NCBI GenBank assembly: GCA_019114495.1
Contig: DXFK01000178.1
Location: forward strand, 1 to 43,543
Direction: 5' to 3'
Length of the DNA: 43,543 nucleotides
DNA from: Candidatus Blautia stercoravium
Lineage (GTDB): Bacteria > Bacillota > Clostridia > Lachnospirales > Lachnospiraceae
In this document: positions 1-43,543 of the stretch, piece by piece
Layout: every line of letters begins with the position of its first letter
How positions within the stretch are numbered: position 1 is the first letter of the stretch
Made by a program: the position numbers and the translations under genes
Notes under the pieces: generated by a model
What the model was told of the DNA's origin: nothing
Databases searched by the model: none
Seen by the model: only the letters and a program-made list of their open reading frames with translations

Positions 1-1
1 G

Positions 2-1540
2 AGACTGTTAAAAGCGAGAGGGTATCAGGTCACTATGCAGAAATTTGACCCTTACATTAATATAGACCCGGGTACCATGAACCCCATACAGCACGGAGAA
101 GTGTTTGTGACAGATGATGGGACGGAAACAGATCTGGATCTGGGGCATTACGAGCGGTTTATTGATGAAAGTCTGGATAAACATTCCAATGTAACTACAG
201 GTAAAATTTACTGGTCCGTTCTCCAGAAGGAACGCCACGGAGATTATGGCGGAAGAACGGTTCAGGTCATACCTCACATTACAAATGAGATTAAAAGCCG
301 GTTTTATAGGGGTAAACTGCCGGAAGAAAACCGTATTGCTATTATCGAGGTAGGAGGTACGGCAGGGGATATCGAAAGCCAGCCGTTTTTAGAAGCTATC
401 CGCCAGTTTCAGCATGATGTGGGCAAAGAAAATGCAGCGCTTATTCATGTGACGCTTATTCCGTATCTGAAAGCGTCAGGGGAGCTGAAGACCAAGCCTA
501 CCCAGGCAAGCGTAAAGGAGCTTCAGGGTATGGGACTGCAGCCGGATATTCTGGTGTGCCGTTCGGAATACCCTCTGTCCGAGGAATTAAAGGACAAAAT
601 TGCCCTGTTTTGCAACGTGCCCTCCAATCATGTACTGCAGAATCTGGATGTGGAATATCTCTATGAAGCGCCTCTGGCCATGGAGAAAGAATATCTGGCC
701 CAGGCCGTTTGTGAGTGTCTGAAGCTGCCCTGTGGAAAACCGGATCTGGAGGAGTGGAAAGCCATGGTGGAGGCCTTGAAGCACCCGGTATCCGAAACGG
801 AGATTGCCATCGTGGGAAAATACGTTCAGCTTCATGACGCATATTTAAGTGTGGTAGAAGCTTTAAAGCACGGCGGCATTGCCGGACATGTAAGCGTGAA
901 GCTGCGTTGGGTGGATTCCGAGGATATTGAAAAGCAGGGCTGTGAAGGGCTTCTTTCAGGAGTACATGGAATCTTGATTCCCGGAGGCTTTGGCACCAGA
1001 GGTACGGAAGGGAAAATTCAGGCCGTGCAGTATGCCAGAGAGAAGAAAATCCCATTCCTTGGTATCTGTCTGGGCATGCAGATGGCTATCGTGGAATTTG
1101 CCAGAGATGTGTTGGGGTATCGGGATGCCAACAGTGCGGAACTGAACCCGGACACCATGTATCCGGTGATAGATTTGATGTCGGAACAAAATGGTGTGGA
1201 AAATCTGGGGGGAACCCTGCGGCTTGGAGCCTACCCCTGTGTGCTGAAAGAGGGCACAAAGGCGCGGCAGCTTTACGGGGAAGAAGAGATTTCCGAACGT
1301 CACAGGCACCGCTATGAGTTCAACAACGATTACCGGCTCCGTCTGGAGGAAGCAGGACTGGTGCTGTCCGGTCTGTCCCCTGACGGAAGAATCGTAGAAA
1401 TGATAGAAATTGAAGACCACCCCTTCTTTGTGGGAACGCAGGGCCACCCGGAACTGAAATCCAGACCAAACCGTGCCCACCCGCTGTTTCGGGGATTTGT
1501 AAAGGCAGCAGATGAATATGGAAAGCAAGGAGGAAATTAA
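2..1540 (+). CDS. pyrG: CTP synthase, 5' end cut by window edge
   Basis: CTP synthase makes CTP from UTP, ATP and glutamine in the cytoplasm. The ORF track starts at an internal Met (base 35), but the frame is open to the window edge and reads [20 protein letters not shown], the conserved region just after the P-loop. The true start therefore lies outside, with roughly 20-25 residues missing. Visible parts are the synthetase domain ([15 protein letters not shown]) and a C-terminal class I glutamine amidotransferase with the oxyanion GGFGTRG loop, nucleophile LGICLGMQ and His-Glu in GTQGHPE. The stop lies inside the ribosome site region of gltB, so the two genes are probably cotranscribed. Identity is certain. 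Confidence 0.97.
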
Positions 1541-1541
1541 T

Positions 1542-4500
1542 ATGAGCCGAAATCAACAGGGCTTATACAGCCCCGCATTTGAACACGATAACTGCGGTAT
1601 CGGCGCTGTGGTAAACAGCAAAGGTATCAAAAGCCACCAGACCGTAGAACGGGCGCTGTGCATTGTGGAAAATCTGGAACACCGCGCCGGAAAAGACGCG
1701 GAAGGCAAAACCGGGGACGGTGTGGGAATCCTCCTGCAGATTTCCCATAAATTCTTTGCAAAGGTCTGTAAGAAGCTGAACATTGCCATTGGAGGAGAAC
1801 GGGAATACGGAATTGCACAGCTGTTTTTCCCTCAGGATGAGATAAAGCGCAGACAGGCAAAGAAAATGTTTGAAATCATTGCCGAAAAGGAAGGCCTGGA
1901 ACTGCTGGGATACCGGGAAGTCCCTGTATATCCCCAGGTACTGGGACACAAAGCGAAAGAATGTATGCCCCATATTGTGCAGGCCTTTATCAAAAAGCCG
2001 GAAGGTGTGGAAAAAGGGCTTGATTTTGACCGGAAGCTGTACATTGCCAGAAGAGTCTTTGAGCAGAGCAATGACAACACCTATGTGGTTTCCATGTCCA
2101 GCCGGACCATTGTCTACAAGGGCATGTTTCTGGTAGGGCAGCTTAGAACTTTTTTTGCGGATTTGCAGGATAGAGATTATGAATCTGCCATTGCCATGGT
2201 ACATTCCAGATTCAGCACCAATACCAATCCAAGCTGGGAGAGAGCACATCCCAATCGCTTCATGGTACATAATGGGGAAATCAACACCATACGGGGCAAC
2301 GCAGATAAAATGCAGGCCAGAGAGGAAAATATGGCGTCTCCTCATCTGAAAGGGCAGCTGCACAAGGTTCTTCCCGTGGTAGACCGCAGAGGTTCCGACT
2401 CCGCCATGCTGGATAATACCCTGGAATTCCTGGTTATGAGTGGTATGGAGCTGCCTCTGGCTGTGATGATTACCATTCCGGAGCCGTGGGCCAATAATAA
2501 AACTCTGTCGCAGGAAAAACGTGACTTCTACCAGTATTATGCCACTATGATGGAGCCATGGGACGGCCCGGCCTCCATTGTATTTTCCGACGGAGATGTG
2601 ATGGGAGCCGTATTGGACAGAAACGGCCTGCGTCCTTCCAGATATTATGTGATGAAAAACGGCGACGTAATACTGGCATCCGAGGTAGGTGTGCTGAAGG
2701 TTCCGGAAGAGGACATTGTACAGAAAGAACGTCTGCACCCGGGAAAAATGCTTCTGATTGATACGGTGAAGGGCAGAATCCTGTCTGACAACGAGATAAA
2801 GGAAAGTTATGCCAAGGCGCAGCCTTACGGCGAATGGCTGGACAGCAATCTGGTGGAATTAAAGGATTTAAAGATTCCCAATATCCGTGTGGAAGAGTAT
2901 ACGCCAAAGCAGAGAAAACAGCTGCAGAAAGCCTTTGGTTATACATATGAGGAGTACCGCAATTCCATTTGCAGTATGGCTTTAAACGGGGCGGAGGGCA
3001 TTGCAGCCATGGGTGCGGATACCCCGCTGGCTGTGCTTTCTGAAAAGAACCGGCCTTTGTTCGACTACTTTAAACAGCTTTTTGCACAGGTCACAAATCC
3101 GCCTATTGACGCTATCCGTGAGGAAATCGTTACCAGTACCACCGTGTATGTAGGCAAGGACGGAAATCTGCTGGAGCAGGTACCGGAAAACTGTCAGGTG
3201 TTGAAAATCAATAACCCGATTCTCACAAACACCGATTTGCTGAAAATCAAAAATATGAAGCAGGAAGGCTTCAAGGCGGCAGTGGTTCCTACTACTTACT
3301 ATAAATCCACCAAGCTGGAGAGGGCCATGGAACGGCTGTTTGTAGAGGTGGATAAGGTGTACAGAGAAGGGGCTAACATTGTGATTCTCTCCGACAGGGG
3401 CGTGGATGAAAACCATGTGCCCATTCCGTCACTTCTGGCGGTTTCCGCAGTGCACCAGCACCTGGTGGATACGAAAAAGCAGACCTCTCTGGCGCTGATT
3501 CTGGAATCCGGGGAGCCAAGAGAAGTACACCATTTTGCAGCTCTTTTGGGATACGGAGCCTGTGCAGTGAATCCGTATCTGGCCTTGGATACCATTCAGG
3601 AACTGATTGACGAAAAGCTGCTGGATAAAGATTACTATGCAGCAGTCAATGATTATAATTACGCTGTGATTCACGGCATTGTAAAAATTGCGTCTAAAAT
3701 GGGAATTTCCACCATTCAGTCCTATCAGGGCTCTAAGATTTTCGAGGCTATCGGTATCTCCAAGGAAGTCATTGACAAATATTTTGCCGGTACGGTGAGC
3801 CGTGTAGGCGGCATTACGCTGGACGATATAGCTCGGAACGTGGATATGCTTCATTCTCAGGCCTTTGACCCGTTGGGCAGAAGCACAGATTTGACTTTGG
3901 ACAGCATGGGCAGACACAAAATGCGCAAGGACGGAGAAGAACACCGCTACAATCCGGCAACCATTCACATGCTGCAGAAAGCCACCCGTCTGGGGGACTA
4001 CGGTATGTTTAAAGAATATACACAGATGGTAGACGCAGAGCGAAGCGGAAATCTCCGCAGTCTTATGGACTTTAAATTTGCGGAACATCCCATTTCTCTG
4101 GAGGAAGTGGAAAGTGTGGACAATATTGTGAAACGATTTAAAACAGGGGCAATGTCCTATGGGTCCATTTCTCAGGAAGCACACGAAACCCTGGCTCTGG
4201 CTATGAATATGCTTCACGGCAAATCCAACACCGGTGAGGGAGGAGAAAGCGAGGAGCGTCTGGATTCTGCAGGAAGTGACAGGGACAGATGTTCTGCGAT
4301 TAAGCAGGTGGCCAGCGGACGTTTCGGCGTAACCAGCCGCTATCTGGTCAGCGCCCAGGAGATTCAGATTAAGATGGCCCAGGGAGCGAAGCCGGGAGAG
4401 GGCGGACATCTGCCTGCCAGAAAGGTATACCCGTGGGTAGCCAGAACCAGACACTCCACACCGGGAGTCAGCCTGATTTCCCCGCCGCCTCATCACGATA

Positions 4501-6074
4501 TTTATTCTATTGAAGATTTGGCACAGCTTATCTATGATTTGAAAAATGCCAACAAATATGCCCGGATTTCCGTAAAACTGGTTTCTGAGGCAGGAGTGGG
4601 AACCGTGGCAGCAGGCGTGGCCAAAGCGGGCGCGCAGGTGATTCTCATTTCCGGCTATGACGGCGGTACGGGAGCAGCGCCGGAAAGCTCCATTCACAAC
4701 GCAGGACTTCCCTGGGAACTGGGACTGGCGGAAACACATCAGACGCTGCAGAGAAACGGTCTGCGAAACCGGGTGATGATAGAGACGGACGGAAAGCTGA
4801 TGAGCGGACGTGACGTAGCCATTGCGGCGCTTCTGGGTGCGGAAGAATTCGGCTTTGCCACAGCGCCTTTGGTAACCATGGGATGCGTCATGATGAGAGT
4901 CTGCAACCTGGATACCTGTCCGGTGGGCGTGGCTACCCAGAATCCGGAGCTTCGCAAGAGGTTTCAGGGAAAACCGGAGTATGTGGTAAATTTTATGCGC
5001 TTTATTGCAGAGGAGCTGCGGGAATATATGGCAAAACTGGGTATCCGCAGTCTGGATGAAATGGTGGGAAGAAGCGACCTTTTAAAGGCGAAGCAAGAAG
5101 CGGAAAATCCCATGGCCGCTAAGATTGATCTAAGCGCGATTCTGGAAAATCCTTATCTGAAGGACAAAGACCAGGTGATTTTCCAGCCGGATAAGGCTTA
5201 TGACTTCCAGCTTGAGAAGACGCTGGATGAAAAGGTACTGCTGAAAAAGCTGGGTACGGCTCTGAAAAAGGGAGAGAAAGCCGCTGTGTCCGTAGAAGTG
5301 AGCAATACGGACAGAACCTTTGGAACTATTTTCGGCGCAGAAATCACAAGGCAGCATAAAAACGGACTGCCGGAAGACACTTTGACGGTGAACTGCAAGG
5401 GTTCCGGGGGACAGAGTTTCGGTGCGTTCATTCCAAAGGGACTGACCCTGAATCTGGAAGGCGATACCAACGACTATTACGGAAAAGGCCTTTCCGGAGG
5501 AAAGCTGGTGATTTATCCGCCGAAAAACAGGCATTACTGTGCAAAAGACAATATGATTGTGGGTAACGTTGCACTTTACGGCGCTACAAGTGGAAAAGTC
5601 TTTATAAACGGTGTGGCAGGCGAGCGTTTTGCCGTGCGAAATTCAGGCGCTTATGCAGTGGTGGAAGGCGTAGGTGAGCATGGCTGCGAATATATGACCG
5701 GAGGCCGGGTAGTGATTCTGGGCTCCACAGGCAAGAATTTTGCGGCTGGTATGAGCGGCGGTATTGCTTATGTACTGGACGAGGACAACACCCTGTACAA
5801 AAATCTGAATAAACAGATGATTTCCATTGAGAAGCTGGAGAGCAAGATCGATGTACATGAATTAAAGAGCATGCTCAGGGAGCACCAGGCTTTGACAGGG
5901 TCGGAGAAAGCACAGGAGGTACTGGAGCATTTCACAGAGTACCTGCCGAAATTCAAGAAAATCATTCCATATGATTACAAGAAGATGACAGCCCTGAGCA
6001 TGAAATTGGAAGAGCAGGGAATGTCTACAGAACAGGCGCAGATGGAAGCGTTTACTGAGGTATTTCAGAAATAG
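1542..6074 (+). CDS. gltB: Glutamate synthase (GOGAT) large subunit
   Basis: This is the large subunit of glutamate synthase, which hydrolyses glutamine and passes ammonia through the protein to 2-oxoglutarate. I choose ATG 1542 (1510 aa) because AAGGAGG at 1527-1533 sits 8 bases upstream; the track start at 1512 lies inside pyrG. Cys18 in HDNCGIGAV is the Ntn-amidotransferase nucleophile, so a short propeptide of 17 residues must be removed. The FMN/synthase domain carries the 3Fe-4S motif C-x5-C-x4-C (CVMMRVCNLDTCPVGVA). A C-terminal GXGXG beta-helix domain follows (GEHGCEYMTGGRVVILG). Length fits bacterial GltB. gltD follows after 37 bases, giving a standard gltBD pair. Confidence 0.97.
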   Translation: MSRNQQGLYSPAFEHDNCGIGAVVNSKGIKSHQTVERALCIVENLEHRAGKDAEGKTGDGVGILLQISHKFFAKVCKKLNIAIGGEREYGIAQLFFPQDEIKRRQAKKMFEIIAEKEGLELLGYREVPVYPQVLGHKAKECMPHIVQAFIKKPEGVEKGLDFDRKLYIARRVFEQSNDNTYVVSMSSRTIVYKGMFLVGQLRTFFADLQDRDYESAIAMVHSRFSTNTNPSWERAHPNRFMVHNGEINTIRGNADKMQAREENMASPHLKGQLHKVLPVVDRRGSDSAMLDNTLEFLVMSGMELPLAVMITIPEPWANNKTLSQEKRDFYQYYATMMEPWDGPASIVFSDGDVMGAVLDRNGLRPSRYYVMKNGDVILASEVGVLKVPEEDIVQKERLHPGKMLLIDTVKGRILSDNEIKESYAKAQPYGEWLDSNLVELKDLKIPNIRVEEYTPKQRKQLQKAFGYTYEEYRNSICSMALNGAEGIAAMGADTPLAVLSEKNRPLFDYFKQLFAQVTNPPIDAIREEIVTSTTVYVGKDGNLLEQVPENCQVLKINNPILTNTDLLKIKNMKQEGFKAAVVPTTYYKSTKLERAMERLFVEVDKVYREGANIVILSDRGVDENHVPIPSLLAVSAVHQHLVDTKKQTSLALILESGEPREVHHFAALLGYGACAVNPYLALDTIQELIDEKLLDKDYYAAVNDYNYAVIHGIVKIASKMGISTIQSYQGSKIFEAIGISKEVIDKYFAGTVSRVGGITLDDIARNVDMLHSQAFDPLGRSTDLTLDSMGRHKMRKDGEEHRYNPATIHMLQKATRLGDYGMFKEYTQMVDAERSGNLRSLMDFKFAEHPISLEEVESVDNIVKRFKTGAMSYGSISQEAHETLALAMNMLHGKSNTGEGGESEERLDSAGSDRDRCSAIKQVASGRFGVTSRYLVSAQEIQIKMAQGAKPGEGGHLPARKVYPWVARTRHSTPGVSLISPPPHHDIYSIEDLAQLIYDLKNANKYARISVKLVSEAGVGTVAAGVAKAGAQVILISGYDGGTGAAPESSIHNAGLPWELGLAETHQTLQRNGLRNRVMIETDGKLMSGRDVAIAALLGAEEFGFATAPLVTMGCVMMRVCNLDTCPVGVATQNPELRKRFQGKPEYVVNFMRFIAEELREYMAKLGIRSLDEMVGRSDLLKAKQEAENPMAAKIDLSAILENPYLKDKDQVIFQPDKAYDFQLEKTLDEKVLLKKLGTALKKGEKAAVSVEVSNTDRTFGTIFGAEITRQHKNGLPEDTLTVNCKGSGGQSFGAFIPKGLTLNLEGDTNDYYGKGLSGGKLVIYPPKNRHYCAKDNMIVGNVALYGATSGKVFINGVAGERFAVRNSGAYAVVEGVGEHGCEYMTGGRVVILGSTGKNFAAGMSGGIAYVLDEDNTLYKNLNKQMISIEKLESKIDVHELKSMLREHQALTGSEKAQEVLEHFTEYLPKFKKIIPYDYKKMTALSMKLEEQGMSTEQAQMEAFTEVFQK

Positions 6075-6111
6075 AAACAGGAAGATTTGATTTTTGAAAC
6101 GGAGGCAGAAC

Positions 6112-7593
6112 ATGGGAAAACCCACGGGATTTTTAGAATTTGACAGAAAAGAAGCGGCTCACAGAGAGCCGCTGGAGAGAATCAGAGATTTTCAGGAATT
6201 TAAGAAGCCGCTGTCCCTGAAAGAGCAGCAGAAACAGGGCGCCCGCTGTATGGAGTGCGGCGTGCCCTTCTGCCAGTCCGGCATGATGATTGCAGGCATG
6301 GCGTCGGGATGTCCCCTGCACAATCTGGTGCCGGAGACCAATGACCTGGTATACCGGGGCAAATGGAAACAGGCGTATGACCGTCTGGCTAAGACACATA
6401 GTTTCCCGGAATTTACCAGCCGGGTATGTCCGGCTTTGTGTGAGGCGGCCTGCACCTGTAATGTAAACGGAGAACCGGTGGCTACCAAGGAAAACGAGAG
6501 GGCGATTATAGAAAAAGCCTGGGAAGAGGGTTGGGTGACGCCTCAGAAGATTCCGGTGCGCACCGGGAAAAAGGTGGCTGTCATTGGCAGCGGACCTTCA
6601 GGACTGGCGGCAGCTCAGGAATTAAACCGCAGGGGACATGAGGTTACGGTGTTTGAGCGTAGTGACCGGATAGGCGGGCTTCTGCGCTATGGTATTCCCA
6701 ACATGAAACTGGATAAATCCGTCATTGACAGAAGAGTGAAGCTGATGGAAGAGGAAGGTGTGGTATTCCGGACCGGTGTGGATGTGGGAAAGGACATGAA
6801 GGCATCTCAAATCCGAAAGGACTTTGACAGGGTGGTGCTGGCCTGTGGTGCCTCCAATCCCAGAGATATTTCCGTACCGGGACGGGAGGCAGGCAATATT
6901 TACTTTGCTGTAGACTTTCTTACTTCCGTGACCAAAAGCCTTCTGGATTCCAATTTTGAGGATAAGCAGTATATTTCCGCCAAAGGAAAAGACGTGCTGG
7001 TTATCGGTGGGGGTGATACGGGAAATGACTGTGTGGGAACCGCCGTTCGTCTGGGGGCAAAATCCGTAACCCAGCTGGAAATGATGCCCGAACCCCCGAA
7101 AAAAAGGACTTTACAAAATCCATGGCCGGAGTGGCCCAGGGTGCTGAAAACGGATTACGGTCAGGAGGAAGCCATTGCTGTCTTTGGAAAAGACCCACGC
7201 ATTTATCAGACCACGGTGGCAGAGTTTATCAAGGATGAAAAGGGCAATGTAAAGAAGGCAAAAACTGTGAAGCTGGAGCCGAAAAAAGATGAGAAAACCG
7301 GACGGATGAATATGGTTCCCGTAGAAGGTACAGAAGAAGTGCGTCCGGCACAGTTGGTACTGATTGCCGCCGGTTTTCTGGGCAGTCAGAAATATGTCAC
7401 AGACGCTTTTGGAACAGAGTTAAACTCCAGAACCAATGTGCTGACAAAGCCTGAGGAATACGAAACCAGTGTACCAGGCGTATTCGTGGCAGGCGATATG
7501 CACAGAGGCCAGTCTCTGGTGGTGTGGGCTATTGCAGAGGGGCGAAAGGCAGCAGAGGCTGTGGACAGGTCTTTGATGGGCAGCAGCTTTTAA
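6112..7593 (+). CDS. gltD: Glutamate synthase small subunit
   Basis: The small subunit takes electrons from NAD(P)H and feeds them through FAD and 4Fe-4S clusters to GltB. The start at ATG 6112 follows GGAGG at 6101-6105; the track Met at 6094 has no such site. The protein is 493 aa. The N-terminal cysteine region (RCMECGVPFCQSG, CPLHN, CPALCEAACTCNV) binds the clusters. VAVIGSGPSGLAAA is the FAD-binding Rossmann motif and VLVIGGGDTGNDCVG is the pyridine-nucleotide motif. Only 33 bases separate its stop from ureA and no terminator is seen there, so gltBD may be cotranscribed with urease. Choice between NADPH and NADH is not decided here. Confidence 0.96.
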   Translation: MGKPTGFLEFDRKEAAHREPLERIRDFQEFKKPLSLKEQQKQGARCMECGVPFCQSGMMIAGMASGCPLHNLVPETNDLVYRGKWKQAYDRLAKTHSFPEFTSRVCPALCEAACTCNVNGEPVATKENERAIIEKAWEEGWVTPQKIPVRTGKKVAVIGSGPSGLAAAQELNRRGHEVTVFERSDRIGGLLRYGIPNMKLDKSVIDRRVKLMEEEGVVFRTGVDVGKDMKASQIRKDFDRVVLACGASNPRDISVPGREAGNIYFAVDFLTSVTKSLLDSNFEDKQYISAKGKDVLVIGGGDTGNDCVGTAVRLGAKSVTQLEMMPEPPKKRTLQNPWPEWPRVLKTDYGQEEAIAVFGKDPRIYQTTVAEFIKDEKGNVKKAKTVKLEPKKDEKTGRMNMVPVEGTEEVRPAQLVLIAAGFLGSQKYVTDAFGTELNSRTNVLTKPEEYETSVPGVFVAGDMHRGQSLVVWAIAEGRKAAEAVDRSLMGSSF

Positions 7594-7626
7594 GATACAA
7601 GAGAACAAGACAAGGAGGACAAATTC

Positions 7627-7929
7627 ATGCGACTCAATCCCAAGGAACAGGAAAAATTAATGCTGCATATGGCAGGTATGCTGGCAAAAGAAAGAAAAGA
7701 CAGAGGGCTGAAGCTGAATTATGTGGAGGCTGTGGCTTTCATTAGTTCAGAGCTTCTGGAACTGGCAAGAGACGGAAAAGACGTGGTAGAACTTATGCGT
7801 CTTGGAAGAGAACTTTTGACAAGAGAGGATGTTATGGACGGTGTGGCAGACATGGTGCATGAGGTACAGGTAGAGGCAACTTTCCCGGACGGCACCAAGC
7901 TGGTAACGGTACATGACCCTATTCAGTAA
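7627..7929 (+). CDS. ureA: Urease gamma subunit
   Basis: This is the small gamma subunit of the cytoplasmic nickel enzyme urease, which splits urea into ammonia and carbamate. The 100 aa product has the standard length and the family start [11 protein letters not shown], with [20 protein letters not shown] and a C-terminal [19 protein letters not shown] strong AAGGAGG site lies 7 bases before the ATG. It is the first gene of a complete ureABC-channel-EFGD set. Separate gamma, beta and alpha genes are the usual bacterial layout, unlike the fused Helicobacter form. Confidence 0.97.
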
Positions 7930-7942
7930 GGAGGAAACAAGG

Positions 7943-8305
7943 ATGAAAATCGGAGAAATCATGGCTTTAGACAGAGAAATTACCTTAAACGAAGGGAAAA
8001 AGAGTCTTGTGCTTTCTGTGTCCAATGTAGGAGACAGACCTGTGCAGGTAGGTTCCCATTTTCACTTCTTTGAAGTCAACAGATGTCTGAAATTTGACAG
8101 GGAAAAAGCATATGGATACCATCTGGACATTCCTTCCGGTACTTCTGTAAGATTTGAGCCCGGAGAGGAAAAGGAAGTGCAGCTTACGGAAATGGGCGGC
8201 ACAAAGCGCATTTTCGGTTTTAATGATTTAACCTGTGCCCAGGTATCCGAAAGTACGAAAAAGGCGGCACTTGAGACAGCAGCGAGAAAGGGTTTTTTAG
8301 AGTAA
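7943..8305 (+). CDS. ureB: Urease beta subunit
   Basis: This is the urease beta subunit, a small beta-rich structural part of the (abc)3 enzyme. ATG 7943 is chosen over the track start 7913, because GGAGG after the ureA stop sits upstream and the family begins MKIGEI. The 120 aa product shows the typical [22 protein letters not shown] and the C-terminal [14 protein letters not shown]. The start lies 13 bases after the ureA stop, and ureC begins 12 bases after its own stop, consistent with translational coupling and fixed stoichiometry. Confidence 0.96.
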
Positions 8306-8317
8306 GGAGGCAGACAA

Positions 8318-10039
8318 ATGAGCACAAAGATTTCCGGTGAAAAATACGCGGCAATGTACGGCCCTACTACAGGGGATAAAGTAAGACTTGCAGATACCAG
8401 CCTTGTCATTGAAGTGGAAAAAGACTATACCCATTACGGTGACGAAATTAAGTTCGGCGGCGGCAAAACCATCCGTGATGGTATGGGACAGTCTGTAAAA
8501 ACAAAAAGCAGCGACGGAGATTTGGATTTGGTAATTACCAACGCCCTGATTGTAGACTATACAGGGATTGTGAAAGCGGATATCGGAATCAAAGACGGCA
8601 AAATCAAGGGTATTGGTAAGGCTGGAAATCCTGCCGTTATGGACGGTGTGACTCCGGGGATGATTGTAGGCGCGTCCACAGAAGCGCTGGCAGGAGAAGG
8701 GCTGATTGTCACTGCAGGCGGTATTGACACCCATATTCATTACATCTGCCCGCAGCAGATTGACTGTGCGCTGTATTCCGGTGTTACAACTATGATTGGC
8801 GGAGGTACAGGCCCGGCAGACGGAACAAATGCAACTACTTGTACACCGGGCCCCTGGAATATAGAAAAAATGCTTCAGGCCGCAGAGGAGTATTCCATGA
8901 ATCTGGGATTTCTGGGTAAGGGAAACTGCTCTGATGAAGGCCCTCTGGAGGAACAGGTAAAAGCAGGCGCCATGGGACTGAAAATTCACGAGGACTGGGG
9001 CGCAACTCCGGCTGTTATTGACCACTGCTTAAATGTGGCAGACGAATATGACGTACAGGTTGCCATTCACACCGACACCTTAAACGAAGGGGGCTGCGTG
9101 GAGGATACCTTAGATGCCATTGCGGGAAGAACCATTCATACTTACCATACCGAGGGTGCAGGCGGCGGACATGCGCCGGATATTATCCGTGCGGCAGCCA
9201 CAGAAAACGTACTGCCCTCTTCCACAAATCCCACTATGCCGTTTACGGTAAATACTCTGGACGAGCACCTGGACATGTTAATGGTGTGCCATCACCTGGA
9301 TAAGAAAATCCCTGAAGACGTGGCTTTTGCAGATTCCAGAATCCGTCCGGAAACCATTGCGGCAGAAGACGTGCTTCACGACATGGGCGTTTTCAGTATG
9401 ATGAGCTCTGATTCCCAGGCTATGGGACGTATCGGTGAGGTCATCACCAGAACCTGGCAGACCGCCAGCAAGATGAAAGATGAAAGAGGCGCTCTTTTGG
9501 AAGACGCAGCTAATGGAAACGACAACTTCCGTGTAAAGAGATATATTTCCAAATATACCATCAACCCGGCCATTACCCATGGAATTTCCAACTATGTAGG
9601 TTCTGTGGAGGAAGGCAAATTCGCAGACCTGGTACTGTGGAATCCTGCTTTCTTTGGTGTGAAGCCGGAAATGATTTTAAAAGGCGGCATGATTGTAGCT
9701 TCCAAAATGGGTGATGCCAACGCTTCCATTCCGACTACACAGCCTGTTATCTACCGTCCGATGTTCGGGGCGCAGGGAAAGGCAAAATACAAAACAAGCA
9801 TTACCTTTGTGTCCAAGGCGGCAGCAGAAGAGGGCGTAAAGGAAAAATACGGACTGGAAAAAATCGTGCTTCCGGTAGAAAACTGCAGAAATATCGGCAA
9901 AAAGGATATGAAATTCAACAGCGCCACACCGGAAATTACCGTAGACCCGGAAACTTATGAGGTAAAGGCAGACGGTGTTTCCATCACATCCAAGCCGGCT
10001 AAGAGTCTTCCGCTGACACAGCTTTACAGTTTATTCTAA
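8318..10039 (+). CDS. ureC: Urease alpha subunit (catalytic)
   Basis: This is the catalytic urease subunit, holding two nickel ions bridged by a carbamylated lysine. The 573 aa length is normal. All key residues are present with a constant +5 offset from the Klebsiella numbering: His139 and His141 ([12 protein letters not shown]), Lys222 (carbamylated) and His224 ([10 protein letters not shown]), His251 ([10 protein letters not shown]), His277 ([14 protein letters not shown]), flap Cys324-His325 (VCHHLDK) and Asp365 (SSDSQAMGR). The enzyme should be active once matured by UreEFGD, which are encoded downstream. A GGAGG site precedes the ATG. Confidence 0.98.
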
Positions 10040-10054
10040 AAGAGGAGAGGGAAT

Positions 10055-10561
10055 ATGTTAGGAGTTTGTCTGCTTTTTGTAGGAATTGTACTAATTAACA
10101 ACGGTATCTGCGGCCTCTGCCGCATAGACGGGAAAGCAGCGTCTGTGATGAACATTTTCACAGGCGGCCTCTCCCTGTTTATTAACTTCGTCAACCTGGC
10201 GCAGGGAAATTATTATGCTGCAGGCACAGGTCTTCTCTTTGGCTTTACCTACTTGTTTGTAGCTGCCAACAACCTGTTTCATCTGGACACCCGTCCTTTT
10301 GCCTGGTTCTCTTCCTTCGTGGCAGTCAATGCCGTGATTTTCGGAACCATGGAGGGCTTTGTGGGAATTCCCATATGGAACATTGCCCCGGACTGGAGAT
10401 GGGCAGCCATCTGGTATCTGTGGGCTATTCTCTGGGGAACGGCCTTTGTAGAGGATATTATGGGAAAGAAGCTGGGGAAATTTGTGCCTTACCTGCAGGT
10501 GTTTGAAGGTGTGGTAACAGCCTGGATTCCAGGTGTAATGCTGTTATTAAACTGGTGGTAG
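10055..10561 (+). CDS. ureI: UreI/AmiS-family urea channel
   Basis: This 168 aa membrane protein looks like the AmiS/UreI family of proton-gated or constitutive urea/amide channels and would carry urea to the cytoplasmic urease. About six hydrophobic segments are visible, starting at MLGVCLLFVGIVLINNGI and ending with VVTAWIPGVMLLLNWW. The family signatures NNLFHLDTRPFAWFS and WAILWGTAF are recognisable. Only one histidine (NLFHLD) is present, and the His-rich outer loops that gate Helicobacter UreI are missing, so a channel not gated by acid is likely (inference). It sits between ureC and ureE, which supports the urea assignment over other amides. Confidence 0.85.
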   Translation: MLGVCLLFVGIVLINNGICGLCRIDGKAASVMNIFTGGLSLFINFVNLAQGNYYAAGTGLLFGFTYLFVAANNLFHLDTRPFAWFSSFVAVNAVIFGTMEGFVGIPIWNIAPDWRWAAIWYLWAILWGTAFVEDIMGKKLGKFVPYLQVFEGVVTAWIPGVMLLLNWW

Positions 10562-10572
10562 GAGAGAGAAAA

Positions 10573-11052
10573 ATGCTGTGTGAAAACATTTGGGGAAATC
10601 TAAAAGATACGGATACAACAGGAAAAAAGATAGATTATGTGGAATTTGAATGGGATGAAGCCTTTAAAAGAATCCACAAAAAGGTCAGCAGAGAGGGAAA
10701 AGAAGTGGGTATCCGTCTGGACGATTCTGTGCTGACGAAGGGAATCCGCACCGGAGATATTCTCTGGCAGGAGGGAGATGCACTTCTGGCGGCCAAAATT
10801 CTGCCTTGTAAAGTCATTGAAGTAAAGCTTGCCAAAGGCCATGAAAAAATGGGTGCCAAGGTCTGCTACGAAATCGGAAACCGTCACGCCGTACTTCTGT
10901 GGGGAGAGGAGGAAGATACTTTCCTCACTCCCTACACACAGCCGGTATTGGAAATGCTGGAAAAAATCCACGGCGTAAAGGCGGAAGTAAAAGAACAGGT
11001 GCTGGATTTTGACAAAAGAATCTCCGCCTCCATCAATTCCCATACACATTAA
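10573..11052 (+). CDS. ureE: Urease accessory protein UreE (nickel chaperone)
   Basis: UreE delivers nickel to the urease maturation complex. ATG 10573 (159 aa) fits GGAGAGAG just upstream; the track start 10555 overlaps the channel gene. The N-terminal peptide-binding-like domain has GKEVGIRLDDSVLTKGIRTGDILW, and the second domain has IGNRHAVLLWGEEE with the conserved metal-binding region around GNRH. The C-terminal histidine tail seen in Klebsiella is reduced here to SINSHTH, so stored nickel should be low. The gene overlaps no neighbour but lies within 12 bases of the channel stop. Confidence 0.93.
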   Translation: MLCENIWGNLKDTDTTGKKIDYVEFEWDEAFKRIHKKVSREGKEVGIRLDDSVLTKGIRTGDILWQEGDALLAAKILPCKVIEVKLAKGHEKMGAKVCYEIGNRHAVLLWGEEEDTFLTPYTQPVLEMLEKIHGVKAEVKEQVLDFDKRISASINSHTH

Positions 11053-11073
11053 AAACTTGAAAAGGGAGAGAGT

Positions 11074-11766
11074 ATGGATAAAAAGAGTAAATTTCTGCTG
11101 CTGCAGGTGAATGACGCTCTGTTTCCCATAGGGGGATATTCCCATTCTTACGGACTGGAAACTTATATCCAGAAAGAGCTTGTCACCAATGCGGCAGAGG
11201 CAGAAGCCTATATCAGAAACAAACTGACACAGAATCTTTTATACAACGAACTTTTCTTCTGCCGTCTGGCCTGGGAACGGGCACAGGAGCAGGATATGGA
11301 AGGTTTACAGGAGCTGGAAGAAGTGCTGGAGGCGGGAAAAGTGCCGTCAGAAATCCGGGAGGCGTCGAGAAAGATGGGCTCCCGGTTTGCAAAGACGCTG
11401 AAAAACTGCGGAATTGTTTATGAGACACCGGTCTTTGCCTGCTATCTGGAGGCGAAAAAGGGCGGCAGCGCACATCATGTCATAGCTTACGGAATTTTCT
11501 GCAGCAGCATTGGCATTTCCCTGGAGGACTGTCTGGAACATTTTCTTTATGCCCAGACGTCCGCCATGGTGACCAATTGTGTCAAGAGCATACCCTTAAG
11601 CCAGACCACGGGACAGCAGATTCTGGTGTCCTGCACAGAGGAAATGAGCCGCCTTTTGGAACAGGTGAAGGAACTTCCAACAGAACTTCTGGGGGCAGGC
11701 GCTCCCGGATTTGACATTCGTTGTATGCAGCATGAAGGCCTGTATTCCAGAATTTATATGTCATAG
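11074..11766 (+). CDS. ureF: Urease accessory protein UreF
   Basis: UreF is an all-helical maturation factor that bridges UreD-bound apo-urease and the GTPase UreG. The 230 aa product starts with [26 protein letters not shown], the conserved UreF opening (FPIGxxxHSxGLE). It contains a central [17 protein letters not shown] and ends [17 protein letters not shown], close to the family C-terminus that contacts UreG. A GGGAGAG site precedes the ATG at 11074. It lies between ureE and ureG in the operon. Confidence 0.95.
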
Positions 11767-11789
11767 CAATAGAAGAAAGGGGACAAAAT

Positions 11790-12398
11790 ATGTCTTATGT
11801 GAAAATAGGTGTTGCCGGGCCGGTGGGTTCCGGCAAAACGGCGTTAATTGAATGTCTGACAAGAAAAATGGCAGGACAGTACAGCATTGGAGTCATTACC
11901 AATGATATTTATACAAAAGAAGATGCAGAATTTCTCTGCAAAAACAGTGTGCTTCCAAGAGAGCGCATTATAGGTGTGGAAACCGGCGGCTGCCCCCACA
12001 CGGCTATTCGGGAAGACGCTTCCATGAACCTGGAAGCAGTAGATGAAATGTTGGAGCGTTTCCCGGACATTGAGCTGCTGTTTATTGAAAGCGGCGGAGA
12101 TAACCTGTCTGCCACCTTCAGTCCGGAGTTAGTAGACGCCACTATCTTCGTCATTGATGTGGCAGAGGGTGACAAGATTCCGAGAAAAGGCGGTCCGGGC
12201 ATTGTCCGCTCCGACCTGCTTGTGATTAACAAGACCGATTTAGCGCCCTATGTAGGGGCCAGTCTGGAAGTCATGGAACGGGATTCCAGAAAAATGCGGA
12301 AAGACAGGCCGTTTCTCTTTACCAACATCCGGGGCGAAGAGGGCACGGATAAGGTTGTGGAATGGATACAGAAAAACGTACTTCTGGAAGGATGTTAA
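11790..12398 (+). CDS. ureG: Urease accessory GTPase UreG
   Basis: UreG is the SIMIBI-class GTPase that couples GTP hydrolysis to nickel insertion into urease. The 202 aa product has the P-loop GPVGSGKT (residues 10-17), the nickel-binding Cys68-Pro-His70 within [16 protein letters not shown], the [15 protein letters not shown] segment and the guanine-specificity NKTD (147-150). Length is typical. The His-rich N-terminal extension of some UreG proteins is absent. The gene is followed directly by ureD, with only two bases between the stop and the chosen ureD start. Confidence 0.97.
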
Positions 12399-12400
12399 GT

Positions 12401-13186
12401 ATGGAAAATCAATTCGGAAGAACTTCTCTTTGCAGCCTGAGGGCAGGGGAAAAAGAGGGGAAAACCGTACTGGAGCAAATGTCGTTTACCGCGCCTTTTA
12501 AGATTATGAGCCCCTTTTACGAAGCAGAAGACTTTATGCATGTCATGGTTTTGTCTGCCTCAGCAGGCATTATGGAAGGGGATACCCAGGAATTTGACAT
12601 AGAGGTAAAGGAAGGCGGCAGACTGAGGTTTTCCGCCCAGGCTTATGAAAAAATCCACAAGATGAAGGAGGGCAGCGCTAGGAGAAATGCCCGTATTCGG
12701 GTAGCGCACGGCGGTATCATGGACTACTGTTCCCAGCCGGTGATTCCCTTTGCACACTCTGCCTTTCGCAGCACTTTGGAGGCGGAGCTTGAAGACGAAA
12801 GTTCCCTTTTTCTATATCAGGAGGTGCTGTCCTGCGGACGGGCAGCCAGAGGAGAAAAATTTGAATACCGTTTTTACCATAATCTGGTCAATGTAAGGCG
12901 GCAGGGGAAACTGATTTACAGGGATAACTGTTTCTTTGACCCCAAGACCATGGACTTGCCAGGACTTGGCATGTATGAAGGCTTTTCCCATATGGGCAGC
13001 TTTTTGGTGTTCGGGAAGGAAGATACGGCAGAGAAAGTGGAGAGAATCCGGGAACTTCTGGAGGTAGACAAAAAAACTCAGGGCGGTGTGACGCGGATTT
13101 CAGATACCGATTTGGCAGTCCGGATTCTGGGAAACGGTGCGCAGCATATAGAAGACTTGTTTGCAAAGATACGGGAGCAAATTTAA
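12401..13186 (+). CDS. ureD: Urease accessory protein UreD
   Basis: UreD (UreH in Helicobacter) is the scaffold that binds apo-urease and recruits UreF and UreG. I choose ATG 12401 (261 aa) because AAGGA at 12388-12392 is 8 bases upstream; ATG 12392 is possible, and the track start at 12362 is deep inside ureG. Family features include VMVLSASAGIMEGDTQEFDIEVKEGGRLRFSAQAYEKIHKM and YCSQPVIPFAHSAF. It is the last gene of the urease set. No terminator follows before the glnA promoter, so transcripts probably run into the glnA leader terminator. Confidence 0.93.
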   Translation: MENQFGRTSLCSLRAGEKEGKTVLEQMSFTAPFKIMSPFYEAEDFMHVMVLSASAGIMEGDTQEFDIEVKEGGRLRFSAQAYEKIHKMKEGSARRNARIRVAHGGIMDYCSQPVIPFAHSAFRSTLEAELEDESSLFLYQEVLSCGRAARGEKFEYRFYHNLVNVRRQGKLIYRDNCFFDPKTMDLPGLGMYEGFSHMGSFLVFGKEDTAEKVERIRELLEVDKKTQGGVTRISDTDLAVRILGNGAQHIEDLFAKIREQI

Positions 13187-13213
13187 GCAGAGAAAGACAG
13201 TGACGGAAAAGCA

Positions 13214-13242
13214 TTGACATTTAAAATTCACACTGCTATAAT
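13214..13242 (+). promoter_or_regulatory. Consensus sigma-A promoter for glnA
   Basis: TTGACA (13214-13219) and TATAAT (13237-13242) are separated by exactly 17 bases, a perfect match to the housekeeping consensus. Transcription should start near 13249, only about ten bases before a terminator-like hairpin. Such a strong promoter upstream of a terminator fits control by antitermination rather than by initiation. Confidence 0.88.
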
Positions 13243-13258
13243 ACCACCCATAAAGGAC

Positions 13259-13301
13259 AAGGGCGTTCTTATTCAGAGCTTTGAATAAGTGCGCCCTTTT
13301 T
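13259..13301 (+). terminator. Leader terminator/attenuator before glnA
   Basis: AAGGGCG-TT-CTTATTCA pairs with TGAATAAG-TG-CGCCCTT: about 16 pairs with one U:U mismatch around the six-base loop GAGCTT, followed by TTTTT. It lies between the glnA promoter and the glnA ATG at 13320, so it would stop transcription after about 50 nucleotides unless bypassed. It may also end readthrough from the urease operon. The ANTAR protein encoded downstream of glnA is the obvious candidate antiterminator (inference). Confidence 0.82.
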
Positions 13302-13319
13302 GTAAAAGGAGCAAAAATT

Positions 13320-14651
13320 ATGGAGAAGTATACCAGAGAAGATATTCTGCAGATGGCAGAAGAGGAGGATGTGGAATTTATCCGTCTCCAGTTCACCGAT
13401 ATGTTTGGAACCATGAAAAATATTGCGGTTCCTTTCAGTAAGCTGGAGAAGGCCATGGACAACCAGTGCGTCATAGATGCATCTTCCATGGAGGGTTTTT
13501 ATCGAAACGAAGAGGAGGACATGTATTTACATCCGGATTTGAATACCTTCTGTATTCTGCCCTGGCGTCCTCAGCAGGGGAAGGTGGCGAGATTTATCTG
13601 TGATATTTATAAGGCAGACGGCACGCCTTACAGAGAAAGCCCCAGATATATTCTGCAGGAAACCGTAAGGAAGGCAAAGGAAAAAGGATATACGTTTATG
13701 GTAAATCCCGAGTGTGAATTTTTCCTGTTTCACACAGATGACAACGGAATGCCCACCACAGTTACCCATGAGCAGGCGGGCTATATGGATTTGAGCCCTG
13801 TGGATTTGGGCGAAAATGCCAGAAGAGATATTGTGCTAACCCTGGAGGAAATGGGATATGATGTGGAATCCTCCCACCATGAGATTGCGCCCGGACAGCA
13901 GGAAATTGAATTTACGATGTCGGATGTGCAGGAAACAGCAGACAAGCTGATGACCTTTAAAGTAGCGGTGCGAACCATTTCCAAACGCCATGGGCTTCAT
14001 GCTACCTTTATGCCAAAGCCTAAAGAAGAGGTCAATGGTTCCGGTATGCACATCAATATGGTTTTGTATAAAGACGGGAAGAATATTTTTGAGGACGAAA
14101 ATGATATTCTGGGACTCAGCCGTGAGGCCTATGCTTTTATTGCAGGAATTCTGGAGCACATTAAGGGCATGACGGCAATTTTCAATCCGCTGGTGAATTC
14201 TTACAAACGTCTGGTGCCGGGGTTTGAGGCGCCTTCGGAGATTACCTGGTCTTCGGGACAGAGAACCGCCCTTATCAAGGTGCCGTCCAGACGGCAGAGG
14301 GAGAAAGAAATCGAACTGAGGAGCCCGGACCCTTCCGCAAACCCATATCTGGTGTTTGCCCTTTGCCTGGCAGCAGGGATTGATGGGATTGAGCGGAATC
14401 TGGAGATACCGGAGGAACTGACAAAAAGTATTCGCAGCATGTCTGAGGAAGAGAAAAACAGTCAGGGAATTGATTCCCTGCCGGAAAATTTAAGCGACGC
14501 TTTATATGAACTGGAAAAAGATGTGTGGCTGAAAGAAATACTTGGAACCGCCTTTTTTGAGCATTATAAGAAAGCAAAGAAAAAGGAGTGGAAAAGCTAC
14601 ATGAAACAGGTTTCCGATTGGGAGCTGGAGCAGTATTTATACCAGATATAA
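13320..14651 (+). CDS. glnA: Glutamine synthetase type I
   Basis: Glutamine synthetase makes glutamine from glutamate, ammonia and ATP. ATG 13320 (443 aa) follows AAAGGAG at 13305-13311; the track start 13281 is a TTG inside the leader hairpin. GSI hallmarks are SSMEGFYRNEEEDMYLHPDLNTF, the metal-ligand region NPECEFFLF, GSGMHINMVLY, VPGFEAPSEITW and RSPDPSANPYL. The size matches the Gram-positive GSI-alpha class of about 440 aa. The gene sits directly after urease and before an ANTAR regulator, so ammonia from urea is likely captured here. Control by leader attenuation is inferred from the hairpin. Confidence 0.97.
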   Translation: MEKYTREDILQMAEEEDVEFIRLQFTDMFGTMKNIAVPFSKLEKAMDNQCVIDASSMEGFYRNEEEDMYLHPDLNTFCILPWRPQQGKVARFICDIYKADGTPYRESPRYILQETVRKAKEKGYTFMVNPECEFFLFHTDDNGMPTTVTHEQAGYMDLSPVDLGENARRDIVLTLEEMGYDVESSHHEIAPGQQEIEFTMSDVQETADKLMTFKVAVRTISKRHGLHATFMPKPKEEVNGSGMHINMVLYKDGKNIFEDENDILGLSREAYAFIAGILEHIKGMTAIFNPLVNSYKRLVPGFEAPSEITWSSGQRTALIKVPSRRQREKEIELRSPDPSANPYLVFALCLAAGIDGIERNLEIPEELTKSIRSMSEEEKNSQGIDSLPENLSDALYELEKDVWLKEILGTAFFEHYKKAKKKEWKSYMKQVSDWELEQYLYQI

Positions 14652-14680
14652 GCAGAAGGAGAAAAGGCAGGGAGCAGTAT

Positions 14681-15232
14681 ATGAGCATCATCATTGTGGC
14701 ATTACCAAAAATTGAAGATGCAAAGCGGATACGCAGAATCCTCACCGACCACGGATTTGAAAATATTGTATCCTGCAATACCGCTTCCGCAGCTTTGATT
14801 GAGGCAAACAGACATCAGAGGGGACTGGTTATCAGCAGCTACAAACTGCCGGATATGCATTATTCCCAGCTTGCACAGTGTATCCCGGATTATTTTGAAA
14901 TGCTGCTGATAGGCTCGGCCACTACGGTAAGTGCGGCGGGCAGCGGCATTATGGCCATTACCACGCCTGTGAAGATTTACGACCTGGTCAACACAGTGGA
15001 ACTGATGGCAGGTCAGGCAGAGAAAAGATACAAGAAAGCAAAGAAGAAACCCAAGAAACGGTCAGAGCGGGAAGAAAATTATATTAAAAATGCCAAACTG
15101 CTTTTGATGGAGCGGAATCATCTTTCCGAGGAGGAGGCTTTCCGCTATATTCAGAAATGCAGTATGGACAGCGGTACGAATATGGTGGAAACGGCTCAGA
15201 TGGTACTGACGCTGATTTATGACGAATGTTAA
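14681..15232 (+). CDS. ANTAR-domain antiterminator with degenerate receiver
   Basis: This 183 aa protein has an N-terminal response-regulator-like domain (residues 1 to about 115) and a C-terminal ANTAR RNA-binding domain ([47 protein letters not shown]). ANTAR proteins bind leader RNA and block terminators. The receiver lacks the usual phospho-acceptor Asp: the strand reads [12 protein letters not shown] with Ser in that place, and the N-terminal acidic pair is weak. Signal input by phosphorylation is therefore doubtful. A basic linker ([15 protein letters not shown]) joins the domains. Its place right after glnA, whose leader holds a terminator, suggests it controls glnA. ATG 14681 is chosen; the track start lies within glnA. 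Confidence 0.9.
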
Positions 15233-15245
15233 AGGAGAATGTGAA

Positions 15246-16460
15246 ATGTTTACGATAAATGAAAATTACCTGAAACTGCCGGGAAGCTATCTGTTTTCCG
15301 ACATTGCAAAGAAAATTGCGGCATATCAGCAGGAAAATCCGGGAAAAGAAATTATTCGGCTGGGAATCGGAGACGTGACACAGCCTTTGGCGCCTGTCAT
15401 TATTCAGGCTCTGCACAGTGCGGTGGAGGAAATGGCTCATGGGGAGACCTTTCACGGCTATGCCCCGGATAAGGGATATGGATTTTTAAGGGAAGCCATT
15501 GCCAAAAATGATTTTCAGGACAGAGGATGCCGGATTGACGCAGATGAAATCTTTGTGTCAGACGGCGCCAAGTGCGATTCCGGAAACATTCAGGAAATCC
15601 TTGCCCTGAACAACAAAATCGCTGTCTGCGACCCTGTGTATCCGGTGTATGTGGACACCAACGTGATGGCAGGGCGCACAGGCAGCTATAATCCAAAGAC
15701 GCAGAACTTTGACGGTATGATTTATATGCCTTGTACTGCCCAAAACGGTTTTGTGCCGGAATTTCCAAAGGAAACGCCGGATGTTATTTATCTCTGTTTT
15801 CCAAACAACCCTACAGGCGCTGCGGTAACAAAAGCACAGCTGCAGGAATGGGTGGACTATGCGAACAGAAACGGAATTCTCATTATTTATGACGCAGCTT
15901 ATGAGGCTTACATTACCCAGGAAGAGGTGCCTCACAGCATTTACGAATGTGAAGGTGCACAGACCTGTGCCATAGAGCTTCGCAGCTTTTCCAAGAATGC
16001 GGGATTTACAGGTGTGCGTCTGGGATACACGGTTGTTCCCAAAGAATTGAAGGCCGGGGAGGTTTCCCTGAATGCTTTGTGGGCAAGACGCCATGGCACA
16101 AAGTACAACGGCGCGCCTTATATTGTACAGAAAGCAGGGGCAGCCGTATATACAGAAGAAGGAAAAGCCCAGGTGAAAGAGCAGGTGGCTTATTACATGC
16201 GGAATGCACATACCATTTACAATGGTTTGAAAAAAGCGGGCTACACCGTATCCGGCGGTGTCAATGCCCCTTATGTATGGCTGAAGACACCGGGGAATAC
16301 CACTTCATGGGACTTTTTCGATCAGCTTTTAAAGACGGTAAATGTGGTAGGCACGCCGGGCAGCGGATTCGGAGCGCATGGAGAGGGATATTTCCGTCTC
16401 AGCGCTTTCGGTACCTACGAAAATACGCTGGAAGCCATTGACAGAATCACGAAAATGTAA
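15246..16460 (+). CDS. dapL: LL-diaminopimelate aminotransferase
   Basis: DapL converts tetrahydrodipicolinate directly to LL-diaminopimelate with glutamate as amino donor, a one-step branch of lysine and peptidoglycan synthesis. The 404 aa PLP fold-type I protein begins [22 protein letters not shown] and shows [11 protein letters not shown], the substrate loop [23 protein letters not shown], and the PLP lysine in [19 protein letters not shown], all close to DapL. ATG 15246 follows AAAGGAG, which overlaps the stop of the ANTAR gene, so translation is probably coupled. Use of glutamate links it loosely to the nitrogen genes upstream. Confidence 0.93.
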
Positions 16461-16531
16461 TCCCCGCTTTTCAGACGGAACGGTTTGTGTTAAGCTACCT
16501 TTATAGTATAGAGAACAATAAGGAGGCAGCT

Positions 16532-17341
16532 ATGGATATTAATCAGTTTCAGGAGAAATTAAAGGATATACAGACCTTAGCCATGCAGAATGGAAAGAAG
16601 GTTCACACAGAGTTGGTGGAGAAGTTTTTTGACGAACCGGGCATGGATAAGGAGAAACTGCAGAAAGTGTACGATTTCCTGGAAGTGCAGGGAATTTATG
16701 TGGAGGGATACAGCATAAGCCGTTCCAAAGAAGCAGGGGCAGATATGGCTCCCGGTCTGACGGGTACGGGGGCAGCTTCTGCTGCATCGGAAGGAGAAGA
16801 CGGTACTGAGCCTGTAGATATCCCAGTGGAAATTCTTGCCCTTACCCCGGAGGAGGAAGCTTTTCTGGAGGAATATCTGGAGGGCTTCGTACTTCCCAGC
16901 CAGGCGGAAAAAGAAGCTGTTCTAAAGGGATCCAAAGCAGGAAGACACTATAAAGCAGAAGAACTGCTGGGCTGTCTGCAGGAGGATTTGATTCAGGCGG
17001 CAAAGGAATTGAACTGCCGGGAAATCTTTTTCGGAGACTTGCTGCAGGAGGGCAACATGGGGCTTCTTATGGCTCTTAAAAGAGCAGAAGAACAGGAAAA
17101 CCTTGCAGAGTGGCTTCTGGAAGAGGCCAGAAGTACCATGCGCCTTTTTGTCGAAGACCAGACACAGCAGAAAAAAGAGGACAATATTCTGGTGGAAAAG
17201 GTGCGGAATCTGGAAGCAAGGGTAAAGGAGCTGACAGAAGACGAAAATGTGAAATACAGTGTGGAAGAACTGGCGGCCTTTCTGGACATGGATCCGGAGG
17301 AAATGGAAGCTGTGATTAAGCTGACCGGAGATGATAAATAA
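16532..17341 (+). CDS. Sigma-70-like protein with region 1.1 but no region 4
   Basis: This 269 aa protein resembles parts of RpoD. Residues 1-60 (FQEKLKDIQTLAMQNGKKVHTELVEKFFD, KLQKVYDFLEVQGIYV) look like sigma region 1.1. An acidic Ala/Gly linker follows. Then LIQAAKELNCREIFFGDLLQEGNMGLLMALKRAEE resembles regions 2.1-2.2, and YSVEELAAFLDMDPEEMEAVIKLTGD resembles region 3. The segment where region 2.3-2.4 should melt and read the -10 element is replaced by LAEWLLEEARSTMRLFVEDQ, without the aromatic FSTYATWWIRQ. Region 4 is absent. It may bind RNA polymerase core or act as a regulator; function unknown. ATG 16532 follows AGGAGG; TATAGT-like sequence upstream is a weak promoter candidate. Confidence 0.72.
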   Translation: MDINQFQEKLKDIQTLAMQNGKKVHTELVEKFFDEPGMDKEKLQKVYDFLEVQGIYVEGYSISRSKEAGADMAPGLTGTGAASAASEGEDGTEPVDIPVEILALTPEEEAFLEEYLEGFVLPSQAEKEAVLKGSKAGRHYKAEELLGCLQEDLIQAAKELNCREIFFGDLLQEGNMGLLMALKRAEEQENLAEWLLEEARSTMRLFVEDQTQQKKEDNILVEKVRNLEARVKELTEDENVKYSVEELAAFLDMDPEEMEAVIKLTGDDK

Positions 17342-17345
17342 GCGG

Positions 17346-17369
17346 TTTATTCTTTTTTTATAGAATAAA
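17346..17369 (+). terminator. Weak AT-rich hairpin after sigma-like gene
   Basis: TTTATTCT pairs with AGAATAAA around an AT-only loop just after the stop codon. The stem is all A:T apart from one pair and no clear U-run follows, so termination is uncertain. Confidence 0.3.
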
Positions 17370-17411
17370 CATGTTTTCTTCATTGCATATTATCTTTGAA
17401 AGACGTATAGT

Positions 17412-17420
17412 TGATATAAT
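17412..17420 (+). promoter_or_regulatory. Extended -10 promoter of ftsH
   Basis: TGATATAAT gives an extended -10 (TGn plus perfect TATAAT at 17415-17420). No good -35 lies at normal spacing; TTGAAA at 17396 is only 13 bases away. Initiation a few bases downstream would leave a leader of about 50 bases before the ftsH ATG. Confidence 0.6.
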
Positions 17421-17476
17421 AAGAATAGCACAGCAGATTTTTGTGTCTGCCATGTGCTGAAACGGAGGAGATAGAA

Positions 17477-19399
17477 ATGGACGTCGAAGAAAAAAAGAAG
17501 CCTCAGCCGCCGAAGAAACCGCTGTTGTTCTGGTATGCGATTATTCTGGTGGCTTTGATGGTCATTAATTTATTTATTACCCCGGCCATAGCGGAGAAAA
17601 GTATTAAACAGGTATCCTATGATAAATTTCTGGAAGATTTGGATGATGGAAAAATCAAAGAAGTAAATCTGGAATCCGATACCATCTATTATTCCCTGGA
17701 GAGTGAAGACAAGAACGGAAAAGAGCAGATTTGCAAGACCGGACGTATCGCGGACGGACAGGAGGTAGAGCGTCTGCAGGAGGCAGGTGTGAAGTTCTCC
17801 TCTGAGATACCGAATAAAGCCAATCCTCTTGTGAGTTTTTTGATTTCCTGGGTACTTCCTTTTGTATTTATCTGGTTTGTAGGCGGCTGGTTTATGAAGC
17901 GGATGATGAAAGGCATAGGCGGCGCCGGAGGTCCGGGCGCCATGACGTTCGGAAAGAGCAATGCCAAGATTTATGTGAAATCCTCTACGGGAATTAAATT
18001 TTCAGATGTAGCGGGAGAGGATGAGGCGAAAGAGCTTCTGACCGAAATCGTGGATTACCTTCACAACCCTGAAAAATATAGAGAAATCGGCGCTTCCATG
18101 CCGAAGGGTGCACTTCTTGTAGGCCCTCCGGGAACAGGTAAAACCCTTTTGGCAAAAGCCGTTGCAGGTGAAGCCAATGTGCCGTTTTTCTCCATTTCGG
18201 GTTCCGAATTTGTGGAGATGTTTGTGGGTATGGGCGCTGCCAAGGTAAGGGATTTGTTTAAGCAGGCTAATGAAAAAGCGCCTTGTATTGTGTTCATTGA
18301 TGAGATTGATACCATTGGTAAAAAGCGTGACGGCAGTGCCATGGGAGGCAATGACGAGAGAGAGCAGACGCTTAACCAGCTTCTGACCGAGATGGATGGT
18401 TTCGACGGTTCTAAGGGCGTTGTCATTCTGGCGGCAACCAACCGTCCGGATTCTCTGGATGCGGCTCTGCTTCGTCCCGGACGTTTTGACCGGAGAATTC
18501 CGGTGGAACTTCCTGACTTAAAGGGTAGAGAAGAAATCCTGAAGGTACATGCAAGGAAAATCAAGATTTCCGATAATGTAAACTTCCACGAAATCGCAAA
18601 GGCAGCTTCAGGCGCTTCCGGTGCAGAACTGGCAAATATTGTAAATGAGGCAGCCCTTCGGGCCGTTCGTGACAGAAGAAAATTCGCCACACAGGCGGAT
18701 ATGGAAGAAAGTATTGAAGTGGTAATTGCCGGTTACCAGAAAAAAAGCCGTGTGCTGTCTGAGAAGGAAAAGCTGATTGTTTCCTATCACGAAGTGGGGC
18801 ATGCTCTGGTAGCTGCTTTGCAGACTAATTCCGCGCCGGTACACAAGATTACCATTATTCCCAGAACGTCAGGCGCCCTTGGTTACACTATGCAGGTGGA
18901 TGAAGGCGAGCATTTCCTGATGTCCAAAGAGGAACTGGAGAATAAAATTGCAACCTTTACAGGCGGAAGGGCGGCAGAAGAGCTTATCTTCCACTCTGTA
19001 ACCACAGGTGCGTCAAATGATATTGAGCAGGCCACTAAGATTGCCAGAGGCATGATTACCCGCTTCGGTATGAGCGATGAATTTGATATGGTCGCTATGG
19101 AGAGCATGTCCAATCAGTATCTGGGAGGCGACAGTTCCCTGGCCTGCTCCTTTGAGACACAGACTTTGATTGACAAGAAAGTTGTGGAACTGGTTAAGAA
19201 ACAGCATGATAAGGCATATAAGATATTGGAAGACAACATTGCAAAACTCCATGAACTGGCGAAATTCCTGTATGAGCATGAAACCATCACCGGAGAAGAA
19301 TTCATGAGGATTCTGGAAACGAAGCCGAGAATCGGCATGAGCGAACCGGAAGAAGCAGGGGATAGTGAAGTTTCTGAAGATGCTGCGGAAGAAGAATAG
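17477..19399 (+). CDS. ftsH: ATP-dependent zinc metalloprotease FtsH
   Basis: FtsH is a membrane-anchored AAA+ protease that degrades misfolded membrane proteins and selected regulators. ATG 17477 (640 aa) follows GGAGGAG; the track start 17441 has no ribosome site. Two membrane segments flank a short outer domain: LLFWYAIILVALMVINLFI and LVSFLISWVLPFVFIWFVGGWF. The AAA domain has Walker A GPPGTGKT from residue 216, Walker B IVFIDEIDTIG and the arginine-finger region NRPDSLDAALLRPGRFDRR. The zinc site is HEVGH (438-442). The C-terminal tail is acidic. A strong terminator follows, so it is probably a single-gene unit. Confidence 0.96.
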   Translation: MDVEEKKKPQPPKKPLLFWYAIILVALMVINLFITPAIAEKSIKQVSYDKFLEDLDDGKIKEVNLESDTIYYSLESEDKNGKEQICKTGRIADGQEVERLQEAGVKFSSEIPNKANPLVSFLISWVLPFVFIWFVGGWFMKRMMKGIGGAGGPGAMTFGKSNAKIYVKSSTGIKFSDVAGEDEAKELLTEIVDYLHNPEKYREIGASMPKGALLVGPPGTGKTLLAKAVAGEANVPFFSISGSEFVEMFVGMGAAKVRDLFKQANEKAPCIVFIDEIDTIGKKRDGSAMGGNDEREQTLNQLLTEMDGFDGSKGVVILAATNRPDSLDAALLRPGRFDRRIPVELPDLKGREEILKVHARKIKISDNVNFHEIAKAASGASGAELANIVNEAALRAVRDRRKFATQADMEESIEVVIAGYQKKSRVLSEKEKLIVSYHEVGHALVAALQTNSAPVHKITIIPRTSGALGYTMQVDEGEHFLMSKEELENKIATFTGGRAAEELIFHSVTTGASNDIEQATKIARGMITRFGMSDEFDMVAMESMSNQYLGGDSSLACSFETQTLIDKKVVELVKKQHDKAYKILEDNIAKLHELAKFLYEHETITGEEFMRILETKPRIGMSEPEEAGDSEVSEDAAEEE

Positions 19400-19423
19400 A
19401 GATAAAGTTGTCAGGTGAAAAGT

Positions 19424-19463
19424 AGGGACTATCGTACGAAAATTCGTGTGATAGTCCCTTTCC
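19424..19463 (+). terminator. Rho-independent terminator after ftsH
   Basis: AGGGACTATC pairs with GATAGTCCCT, and inside it ACGAA pairs with TTCGT, with TTTCCTTT following. It lies 24 bases after the ftsH stop and is a convincing intrinsic terminator. Confidence 0.85.
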
Positions 19464-19533
19464 TTTAGGCGAATGATTTTGTGTTTGCTCAAAATAGTAA
19501 GAAATTTTACATCAAAATGAGAAAAAACACCTA

Positions 19534-19562
19534 TTGAGCCCTCACTTGCAAAATGCTAAAAT
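19534..19562 (+). promoter_or_regulatory. Promoter of GH31 alpha-glucosidase gene
   Basis: TTGAGC (19534-19539) and TAAAAT (19557-19562) are 17 bases apart, with a TG one base before the -10 (TGCTAAAAT). Spacing and extended -10 make this a good sigma-A promoter ahead of the ATG at 19601. Confidence 0.7.
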
Positions 19563-19600
19563 GACCTTATCATCAATGGTTTATGTAAAGGAGAAGGACA

Positions 19601-21550
19601 ATGATTCAAAAATACAAGTTTGGAAAGCCATTTGAAACAGAGGCAGTTGTGCAGGAGTTTTCCTGTGCGGAAGGAATGCCGAAGTACGGAAAAATTAATC
19701 TGGAAAAAGGATTTCAGTTTACTTATGAAATGCAGGAAAAGGACATTGTGTACGGGCTGGGAGAGGCGAACAGAGGCATTAATAAGCGGGGATTTGTTTA
19801 CATAAGTAACTGTACGGATGACCCAGAGCATACAGAAGATAAAAAGTCTCTGTATGGGGCACACAATTTTATTATTGTATCAGGAAAAGAAACGTTTGGT
19901 ATGTTTATAGACTATCCGGCTGCTCTGACGTTTGATATTGGTTATACCCGGCAGAAACGTCTGGACATCACTTGCGAGGAAGGGGATTTGTACCTGTATA
20001 TAATAGAAGGAACCTCCGCATACGATATTGTAAAACAGTTCCGCAAAATCATTGGACGAAGCTATATTCCGCCGAAATTCGCTTTTGGTTTCGGACAGAG
20101 CCGCTGGGGCTATAAGACAGCAGAGGATTTCCGTGAAGTGGTAAGACAATACAGAGAAAATCATATTCCCATGGATATGCTGTATATGGATATTGACTAC
20201 ATGGAATCCTTCAAAGATTTTACAGTAAATAAAGAGAATTTCCCGGATTTCAAGGCGTTTGTGGATGAAATGAAAGCCCAGGATATTCATCTAATTCCCA
20301 TTATTGATGCCGGGGTAAAAATTGAGGATGGATACGACATCTACGAAGAGGGAAAAGCCAAGGGGTACTTTTGCAAGCAGGAAGACGGAAAAGAATTTGT
20401 AGGGGCTGTGTGGCCAGGCTGGACCCATTTTCCGGATGTGCTGAATCCAGAGGCAAGAGAGTGGTTTGGCAGTAAATATGAAATTCTGACTTCCCAGGGA
20501 ATTGAAGGCTTTTGGAATGACATGAATGAGCCGGCAATTTTCTACTCTGAAAAGGGAGAAAAAGAACTTCGGGATAGGGTAGACGCTTATGCAGAGGACA
20601 AGAGCCGCGGCACTTACGGCATTACCGAGAAGCTGCAGCACTTGAGCAATGACCCGGAGGACTACCGCAGCTTTTATCATAATGTAAACGGAGAAAGAGT
20701 CCGTCATGATAAGGTACACAATCTTTTTGGCTACAACATGACCCGTGCAGCAGGAAAAGCCTTTGAGAAAATTGCGCCGGATAAAAGAATTCTCATGTTT
20801 TCCAGAGCTTCCTACATTGGCATGCACCGCTATGGCGGTATCTGGACAGGAGATAACAAATCCTGGTGGTCACATTTGCTTCTGAATTTGAAAATGATGC
20901 CGTCCTTAAATATGTGCGGTTTCCTGTATGCAGGTGCGGATTTAGGAGGCTTTGGGGCAGACGCGACAGCAGATTTAGTGCTCCGCTGGACAGCCCTTGG
21001 AGTATTTACACCTCTTATGCGAAACCATTCTGCCCTGGGAACCAGAGACCAGGAAAGCTACCGCTTTGGAAATGCAGAAGATTTCCGCCATGTGATAGGT
21101 GTACGCTATCGTCTGGTGCCGTATCTGTACAGTGAGTACATGAAAGCCGCTCTGCAGGATGATATGTATTTTAAGCCTCTGGCCTTTGTGTATCCGGAAG
21201 ATAAACGGTCGCGGACTGTGGAAGACCAGTTAATGCTGGGAAATGAAATCATGATTGCGCCTGTTTACACCCAGAATGCAGATGGACGCTGTGTCTATCT
21301 GCCGGAAGAAATGATATTTGTGAAATTCATGCCGGACGGCAGTATTTATGAGGAAATTCTGGAAAAAGGACATCACTATGTGGAAGTGGCGCTGAACGAA
21401 GTACCGTTGTTTATTCGCAAAGGAAAATGTATTCCTGTGGCGGAAGCGGCAGAAAGTGTCAATCGGATTCGGGAAGACAGCATACAGTATGTAGGATACG
21501 AAGGGGCTTCCTATGAATTGTATGAGGATGATGGTATAAGCCGGATTTAG
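19601..21550 (+). CDS. Alpha-glucosidase, glycoside hydrolase family 31
   Basis: This 649 aa GH31 enzyme removes alpha-linked glucosyl (or possibly xylosyl) units from oligosaccharides by a retaining mechanism. There is no signal peptide, so it should act in the cytoplasm on imported sugars. The N-terminal beta domain leads to the barrel motif FGFGQSRWGYKT. The nucleophile is Asp307 in GFWNDMNEPAIF and the acid/base Asp418 in WTGDNKSWW. RNHSALGTRDQE is also typical. The exact linkage cannot be told; a xylosidase is less likely given WNDMNEP. An AAAGGAG site precedes the ATG, and its own promoter and terminator make it monocistronic. Confidence 0.92.
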   Translation: MIQKYKFGKPFETEAVVQEFSCAEGMPKYGKINLEKGFQFTYEMQEKDIVYGLGEANRGINKRGFVYISNCTDDPEHTEDKKSLYGAHNFIIVSGKETFGMFIDYPAALTFDIGYTRQKRLDITCEEGDLYLYIIEGTSAYDIVKQFRKIIGRSYIPPKFAFGFGQSRWGYKTAEDFREVVRQYRENHIPMDMLYMDIDYMESFKDFTVNKENFPDFKAFVDEMKAQDIHLIPIIDAGVKIEDGYDIYEEGKAKGYFCKQEDGKEFVGAVWPGWTHFPDVLNPEAREWFGSKYEILTSQGIEGFWNDMNEPAIFYSEKGEKELRDRVDAYAEDKSRGTYGITEKLQHLSNDPEDYRSFYHNVNGERVRHDKVHNLFGYNMTRAAGKAFEKIAPDKRILMFSRASYIGMHRYGGIWTGDNKSWWSHLLLNLKMMPSLNMCGFLYAGADLGGFGADATADLVLRWTALGVFTPLMRNHSALGTRDQESYRFGNAEDFRHVIGVRYRLVPYLYSEYMKAALQDDMYFKPLAFVYPEDKRSRTVEDQLMLGNEIMIAPVYTQNADGRCVYLPEEMIFVKFMPDGSIYEEILEKGHHYVEVALNEVPLFIRKGKCIPVAEAAESVNRIREDSIQYVGYEGASYELYEDDGISRI

Positions 21551-21561
21551 AGACAAAGTGA

Positions 21562-21609
21562 AAACATAGAAAAGGCTGTCGTAGGAAAGCGGCGGCCTTT
21601 TCTATGTTT
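21562..21609. terminator. Bidirectional terminator between convergent genes
   Basis: AAACATAGAAAAGGC pairs perfectly with GCCTTTTCTATGTTT across a short loop. It lies between the end of the GH31 gene and the end of the minus-strand UROD-like gene, and U-rich sequence follows in both directions, so it can serve both. Confidence 0.82.
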
Positions 21610-21624
21610 ATAAAAATCGTTGTC

Positions 21625-22614
21625 CTAGAAAATTTCTTTACTTATTTTTTCAATGACTTCGCTTGTAGCTTCATAGACACCTGAGAAGGTACTGATACCA
21701 AGTCCCTGGGTCAGACACGGAATAAAGTATTTTGTACCGTTTTCCTGGCAGACTCTGCGTACTTCTTTATCTACCAGTTCTGGCGTCCAGTCGGGTCTGT
21801 CGATGGAGGCGCTGTCAATACCGCCCATGAAAGTTATCTGGCCCCCGTATTTTTCAATCAGTTCTGGAATGTTGTTGGAACTCATAGTTCCCTGCCAGAT
21901 ATCAATGCCCATATCAATCATGTACGGAACCAGTGTTGCAGCGTAAGAATCGCTGTGGTGAATAATCAGCTCTACTCCATGAGATTTATAATACCCGTAA
22001 ATCTTCTTGTAAGAAGGCAGGATAAATTCCTCAAACATGGCAGGAGAAATAAAGGTTGAAGTCTGGCTTCCCCAGTCATCATGATGAAAAATGGCGTCTG
22101 GTTTTATGTATTTGCAGATTTTTTCCGCATACTGCAGTTCCCATTCAGTGAGGTAGTCAATCAGCTCCTGGGTAGCTTCCGGTTCTTCATAAAAATTCAT
22201 CAGACAGTTCTGGATTTCCTGCAGATGATGGCACTGCTCAAAAATACCAGGCGCTATGAACTGAGTAACAAAATATTCTTTTCGGTCAATTTCCTCTGCG
22301 GCTTTGATATATGGCTCCCATTCAGCGTCAGAATAATCCAGCCGCGGCGCATGTACATAGTTTTTCCAATCCGTAATATCCTTGCATACAATGTGTTCCT
22401 CATCGTGAATGGGGAAACCGCCCGGTGTCCCTTCCGGCCATACATTGGTTACACCCCAGGCATTTTTCACAGGACCTTTTCCATATTCAGGTGCCGGGTT
22501 ATTTACTGTATAAGGGTTAGCCGTAAGCATAGCCAGTGCTTCATATTGATTTACATAACGATCCGGCTTCCCACCTCGGATGGTTTCTAATAAGTTTTGC
22601 CTTTTTGTGAGCAT
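21625..22614 (-). CDS. UROD-family corrinoid methyltransferase (candidate methyltransferase I)
   Basis: This 329 aa protein belongs to the uroporphyrinogen-decarboxylase fold family, which also contains zinc methyltransferases (MtaA, MtbA and O-demethylase enzymes) that move methyl groups to or from corrinoid proteins. Neighbouring corrinoid protein, activator and MeTHF methyltransferase genes point to that role, not to heme synthesis. Features are HHDDWGSQTSTFISPAMFEEFILP, LIIHHSDSYAATLVPYMIDMGIDIWQG, FMGGIDSASID and FIPCLTQGLG. The MtaA-type His-x-Cys zinc pair is not seen. ATG 22614 is chosen since AGGAGG is 8 bases upstream; the track starts at TTG 22620. It has its own promoter, apart from the regulator gene upstream. 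Confidence 0.85.
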   Translation of the reverse strand: MLTKRQNLLETIRGGKPDRYVNQYEALAMLTANPYTVNNPAPEYGKGPVKNAWGVTNVWPEGTPGGFPIHDEEHIVCKDITDWKNYVHAPRLDYSDAEWEPYIKAAEEIDRKEYFVTQFIAPGIFEQCHHLQEIQNCLMNFYEEPEATQELIDYLTEWELQYAEKICKYIKPDAIFHHDDWGSQTSTFISPAMFEEFILPSYKKIYGYYKSHGVELIIHHSDSYAATLVPYMIDMGIDIWQGTMSSNNIPELIEKYGGQITFMGGIDSASIDRPDWTPELVDKEVRRVCQENGTKYFIPCLTQGLGISTFSGVYEATSEVIEKISKEIF

Positions 22615-22634
22615 ACGCAATACCTCCTCGTGAC

Positions 22635-22655
22635 CGGGTACATGAATCGTACCCG
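22635..22655 (-). promoter_or_regulatory. Inverted repeat in UROD-gene leader
   Basis: CGGGTAC and GTACCCG form a perfect 7-base inverted repeat with a 7-base centre, located about 20 bases before the ATG and close to the ribosome site. It could fold in RNA or serve as a regulator operator. Confidence 0.45.
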
Positions 22656-22670
22656 TATAATTCTCATAAA

Positions 22671-22691
22671 GAGCTGTTAGTAGATCAGCTC
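22671..22691 (-). promoter_or_regulatory. Second inverted repeat in UROD-gene leader
   Basis: On the minus strand GAGCTG and CAGCTC flank a nine-base loop and are followed by TTTAT. It lies between the predicted promoter and the first inverted repeat. It may be a small leader hairpin; a terminator role is weak because the stem is short. Confidence 0.35.
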
Positions 22692-22705
22692 CTTATTGCC
22701 TAACC

Positions 22706-22740
22706 TTATGATAACAGGAAAGACAACAGTCTGTAAATCC
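22706..22740 (-). promoter_or_regulatory. Predicted promoter of UROD methyltransferase gene
   Basis: Read on the minus strand, TTTACA is followed 18 bases later by TATCAT, with TG one base before the -10. It lies roughly 100 bases upstream of the ATG, leaving a leader that holds two inverted repeats. Coordinates are approximate. Confidence 0.5.
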
Positions 22741-22764
22741 GTATAAATAAGGTAAAATTCCTGC

Positions 22765-22791
22765 GGCATTGCTACACTGTGTAGGAATGCC
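22765..22791 (-). terminator. Hairpin at the end of the regulator gene
   Basis: On the minus strand GGCATTCCTACA pairs with TGTAGCAATGCC with one C:C mismatch and a three-base loop. It touches the stop codon of the PucR-like gene and is followed only by AATTTTACC, so it is a moderate terminator candidate. The repeated GTAGG/CCTAC pattern could also be an operator. Confidence 0.45.
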
Positions 22792-24314
22792 TACATTTCC
22801 TCATTGTCTAGAAGGCGGAAGGACAGATTCAGATAAAACAGTTCGTCCGAGTCTTCCAAATCTGTTTCCAGAATACTTTTAATTCGCTCCAGACGGTACA
22901 GAAAGGTACTCCGGTGGATAAAGAGAGCCTTGGCGCTTTGAACCGTATTCAGATTATATTCCAGATAGACACGCAAAGTTTTCATGTATTCCGTATTTCG
23001 CAGTCTGTCGGATTTTTGTAAATCCAGTAATTTCTCGTAACAGAGCATATGGCCGGGAAAGGTTTTTACGGATTGCCGGAGAATATAAGGCAGGGCAATC
23101 TGGTTAAAATGATGAATCCAGAGCTGGGGACGGATTTCCAGTCCCAGAGTCAGAGCGGTGAGAGCCTGTAGATACTGCCTGCGCAGATTCATGTGCCCGC
23201 ACATGGAACGGCTGTATCCGGCTTTTAACATACTGTCCCGGATAAAATATACAAGTTCCCGGAAAATTTCTTCCGCTTCCATTTTCAATAGTGTTTCGTT
23301 ATAGAAGCTTACTACATATTCCTTTAAAACAAGGCTGCAGGAAGCGGGAAATTTACTTTTGATATACTGGCATATGGTATTGCCGTTCAGGGATGATGGC
23401 CCTTCTGTCTGAATGACGGAGCACAGATAGGTATGCTCTGCCAGCCAGCCCACATTGGTGAGCAGATGGCTGATACTCATGTAATCGGCAGTGCGGTCCG
23501 ATAAAATGCTCTGAAAAATAGACTGTAAAGTCGTGCTGCGGGAAGAGGATTCTGACTGCATACGGTGCAGAATGTACTCTGCATGATGAGCCAGAATGGT
23601 AATCAGATACCAGTCCGCATCTGTGAGGGGCGTTCCGTTTTCGAGAATAGAGAGCTGGTATTCCGGTTTTCCATCCAGAAACAGGCGGATGTTCAGAGAA
23701 CGGTGTCCGGTAAGATAAGCCGGAAAGAGGAAAGGTTTTGGTGAAGCATCCTCCAGATGAAAATTTTCGTCCTGAATCAGTGCGTGAATATAATCCAGAC
23801 GGAGCGTATCATTTTCAAATATCTGCTGTTCTTCGGGAAGCTGGGAAAGCCCCCGGTGGGCCACCAGAGAAAAATCCATATTCATAATGCACAGAGGATT
23901 TTTAAATACGGGCTGGGAGATTTCCAGTAAATCGGACAGGGAACCGTTCTGATGACAAATGGACACTAACTGCCCTTCCCACTCTTCATAATAATCAAAA
24001 ATAGACTGGATACAGTTAAATACATGAATAACTGAAGTATGGCAGGACAGCAGGAGACAGGAAAAACGGCCTTCCGGGAGATGGGAGGTCTCATTTTTCT
24101 GGCAGATAATCAGCACGGCGTCCTCTGGTATGGATGAAAAAACATCCAGGTCTAAAATAGCGTCTGTGAGATAAATATGGTTATTTTTAAACCCCTTGTC
24201 TGCCTCAAAGAAAAAGGGACGGGCAAGGGGCTGGTTTTTGGATAAAAGCCGATAGTCAGCAATGTGAAATTGTTCTTTCAGATTTTGATACAGTAAAATA
24301 GAGGTAAGCTGCAA
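22791..24314 (-). CDS. PucR/CdaR-like transcription regulator
   Basis: This 507 aa protein has the layout of PucR/CdaR-type regulators: a long N-terminal sensory part and a C-terminal helix-turn-helix (LRVYLEYNLNTVQSAKALFIHRSTFLYRLERIKSILETDL). The C-terminal YLEYNLN...A..LFIHRSTFLYRLERI pattern is the PucR-type HTH_30 signature. The start appears to be TTG 24314 with a GGGGGAG site 9 bases upstream; no suitable ATG is near. It starts 21 bases after the second corrinoid-protein gene and is likely in the same operon as RACo. It probably senses the methylated substrate or its product and controls the UROD gene (inference). Confidence 0.82.
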   Translation of the reverse strand: MQLTSILLYQNLKEQFHIADYRLLSKNQPLARPFFFEADKGFKNNHIYLTDAILDLDVFSSIPEDAVLIICQKNETSHLPEGRFSCLLLSCHTSVIHVFNCIQSIFDYYEEWEGQLVSICHQNGSLSDLLEISQPVFKNPLCIMNMDFSLVAHRGLSQLPEEQQIFENDTLRLDYIHALIQDENFHLEDASPKPFLFPAYLTGHRSLNIRLFLDGKPEYQLSILENGTPLTDADWYLITILAHHAEYILHRMQSESSSRSTTLQSIFQSILSDRTADYMSISHLLTNVGWLAEHTYLCSVIQTEGPSSLNGNTICQYIKSKFPASCSLVLKEYVVSFYNETLLKMEAEEIFRELVYFIRDSMLKAGYSRSMCGHMNLRRQYLQALTALTLGLEIRPQLWIHHFNQIALPYILRQSVKTFPGHMLCYEKLLDLQKSDRLRNTEYMKTLRVYLEYNLNTVQSAKALFIHRSTFLYRLERIKSILETDLEDSDELFYLNLSFRLLDNEEM

Positions 24315-24335
24315 AGTAAATTTCTCCCCCTTTCT

Positions 24336-24971
24336 TCAGACAATAAATGTTTTTGCCAGTTCTGCCGCGTCTACAGCGGATTCTGTGTAAGCGTCAGCGC
24401 CGATACGATCAGCAAATTCCTTTGTCACAGCGCCGCCGCCTACCATGATTTTTAACCGGTGTTCTGTATCTGACTGCCGCAGAGCCTTTACCGCATGCTG
24501 CATACTGGGGCAGGCGGTAGTCAGCAGGGTAGACAGGCAGACAATGGAAACATCAGGATTCTGCCTCACGGCTTTTAAAAACTGTTTTTCGGAAATATCC
24601 ACGCCCAAGTCAATGACTTTAAACCCTGCACTGCGGAACATAATGGCTACCAGATTTTTGCCGACATCGTGTAAATCTCCTTCCACAGTACCTAGAATCA
24701 CGGTTCCCACGTATCTGCCCCGCTCCGATTCCAAATTGGGCGTAAGCAAATCCAGACCTTTACGCATACATCTGGCAGAAGAGAGAATTCTGGGAATGTC
24801 TGCTTCGCTGTTTTTGTACCGTTCCCCCATATGGCGCATGGCAGGAACCATACCTTCGTTCAGGATTTTTATGGCAGGAATGTGCTGCCTTAAAGCCTGG
24901 CTAATCAGTTGCTCGGTTACTTTGTAATGTCCGTTTTCTACAGATTGTTTAATTTCGTTTAATGTTGTCAT
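24336..24971 (-). CDS. Corrinoid methyl-carrier protein 2
   Basis: This 211 aa protein has the two-part layout of methyltransferase corrinoid proteins (MtaC/MtvC type). A helical cap domain (ALRQHIPAIKILNEGMVPAMRHMGERYKNSEADIPRILSSARCMRKGLDLL) is followed by a B12-binding Rossmann domain with GDLHDVGKN, where His101 is the lower cobalt ligand, and GGGAVTKEFADRIGADAY. It carries the methyl group between methyltransferases. ATG 24971 is chosen with only a weak GGGGTG site; Met 24983 and the track start 25034 are alternatives. It is a paralogue of the protein at 27365-27997 and sits in the RACo operon. Confidence 0.9.
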   Translation of the reverse strand: MTTLNEIKQSVENGHYKVTEQLISQALRQHIPAIKILNEGMVPAMRHMGERYKNSEADIPRILSSARCMRKGLDLLTPNLESERGRYVGTVILGTVEGDLHDVGKNLVAIMFRSAGFKVIDLGVDISEKQFLKAVRQNPDVSIVCLSTLLTTACPSMQHAVKALRQSDTEHRLKIMVGGGAVTKEFADRIGADAYTESAVDAAELAKTFIV

Positions 24972-25006
24972 ATTACACCCCATAAATGCCAAATTTCTGA
25001 TTTCTA

Positions 25007-25558
25007 TTATAGCTTTTTGGTTAGTAAAAAACAACTGGTATATGAAATTGTGCAGGGGCCGTAATAGTATGCCAGTCCGTTATCCCGGCATACCTGGGTG
25101 ACCAGCATACCGTAGGCTTCCATAGAAGCAAAAGACTTGTCCGGAAATCGGCAGGGAGACAGGGGATAAGTGCAGGAAGTACAGCGGGTGCAGCAGCCGG
25201 CTCCGATGGGGAGCATATGTGGATAAAGTGGGCGCAGCAATGTTTCCATGGTGGAAAAATGTTCTTTGTGGGCTGCTTCCGTTTCCATCATACCTTCTCC
25301 ATCCATAGAATCCTCCAGTTTCCCTACTGTCTGGACCAGGATGCCATGGCTGTATTTCTGTATTTTTCCCTCACATTCTTCTAAAGTACCGCAGCCCGGA
25401 GGGCAGGACCAGTTTTTTCCATACATGTGGCAGGTGTTTTCCGCACACATTTGGCGCACCTCTGGCAGCAGCTTTATGGTGGAACAATCCAGAGGGGAAA
25501 TATGGGTGAATCCTGCCTGTTTTCCCAGAAGAATCAGTTTTTTAGTCTCTGTTTTCAT
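25007..25558 (-). CDS. DUF2284 cysteine-rich putative metal-binding protein
   Basis: This 183 aa protein matches the pattern of DUF2284 proteins: many cysteines in clusters (CAENTCHMYGKNWSCPPGCGTLEEC, GCCTRCTSCTYPLSPCRFP), suggesting Fe-S or other metal binding. It lies 66 bases after the RACo gene and just before corrinoid protein 2 in the same direction. An electron-transfer or corrinoid-activation role is suggested by context only; the family function is not settled. AAAAGGA precedes the ATG at 25558. No signal peptide or membrane segment is visible. Confidence 0.8.
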   Translation of the reverse strand: MKTETKKLILLGKQAGFTHISPLDCSTIKLLPEVRQMCAENTCHMYGKNWSCPPGCGTLEECEGKIQKYSHGILVQTVGKLEDSMDGEGMMETEAAHKEHFSTMETLLRPLYPHMLPIGAGCCTRCTSCTYPLSPCRFPDKSFASMEAYGMLVTQVCRDNGLAYYYGPCTISYTSCFLLTKKL

Positions 25559-25624
25559 ATGAACACGTCCTTTTTATGTTGTTTTCCCAAGAGGATTTCC
25601 TGGTTGTGGCAATTTTTTAATAGG

Positions 25625-27196
25625 TCAGATGGAGTCCGGAAATTCCAGTTCATCAATGAAGCAGTCCTGAAATTCCGGCAGAGCTGCCAGTTCCAGAAAA
25701 TCTACTTGGTTCATCAGTGTTTTCGTGTATTCCCGTTCTGTTTTGTTTAAAAGTGCGATTTTGGCACCCTCTCCCGCGGCATTTCCCACAGGAAAAATTT
25801 TCTGACGGAGAGCGGCGGGAAGAAGTCCGATGGTACAGGCGCTTTCGGGTGACATATAATTACCGAAAGCTCCGGCAATGCATACGCGGTCAATCTGGCT
25901 GTGGGTAATACCCAGATGTTTTTCAAGCAGGAGAATACCTGCGGCCACCGCGCCCTTTGCAAGCTGAACTTCCCGTATATCCTTCTGGGTCAGATAGACG
26001 TTGGGATAATCCCGGTGATAAAGAAAAGCAGGAAGCCCGTCTTTTGTAGTCATATGAGAGGCAATTTGATTTCCGTAAAGAGCTTTTACCTCTTCCGAGG
26101 TAAGCAGCCGACCCGTTTCGTCTATAATTCCCAGCTTCCGCAGGCAGGCCACAGTGTCAATCAGTCCCGAGCCGCAAAGTCCCACAGGAGCCTGATTTCC
26201 CACAACAGAGATTTGGAAAACACCGTCTTGAAAGGACACATGATCTATGGCGCCTTGAGCGCCCCGCATGCCGCATTCTATTTTAGCGCCTTCAAAAGCA
26301 GGACCTGCGGCAGTAGAGCAGCATACCAGCTTTTCTTTGCTGCCCAGGACAATTTCTCCGTTGGTTCCCATGTCCACAAGTAAAGTCATGTCTTTGGACA
26401 AGTCTGGACGCAGAGCCAATAGGCATCCCATGGTATCTGCCCCCACAAAGCCTGCGATGACAGGCAAAAAGAAAAGCTGTCCTTCGGGGTGAATTTCAAT
26501 GCCGAAGGCAGAAGCTTTTTTCTGTATCAGCCCTTTCTGATAAGGCTTATAGGGCGCCCGTACCAGAGAATCCATGGGAAATGAAAAGAAAATATGGTGC
26601 ATACAGGTATTTCCAACAAGACAAATCTGGCTAATCTGTTCACGGGAAATGTTCCCCTTCTGTGCCAAAATTCCGATTAAATCGTTTACAGCCGTGTGGA
26701 TACAGGCAGAAAGTTCATCAGAACCATTTTTCAGACAATAATCTGCTCTGGAGATTACATCTGCTCCGTAAGCGGTCTGTGGATTGATTTGGCTGGCAGT
26801 ACAAATTTGTTTTCCCGAAGTACCATCCAAAAGATAACAGGCAATGGTTGTGGTCCCAATATCAAAGGCAGCCATATAGGCATTTTCTGGATTTGCCGGA
26901 AAAGAAGAAGGTGAAAAATCCACCCTTCGCTCAAAGGCTCCGGTGAGAATCTGGTGGTTTTCTTCCTGCCGTATGTGTGTGTCTACAGACATGTTCTCCT
27001 GCACGTTTGTCTGACAGGCTCTGACAATTGTTTCCGTATCTCCGGTTTTGACGCGCACCAGACATTTACCGCAGGTTCCCTGTCCGGCGCAGGGAGTATC
27101 AAGAGGAATTCCGGCAGTTCTGGCGGCTTCCATCACCGTGGTATCCTGAGATACCTGTACGGTGATGTTTTCCCGGACAAAGGTTATCGTTCTCAT
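25625..27196 (-). CDS. Reductive activator of corrinoid proteins (RACo-like)
   Basis: RACo-type proteins use ATP and an Fe-S cluster to reduce inactive Co(II) corrinoid back to Co(I). The N-terminal 2Fe-2S ferredoxin domain has Cys36, Cys42, Cys45 and Cys61 (PCAGQGTCGKCLV...RACQ). The C-terminal part is an ASKHA ATPase-like domain starting at FDIGTTTIACYLLDG (about residue 111), with LLVDMGTNGEIVLG and VCIAGAFGNYM. ATG 27196 (523 aa) follows AAGGAGG; the track start 27259 is upstream of the promoter. It should serve both corrinoid proteins encoded here. It leads an operon with DUF2284, corrinoid protein 2 and the PucR-like gene. Confidence 0.93.
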   Translation of the reverse strand: MRTITFVRENITVQVSQDTTVMEAARTAGIPLDTPCAGQGTCGKCLVRVKTGDTETIVRACQTNVQENMSVDTHIRQEENHQILTGAFERRVDFSPSSFPANPENAYMAAFDIGTTTIACYLLDGTSGKQICTASQINPQTAYGADVISRADYCLKNGSDELSACIHTAVNDLIGILAQKGNISREQISQICLVGNTCMHHIFFSFPMDSLVRAPYKPYQKGLIQKKASAFGIEIHPEGQLFFLPVIAGFVGADTMGCLLALRPDLSKDMTLLVDMGTNGEIVLGSKEKLVCCSTAAGPAFEGAKIECGMRGAQGAIDHVSFQDGVFQISVVGNQAPVGLCGSGLIDTVACLRKLGIIDETGRLLTSEEVKALYGNQIASHMTTKDGLPAFLYHRDYPNVYLTQKDIREVQLAKGAVAAGILLLEKHLGITHSQIDRVCIAGAFGNYMSPESACTIGLLPAALRQKIFPVGNAAGEGAKIALLNKTEREYTKTLMNQVDFLELAALPEFQDCFIDELEFPDSI

Positions 27197-27229
27197 ATAA
27201 AACCTCCTTGGGTTACACGTTATGCAGTT

Positions 27230-27238
27230 ATTATACCA
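27230..27238 (-). promoter_or_regulatory. Extended -10 promoter of RACo operon
   Basis: On the minus strand TGGTATAAT forms an extended -10 with a perfect TATAAT. No clear -35 is seen at 16-18 bases. It lies about 30 bases before the RACo start and downstream of the terminator that ends the preceding unit. Confidence 0.6.
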
Positions 27239-27265
27239 CGGGCACAGAATAGAAAGCACCCGCAG

Positions 27266-27344
27266 AAAAGAAAAAACTGCTGCGGAAACATGCGTATCAG
27301 GAATCTGTAAAATATTCCCGCATACAGTGTTCCCGCAGCAGTTT
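27266..27344 (-). terminator. Strong terminator between corrinoid protein 1 and RACo genes
   Basis: On the minus strand AAACTGCTGCGGGAACA pairs with TGTTTCCGCAGCAGTTT (one G:U pair), followed by TTTCTTTTC. A second partial stem lies in the long loop. It separates the MeTHF methyltransferase/corrinoid unit from the RACo unit. Confidence 0.83.
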
Positions 27345-27364
27345 CATTTTGGGCAGTTATGCAG

Positions 27365-27997
27365 TTATGCTGCCAGTTCTTTTGCCTTTTGAGCAGCAGA
27401 GGCAGCATCAGGAGTATAGGCATCAGCGCCGATTTCGTCTGCAAATTCCTGAGTAATCGGTGCGCCGCCTACCATGACCTTGATATTCTTGCGGAAGTCT
27501 GCTTCATTTAAAGCGGCAACCGTATCTTTCAAAGCCGGCATGGTGGTGGTAAGAAGTGCAGATAATCCTACGATTTTTACATCCGGATTTTCTGCAATTG
27601 CATCCATAAATTTGGAAATAGAGACATCCACACCAAGGTCAATGACCTCGAATCCGGCACTTTCAATCATCATAGCCACCAGATTTTTTCCAATGTCATG
27701 CAAATCCCCGGCAACAGTTCCGATAATCATTTTTCCGCATACCGCACCGCCGTCTCCGGCCAGATGTGGTTTGAGCACTTCCACGCCCTTTTTCATGGCT
27801 TTTGCTGCAATCAGCATTTCGGGAACAAAGATTTCATTGTTTTTGAAACGTTCTCCCACAAGTCCCATAGCGTCAATCATAGCATTTAAAAGCTCTGACG
27901 CATCAAAGCCTGCATCTAAGGCTTCCTGTACAAGACCTGGAACTAATTTGGCTTTTCCGGCAGCAACTGCGTCCGCAACAGTTTGAATCTGGCTCAT
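27365..27997 (-). CDS. Corrinoid methyl-carrier protein 1
   Basis: This 210 aa methyl-carrier protein has a helical cap domain (ALDAGFDASELLNAMIDAMGLVGERFKNNEIFVPEMLIAAKAMKKGVEVLKP) and a B12 domain with GDLHDIGKN, where His100 is the cobalt ligand, plus MVGGAPITQEFADEIGADAY. It should hold the methyl group handed over by methyltransferase I and pass it to the MeTHF methyltransferase encoded just upstream. AAAGGAGG precedes the ATG. A strong terminator follows. It differs from corrinoid protein 2 across the cap, suggesting different partners or substrates. Confidence 0.94.
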   Translation of the reverse strand: MSQIQTVADAVAAGKAKLVPGLVQEALDAGFDASELLNAMIDAMGLVGERFKNNEIFVPEMLIAAKAMKKGVEVLKPHLAGDGGAVCGKMIIGTVAGDLHDIGKNLVAMMIESAGFEVIDLGVDVSISKFMDAIAENPDVKIVGLSALLTTTMPALKDTVAALNEADFRKNIKVMVGGAPITQEFADEIGADAYTPDAASAAQKAKELAA

Positions 27998-28010
27998 AAT
28001 AAAATCCTCC

Positions 28011-28040
28011 TTTTGTTTGCAGTAATTTTGTTTGCAGTAA
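28011..28040. repeat. Perfect tandem 15-base repeat
   Basis: TTTTGTTTGCAGTAA occurs twice head to tail in the short gap between the corrinoid protein 1 gene and the MeTHF methyltransferase gene. It overlaps the region just upstream of the corrinoid gene's ribosome site. It could be a slippage duplication; a regulatory role is unproven. Confidence 0.8.
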
Positions 28041-28061
28041 TTGATAGTTTATAAAAATTCC

Positions 28062-28874
28062 CTATTTTACAGGTCCAATCAAACCTTCTCGATAGGCTCC
28101 TATGTATTCCATACAGTAGTCGTCCAGCCCCAGCAGCGCTTCTGTAGCATAGATATGTCCCAGCATATCCCGATTGGCCGGGTCTAAAATGGCACTGTCC
28201 AGACCCGCATTCATGGCAAGTGTCAAAAAGCAGCAGTTTATGAGCTTTCGCACAGGCAGGTTAAAGGAAATATTGCTGATAGCTGCTGTAATGTGTATGG
28301 AAGGATACTGTTTCCGAATAGTGGAAATTACCTCAACATTCATGGCAATACCGTCTTCGGAAGTACATAACATTTCCACCAGAGGGTCAACATGGATTCT
28401 GGAAGGTGCAATGTGATATTCTTCTGCCTTTTCCATAATGTGTTTGAAAACCCGCAGCCGGTCCTGGGCAGTTTTAGGAATTCCCGTATTGTCGCTTAAT
28501 AAGGCAATAACCTGCCAGTCCTTATTTTCCTCCTGAGCCAGAATGGGGAAGATCTTGTCAATTTTCTCTCCCTCTCCGGATACGGAATTGAAGATTCCCG
28601 GCCGTTTGCAGTGGGTGTAGACTTGAGCCAGCACATCCGGGCTTGGGCTGTCAATGGAAATCGGCAAATCTGTAACTTCCTGTATGCAGTCAATCATCCA
28701 CTTTAAGGTATCTGCTTCTATGTCCTCCGGCACAGAGGCACAGCAGTCAATATAAGAAGCATTGGCATCTGCCTGCATTTTTGCTCTGTTTTTAATAAAT
28801 TCCGCATCTCGGTTGGCAATGGCCTGGGCAACAGAGGGAATGGAGCCATTGATTTTTTCTCCGATAATAATCAT
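28062..28874 (-). CDS. Methyltetrahydrofolate:corrinoid methyltransferase
   Basis: This 270 aa protein is a pterin-binding TIM-barrel methyltransferase, close in pattern to AcsE/MeTr. It would move the methyl group from methyl-Co(III) corrinoid protein to tetrahydrofolate (methyltransferase II), feeding the Wood-Ljungdahl branch or one-carbon metabolism. Motifs are IIGEKINGSIPSVAQAI, SIDSPSPDVLAQ, FNSVSGEGEKIDKIFPI, DNTGIP, IHVDPLV and ISNISFNLP with the catalytic-site Asn. ATG 28874 is chosen, as GEKING is the family start and AAGGAGG lies 11 bases upstream; the track start 29111 reaches into the divergent MATE promoter. It leads the unit with corrinoid protein 1. Confidence 0.92.
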   Translation of the reverse strand: MIIIGEKINGSIPSVAQAIANRDAEFIKNRAKMQADANASYIDCCASVPEDIEADTLKWMIDCIQEVTDLPISIDSPSPDVLAQVYTHCKRPGIFNSVSGEGEKIDKIFPILAQEENKDWQVIALLSDNTGIPKTAQDRLRVFKHIMEKAEEYHIAPSRIHVDPLVEMLCTSEDGIAMNVEVISTIRKQYPSIHITAAISNISFNLPVRKLINCCFLTLAMNAGLDSAILDPANRDMLGHIYATEALLGLDDYCMEYIGAYREGLIGPVK

Positions 28875-28911
28875 GATATATGCAGCCTCCTTACTGATTT
28901 GTTCTACTTGT

Positions 28912-28919
28912 ATTTTAGC
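28912..28919 (-). promoter_or_regulatory. Extended -10 promoter of MeTHF methyltransferase unit
   Basis: On the minus strand TGCTAAAAT gives an extended -10, about 35 bases before the ATG. The -35 is poor. This is one of three units in the methyl-transfer cluster with a TGn before the -10. Confidence 0.5.
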
Positions 28920-29091
28920 AGAAAGCAGGCTGGGGAGATATTCTATAAAGTGTTTGTAATTGGGGAAAGGTCTTCGTACAGAATGTAGGAGGGAAAAGGA
29001 ACAGGACAGGGCTTCAAAAGTCACAGTTCGTCTTGAAAAGCATCCACAGTACGGATATGAATTCCAGGCGTCTTTTTTGTGTGGGAATGTC

Positions 29092-29121
29092 TTGAATCCA
29101 GCCGAAGACATGGAGTATAAT
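29092..29121 (+). promoter_or_regulatory. Promoter of MATE gene
   Basis: TTGAAT (29092-29097) and a perfect TATAAT (29116-29121) are 18 bases apart, placing the start of transcription about 35 bases before the MATE ATG. This argues against the longer ORF-track start. Confidence 0.72.
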
Positions 29122-29163
29122 GTCTCTTATCACCATCAAAACAGACAAAAGAGGGGGATTGTG

Positions 29164-30558
29164 ATGAAAAGTACATGGAGACAAAAGCTGATAGGAGACA
29201 AAAGTTTTTACAAGATGGTGCTGCTCATAGCCGTACCGATTATGATTCAGAATGGTATTACGAATTTTGTAAGCCTTCTGGATAATATTATGGTAGGACA
29301 GGTCGGTACAGAACAGATGACGGGTGTTGCCATTGTTAACCAGCTGATTTTTGTATACAATTTGTGCATTTTCGGAGGGGTTTCCGGTGCGGGCATTTTT
29401 ACGGCACAGTTTTTCGGGCAGAAGGATGACGAAGGCGTGGCCAATACCATGCGGTTTAAACTCTACATGGGAGCAATTCTGACCGGAATTACGGTTCTGC
29501 TGTTTCTTACTTTTGGGGAACCTCTGATTCAGATGTATTTAAAAGGAAATCAGGACGGAGGTGATGTGTCTGCTGCGCTCCGCTATGGAAAAGAATATCT
29601 GAGAATCATGCTCATAGGTCTGCCGCCGTTTATGCTGGTGCAGGTTTATGCCAGTACGCTGAGAGAGTGCGGAAGAACTGTTACACCTATGAAGGCAGGG
29701 ATTGTGGCAGTGATAGTGAATCTGGTATTTAACTATCTTCTGATTTACGGAAAATTTGGATTTCCAGAGATGGGAGTTGCAGGTGCCGCAGTTGCAACCG
29801 TGCTTTCCCGTTATGTAGAGGCGCTTATTGTAGTGGGTTGGACACACAGGCATAAGGAAATTAATACTTATATATCCGGTCTGTATAAAACTGTAAAAAT
29901 ACCGGCCTATCTGGTAAAAAGAATTCTGATAAAGGGAACTCCGCTGCTGCTGAATGAGACTCTTTGGGCAGCGGGTATGGCTGTGCTTTTGCAGTGTTAT
30001 TCCGTCAGAGGTATGAATGTAGTAGCAGGAATGAATATTTCCAATACGATTTCAAACTTATTTAATGTGGTATTTATTGCATTGGGCGATTCTGTGGCTA
30101 TTGTAGTAGGACAGCTTCTGGGAGCAGGCAAAATGGAAGAGGCCAGGGATACGGACAGAAAGATGATAGCCTTTTCGGTGGCCTGCTGTACCCTCATGGC
30201 GCTGGTTATGCTGGTCATTGCTCCGCTGTTTCCGCAGCTTTACAATACCAATGCCCAGTCCAGGGAATTTGCCAAATATTTTATTATGGTGACAGCTGTG
30301 TTTATGCCACAGAATGCCTTTTTGCATGCCGCTTATTTTACCCTGCGTTCCGGAGGGAAAACGATAGTTACCTTTTTCTTTGACAGCGTGTTTATCTGCT
30401 GCGTCAGTGTACCTATTGCGTATTTGCTGGGACATTTTACAGACTTGTATGTGGTGTATATTTTTATTGCTGTACAGCTTGCAGATATTATTAAGTGTGT
30501 CATCGGATTTATTCTGGTGAAAAAGGGTGTCTGGCTGCAGAACATTGTAGAAGTATAA
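29164..30558 (+). CDS. MATE-family multidrug/metabolite exporter
   Basis: This 464 aa integral membrane protein belongs to the MATE family, which exports cationic drugs or metabolites using Na+ or H+ gradients. The opening KMVLLIAVPIMIQNGITNFVSLLDNIMVGQVGTEQMTGVAIVNQ is typical, and about twelve hydrophobic segments are visible. ATG 29164 follows a GAGGGGG site and a promoter at 29092-29121; the ORF-track start at 28960 lies upstream of that promoter. The gene is divergent from the methyl-transfer cluster. Any link to export of demethylated products is speculation. A good terminator follows. Confidence 0.92.
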   Translation: MKSTWRQKLIGDKSFYKMVLLIAVPIMIQNGITNFVSLLDNIMVGQVGTEQMTGVAIVNQLIFVYNLCIFGGVSGAGIFTAQFFGQKDDEGVANTMRFKLYMGAILTGITVLLFLTFGEPLIQMYLKGNQDGGDVSAALRYGKEYLRIMLIGLPPFMLVQVYASTLRECGRTVTPMKAGIVAVIVNLVFNYLLIYGKFGFPEMGVAGAAVATVLSRYVEALIVVGWTHRHKEINTYISGLYKTVKIPAYLVKRILIKGTPLLLNETLWAAGMAVLLQCYSVRGMNVVAGMNISNTISNLFNVVFIALGDSVAIVVGQLLGAGKMEEARDTDRKMIAFSVACCTLMALVMLVIAPLFPQLYNTNAQSREFAKYFIMVTAVFMPQNAFLHAAYFTLRSGGKTIVTFFFDSVFICCVSVPIAYLLGHFTDLYVVYIFIAVQLADIIKCVIGFILVKKGVWLQNIVEV

Positions 30559-30572
30559 AAAGAAAAACAGGG

Positions 30573-30628
30573 AGTCCCTGACAGTATGACGCAGGAAGAA
30601 TACGTCCAGCTGTCAGGGACTTTTTTTG
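30573..30628 (+). terminator. Rho-independent terminator after MATE gene
   Basis: AGTCCCTGACAG pairs perfectly with CTGTCAGGGACT, followed by seven Ts. It begins 14 bases after the MATE stop. Confidence 0.92.
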
Positions 30629-30668
30629 TTTTACTGCGCTCTCTTACAAAAATTTTACCATGATTTTT

Positions 30669-30687
30669 GAAAACTGTGATAGTTTCC
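30669..30687 (+). promoter_or_regulatory. Possible operator upstream of ugp-like operon
   Basis: AAACT and AGTTT flank GTGAT, extending imperfectly to GAAAACT/AGTTTCC. It lies about 95 bases before the ABC ATPase start, where no clear sigma-A promoter could be assigned. The remaining gap to 30780 is AT-rich with no other structure I can support. Confidence 0.25.
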
Positions 30688-30780
30688 CAAGCGTATTCCC
30701 ATTAAACTAAAACCCGGACTTAGCGTTAAAAAAGTAAAGTATGAGAAAATGTAATGGAGTTTTAAGGGAGGAAGAAATCG

Positions 30781-31929
30781 GTGTCGGAAATTGCATTAAG
30801 GAATGTCTGCAAGATGTATGACGGTGCGCATTATGCCGTAAAAGATTTTAACCTGGAAATACAGGATAAAGAATTTGTTATCTTTGTAGGCCCTTCGGGA
30901 TGTGGGAAATCCACTACGCTGCGTATGATTGCGGGACTGGAGGAAATCAGTGACGGAGAGTTATGGATAGACGGGGAACTGTGCAATTATTATGAACCCG
31001 GAGAGCGGGGGCTTTCCATGGTTTTTCAGAATTATGCCCTGTATCCCAATATGACGGTTTATGGAAATCTGGCTTATGCCTTGAAAATCAGGAAAATACC
31101 GAAAAAGGAAATTGATGAAAAGGTACATAAGGTGGCGAAAACACTGGAAATCCAGCATTTGCTGGACAGAAGACCGGCAGCGCTTTCCGGGGGACAGAAG
31201 CAGAGGGTGGCCATTGGAAGTGCCATTATCCGAAAACCAAAAGCCTTTCTTATGGATGAACCACTGTCTAATCTGGATGCCAAGTTAAGGGCGCAGATGC
31301 GCATCGAACTGGCTAAGCTTCACAAAGAACTTGAGACTACAGTAGTCTATGTAACCCACGACCAGACAGAAGCCATGACTCTGGGAAGCAGAATTGTGGT
31401 TATGAAGGACGGTGTGGTGCAGCAGGCAGATACCCCTCAGAATGTGTACAATTCTCCGGCAAATCTTTTTGTGGCAGGCTTTATCGGTTCTCCTTCCATG
31501 AACTTCCTGGAGGCCTGGGTGGCTGTGGAAGACGGCAGAACGGTGCTGTATCCCGGAGGAAGCGAGCTGGGCAAAAAGGTTTATCTGGACGGAGAAAGAG
31601 GCGAGCTGGTAAGACAGAGAGAAAACGGAAAGAAAGTGATTCTGGGTATTCGTCCGGAGGATATTTACGAATATGAAGAGGCTGTGGAAAGAGGATTTGC
31701 CCAGAACTGCCAGGGTCTGGAAGAAACGGTGGTAACCAGGGAAATGCTGGGGGCAGAGGTGATTCTTTACTATGAGTCCCAGGAGAAGACCCACGCGGTA
31801 AGGCTCAGCCCGGAAAATCAGACCCAGACAGGGGAAAAGATTACTCTTTACTTTGATACAGAGAAAATCCATGTTTTTGATATGGAAACGGAAGAAAATT
31901 TATTTTACAGGGAGGATGTGCTGGCATGA
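30781..31929 (+). CDS. ugpC: ABC importer ATPase, UgpC/MsmK type
   Basis: This 382 aa ATPase powers a CUT1-type importer. It has Walker A GPSGCGKST, Q-loop FQNYALYPNMT, signature LSGGQKQRVA, Walker B AFLMDEPLSNLD and H-loop VYVTHDQTEAM, then a C-terminal TOBE-like regulatory domain from about residue 240 (GIRPEDIYEYEEA, AVRLSPENQ). The start is GTG 30781 with GGGAGG nine bases upstream. Its stop overlaps the start of the first permease gene. The substrate assignment comes from the UgpB-like binding protein and the phosphodiesterase in the same operon, since UgpC, MalK and MsmK ATPases look alike. Confidence 0.85.
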   Translation: MSEIALRNVCKMYDGAHYAVKDFNLEIQDKEFVIFVGPSGCGKSTTLRMIAGLEEISDGELWIDGELCNYYEPGERGLSMVFQNYALYPNMTVYGNLAYALKIRKIPKKEIDEKVHKVAKTLEIQHLLDRRPAALSGGQKQRVAIGSAIIRKPKAFLMDEPLSNLDAKLRAQMRIELAKLHKELETTVVYVTHDQTEAMTLGSRIVVMKDGVVQQADTPQNVYNSPANLFVAGFIGSPSMNFLEAWVAVEDGRTVLYPGGSELGKKVYLDGERGELVRQRENGKKVILGIRPEDIYEYEEAVERGFAQNCQGLEETVVTREMLGAEVILYYESQEKTHAVRLSPENQTQTGEKITLYFDTEKIHVFDMETEENLFYREDVLA

Positions 31930-32798
31930 ACACAGGAAAAAAGAAGAAAATAAATCTTGCGCCTTACGGCTATCTTCTTCCATGTATGGCAGTTTTTGCG
32001 GTATTTCTGTTTTATCCGTTTTTTAAGACGATTTACCTGAGTCTTTATAAAACCAACAAAATGGGAGAAGCAAAGCTGTTTGTGGGTCTTGGCAATTATA
32101 CAGAACTGCTCAGCTCTGCTTCCTTTCGGAACAGCTTAAAGGTAACGTTGATATTTGTGGTTATTGTAGTTCTGGGAAGTATGCTTTTGGGGCTGATTGC
32201 GGCAGTTCTCTGCAACAAGGCATTTCCGGGAATCCGTTTTTTCAGTACGGCGTATGCGCTGCCTATGGCCATTGCGTCCAGTTCTGCGGCTATGATTTTC
32301 CAGATTATGCTTCATCCTTCTGTGGGAATTGTGAATAAGCTGCTGGGGCTTGATATCAACTGGCTGAATGACCCGAAAACAGCTCTTTACTGTGTGGCTA
32401 TTCTCACCGCATGGCTCAACAGCGGTATTAATTTCTTGTATTTTTCCGCAGGGCTTGGAAACATAGATGAAACCATTTATGAAAGGGCGTCTGTAGACGG
32501 CGCCAGCGGTGTGCAGCAATTTTTCACACTAACGCTGCCGGGACTTTCCCCGATTATGTTTTACACTCTGGTAGTGAATATTATTCAGGCGTTCCAGTCT
32601 TTTGGACAGATTAAGATTTTAACGGAAGGCGGACCAAATGAGAGCACCAATGTCATTGTGTATTCCATTTACCGTGACGCCTTCTTTAACTACAGATTCG
32701 GAAGTGCGGCGGCTCAGTCTGTTATCCTGTTTTTCATTGTAATGCTCATTACACTGGTAATGTTCCGCATAGAAAAGAAAGGAGTGAAATACTCGTGA
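31926..32798 (+). CDS. ugpA: ABC importer permease, UgpA type
   Basis: This 290 aa permease has about six membrane segments, starting YGYLLPCMAVFAVFLFYPFFKTIYLSLY. The cytoplasmic coupling helix EAA motif reads YERASVDGASGVQQFFTLTLPGLSP. It overlaps the ATPase stop by four bases (ATGA), and the second permease gene overlaps its own stop in the same way, so the three are translationally coupled. It belongs to the MalF/UgpA group; the glycerol-3-phosphate assignment rests on operon context. Confidence 0.85.
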   Translation: MNTGKKKKINLAPYGYLLPCMAVFAVFLFYPFFKTIYLSLYKTNKMGEAKLFVGLGNYTELLSSASFRNSLKVTLIFVVIVVLGSMLLGLIAAVLCNKAFPGIRFFSTAYALPMAIASSSAAMIFQIMLHPSVGIVNKLLGLDINWLNDPKTALYCVAILTAWLNSGINFLYFSAGLGNIDETIYERASVDGASGVQQFFTLTLPGLSPIMFYTLVVNIIQAFQSFGQIKILTEGGPNESTNVIVYSIYRDAFFNYRFGSAAAQSVILFFIVMLITLVMFRIEKKGVKYS

Positions 32799-33721
32799 CA
32801 CAGAGTGAAAATCTGGTTCTGGAATGTCCGGAACAGAAAAATTCTATCTCGAAAGAGCAGCTTCTGGAATTGAAGCGCCAGATGAACAGCAAGGCTCTGG
32901 CTAAGCGCAGAGCCCGCACAGGACTGCGGGTGACGGCCAATATTGTTTTGGCTTTTGTGGTGCTGCTGCCTCTTTTATATGCGGTGAGCATTGCACTTAT
33001 GCCCTCCGGCGAACTGTTTACCATGGATTTGAACTTAGTTCCTAAAAATCCAACCTTCAGCAATTTTAAAGACGCCATGACCAATGTACCTTTGCTTCGT
33101 TTTATTTTAAATTCTTTTATCATGGCGGGGTGTATTACCCTAGGCCAGATTGTGACCTGTTCTCTGGCTGCCTTCGCCTTTTCCTTTCTGGACTTTAAGG
33201 GAAAGGGAGTACTCTTTATGATTGTTATGGCCACCATGATGGTTCCCGGAGAGGCGACGATTATTTCCAACTATCTGACGGTGGGAAATCTGGGGATGCT
33301 GGACACTTATTCTGTATTGATTGTACCTTATCTGACATCAGCAATGGGTATTTTCCTGTTCCGTCAGTTTTATATGACCTTTCCGATTTCTCTGTATGAA
33401 TCTGCCAAGCTGGACGGCTGCGGCAATCTGAGATTCATTGCGCGGATTTTGATTCCGCTTACAAAGTCGGCAATCGGAGCCATGGCGGTTTACACATTCA
33501 TCAATGCATGGAATATGTATATGTGGCCGCTTTTGGTAACTGGGTCAGACCAGATGAGAACGGTACAGATTGGTATCAGTATGCTGGACAGCGTTGATTC
33601 CCAGTCCATTACCCTGATGATTGCAGGTGTGGTAATTGTAATTATTCCGTCCATTTCTATTTTTATCGTAGGACAGAAACAGCTTATCAGAGGTATGTTC
33701 TCTGGAGCAGTGAAAGGTTAA
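32795..33721 (+). CDS. ugpE: ABC importer permease, UgpE type
   Basis: This 308 aa permease is the second channel half. It starts with GTG 32795, overlapping the previous stop (GTGA), with AAAGGAG upstream. About 45 N-terminal cytoplasmic residues precede the first membrane segment (VTANIVLAFVVLLPLLYAVSIALMPSG). The coupling motif is LYESAKLDGCGNLRFIARILIPLTK. The N-terminal extension is longer and more charged than in typical MalG/UgpE proteins, and a shorter start is possible. Confidence 0.83.
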   Translation: MTQSENLVLECPEQKNSISKEQLLELKRQMNSKALAKRRARTGLRVTANIVLAFVVLLPLLYAVSIALMPSGELFTMDLNLVPKNPTFSNFKDAMTNVPLLRFILNSFIMAGCITLGQIVTCSLAAFAFSFLDFKGKGVLFMIVMATMMVPGEATIISNYLTVGNLGMLDTYSVLIVPYLTSAMGIFLFRQFYMTFPISLYESAKLDGCGNLRFIARILIPLTKSAIGAMAVYTFINAWNMYMWPLLVTGSDQMRTVQIGISMLDSVDSQSITLMIAGVVIVIIPSISIFIVGQKQLIRGMFSGAVKG

Positions 33722-33744
33722 AAAGTGAAAAAGGAGAAACGTAA

Positions 33745-35151
33745 ATGAAGAAAAAATTGATTTCAGCACTTTTAATTGGAGCAATGGCCATGAGTACTAT
33801 GGCAGGCTGCGGAAACGGAAAAAGCCTGGAAGAAACACAGGCAGCAACGGACGGCAGTGACAGTCAGAAAACAGAAAGTACAGACCAGGAATTTTCCATG
33901 GCAGACGCAAAAGATGTAAGCGGAACAGAAATTTCTTTCTGGCATTCCATGGGCGGTGTCAACGGACAGGCAATTGACGCATTAGTAGAGAAATTCAACA
34001 AAGAAAATGAATATGGGATTACAGTAAACGCACAGTATCAGGGAGAGTACGATGATTCTCTGAACAAATTAAAGAGTGCACAGATTGGAAACATGGGAGC
34101 AGATTTGGTGCAGGTGTATGAAATCGGAACCAGATTTATGATTGAATCCGGCTGGATTACTCCAATGCAGAATATGGTAGATGCAGATAATTATGATTTG
34201 TCACAGATTGAGCCAAACCTGTCTGCTTACTACACCATTGATGATGAACTGTATTCCATGCCATTTAACTCTTCTACTCCAATTATGTATTACAATAAAG
34301 ATATGTTTGAGAAAGCCGGTATTACAGAGATTCCGGACAGCCTGGAAGCCATTGAGGCTGTGGGAGATAAGCTGCTGTCTGACGGCGGTGCAGGAGAAGT
34401 AATGTCTTTGGGTATCTATGGTTGGTTTTTTGAACAGTTTATGGGAAAACAGGGACTGGAATATGCCAACAATGGCAACGGAAGAGAAGAAGCGGCTACA
34501 GCGGTGGCTTTTGATGAAAACGGCGGTGCAAAGAATATTCTGACTGCCTGGAAATCTCTGTATGACAAGGGATTTGCGCCAAACGTAGGAAAAGGCGGAG
34601 ACGCAGGACTGGCTGATTTCTCAGCAGGAAAATCCGCAATTACTTTAGGATCTACCGCTTCTCTGAAACAGATTCTGCAGGATGTAAACGGCAAGTTTGA
34701 AGTGGGAACCGCCTATTTCCCGAAAATCAAATCCAGCGATGAAGGCGGTGTATCCATCGGAGGTGCTTCTCTTTGGGCTTTGAATAACAATGACCCGAAA
34801 AAGACAAGGGCTACCTGGGAATTTGTGAAATTCCTCATTTCCCCGGAGTCTCAGGCATACTGGAATGCACAGACCGGTTACTTCCCTGTTACAACAGCGG
34901 CTCAGGACGAGCAGGTATTTAAAGATAATGTTGCAAAATATCCACAGTTCCAGACAGCCATTGACCAGCTGCACGATTCTTCACCGGAATACACAGGCGC
35001 ACTGCTCAGCGTATTCCCAGAAGCAAGAGCAACGGTGGAATCTGAGATTGAAAATATGTTAAATGGAAACGAAGATGTGGACGGCGCAGTGAAAAACATG
35101 GCAGATGCCATTAACAAGTCCATTGAGGAATATAATCTTGTAAATGAGTAA
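33745..35151 (+). CDS. ugpB: Glycerol-3-phosphate/glycerophosphodiester-binding lipoprotein, UgpB type
   Basis: This 468 aa solute-binding protein has a lipoprotein signal (KKKLISALLIGAMAMSTMAGC, lipid on Cys21 in the lipobox MAGC) and an acidic linker before the binding domain. Its pattern follows UgpB closely: ISFWHSMGG near the start, QVYEIGTRFMIESG, PFNSSTPIMYYNKDMFEKAG, GGASLWAL and TGYFPVT. The FWHSM and NSSTP segments belong to the ligand-binding region in E. coli UgpB. Glycerol-3-phosphate or glycerophosphocholine-type ligands are therefore likely. It precedes the phosphodiesterase gene, and AAAAGGAG lies before its ATG. Confidence 0.88.
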   Translation: MKKKLISALLIGAMAMSTMAGCGNGKSLEETQAATDGSDSQKTESTDQEFSMADAKDVSGTEISFWHSMGGVNGQAIDALVEKFNKENEYGITVNAQYQGEYDDSLNKLKSAQIGNMGADLVQVYEIGTRFMIESGWITPMQNMVDADNYDLSQIEPNLSAYYTIDDELYSMPFNSSTPIMYYNKDMFEKAGITEIPDSLEAIEAVGDKLLSDGGAGEVMSLGIYGWFFEQFMGKQGLEYANNGNGREEAATAVAFDENGGAKNILTAWKSLYDKGFAPNVGKGGDAGLADFSAGKSAITLGSTASLKQILQDVNGKFEVGTAYFPKIKSSDEGGVSIGGASLWALNNNDPKKTRATWEFVKFLISPESQAYWNAQTGYFPVTTAAQDEQVFKDNVAKYPQFQTAIDQLHDSSPEYTGALLSVFPEARATVESEIENMLNGNEDVDGAVKNMADAINKSIEEYNLVNE

Positions 35152-35173
35152 GAAAGAACAGGGTGAAGACCAG

Positions 35174-35908
35174 ATGACAAAAGTATTTGCACACAGAGGC
35201 GCCAGCGGCTATGCTCCGGAAAATACGCTGGAAGCCTTTGCTTTGGCCGAAAAGCAGGGCGCTCAGGGAATCGAACTGGATGTGCAGCTGACGAAAGACG
35301 GCGAAGTGGTGGTTATTCATGACGAAACCATTGACCGGGTCAGTACCGGAAAGGGTGCAGTCCGGGATTATACACTGGAAGAATTGCGAAGATTTTCTTT
35401 CCATAACCACAAAAAAGAGTATGAGGGCGTGCAGATTCCCACGTTAAGAGAAGTTCTGGAACAGGTAAAGCCAGGAGACATGGAGGTTAATATTGAACTG
35501 AAAACAGGTATTTACTGGTATCCGGGATTGGAAGAGAAGACCGTAAAGCTGGTAAAAGCAGCCGGTATGGAAAAGAGGGTGATTTATTCTTCTTTTAACC
35601 ACTACAGTGTACAGAAAATACTGGAGCTGGACGCGGAGGCAGAAACGGCATATCTCTACAGTGACGTGCTGTTAAATGTGGAAAACTATGCAAAAAATAC
35701 AGGCGTATGTGGACTGCATCCGGCGGTGTATCATATGAAAATGGGGGATTTTCTGGAAAGCTACCGAAGAAGCGGTTTGAGAGTCCGGGTGTGGACGGTA
35801 AATGACGAGGCGGATATGAGGCAGTTCATAGAAAAGGATTTAGAGGCTGTGATTACCAATTATCCGGATAGGGCTCTGAGGGTGAGAGATGAAGTGAATC
35901 GGAAATAG
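35174..35908 (+). CDS. ugpQ: Glycerophosphodiester phosphodiesterase, UgpQ type
   Basis: This cytosolic enzyme splits glycerophosphodiesters such as glycerophosphocholine into glycerol-3-phosphate and an alcohol. Features are FAHRGASGYAPENTLEAF with the catalytic HR, GIELDVQLTKDGEVVVIHDETIDRVSTGKG with Glu-Asp metal ligands, and VNIELKTG. ATG 35174 (244 aa) is preferred as the family starts just before the HRG motif; the track start at 35144 overlaps the ugpB stop by eight bases and is an alternative. No signal peptide is present. Its position after the importer genes argues that whole phosphodiesters are imported and cleaved inside. Confidence 0.9.
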   Translation: MTKVFAHRGASGYAPENTLEAFALAEKQGAQGIELDVQLTKDGEVVVIHDETIDRVSTGKGAVRDYTLEELRRFSFHNHKKEYEGVQIPTLREVLEQVKPGDMEVNIELKTGIYWYPGLEEKTVKLVKAAGMEKRVIYSSFNHYSVQKILELDAEAETAYLYSDVLLNVENYAKNTGVCGLHPAVYHMKMGDFLESYRRSGLRVRVWTVNDEADMRQFIEKDLEAVITNYPDRALRVRDEVNRK

Positions 35909-35915
35909 ATAAGAC

Positions 35916-36067
35916 GGGGCTGTCGCATTAAGTGCATATCGAGAATATTTATACATTTTACGCTCAGTCTGCGCTCGCTTTGAGGCTGTGGTTTCAAAGC
36001 GTGCTGGACAAATTTGCTGGAAGTGTATAAATATTCCTGATTGCTGTTTTATGCGACGGTCTCGTTT
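35916..36067 (+). repeat. Multi-stem palindromic element, also likely terminator
   Basis: About 150 bases fold into nested stems: GGCTGTCGCAT pairs with ATGCGACGGTC on the outside, GAATATTTATACA pairs perfectly with TGTATAAATATTC, and CGCTTTGA pairs with TCAAAGCG in the centre. TTTTTC follows on the plus strand. It sits between the convergent ugpQ and zinc peptidase genes. It looks like a dispersed palindromic repeat or MITE-like element used as a terminator; other copies cannot be checked in this window. Confidence 0.7.
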
Positions 36068-36108
36068 TTCTGTGGAAAATCTACTGCAATAATGAGAAAA
36101 AAATTTCA

Positions 36109-36810
36109 TCAATGGTTATTTCGTCTGTTTACAATGGTCAGCAGCCGGAATAGCTGCATGAGTGAAACTGCAAGAGCGGCCACATAGGTCAAAGCAGCTG
36201 CCGTAAGCACTTTTTTGGACCCGTAAATTTCATCGGACGTGAGGATTCCGCAGGTTTCAATGGCTCGGATAGGTCGTCTGCTGGCATCAAATTCTGTGGG
36301 CAGTGTAAAAAGCTGAAATAGGGTGGAAAGCCCGAAACAGGCAACCCCCACATAAGCCAGCATACCCATAGAAGAACCGGAACCGGCAAAGAGCAGGCCT
36401 GCCAGAATAAGGGGCATAGCCAGCTTTGAACCCAGGTTTGTAACGGGAATAATAGCATTTCTCAGCCGAATAGGCGCATAGTTCTGCGCATATTGAATGG
36501 CATGTCCGGCTTCGTGGGCAGCCACACCAATGGCGGCAGTGGAAGTCTGATGATAGACACTGTCTGAAAGCCGTATGACGTTATTTCTGGGGTCGTAGTG
36601 GTCTGTGAGATTACCGCTTACTCGTTCTATTCTTACGCTGTACAGCCCATTAGCATCCAAAACCCGTCTGGCAGCATCATAGCCGGTCATGTTCCGCATG
36701 GAGTATTGTGTGGAGTAGCGGCGGAAGGTGCTGTTGACATGGGAACTGGCCCACATTGCAAAGAGGACAGCAGGAAGTACATAAAAAATATAAGAATAAT
36801 CTATAAACAT
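36109..36810 (-). CDS. YugP-like membrane zinc metallopeptidase
   Basis: This 233 aa membrane protein belongs to the neutral zinc peptidase group that includes B. subtilis YugP. It begins with one hydrophobic segment (YSYIFYVLPAVLFAMWASS) and has the zinc motif AAHEAGHAIQYA. Further hydrophobic segments follow (MPLILAGLLFAGSGSSMGMLAYVGVACFGLSTLF and VLTAAALTYVAALAVSL), with the downstream LPTEFDASRRPI supplying a probable third ligand Glu. Its substrate is unknown. The start is set at ATG 36810 because AGGAG lies nine bases upstream; for the track start 36819 that site would abut the codon. Confidence 0.88.
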   Translation of the reverse strand: MFIDYSYIFYVLPAVLFAMWASSHVNSTFRRYSTQYSMRNMTGYDAARRVLDANGLYSVRIERVSGNLTDHYDPRNNVIRLSDSVYHQTSTAAIGVAAHEAGHAIQYAQNYAPIRLRNAIIPVTNLGSKLAMPLILAGLLFAGSGSSMGMLAYVGVACFGLSTLFQLFTLPTEFDASRRPIRAIETCGILTSDEIYGSKKVLTAAALTYVAALAVSLMQLFRLLTIVNRRNNH

Positions 36811-36842
36811 TTCCTTCATCTCCTGTAAGATAATTTATAATC

Positions 36843-36872
36843 AGTATACTACGCCAAAAAAATTATATGCAA
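36843..36872 (-). promoter_or_regulatory. Promoter of zinc peptidase gene
   Basis: On the minus strand TTGCAT and TATACT are 18 bases apart, about 30 bases upstream of the ATG at 36810. The match to sigma-A sites is good. The rest of the 270-base divergent gap holds the malQ control region. Confidence 0.65.
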
Positions 36873-37022
36873 GAAAAAGAATATAAAAAATTATAAAACT
36901 TATAGAAAAAGGGCTGGTGTGAACAGTAACGAAAAAATTAGACAAATCGGAACCGCAAATTTTGTTTGATTTTACAAGATTGAAATTCAAAAGCATGTGT
37001 GGTAGTGTATTTATAAAGATTA

Positions 37023-37037
37023 TTGGAAACGTTACCG
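37023..37037 (+). promoter_or_regulatory. cre/LacI-family operator upstream of malQ
   Basis: TTGGAAACGTTACCG fits the general cre or LacI-family pattern with a central ACGT. It is 53 bases before the malQ ATG. Either CcpA or the LacI-type regulator encoded two genes on could bind. A weak TTGAAA at 36980 may be the -35 of the operon promoter. Confidence 0.5.
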
Positions 37038-37039
37038 AT

Positions 37040-37056
37040 ACCGTTACCGGAAACGC
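37040..37056 (+). promoter_or_regulatory. Second operator-like sequence upstream of malQ
   Basis: GTTACCGGAAAC (37043-37054) is a near-palindrome centred on CCGG and repeats the GTTACC and GGAAAC halves of the site at 37023 in reverse order. The pair suggests cooperative binding of a dimeric LacI-family repressor. Confidence 0.45.
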
Positions 37057-37089
37057 GGAGAAAATGAGAGAAGGAAAAGGAGAAGAGAA

Positions 37090-38568
37090 ATGAGAGCAAG
37101 CGGAATATTACTTCCTGTTTCGGCACTTCCGTCACCGTACGGAATTGGCAGTTTTTCAAAAGAAGCCTATGAGTTTGTCAATCAGTTAAAGCGGGGAGGG
37201 CAGCGTTACTGGCAGATTCTGCCTCTGGGTCCTACAGGATACGGAGATTCCCCGTACCAGTCCTTTTCTACTTATGCAGGCAATCCATATTATATTGACC
37301 TGGAAACACTGACAGAAGAAGGACTGCTTACGAAAGGGGAATGTGACGCCTGTGATTTTGGCAGTCATGCCTCTTATGTGGATTATGAAAAAATTTATTA
37401 CGGAAGATTTGATATTTTAAGGAAAGCCTTTGGAAGATTTGAACCGGGGGAAGAATTTGAGCAATTTGTAAAGGAGAATGCTTTCTGGCTGGAAGATTAC
37501 AGTCTCTATATGGCTGTGAAAAACAGCTTGAACGGGGGGAGCTGGAATGAGTGGGATTCTGATTTAAAGAGACGAAATCCCCATGTGCTGGAACAAAAAA
37601 GAGAAGAACTGGCAGAAGAAATACAGTTTGTGCGTTTTCAGCAATATGAATTTCTGAAGCAGTGGACCAAGCTAAAGGCTTATGCAAATGAACAGGGGAT
37701 TAAGATTATTGGAGATATTCCCATTTATGTTGCCTTTGACAGTGCGGACGCATGGGCCAATCCGGAGCTTTTCCAGTTTGATGAAGACTGCACACCTCTC
37801 GCAGTGGCAGGCTGTCCGCCGGATGCCTTTGCGGCTACGGGACAGCTTTGGGGAAACCCGCTGTATCGCTGGGATTATCATGAAAAAACAGGATTTGCTT
37901 GGTGGATTCAGCGATTGGAATATTGTTTTAAACTTTACGATGTGGTGAGGGTAGACCATTTCAGAGGTTTTGATGAATATTATGCGATTCCATATGGAGA
38001 TAAGACCGCAGAATATGGAACATGGCAGCAGGGACCGGGGATTAAACTGTTTGAGGCTGCAAAAAGAGAGCTGGGTCAAGTGGATATTATTGCAGAGGAT
38101 TTGGGTTATCTGACAGAAAGTGTTTTAAAACTGGTAAGAGATACGGGTTATCCGGGCATGAAAGTACTGCAGTTTGCCTTTGATTCCAGGGAGGAGAGTG
38201 ATTATCTTCCGCACAACTATGGGAAAAACTGCGTCGTGTATACAGGAACACATGACAATAATACGGTGCTGGGCTGGCTGGATGAAATGTCTCCGGAGGA
38301 TAGAGTTTTTGCACAAAAATACATGAATAATGCAGATACAGAGAAGAAAGAACTGCCATGGGATTTCATCCGGCTTGCAATGGCATCCGTAGCGAATCTG
38401 GCAGTGATTCCTATTCAGGATTATCTGTGTTTGGGCAGTGAGGCGAGAATCAACAAACCGTCCACTCTGGGAATAAACTGGAAATGGAGACTGCGGCCGG
38501 GAGAACTTACAGATGAGGTTCTGGAAAAGATGTACGATATGACAAAACTTTACGGAAGACTCTCGTAA
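37090..38568 (+). CDS. malQ: 4-alpha-glucanotransferase (amylomaltase)
   Basis: MalQ (GH77) transfers maltosyl and longer units between maltodextrins, producing glucose and longer chains for phosphorylase. The 492 aa length is normal. Motifs are RASGILLPVSALPSPYGIG, the DSPYQSFST loop, nucleophile Asp in VVRVDHFRGFDEYY, acid/base Glu in IIAEDLGYLT, third Asp in TGTHDNNTVLGWL, and NKPSTLGINWKWR near the end. It starts at ATG 37090 after AAAAGGAG. It leads the operon with the LacI-type regulator and glgP, and operator-like sequences precede it. Confidence 0.96.
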   Translation: MRASGILLPVSALPSPYGIGSFSKEAYEFVNQLKRGGQRYWQILPLGPTGYGDSPYQSFSTYAGNPYYIDLETLTEEGLLTKGECDACDFGSHASYVDYEKIYYGRFDILRKAFGRFEPGEEFEQFVKENAFWLEDYSLYMAVKNSLNGGSWNEWDSDLKRRNPHVLEQKREELAEEIQFVRFQQYEFLKQWTKLKAYANEQGIKIIGDIPIYVAFDSADAWANPELFQFDEDCTPLAVAGCPPDAFAATGQLWGNPLYRWDYHEKTGFAWWIQRLEYCFKLYDVVRVDHFRGFDEYYAIPYGDKTAEYGTWQQGPGIKLFEAAKRELGQVDIIAEDLGYLTESVLKLVRDTGYPGMKVLQFAFDSREESDYLPHNYGKNCVVYTGTHDNNTVLGWLDEMSPEDRVFAQKYMNNADTEKKELPWDFIRLAMASVANLAVIPIQDYLCLGSEARINKPSTLGINWKWRLRPGELTDEVLEKMYDMTKLYGRLS

Positions 38569-38593
38569 GGGGAAATGGGAGGAAAATACCGTA

Positions 38594-39664
38594 ATGGGAA
38601 ACATGACGATAAAAGACATAGCAAAGAAATGCGGGGTTGGTGTCAGCACAGTATCCCGTGCTATGAATAATCATCCCGATATTAATCCGGAAACAAAGGA
38701 AAAAATTTTAAAAACCATTGCCCAGTCCAACTATGTGCCGAATAACAGTGCACGAAATCTGAAGCGCACAGATACAAAAGCCATTGCTGTGCTGGTCAAG
38801 GGCATAGGAAATACCTTTTTCAGTGATTTGGTCAGCGGGCTGGAAAGAGAATGTCAGCACATGAATTACAGCTGTATTCTGCAGCATGTAGAGGAGCAGG
38901 AAGATGAACTGGATATTGCCCTGCACATTACCAAAGAGAAAAAACTGAGGGGACTGGTCTTTTTAGGAGGAAACTTTTCTCACCCAAAGGAGAAAATGGA
39001 GCAGTTGGAGGTGCCTTATGTGCTGAGTACGATTCGTACCTCAGATATGGAAGAAAAAAAATACGCGGCTGTTTCGGTAGATGACTTTAAAGAAAGCTAT
39101 AAAATGACGGAATATCTGATACATCTGGGACACAAAAAGATTGCCATTCTAACCGCACCAAAAGAGGATAAGAGTATTGGAAAGCTGCGTCTTTTGGGGT
39201 ATCAGAAGGCATTAAGAGATTATGGGATTCCGTATTCTGAGAAGCTGGTGAGTTATATGGACGCAGAGGAGGACAGGTATTCTTTCCGTTCCGGCTATAA
39301 GCTGACAAGGCAGCTTTTGGAAAATACAGAATTTACTGCTTTGTATGCGACGTCAGATACTATGGCGATTGGAGCTTGCAGAGCTTTGAAAGAGGCAGGA
39401 ATCTCTGTTCCGGGGCAGTGTTCTGTGGCAGGATTTGATGGTATGGATACAGGGGAATTTTATATACCCAGCATTACGACTATACGCCAGCCCGTGGAGC
39501 GAATAGCAAAGGCTACGGCGGATTTGCTTTTTGATATGATAAATGGGAAAGAGAAGCCTAGGCAGTTAATTTTTGAAGGAGAACTGGTAGAAAGAGAATC
39601 CACCATTCCCCCAGCAGACAAAGAAAAGCAAAGTTCAAATGGAAAAATTAAACGTGAGAAATAG
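38594..39664 (+). CDS. LacI-family transcription regulator (probable maltodextrin repressor)
   Basis: This 356 aa protein has the LacI helix-turn-helix and hinge at the N-terminus ([44 protein letters not shown]) and a periplasmic-binding-like sensor domain ([65 protein letters not shown]). The start ATG 38594 follows GGGAGG by 11 bases; ATG 38603 is possible. It lies between malQ and glgP, so it likely controls this operon in response to maltose or maltodextrin through the sites at 37023-37056 (inference). Confidence 0.92.
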
Positions 39665-39683
39665 CAGAGCGAGGAGAAAAGAC

Positions 39684-41948
39684 ATGGAAAAAAAATTAGA
39701 AGCTTTACTTGAGGAAAAATTTCAAAAAAATTTAGATAACTGTACTAAGGAGGAACTCTTTGAAGCGCTGCTCATATTTACCAGAGAAGCAGCCGAAAAA
39801 CTTCCTGACAATACAGGAAATAAGAAATTATATTATATTTCCGCAGAGTTTCTGATCGGCAAGCTTTTATCAAATAATCTGATTAATCTGGGATTATATG
39901 AAGAAGCGGAACAGGTATTGAAGAAACATGGATATGAATTATGTGATATAGAAGAACTGGAACAGGAACCCTCTCTTGGAAACGGAGGACTGGGAAGACT
40001 GGCTGCCTGTTTTCTGGATTCCATTGCTACCCTGGGGCTGCCGGGGGATGGTATTGGTCTGAATTACCATTTCGGACTGTTTCAGCAGAAATTCTGCAAT
40101 CATAAGCAGAAAGAGGTGAAGAATCCCTGGATTACAAAAGAAAGCTGGCTCATGCGGCAACCGGAAAGCTTTCAAGTGCAGTTTAAAGACTTTGAAGTGG
40201 AATCCGTATTGTATGATATTGCTGTTCCGGGATATGAGTCCGGGTGTGGAAGGCTGCATTTGTTTGACGTGAAATCTGTGGATGAAAGTATAGTTTCTGA
40301 GGACAGCATTGATTTTGACAAAGAGGAAATCCGTAAGAATCTTACCCTGTTTCTGTACCCGGATGATTCGGATGATGCAGGCCGCAAACTTCGTATTTAT
40401 CAGCAGTACTTTATGGTAAGCAGCGGCGCACAGCTGATTTTGCGGGAATGTGAGCAGAAGGGATATGATTTGCATAAACTGCACGAACATGTAGTGATTC
40501 AGATTAATGACACACATCCGTCTATGGTAATTCCTGAATTGATTCGTCTGCTTAAAGAGAAAGGATTTTCCATGGATGAGGCCATTGATACGGTAAGCCG
40601 AACCTGTGCGTATACCAATCATACCATTCTGGCAGAAGCACTGGAAAAATGGCCTATGGAGTATCTGGAGGAAGTAGTTCCGCAGCTGGTACCGGTCATT
40701 CAGGAATTAGACAAAAGAGTAAGAACCAGGTATGAAGACGAATCGGTATATATTATAGACAAAGACGATAGAGTGCATATGGCACATATGGATATTCACT
40801 ATGGATTTTCTGTCAATGGTGTGGCAGCTCTTCATACAGAGATTCTGAAAGAATCCGAATTAAAGAATTTTTACGATATCTATCCGGAAAAGTTTAACAA
40901 TAAGACAAATGGCATTACCTTCCGCCGCTGGCTTCTTCACTGCAATCGACAGCTTAGCGCTTACTTGGAAACTCTGATTGGAAGCGGGTTCAAAAAAGAT
41001 GCTGCTGAACTGAAAAAGCTTTTGTCCTACAAAGGTGATGAAAACGTATTACAGAAGATGGCTGAAATTAAGCTGGAGAAAAAACTGGAATTTAAGAAAT
41101 TTATGAAGGAAACACAGGATATAGAGTTAGATGAAAATTCCATTATCGATGTGCAGGTGAAACGTCTTCATGAATATAAACGGCAGCAGATGAATGCTTT
41201 GTATGCGATTTATAAATATCTGGATATTAAAGCCGGAAACAAACCGAAACGTCCGATTACCATGATTTTCGGAGCAAAGGCAGCACCGGCTTATGTGATT
41301 GCAAAGGATATTATTCACTTGATTTTGTGTCTGCAGGAACTCATTGAGAATGACCCGGAGGTACGTCCGTATTTCCGTGTGCTGATGATTGAAAACTACA
41401 ATGTTTCCAAAGCGGCAAAGGTAATTCCGGCGGCTGATATTTCAGAACAGATTTCCTTGGCATCAAAAGAAGCTTCCGGTACAGGAAATATGAAATTTAT
41501 GCTGAATGGCGCGCTGACACTGGGAACGGAAGATGGTGCAAATGTAGAAATCAGAGACCTGGTGGGAGAAGACAATATTTATATTTTTGGGAAAAAACCA
41601 CAGGAGGTCATTGATTTATATGCCAGTGAAGGATACTGTGCAAAAGATATTTACAGCCAGGATAGCATGATTCATACTCTGGTAGATTTTATTACAGGCG
41701 ATGAACTGTTGGAAATCGGTGATGAAAAGAGCCTTACTCGTCTTCATAAAGAGCTGGTTGGAAAAGACTGGTTTATGACACTTCTGGATACCAGAGAATA
41801 TATCCAGACAAAAGAACAGGTATACGCAGACTACGAAAATCAGAAGGAATGGAACGAGAAGGTGCTGATTAATATTGCAAAAGCGGGATTTTTCTCTTCA
41901 GACAGGACGATTAAACAGTACAATGAAGAAATCTGGCACTTAAAATAA
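39684..41948 (+). CDS. glgP: Glycogen/maltodextrin phosphorylase
   Basis: This GT35 enzyme uses phosphate to release glucose-1-phosphate from alpha-1,4-glucans. ATG 39684 (754 aa) follows GAGGAG; the track start 39639 overlaps the regulator gene. Key features are [17 protein letters not shown] near the N-terminus, [40 protein letters not shown] and the PLP-lysine site [27 protein letters not shown]. It is shorter than animal enzymes and lacks the N-terminal AMP/phosphorylation region. With malQ it makes a cytosolic maltodextrin breakdown route; the GH31 enzyme elsewhere in the window could join in. Confidence 0.95.
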
Positions 41949-41979
41949 GCAGCAGAAAAAGCATGAGAGGTCACAGAAG

Positions 41980-43008
41980 ATGAAAAAGAAGCATTGGAAG
42001 AGAATAGGAATTGCAGCAGTTGTATTGCTTTTGATCATTTATCTGGCAGCGGCTAATTTTCTGGTAAGTGCGGCTCTGGTGCCATCGACCATGGAAAAGC
42101 TGGACGCCTTTTCCAGAATTACAGAAGACAGTATGGAAGCGCTGGTACAGACGGATGATATAGAACAGCAAAATGAGAAAGCCTGGGAAGAGACTGAAAA
42201 ATGGGCAGAAAGCGCCAAGGGCGAGAAAGTTACCAAAACTTCTGAAGATGGTTACAAGCTGGTTGCACAGGAAATTTATGCTTCTTCGGACAGCCATCAA
42301 TGGGCGTTGATTCTTCATGGATATACAGGCTGGAAAGAGGAGATGTATCCTTTTGCAGCCTGGTACAACCAAAATGATTTTCATGTATTGGTGCCGGACA
42401 TGAGGTGTCAGGGGGAAAGTGAAGGCGATTTTATCGGAATGGGATGGACAGACAGAAAAGATAATCTGATGTGGATACAGTATATTCTGGAAAAAGACCC
42501 ATCAGCGGAAATTGTCATTCACGGGCAGTCCATGGGGGCTGCGGCCGCTCTGATGCTTACAGGGGAAAAGGACCTGCCGGATAACGTAAAGGCAGTGATT
42601 TCCGACTGCGCCTATACGGATGCGTATGAGATGTTCCGCCAGAAGATGAAAGAGTGGTTTCATCTTCCCGCGTTTCCTCTGTTGGACACAGCAAATCTCA
42701 TGCTTCAGCTCCGCGGGGGTTATGACTTAAAGAAAGCGTCTGCCCTTGAGGCCGTAAAGAAAAGCCATGTTCCCACTCTGTTCATTCACGGAGATGAGGA
42801 TAAAATGATAGATGTTGGTATGGCAAAGCAGCTTTATGAGGCAGCTGCCTGCACCAAAGAACTTCTGATTGTGGAAGGTGCAGGACATGCCCAGTCCCAG
42901 GATAAAGACCCAGAGACCTATTATGGAACCATTCAGGCTTTTCTGCAGAAAAATACGCCGGCTTCTTTTGTTATGGAAAATCCCAAGGAAGTTTTTTTCG
43001 ATACATAA
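41980..43008 (+). CDS. Membrane-anchored alpha/beta hydrolase
   Basis: This 342 aa protein has an N-terminal hydrophobic anchor (GIAAVVLLLIIYLAAANFLVSAAL), so its catalytic domain is probably outside the cell. The hydrolase fold shows LILHGYTGWKEE (oxyanion region), nucleophile Ser in IHGQSMGAAAAL, Asp in FIHGDEDKMID and His in GAGHAQSQDKD. Similar proteins are annotated as esterases or peptidases; the substrate is unknown. It begins 31 bases after glgP without a terminator between them, so readthrough is possible. Its last 76 bases overlap the convergent methyltransferase gene. Confidence 0.87.
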   Translation: MKKKHWKRIGIAAVVLLLIIYLAAANFLVSAALVPSTMEKLDAFSRITEDSMEALVQTDDIEQQNEKAWEETEKWAESAKGEKVTKTSEDGYKLVAQEIYASSDSHQWALILHGYTGWKEEMYPFAAWYNQNDFHVLVPDMRCQGESEGDFIGMGWTDRKDNLMWIQYILEKDPSAEIVIHGQSMGAAAALMLTGEKDLPDNVKAVISDCAYTDAYEMFRQKMKEWFHLPAFPLLDTANLMLQLRGGYDLKKASALEAVKKSHVPTLFIHGDEDKMIDVGMAKQLYEAAACTKELLIVEGAGHAQSQDKDPETYYGTIQAFLQKNTPASFVMENPKEVFFDT

Positions 43009-43543
43009 GAACGGAATTCCTTGTAGCGATCCAGTAGATATTGGTTCTGGTTTCCGTGACAGGAGAGAATATATTCAATAATAGGCTCCGGTATATCGAC
43101 AAAAAGGCTGTCTTCATATAAACGCCATTGAATTTCCTTGAAATAAGGGGACAGGAGGGCAACTCCGTTTTCTTTTCCGAATTTTTCATAGAGTTTTTCT
43201 GCAGACAGAATAATACGGCTGTCAAACTCCTGTACAAGCTGGCTGATTTCTGCCATGTGATTCGTTCCGTAGGCACTGCACAGAAAGCGTCCCTGAGGTT
43301 TTAAAACTCTGGACACTTCTCTGCAGACCTGGGGAATGTCACAGTAAAATAGTACATGATTGGCAATTACAAGGTCGAACTGCTCATCCGGATAGGGGAT
43401 TTTATGGCAGTCAAAGGCCCGGAAGGAAAAACGGGAATCCTTTGTGCCAATTTCTCTCTGGGTATCGCGCAGCATTCCCCGGGAAATATCAGAAAGAGTG
43501 ATGGAAACCGGATTGGGAATTCGGGCGAGATTTTCTTTCCACA
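42933..43543 (-). CDS. Class I SAM-dependent methyltransferase, 5' end cut by window edge
   Basis: The minus-strand frame stays open to the window end and reads WKENLARIPNPVSITLSDISRGML before the track's Met at 43475, so the start lies outside. ITLSDISRGML is the motif II-like region after the missing SAM-binding glycine loop. FRAFDCHKIPYPDEQFDLVIANHVLFYCDIPQVCREVSRVLKPQGRFLC fits Methyltransf_11-type small-molecule methyltransferases. The substrate is unknown and no link to the corrinoid cluster is seen. The 3' end overlaps the hydrolase gene by 76 bases on the opposite strand. Confidence 0.85.
   Translation of the reverse strand, partial: WKENLARIPNPVSITLSDISRGMLRDTQREIGTKDSRFSFRAFDCHKIPYPDEQFDLVIANHVLFYCDIPQVCREVSRVLKPQGRFLCSAYGTNHMAEISQLVQEFDSRIILSAEKLYEKFGKENGVALLSPYFKEIQWRLYEDSLFVDIPEPIIEYILSCHGNQNQYLLDRYKEFRSYVSKKTSLGFSITKEAGVFFCRKA

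Follow-up and report, generated by a model that had tools for sequence, protein, structure and literature searches.

A single ANTAR-type hexaloop as the probable antitermination switch of glnA and a nitrogen-assimilation regulon in Lachnospiraceae and other Clostridia

Introduction

How can a gene be expressed when its promoter is followed, within about ten transcribed nucleotides, by an intrinsic terminator? The question is raised by glnA, encoding type I glutamine synthetase (GS), in a 43,543-nucleotide stretch of Candidatus Blautia stercoravium (contig DXFK01000178.1 of assembly GCA_019114495.1; hereafter the window), where the next gene encodes a protein with an ANTAR domain. An earlier note on this DNA had proposed a leader attenuator under the control of that protein, possibly acting on a variant or reduced form of the ANTAR target. 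By published definition the ANTAR-target RNA is a dual hexaloop motif (PMC3369931), and for EutV one hexaloop is enough for binding while two are required for antitermination (PMC8934654; structure of 2022). ANTAR control of clostridial glnA has been proposed before: as cited in PMC6316151, Stutz et al. (2007) described NitR of Clostridium saccharobutylicum as an ANTAR antiterminator of the genes of the GS/GOGAT cycle on nitrogen limitation. The definition of the hexaloop and a Clostridia-wide list of the genes that carry it are the contribution of the present analysis; the reduced, single-hexaloop target appears to be new, no description of a single-hexaloop ANTAR antiterminator having been found in the literature searched.

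The glnA leader in the window

The features of the locus are collected in table 1. The promoter, which the earlier note had called perfect, matches the consensus at every position and also carries an extended -10 TG; from its position, transcription is predicted to start at about 13249. The hairpin of 16 pairs, with its T-run and glnA behind it, was likewise recovered when the pairs were counted (15 Watson-Crick pairs and one G-U, interrupted by one U-U mismatch), as was the ANTAR gene just 3′ of glnA. The leader (13249-13322) has a minimum free energy of -25.1 kcal/mol, compared with -12.2 +/- 2.7 for 200 dinucleotide shuffles of the same segment, none of which folds as well (z -4.8).

Table 1. 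Coordinates and make-up of the features of the glnA-nitR locus in the window.
Feature	Position	Strand	Parts	Basis
Sigma-70-type promoter, TTGACA-17-TATAAT	13214..13242	+	TTGACA 13214-13219; spacer 17 nt; TATAAT 13237-13242	promoter scan; 12/12 consensus
ANTAR-type hexaloop hairpin, proposed antiterminator	13253..13270	+	6 bp; AAGGAC 13253-13258; loop AAGGGC 13259-13264; GUUCUU 13265-13270	A1/G4 loop; covariation; loop consensus
Intrinsic terminator	13259..13301	+	5′ arm 13259-13275; loop GAGCTT 13276-13281; 3′ arm 13282-13298; U-run 13297-13301	folding vs shuffles; covariation in relatives
Ribosome-binding site	13305..13311	+	AAAGGAG	sequence; 3′ of terminator
glnA, glutamine synthetase type I, 443 aa	13320..14651	+	start codon ATG at 13320	Pfam PF00120 and PF03951
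nitR-like gene, divergent receiver-like + ANTAR domain, 183 aa, predicted trans-acting antiterminator	14681..15232	+		Pfam PF03861

A simple terminator scan of the window did not list the leader terminator, an omission for which the internal U-U mismatch is probably responsible, and an Rfam scan of the window and the leader gave no family at gathering score on the leader and nothing relevant to it. As a separate observation, Rfam 5_ureB_sRNA (RF02514) matches the window at 8473-8766 on the reverse strand with 105 bits, antisense to ureC; the match may reflect the conserved urease coding sequence, and an antisense transcript is possible.

Of 40 related loci, about 30 repeat the arrangement of promoter and terminator 5′ of glnA, and it is therefore no product of chance. 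Such a terminator could also be a constitutive, unregulated insulator shielding glnA from the upstream urease operon, of which ureD ends nearby at 13186. However, ureD is followed first by the glnA promoter and then by the terminator, which, if unregulated, would shut off its own gene; furthermore, the element also stands 5′ of many unrelated loci. This reading can practically be set aside.

A hexaloop hairpin that competes with the terminator

Comparison of the leaders of 40 relatives' glnA-ANTAR loci showed that the sequence varies in the apical half of the terminator, its GAGCTT loop included, and that a block of about 14 nucleotides at the 5′ base of the terminator, RRAC-AANGGY-GUYY, is conserved and forms a hairpin of its own. 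The version of this hairpin found in the window exposes the loop AAGGGC, a hexanucleotide with A1 and G4 on a short stem, as is characteristic of ANTAR targets. The earlier note had remarked that GAGCTT does not fit the A1/G4 pattern cleanly; the loop that it had chosen for comparison is the variable apex of the terminator. Its wider proposal, an attenuator acting through a variant or reduced target of the downstream ANTAR protein, is favoured by the comparative evidence described below, with AAGGGC in place of GAGCTT as the ANTAR-type loop.

The loop and the 3′ arm of the hexaloop hairpin are also part of the 5′ arm of the terminator (common segment 13259-13270), so that only one of the two structures can form at a time. 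Folded alone, the hexaloop hairpin is weak, at -3.6 kcal/mol, whereas the terminator segment reaches about -23.6 kcal/mol; the hairpin would, therefore, need to be stabilized in order to prevail.

Further elements were collected with a covariance model that contained the terminator pairs only and left the 5′ arm of the hexaloop unpaired, and pairing in the hexaloop was thus not a criterion of the search; a structure-based scan of the named loci had been too strict and was replaced by this model. From Lachnospiraceae, across which the earlier note had suggested a covariance search as a check, 90 elements (80 distinct) were gathered, and about 27 more were found at class level, mostly in other families of Clostridia. 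About one-third of the 78 named glnA-nitR loci, i.e. those with sufficient upstream sequence, gave no hit of the model 5′ of glnA.

Among the 90 Lachnospiraceae elements, the inner four pairs of the hexaloop stem are formed in 97.8% of cells and double changes number 25, compared with 8.6 +/- 2.2 after shuffling, whereas registers slid along the stem are paired in 36-59% of cells and each has fewer double changes. A repeat on 53 model hits in named genomes, nearly all 5′ of glnA and in genomes that partly overlap the first set, gave 98.5% paired cells and 11 double changes against 2.7. Since the 5′ arm of the hexaloop lies outside the terminator, its covariation can be ascribed to the hexaloop hairpin alone. 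At class level the stem is extended by very different sequences, such as UUAAGAAC/GUUCUUAA, GAUGAGC/GUUCAUC, AUUGAAC/GUUCAAU and UAUGUAC/GUACAUA. The terminator helix covaries too (94.4% of cells paired; 134 double changes versus 41 shuffled).

The loop is conserved in its own right: A1 is found in 82/90, A2 in 90/90, G4 in 90/90 and G5 in 89/90 elements, although the terminator alone would permit other pairs at these positions, while positions 3 and 6 vary, and changes at position 3 are often compensated in the terminator. By these measures, both of the competing structures, the hexaloop hairpin and the terminator, are under selection.

The short inverted repeat GAAC-N6-GTTC, which spans about +5 to +22 counted from the predicted start of transcription, could also serve as a DNA operator for a repressor binding near +1, with the terminator as a plain insulator. 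The one-sided changes in the stem speak against it: 30 cells hold G-U, the wobble of RNA, and 7 are unpaired (mostly A-C), which favours selection on RNA. In addition, the spacer AANGGY lacks symmetry and hardly varies, and the overlap of the dyad with the base of the terminator holds throughout. An operator at this site is, in our judgement, highly improbable.

One hexaloop or two

The earlier note had not found the usual tandem pair of ANTAR hairpins; in the wider comparison a second hexaloop occurs at about chance frequency both upstream and at the apex. Two hairpins joined by a short linker, the arrangement of the ANTAR dual-hairpin motif (Ramesh 2012), were not found. An A1/G4 hexaloop upstream of the conserved one is present in 4/90 elements (4.4 expected) and, at class level, in 3/27 (1.7 expected). 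A count of 37/90 against 12 in shuffled sequences was discarded as misleading, since shuffling breaks the terminator hairpin itself.

The canonical dual-hexaloop target could still be realized if the apex of the terminator acted as the second hexaloop. Indeed, the apex of the window can be drawn as six nucleotides (GAGCTT), and the apical loops of some relatives do carry A1 and G4 (e.g. AGTGGA in L065). Across the collection, however, apical loop sizes range from 3 to 11, and A1/G4 is met in 4 of the 70 apices that can be drawn as hexaloops, where 2.6 are expected; together with the near-chance counts upstream, this makes a canonical pair very unlikely.

The geometry of the leaders points the same way. 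A promoter was called 5′ of 79 of 89 related elements, by a permissive scan that also calls one in 48% of shuffled sequences, and the hexaloop hairpin usually starts 0-9 nt past the predicted start of the transcript. In the 79 promoter-called leaders the four-base-pair stem begins at a median of 9 nt after the -10 element, and about 91% of them have less than 14 nt between predicted start and stem, a stretch too short to hold a further hexaloop hairpin. Given the permissiveness of the scan, this argument leans on strong cases, such as that of the window. On these comparisons, the conserved target is a single hexaloop at the 5′ terminus, without a conserved second one.

To provide an internal positive control, a canonical dual hexaloop was sought in the eut locus of the same genome, and nothing convincing was found. 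That locus (contig C208) contains a 660-aa open reading frame (L174:13594-15576, reverse strand) in which response regulator, ANTAR, PdtaS-GAF, HisKA_2 and HATPase domains are combined; it looks like a fusion of EutV and EutW, which are usually separate proteins.

The ANTAR protein and its association with the element

The three-helix ANTAR domain of the NitR-like protein scores 58.2 bits against a Pfam cut-off of 27.3. Its structural model (pLDDT 90) combines a receiver-like domain with the ANTAR domain, and its nearest fold matches are Rv1626, RNA-bound EutV (6ww6) and AmiR (1qo0). No match to Pfam Response_reg was obtained for the window protein at E 0.001, and the end of strand beta 3, where the phosphoacceptor Asp is expected, carries S, G or A, never Asp, in this protein and all aligned relatives. 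From end to end, no residue distinguishes the window protein from its counterpart in Blautia hansenii MSK.15.26; the leaders of the two differ at several bases.

The contacts between EutV and its RNA, in which G4 is a contacted base, stacked by Y164 (PMC8934654), were mapped onto the NitR clade through alignments. Residues equivalent to K149, E160 and M172 do not vary and the position of Y164 holds F, Y or H, while R142, K143, K147, R168, N173, R175 and R177 are replaced; two of the latter, K143 and K147, are lysines that in EutV contact the hexaloop on the partner chain. By alignment, then, the NitR clade retains the hexaloop-reading core, and most other EutV contacts are re-tuned.

In 77 of the 78 named loci nitR lies directly 3′ of glnA, and in the remaining one it overlaps glnA. 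In Clostridium saccharobutylicum, too, nitR adjoins glnA. In a class-level set of 291 genomes (elements called at E at most 1e-4), an ANTAR domain is present in 49/53 genomes with the element compared with 145/291 in the whole set (odds ratio 18, p 5e-13 by Fisher test, relatedness ignored); the element genomes without a detected ANTAR domain are G411, G531, G563 and G579.

These few genomes, and the many EutV RNA-contact residues that differ in the clade, would suit an alternative in which some other trans-acting factor, an RNA-binding protein or a small ligand, binds the hairpin, the ANTAR gene adjoining glnA for other reasons. The A1/G4 signature of the loop, the near-constant adjacency and the genome-level association all speak against it, as does the lack of any Rfam family match, and we consider it unlikely.

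In the family-level set, a good element lies 5′ of GSIII in a 99%-complete genome in which an ANTAR domain was not detected (L162, G197:C6:19267-19314). The regulator may have been lost there, its gene may have been missed, or the hairpin may have another reader.

Genes downstream of the element

The genes downstream of the 90 elements are glnA (46, a count inflated by the 30 elements that were gathered through glnA), GSIII (19), gltB (5), PII (5, at PII/amtB loci), an operon with a circularly permuted (CP) ATP-grasp gene (5), asnB (2) and other or unassigned genes (8); single cases include a PurF-like amidotransferase, an ABC transporter and aspS. That many nitrogen loci share one RNA signal implies that its regulator acts in trans, and, judged by the genes that it precedes, the element marks a nitrogen-assimilation regulon that comprises GSIII, gltB, asnB and PII/amtB besides glnA.

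In the genome of the window itself a second clear element lies 5′ of asnB. A strict pattern search matched the glnA site only, and a looser one added asnB and a candidate 5′ of a pyrG-like gene; a further loose match, on contig C102, is inside a coding region and was taken as chance. The candidate (L277, G000:C136:20530-20578) is a possible, weaker third element, GAC-AAAGGC-GUC followed by a terminator, and the gene behind it starts with MVKYVFV and is truncated at the contig end.

The CP-ATP-grasp elements (L109, L143, L148, L150 and L153) have the hexaloop-terminator 5′ of the ATP-grasp gene, which in L109 is followed by Alpha-E and transglutaminase-like genes; their position suggests a nitrogen-related role for this poorly understood cluster. 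Purine-rich apical stretches (GGGG, GGAG or GAGG; e.g. L049, L054, L067) also seem to be common in glnA leaders, at 48% compared with 32% of other elements.

A proposed mechanism and its relation to known systems

The glnA leader is, with good probability, a single-hexaloop ANTAR antitermination switch of the NitR type, belonging to a nitrogen regulon of Clostridia; binding by NitR, antitermination and induction under nitrogen limitation are what we infer from the comparisons above. RNA polymerase would start near 13249 and make the hairpin at 13253-13270 first. An active NitR-type protein on the AAGGGC hexaloop would keep this hairpin shut and deny 13259-13270 to the terminator, allowing read-through into glnA-nitR; with NitR inactive, the stronger terminator (13259-13298) would fold and transcription would stop at about 13301.

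The proposed switch resembles the control of eutP by EutV in Enterococcus faecalis (PMC3369931, PMC8934654) in the REC-ANTAR fold, in the A1/G4 hexaloop on a short stem that excludes an intrinsic terminator and in having nitrogen genes as targets. It differs in that the glnA leader has one hexaloop where the EutV target has two, lacks the upstream recruitment hairpin and places its hairpin at the extreme 5′ end of the transcript, and in that the NitR receiver has no phosphoacceptor. With NitR of C. saccharobutylicum, compared through the citing review (PMC6316151), it shares an ANTAR protein reported to antiterminate GS/GOGAT genes.

A receiver without the phosphoacceptor Asp makes a protein or ligand signal likelier than phosphorylation. 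There are precedents: AmiR, the ANTAR antiterminator of the Pseudomonas amidase operon and one of the fold matches of the NitR-like model, is governed by contact with a protein, AmiC, not by phosphorylation. Protein-protein contact rather than phosphorylation also governs the ANTAR antiterminator of the NasS-NasT pair, as outlined in PMC3795266. Unlike in these two systems, no gene for an AmiC- or NasS-like sensor stands beside nitR, the constant neighbour of which is glnA. This constancy, with the non-phosphorylatable receiver, makes GS a candidate sensor, and GS itself may possibly be the source of the NitR signal, although this is speculation; glutamine-bound GS would then prevent the antiterminator protein from reaching the RNA, in the way that AmiC restrains AmiR. 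The full scheme, i.e. a Clostridia-wide regulon in which one 5′-terminal hexaloop suffices as antiterminator and is read by an ANTAR protein that cannot be phosphorylated and has the adjacent GS as its sensor, is put forward tentatively and is rather less likely to hold than to fail.

The family offers natural single-hexaloop targets on which the requirement for two hexaloops can be tested directly, and it predicts re-tuned residues in an ANTAR clade. For the control of nitrogen metabolism in gut Lachnospiraceae and other Clostridia, it provides a concrete RNA definition and a list of genes.

Follow-up and report, generated by a model that had tools for sequence, protein, structure and literature searches.

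A cluster of seven minus-strand genes in Candidatus Blautia stercoravium probably encodes a veratrol-type (VdmB-like) corrinoid O-demethylase, with which this gut acetogen would use methoxylated aromatics. The cluster lies on a stretch of 43,543 nucleotides (contig DXFK01000178.1), referred to as the window, and an initial annotation had described it as a full corrinoid methyl-transfer set at 21625-28874. Indeed, all seven parts were recovered by Pfam and NCBIfam models, and the locus comprises the following features:

21625..22614, minus strand: MT I, URO-D-fold methyl-donor:corrinoid methyltransferase, 329 aa (Pfam URO-D, E 4e-16)
extending to 22620, minus strand: longer, TTG-started open reading frame of MT I, 331 aa, the basis of residue numbering
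22708..22737, minus strand: putative sigma-70 promoter of MT I (TTTACA-18-TATCAT, TG ahead of the -10 element)
22772..22784, no strand assigned: putative operator CTACACTGTGTAG (CTACA-N3-TGTAG), 157 nt 5' of the MT I start
22791..24314, minus strand: PucR-like transcriptional regulator, 507 aa, with a C-terminal HTH_30 domain (PucR C-terminal HTH, E 2e-18)
24336..24971, minus strand: CP2, second corrinoid protein, with a DxHxxG motif and B12-binding/B12-binding_2 domains
25007..25558, minus strand: DUF2284 cysteine-rich protein, 183 aa (Pfam, E 6e-47)
25625..27196, minus strand: RACo/RACE-type reductive activase of corrinoid proteins, with an N-terminal 2Fe-2S motif, CAGQGTCGKC (Pfam middle, C-terminal and 2Fe-2S domains, E values down to 3e-77)
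27365..27997, minus strand: CP1, methyl-carrying corrinoid protein, with a DxHxxG motif and B12-binding/B12-binding_2 domains
28062..28874, minus strand: MT II, methylcorrinoid:tetrahydrofolate methyltransferase, pterin-binding
28976..28988, no strand assigned: further copy of the putative operator, reading CTACATTCTGTAC on the minus strand and lying about 100 nt 5' of MT II

Proposed pathway and conservation of the cluster

MT I, DxHxxG corrinoid proteins, a RACE/RACo activase and an MT II of the methyl-tetrahydrofolate type are encoded together, as expected of an O-demethylase system. Both corrinoid proteins match the B12-binding and B12-binding_2 models with E values of 1e-15 to 1e-25, and the likely start codons are at 22614 (MT I), 24971 (CP2), 27196 (RACo) and 28874 (MT II). 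MT I would bind the methoxylated aromatic and transfer its methyl group to the Co(I) of CP1, thereby releasing the phenol, and CP2 is a possible second methyl acceptor from MT I. MT II would then hand the methyl group on to tetrahydrofolate, and methyl-tetrahydrofolate would enter the Wood-Ljungdahl pathway and yield acetate; cobalt oxidised to Co(II) would be returned to Co(I) by RACo, ATP and an electron donor. The initial annotation had proposed the same route from MT I via corrinoid protein, activase and MT II to tetrahydrofolate, and this logic is well supported.

The gene order MT II-CP1-RACo-DUF2284-CP2-PucR-MT I is kept in most complete copies of congeneric genomes, and dN/dS values of 0.02-0.12 against the congener G004 for all seven genes indicate purifying selection; the cluster is therefore not a chance arrangement. 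The hub of the cluster, by which we mean CP1, CP2, MT II, RACo and DUF2284, has been lost from the closest relative, G010, by a 4.6-kb deletion, and other congeners also lack it. In G004, the MT I gene is broken over two frames near the C-terminus. A locus in decay, of little use to the strain, would be in line with the hub-less G010 and the split G004 gene, but all frames of the cluster are intact and the dN/dS values are low, and this explanation is extremely improbable.

MT I and the known O-demethylases

Acetobacterium dehalogenans is the source of the veratrol, vanillate and chloromethane systems. The methoxyaromatic demethylases OdmB, VdmB and MtvB belong to the UroD superfamily, and A. 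dehalogenans possesses 26 methyltransferase systems (PMC13222342). Eleven of its MT Is share 57-61% identity with the cluster MT I, and a tree groups the cluster protein with these eleven in a clade of 22 rows (support 100/100). The zinc motif of the veratrol MT I, which we take to be E-X14-E-X20-H, is confined to this clade in A. dehalogenans, where it occurs at a single aligned position, exactly in seven of the eleven members and as E-[DE]-H in nine; on this assumption, VdmB belongs in the MT I clade. The cluster MT I itself does not match the motif, as it carries Q137, E152 and K173 (numbering of the 331-aa frame), and two of the three presumed veratrol zinc ligands are replaced throughout its subclade; the chemistry or the substrate of MT I may thus differ. 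We therefore call the enzyme VdmB-like rather than VdmB, and even this relationship is tentative, since VdmB's place in the clade was assigned by the motif rather than by its sequence, Q6W001.

The cluster shares the four-component logic of the VdmB system, with A. dehalogenans carriers 62-65% and MT IIs 58-59% identical to its own. Besides Q-E-K in place of E-[DE]-H, the two systems differ in that DUF2284, the activase and one more carrier are all found within one cluster here, whereas the activase gene of A. dehalogenans is presumably separate.

The vanillate OdmB of A. dehalogenans, MtvB of Moorella thermoacetica and the archaeal MtoB resemble the proposed system in reaction type and accessory proteins. 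If the vanillate motif is D-X27-C-X39-C, as we assume, exactly one A. dehalogenans paralogue outside the clade carries it, L124, which adjoins a corrinoid protein and an MT II and which we take as the OdmB candidate; the cluster MT I lacks this motif, and L124 falls into a separate clade far from it and has an HxCG motif, where the cluster MT I reads HHSDSY. Archaeal MtoB, at 47-48 kDa, is also bigger than the cluster MT I (PMC8630106).

MT I might instead accept another methyl donor, namely haloalkanes (as CdmB does), methylated thiols or selenols (in the manner of MtaA) or methanol. Haloalkane- and sulfur-specific MT Is do exist in the URO-D superfamily (PMC13222342, PMC10418091), and the two replaced zinc ligands would be in keeping with such a donor. 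Against it, the MtaA/CmuA/MtbA models score far below cut-off on the cluster MT I (47 bits against 244 and 39.5 bits against 235), and HHSDSY stands where the CdmB candidate and other distant paralogues have HxC; MtaA-like and CmuA-like readings were rejected on these grounds. The chloromethane system CdmBCA of A. dehalogenans likewise clusters a URO-D-fold MT I with a carrier and an MT II (PMC13222342); however, the CdmB candidate L127 (order MT I-CP-MT II) lies, like the OdmB candidate, far outside the MT I clade, and the carrier and MT II that go with it share 45-46% identity with CP1 and MT II of the Blautia cluster. Methanol was rejected because MtaB (PF12176) is absent from the whole genome. 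Altogether, a different donor is rather unlikely. Among structures, a PDB search with the MT I sequence alone gave no match and a profile search matched only UroD and one MtaA/MtbA-type methyltransferase; a PHROGs search had no match, and modelling of MT I from its single sequence gave a structure of low quality (pLDDT 45).

Among the compounds altered by O-demethylation in gut bacteria are lignans from the diet, 3-methoxytyramine from the host and drugs, etoposide for example; the enzymes that act on drugs have been described as unresolved (PMC13418474). O-demethylating Blautia (B. producta and Blautia sp. MRG-PMF1, with a 'guaiacol lignan methyltransferase'), probably of the same genus as the source of the cluster, are known to use lignans, methoxyflavones, 3-methoxytyramine and etoposide (PMC13418474, PMC9560768, PMC12915777). 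A lignan-induced B. producta locus was reportedly identified by Bess et al. in 2020. The guess of the initial annotation that methoxy-aromatics are the substrate is thus well supported, as judged from the MT I clade and the CP1 and MT II partners, whereas "undescribed system, unknown substrate" went too far: MT I falls within an A. dehalogenans clade, CP1 and MT II match O-demethylase partners, and O-demethylation by Blautia is already a known activity (PMC12915777, PMC9602652, PMC13418474). The kind of enzyme is known; what is new is the shared inverted repeat, the DUF2284-RACo linkage and the two replaced zinc ligands.

In Eubacterium limosum, knock-outs were uninformative, for which MT I redundancy is one proposed reason (PMC12915777). 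Some congeners and A. dehalogenans have more than 20 members of the MT I family. The source genome has a single URO-D-type MT I, so that gene and activity could be paired directly; the cluster is a simple case for finding Blautia O-demethylase genes.

Partner proteins and the rest of the genome

The best matches of CP1 and MT II are O-demethylase-type partners of A. dehalogenans and, for MT II, also of Desulfitobacterium hafniense. CP1 reaches its 62-65% identity with full-length carriers of A. dehalogenans MT I clusters and matches PDB 1y80, presumably the Moorella corrinoid protein, with 192 bits. CP2 is 48% identical to CP1 and at most about 41% identical to full-length Acetobacterium and Eubacterium carriers. 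MT II exceeds the cut-off of NCBIfam PRK07535 (325.6 against 259 bits) and aligns end to end with the D. hafniense O-demethylase MT II (PDB 4o0q/4o1e/4o1f, 290 bits), and the carrier also matches PDB 4jgi. The portion of the D. hafniense structure paper that was consulted describes carrier, methyl-donor and methyl-acceptor proteins only, with DUF2284, a PucR regulator and a second carrier not among them (PMC3727330).

The source genome, a 91%-complete draft, contains Wood-Ljungdahl genes, as expected for acetogenic methyl use: contig C123 carries metF-cooC-acsA-cooC-acsB-acsD, with a metF-like gene and a partial acsD, and acsA (607.9 against 478 bits) and acsB (1053.6 against 800 bits) lie above cut-off. 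The draft, in which this contig stops inside acsD, showed no AcsC, AcsE or AcsV. These genes offer a catabolic sink and thereby argue against a role of the cluster solely in methionine or general one-carbon synthesis, as a split methionine synthase. The genome yielded no MetH-type corrinoid module and MT II is similar to the MetH folate module, both of which would suit such a role; however, the many MT I copies elsewhere are unlike a housekeeping enzyme and the hub is deleted or missing in relatives. Methionine synthesis as the sole role is very unlikely.

The statement of the initial annotation that MtaB, MttB and MtgB are lacking is true of the window, where no cluster protein belongs to the MttB/MtgB superfamily (PF06253), and for MtaB of the whole genome, but contig C112 encodes one MttB-family protein (PF06253, 477 aa) just 3' of, and on the same strand as, a BCCT betaine/choline-type transporter. 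The carriers, MT II and the activase may thus also serve a quaternary amine such as betaine, with CP2 maybe the MttB carrier. Such sharing of the hub, which would add to the veratrol-type function, has somewhat less than an even chance. It is favoured by the finding that the genome yielded only two B12-binding_2 carriers, both in the cluster, with the MttB-family protein elsewhere, and by the occurrence of this family in 7 of 13 genus genomes with the hub and in none of the seven without it. On the other hand, the evidence for a pairing is indirect, the source genome is a draft, and six hub genomes lack MttB and still keep CP2, so that CP2 does not serve MttB alone, a role that was accordingly rejected.

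The shared repeat and DUF2284

According to the literature, the regulation of such systems has hardly been explored (PMC13222342); the putative operator provides a testable handle on it. CTACA-N3-TGTAG occurs exactly 5' of MT I in 9 of 10 ortholog upstream regions and also precedes the MT II operon across species, where its copy is conserved in six genomes. In A. dehalogenans, a PucR gene and the gene of a clade-mate MT I with 58% identity have an exact copy between them. The repeat is absent at most stand-alone MT I paralogues examined and is thus not a general MT I signal. Of the putative MT I promoter, TTTACA and the TG..TAT..AT core are conserved in eight genomes. A probable role of the PucR-like protein is to sense the aromatic and to activate MT I as well as the MT II operon, for which it would bind the shared repeat.

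DUF2284 adjoins RACo at 17 loci spread over five genera, against 0.35 expected, and irrespective of the MT I type it is a neighbour of RACo and carrier genes in several genera. Ten of its 14 cysteines, including CxxCxxCx6C, are invariant in 13 sequences; a single-sequence structure model was poor (pLDDT 35). The cysteine-rich protein thus goes with RACo and a corrinoid protein and probably aids RACo activation through iron-sulfur or metal handling. On account of this adjacency and the invariant cysteines, it is tempting to speculate that DUF2284 is a dedicated iron-sulfur or metal partner of RACo-type activases, for instance their electron donor, and that the cluster forms a self-contained O-demethylase module in which PucR reads an aromatic ligand via CTACA-N3-TGTAG, although this fuller picture is doubtful. 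The linkage of DUF2284 to RACo makes this protein a candidate for a part still missing from corrinoid activation.

Organization of the corrinoid methyltransferase cluster

The initial annotation had proposed a complete methyl transfer system, and domain searches indeed assigned all of its parts: the URO-D-fold methyltransferase I (MT I), two corrinoid carriers (CP1 and CP2), the reductive activase RACo, the methylcorrinoid:tetrahydrofolate methyltransferase (MT II), a cysteine-rich DUF2284 protein and a PucR-like regulator.

Genes of the cluster in transcription order, as assigned by domain searches
28874-28062, minus strand: MT II (first)
27997-27365, minus strand: CP1 (second)
27196-25625, minus strand: RACo (third)
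25558-25007, minus strand: DUF2284 protein (fourth)
24971-24336, minus strand: CP2 (fifth)
24314-22791, minus strand: PucR-like regulator (sixth)
22614-21625, minus strand: MT I (last)

The six genes from MT II to the PucR-like gene are separated by short gaps of about 20-170 nt, and the gap of about 175 nt between pucR and MT I carries a promoter-like site of its own. Acetobacterium dehalogenans DSM 11527 and Eubacterium callanderi FD served as comparison genomes outside the genus. Both carriers possess the corrinoid motif DxHxxG; CP1 shares 62-65% identity with full-length carriers of A. dehalogenans MT I clusters, and CP2 shows 48% identity to CP1 and no more than about 41% to any full-length carrier of A. 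dehalogenans or E. callanderi. MT II shares 58-59% identity with several A. dehalogenans MT IIs and can be aligned over its entire length with the MT II of the D. hafniense O-demethylase; RACo is full length, including its 2Fe-2S domain.

On the likeliest reading, MT I would transfer the methyl group of ArOCH3 to Co(I)-CP1, yielding ArOH and CH3-Co(III)-CP1, from which MT II would pass it to tetrahydrofolate and onward to acetate; RACo, perhaps together with DUF2284, would restore Co(II) carriers. Gene content, clade, selection, motif and linkage were computed here; substrate and flux we infer from the named families. Both the type of reaction and the occurrence of the activity in the genus were known before. 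Relative to the literature examined, the assignment of the conserved seven-gene locus and its putative shared operator, the loss of the veratrol-type zinc ligands in MT I and the DUF2284-RACo linkage appear to be new. Bess et al. (2020) are said to have described a lignan-induced locus of B. producta, which may overlap the seven-gene locus.

A gene for a MATE-family efflux transporter (29161-30558), with 94-95% identity to its counterparts in the two nearest relatives, is divergent from the MT II operon and could export phenolic products. The window also encodes a GH31 alpha-glucosidase, which matches PDB 3n04, the Ruminococcus (Blautia) obeum enzyme, with 1111 bits and suggests that the genome belongs to Blautia.

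Phylogenetic position of MT I

Of the 22 matches to the MT I profile in A. dehalogenans, eleven align with the window MT I along its full length at 57-61% identity and form one clade with it (support 100/100, 50-row maximum-likelihood tree). Reportedly, work on A. dehalogenans established the zinc motifs E-X14-E-X20-H for the veratrol MT I and D-X27-C-X39-C for the vanillate MT I. Within A. dehalogenans, the former is confined to seven of the eleven clade-mates, at one aligned position, and the latter to a single other paralogue, L124, located in an MTII-CP-MTI cluster and likely, as we assume from this motif, the vanillate enzyme OdmB. L127 is the likely candidate for the chloromethane enzyme CdmB, given its MTI-CP-MTII gene order as in cdmBCA; both are distant from the window clade. 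The label VdmB (veratrol MT I) for this clade is provisional and follows from the zinc motif. A second marker, HHxDx, is common to the clade and its sister clade, against HxC in the majority of distant paralogues.

In the window subclade (seven rows, support 99/97), the first ligand of the veratrol motif is replaced by Q (or P) and the third by K. A lack of zinc would have precedents, since both Cdm and an O-demethylase of Moorella have been reported to be free of the metal (PMC13222342).

Conservation and regulation

The seven-gene order is complete in five congeneric loci (L042, L044, L046, L048 and L049) and interrupted by contig ends in three (L043, L045 and L047); genome G016 carries MTII-CP1-RACo-DUF2284-CP2-PucR up to a contig end. 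Nei-Gojobori dN/dS ratios against the congener G004, which are rough since several dS values exceed 1, yet are all low, amount to 0.017 for MT I, 0.038 for CP1, 0.040 for MT II, 0.044 for CP2, 0.055 for PucR, 0.058 for DUF2284 and 0.115 for RACo. In the closest relative, G010 (L041, C1:66000-84000), whose MT I is 98% identical, a 4.6-kb deletion corresponding to window 24440-29080, with about 990 bp in its place, removes MT II, CP1, RACo, DUF2284 and most of CP2. The PucR-like gene and MT I are retained, and MT I is still constrained (dN/dS 0.03).

In the complete genome G004, the MT I reading (L049:7710-8703) switches to another frame near the C-terminus, possibly a frameshift. The N-terminal part and the remainder of RACo are separate matches in G005 (L050:1172-2905) and G009 (L051:1577-3310), and per-genome searches found an in-frame stop nearby (TAG, TAA).

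Alignment of the PucR-MT I gap from eight genomes revealed the inverted repeat CTACA-N3-TGTAG and, after it, TTTACA and TG..TAT..AT. A scan of the 300-nt upstream regions of 50 MT I genes found exact copies of the repeat for nine of the ten orthologs, with one mismatch in the tenth, and for a single MT I of A. dehalogenans, L117. One mismatch was also seen for L057, and two or more for the remaining 38. The L117 repeat sits between an MT I 58% identical to that of the window and a PucR gene that is the top A. dehalogenans match to the window regulator (27% identity). In the window, the element also occurs, with one mismatch, in the promoter region of MT II, where it is conserved in six genomes; we infer that the PucR-like protein binds it.

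DUF2284 and the genomic setting

A survey of 98 related genomes identified 17 loci, from five genera, at which DUF2284 and a RACo gene are no more than 3 kb apart, against 0.35 loci expected under uniform placement, relatives not being independent; one further pair, in a sixth genus, is 5 kb apart. RACo is also present in 32 of the 33 genomes with DUF2284. Four other genera (G022, G054, G056 and G069) have DUF2284 near a carrier and RACo, one of them with an MttB protein alongside and no MT I match. Ten cysteines are invariant among 13 DUF2284 sequences. The link is not exclusive, because some genomes hold further DUF2284 copies away from RACo. Two such genes occur in the window's genome (L133:7194-7730 and L134:8063-8608), and other copies recur across the genus, including genomes without the hub (CP1, CP2, MT II, RACo and DUF2284).

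The window is one entire contig (C148) of a draft genome (2.67 Mb, 219 contigs, about 91% complete), whose two B12-binding_2 carriers both lie within it. MT I is the sole URO-D protein found in the draft, in which no HemE was seen. Contig C123 carries metF-cooC-acsA-cooC-acsB-acsD, the metF match falling under the model's cut-off and both cooC genes being assigned by sequence look only. MtaB was not found in the genome, and its one MttB-family gene (contig C112, L146:2130-4689, no in-frame stop) lies directly downstream of a BCCT transporter gene, close to a transposase-like fragment. Within the genus, an MttB protein is encoded by 7 of the 13 genomes with the hub versus 0 of 7 without, so that the hub's carriers and MT II may also serve MttB proteins.

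Congeneric genomes contain up to 22 URO-D-type matches each. Many of the paralogous MT I genes at the loci retrieved have a PucR-like gene as neighbour, and in the flanks read (about 5-9 kb) a carrier, MT II or activase is missing from nearly all of them, a layout which suggests that regulator-MT I pairs draw on one common partner set; the window's genome has one such pair only. A second activase-like protein of 521 aa with an AcsV-like C-terminal part (contig C101, L040:4196-5758) adjoins a different gene set, and similar proteins are found in many congeners.
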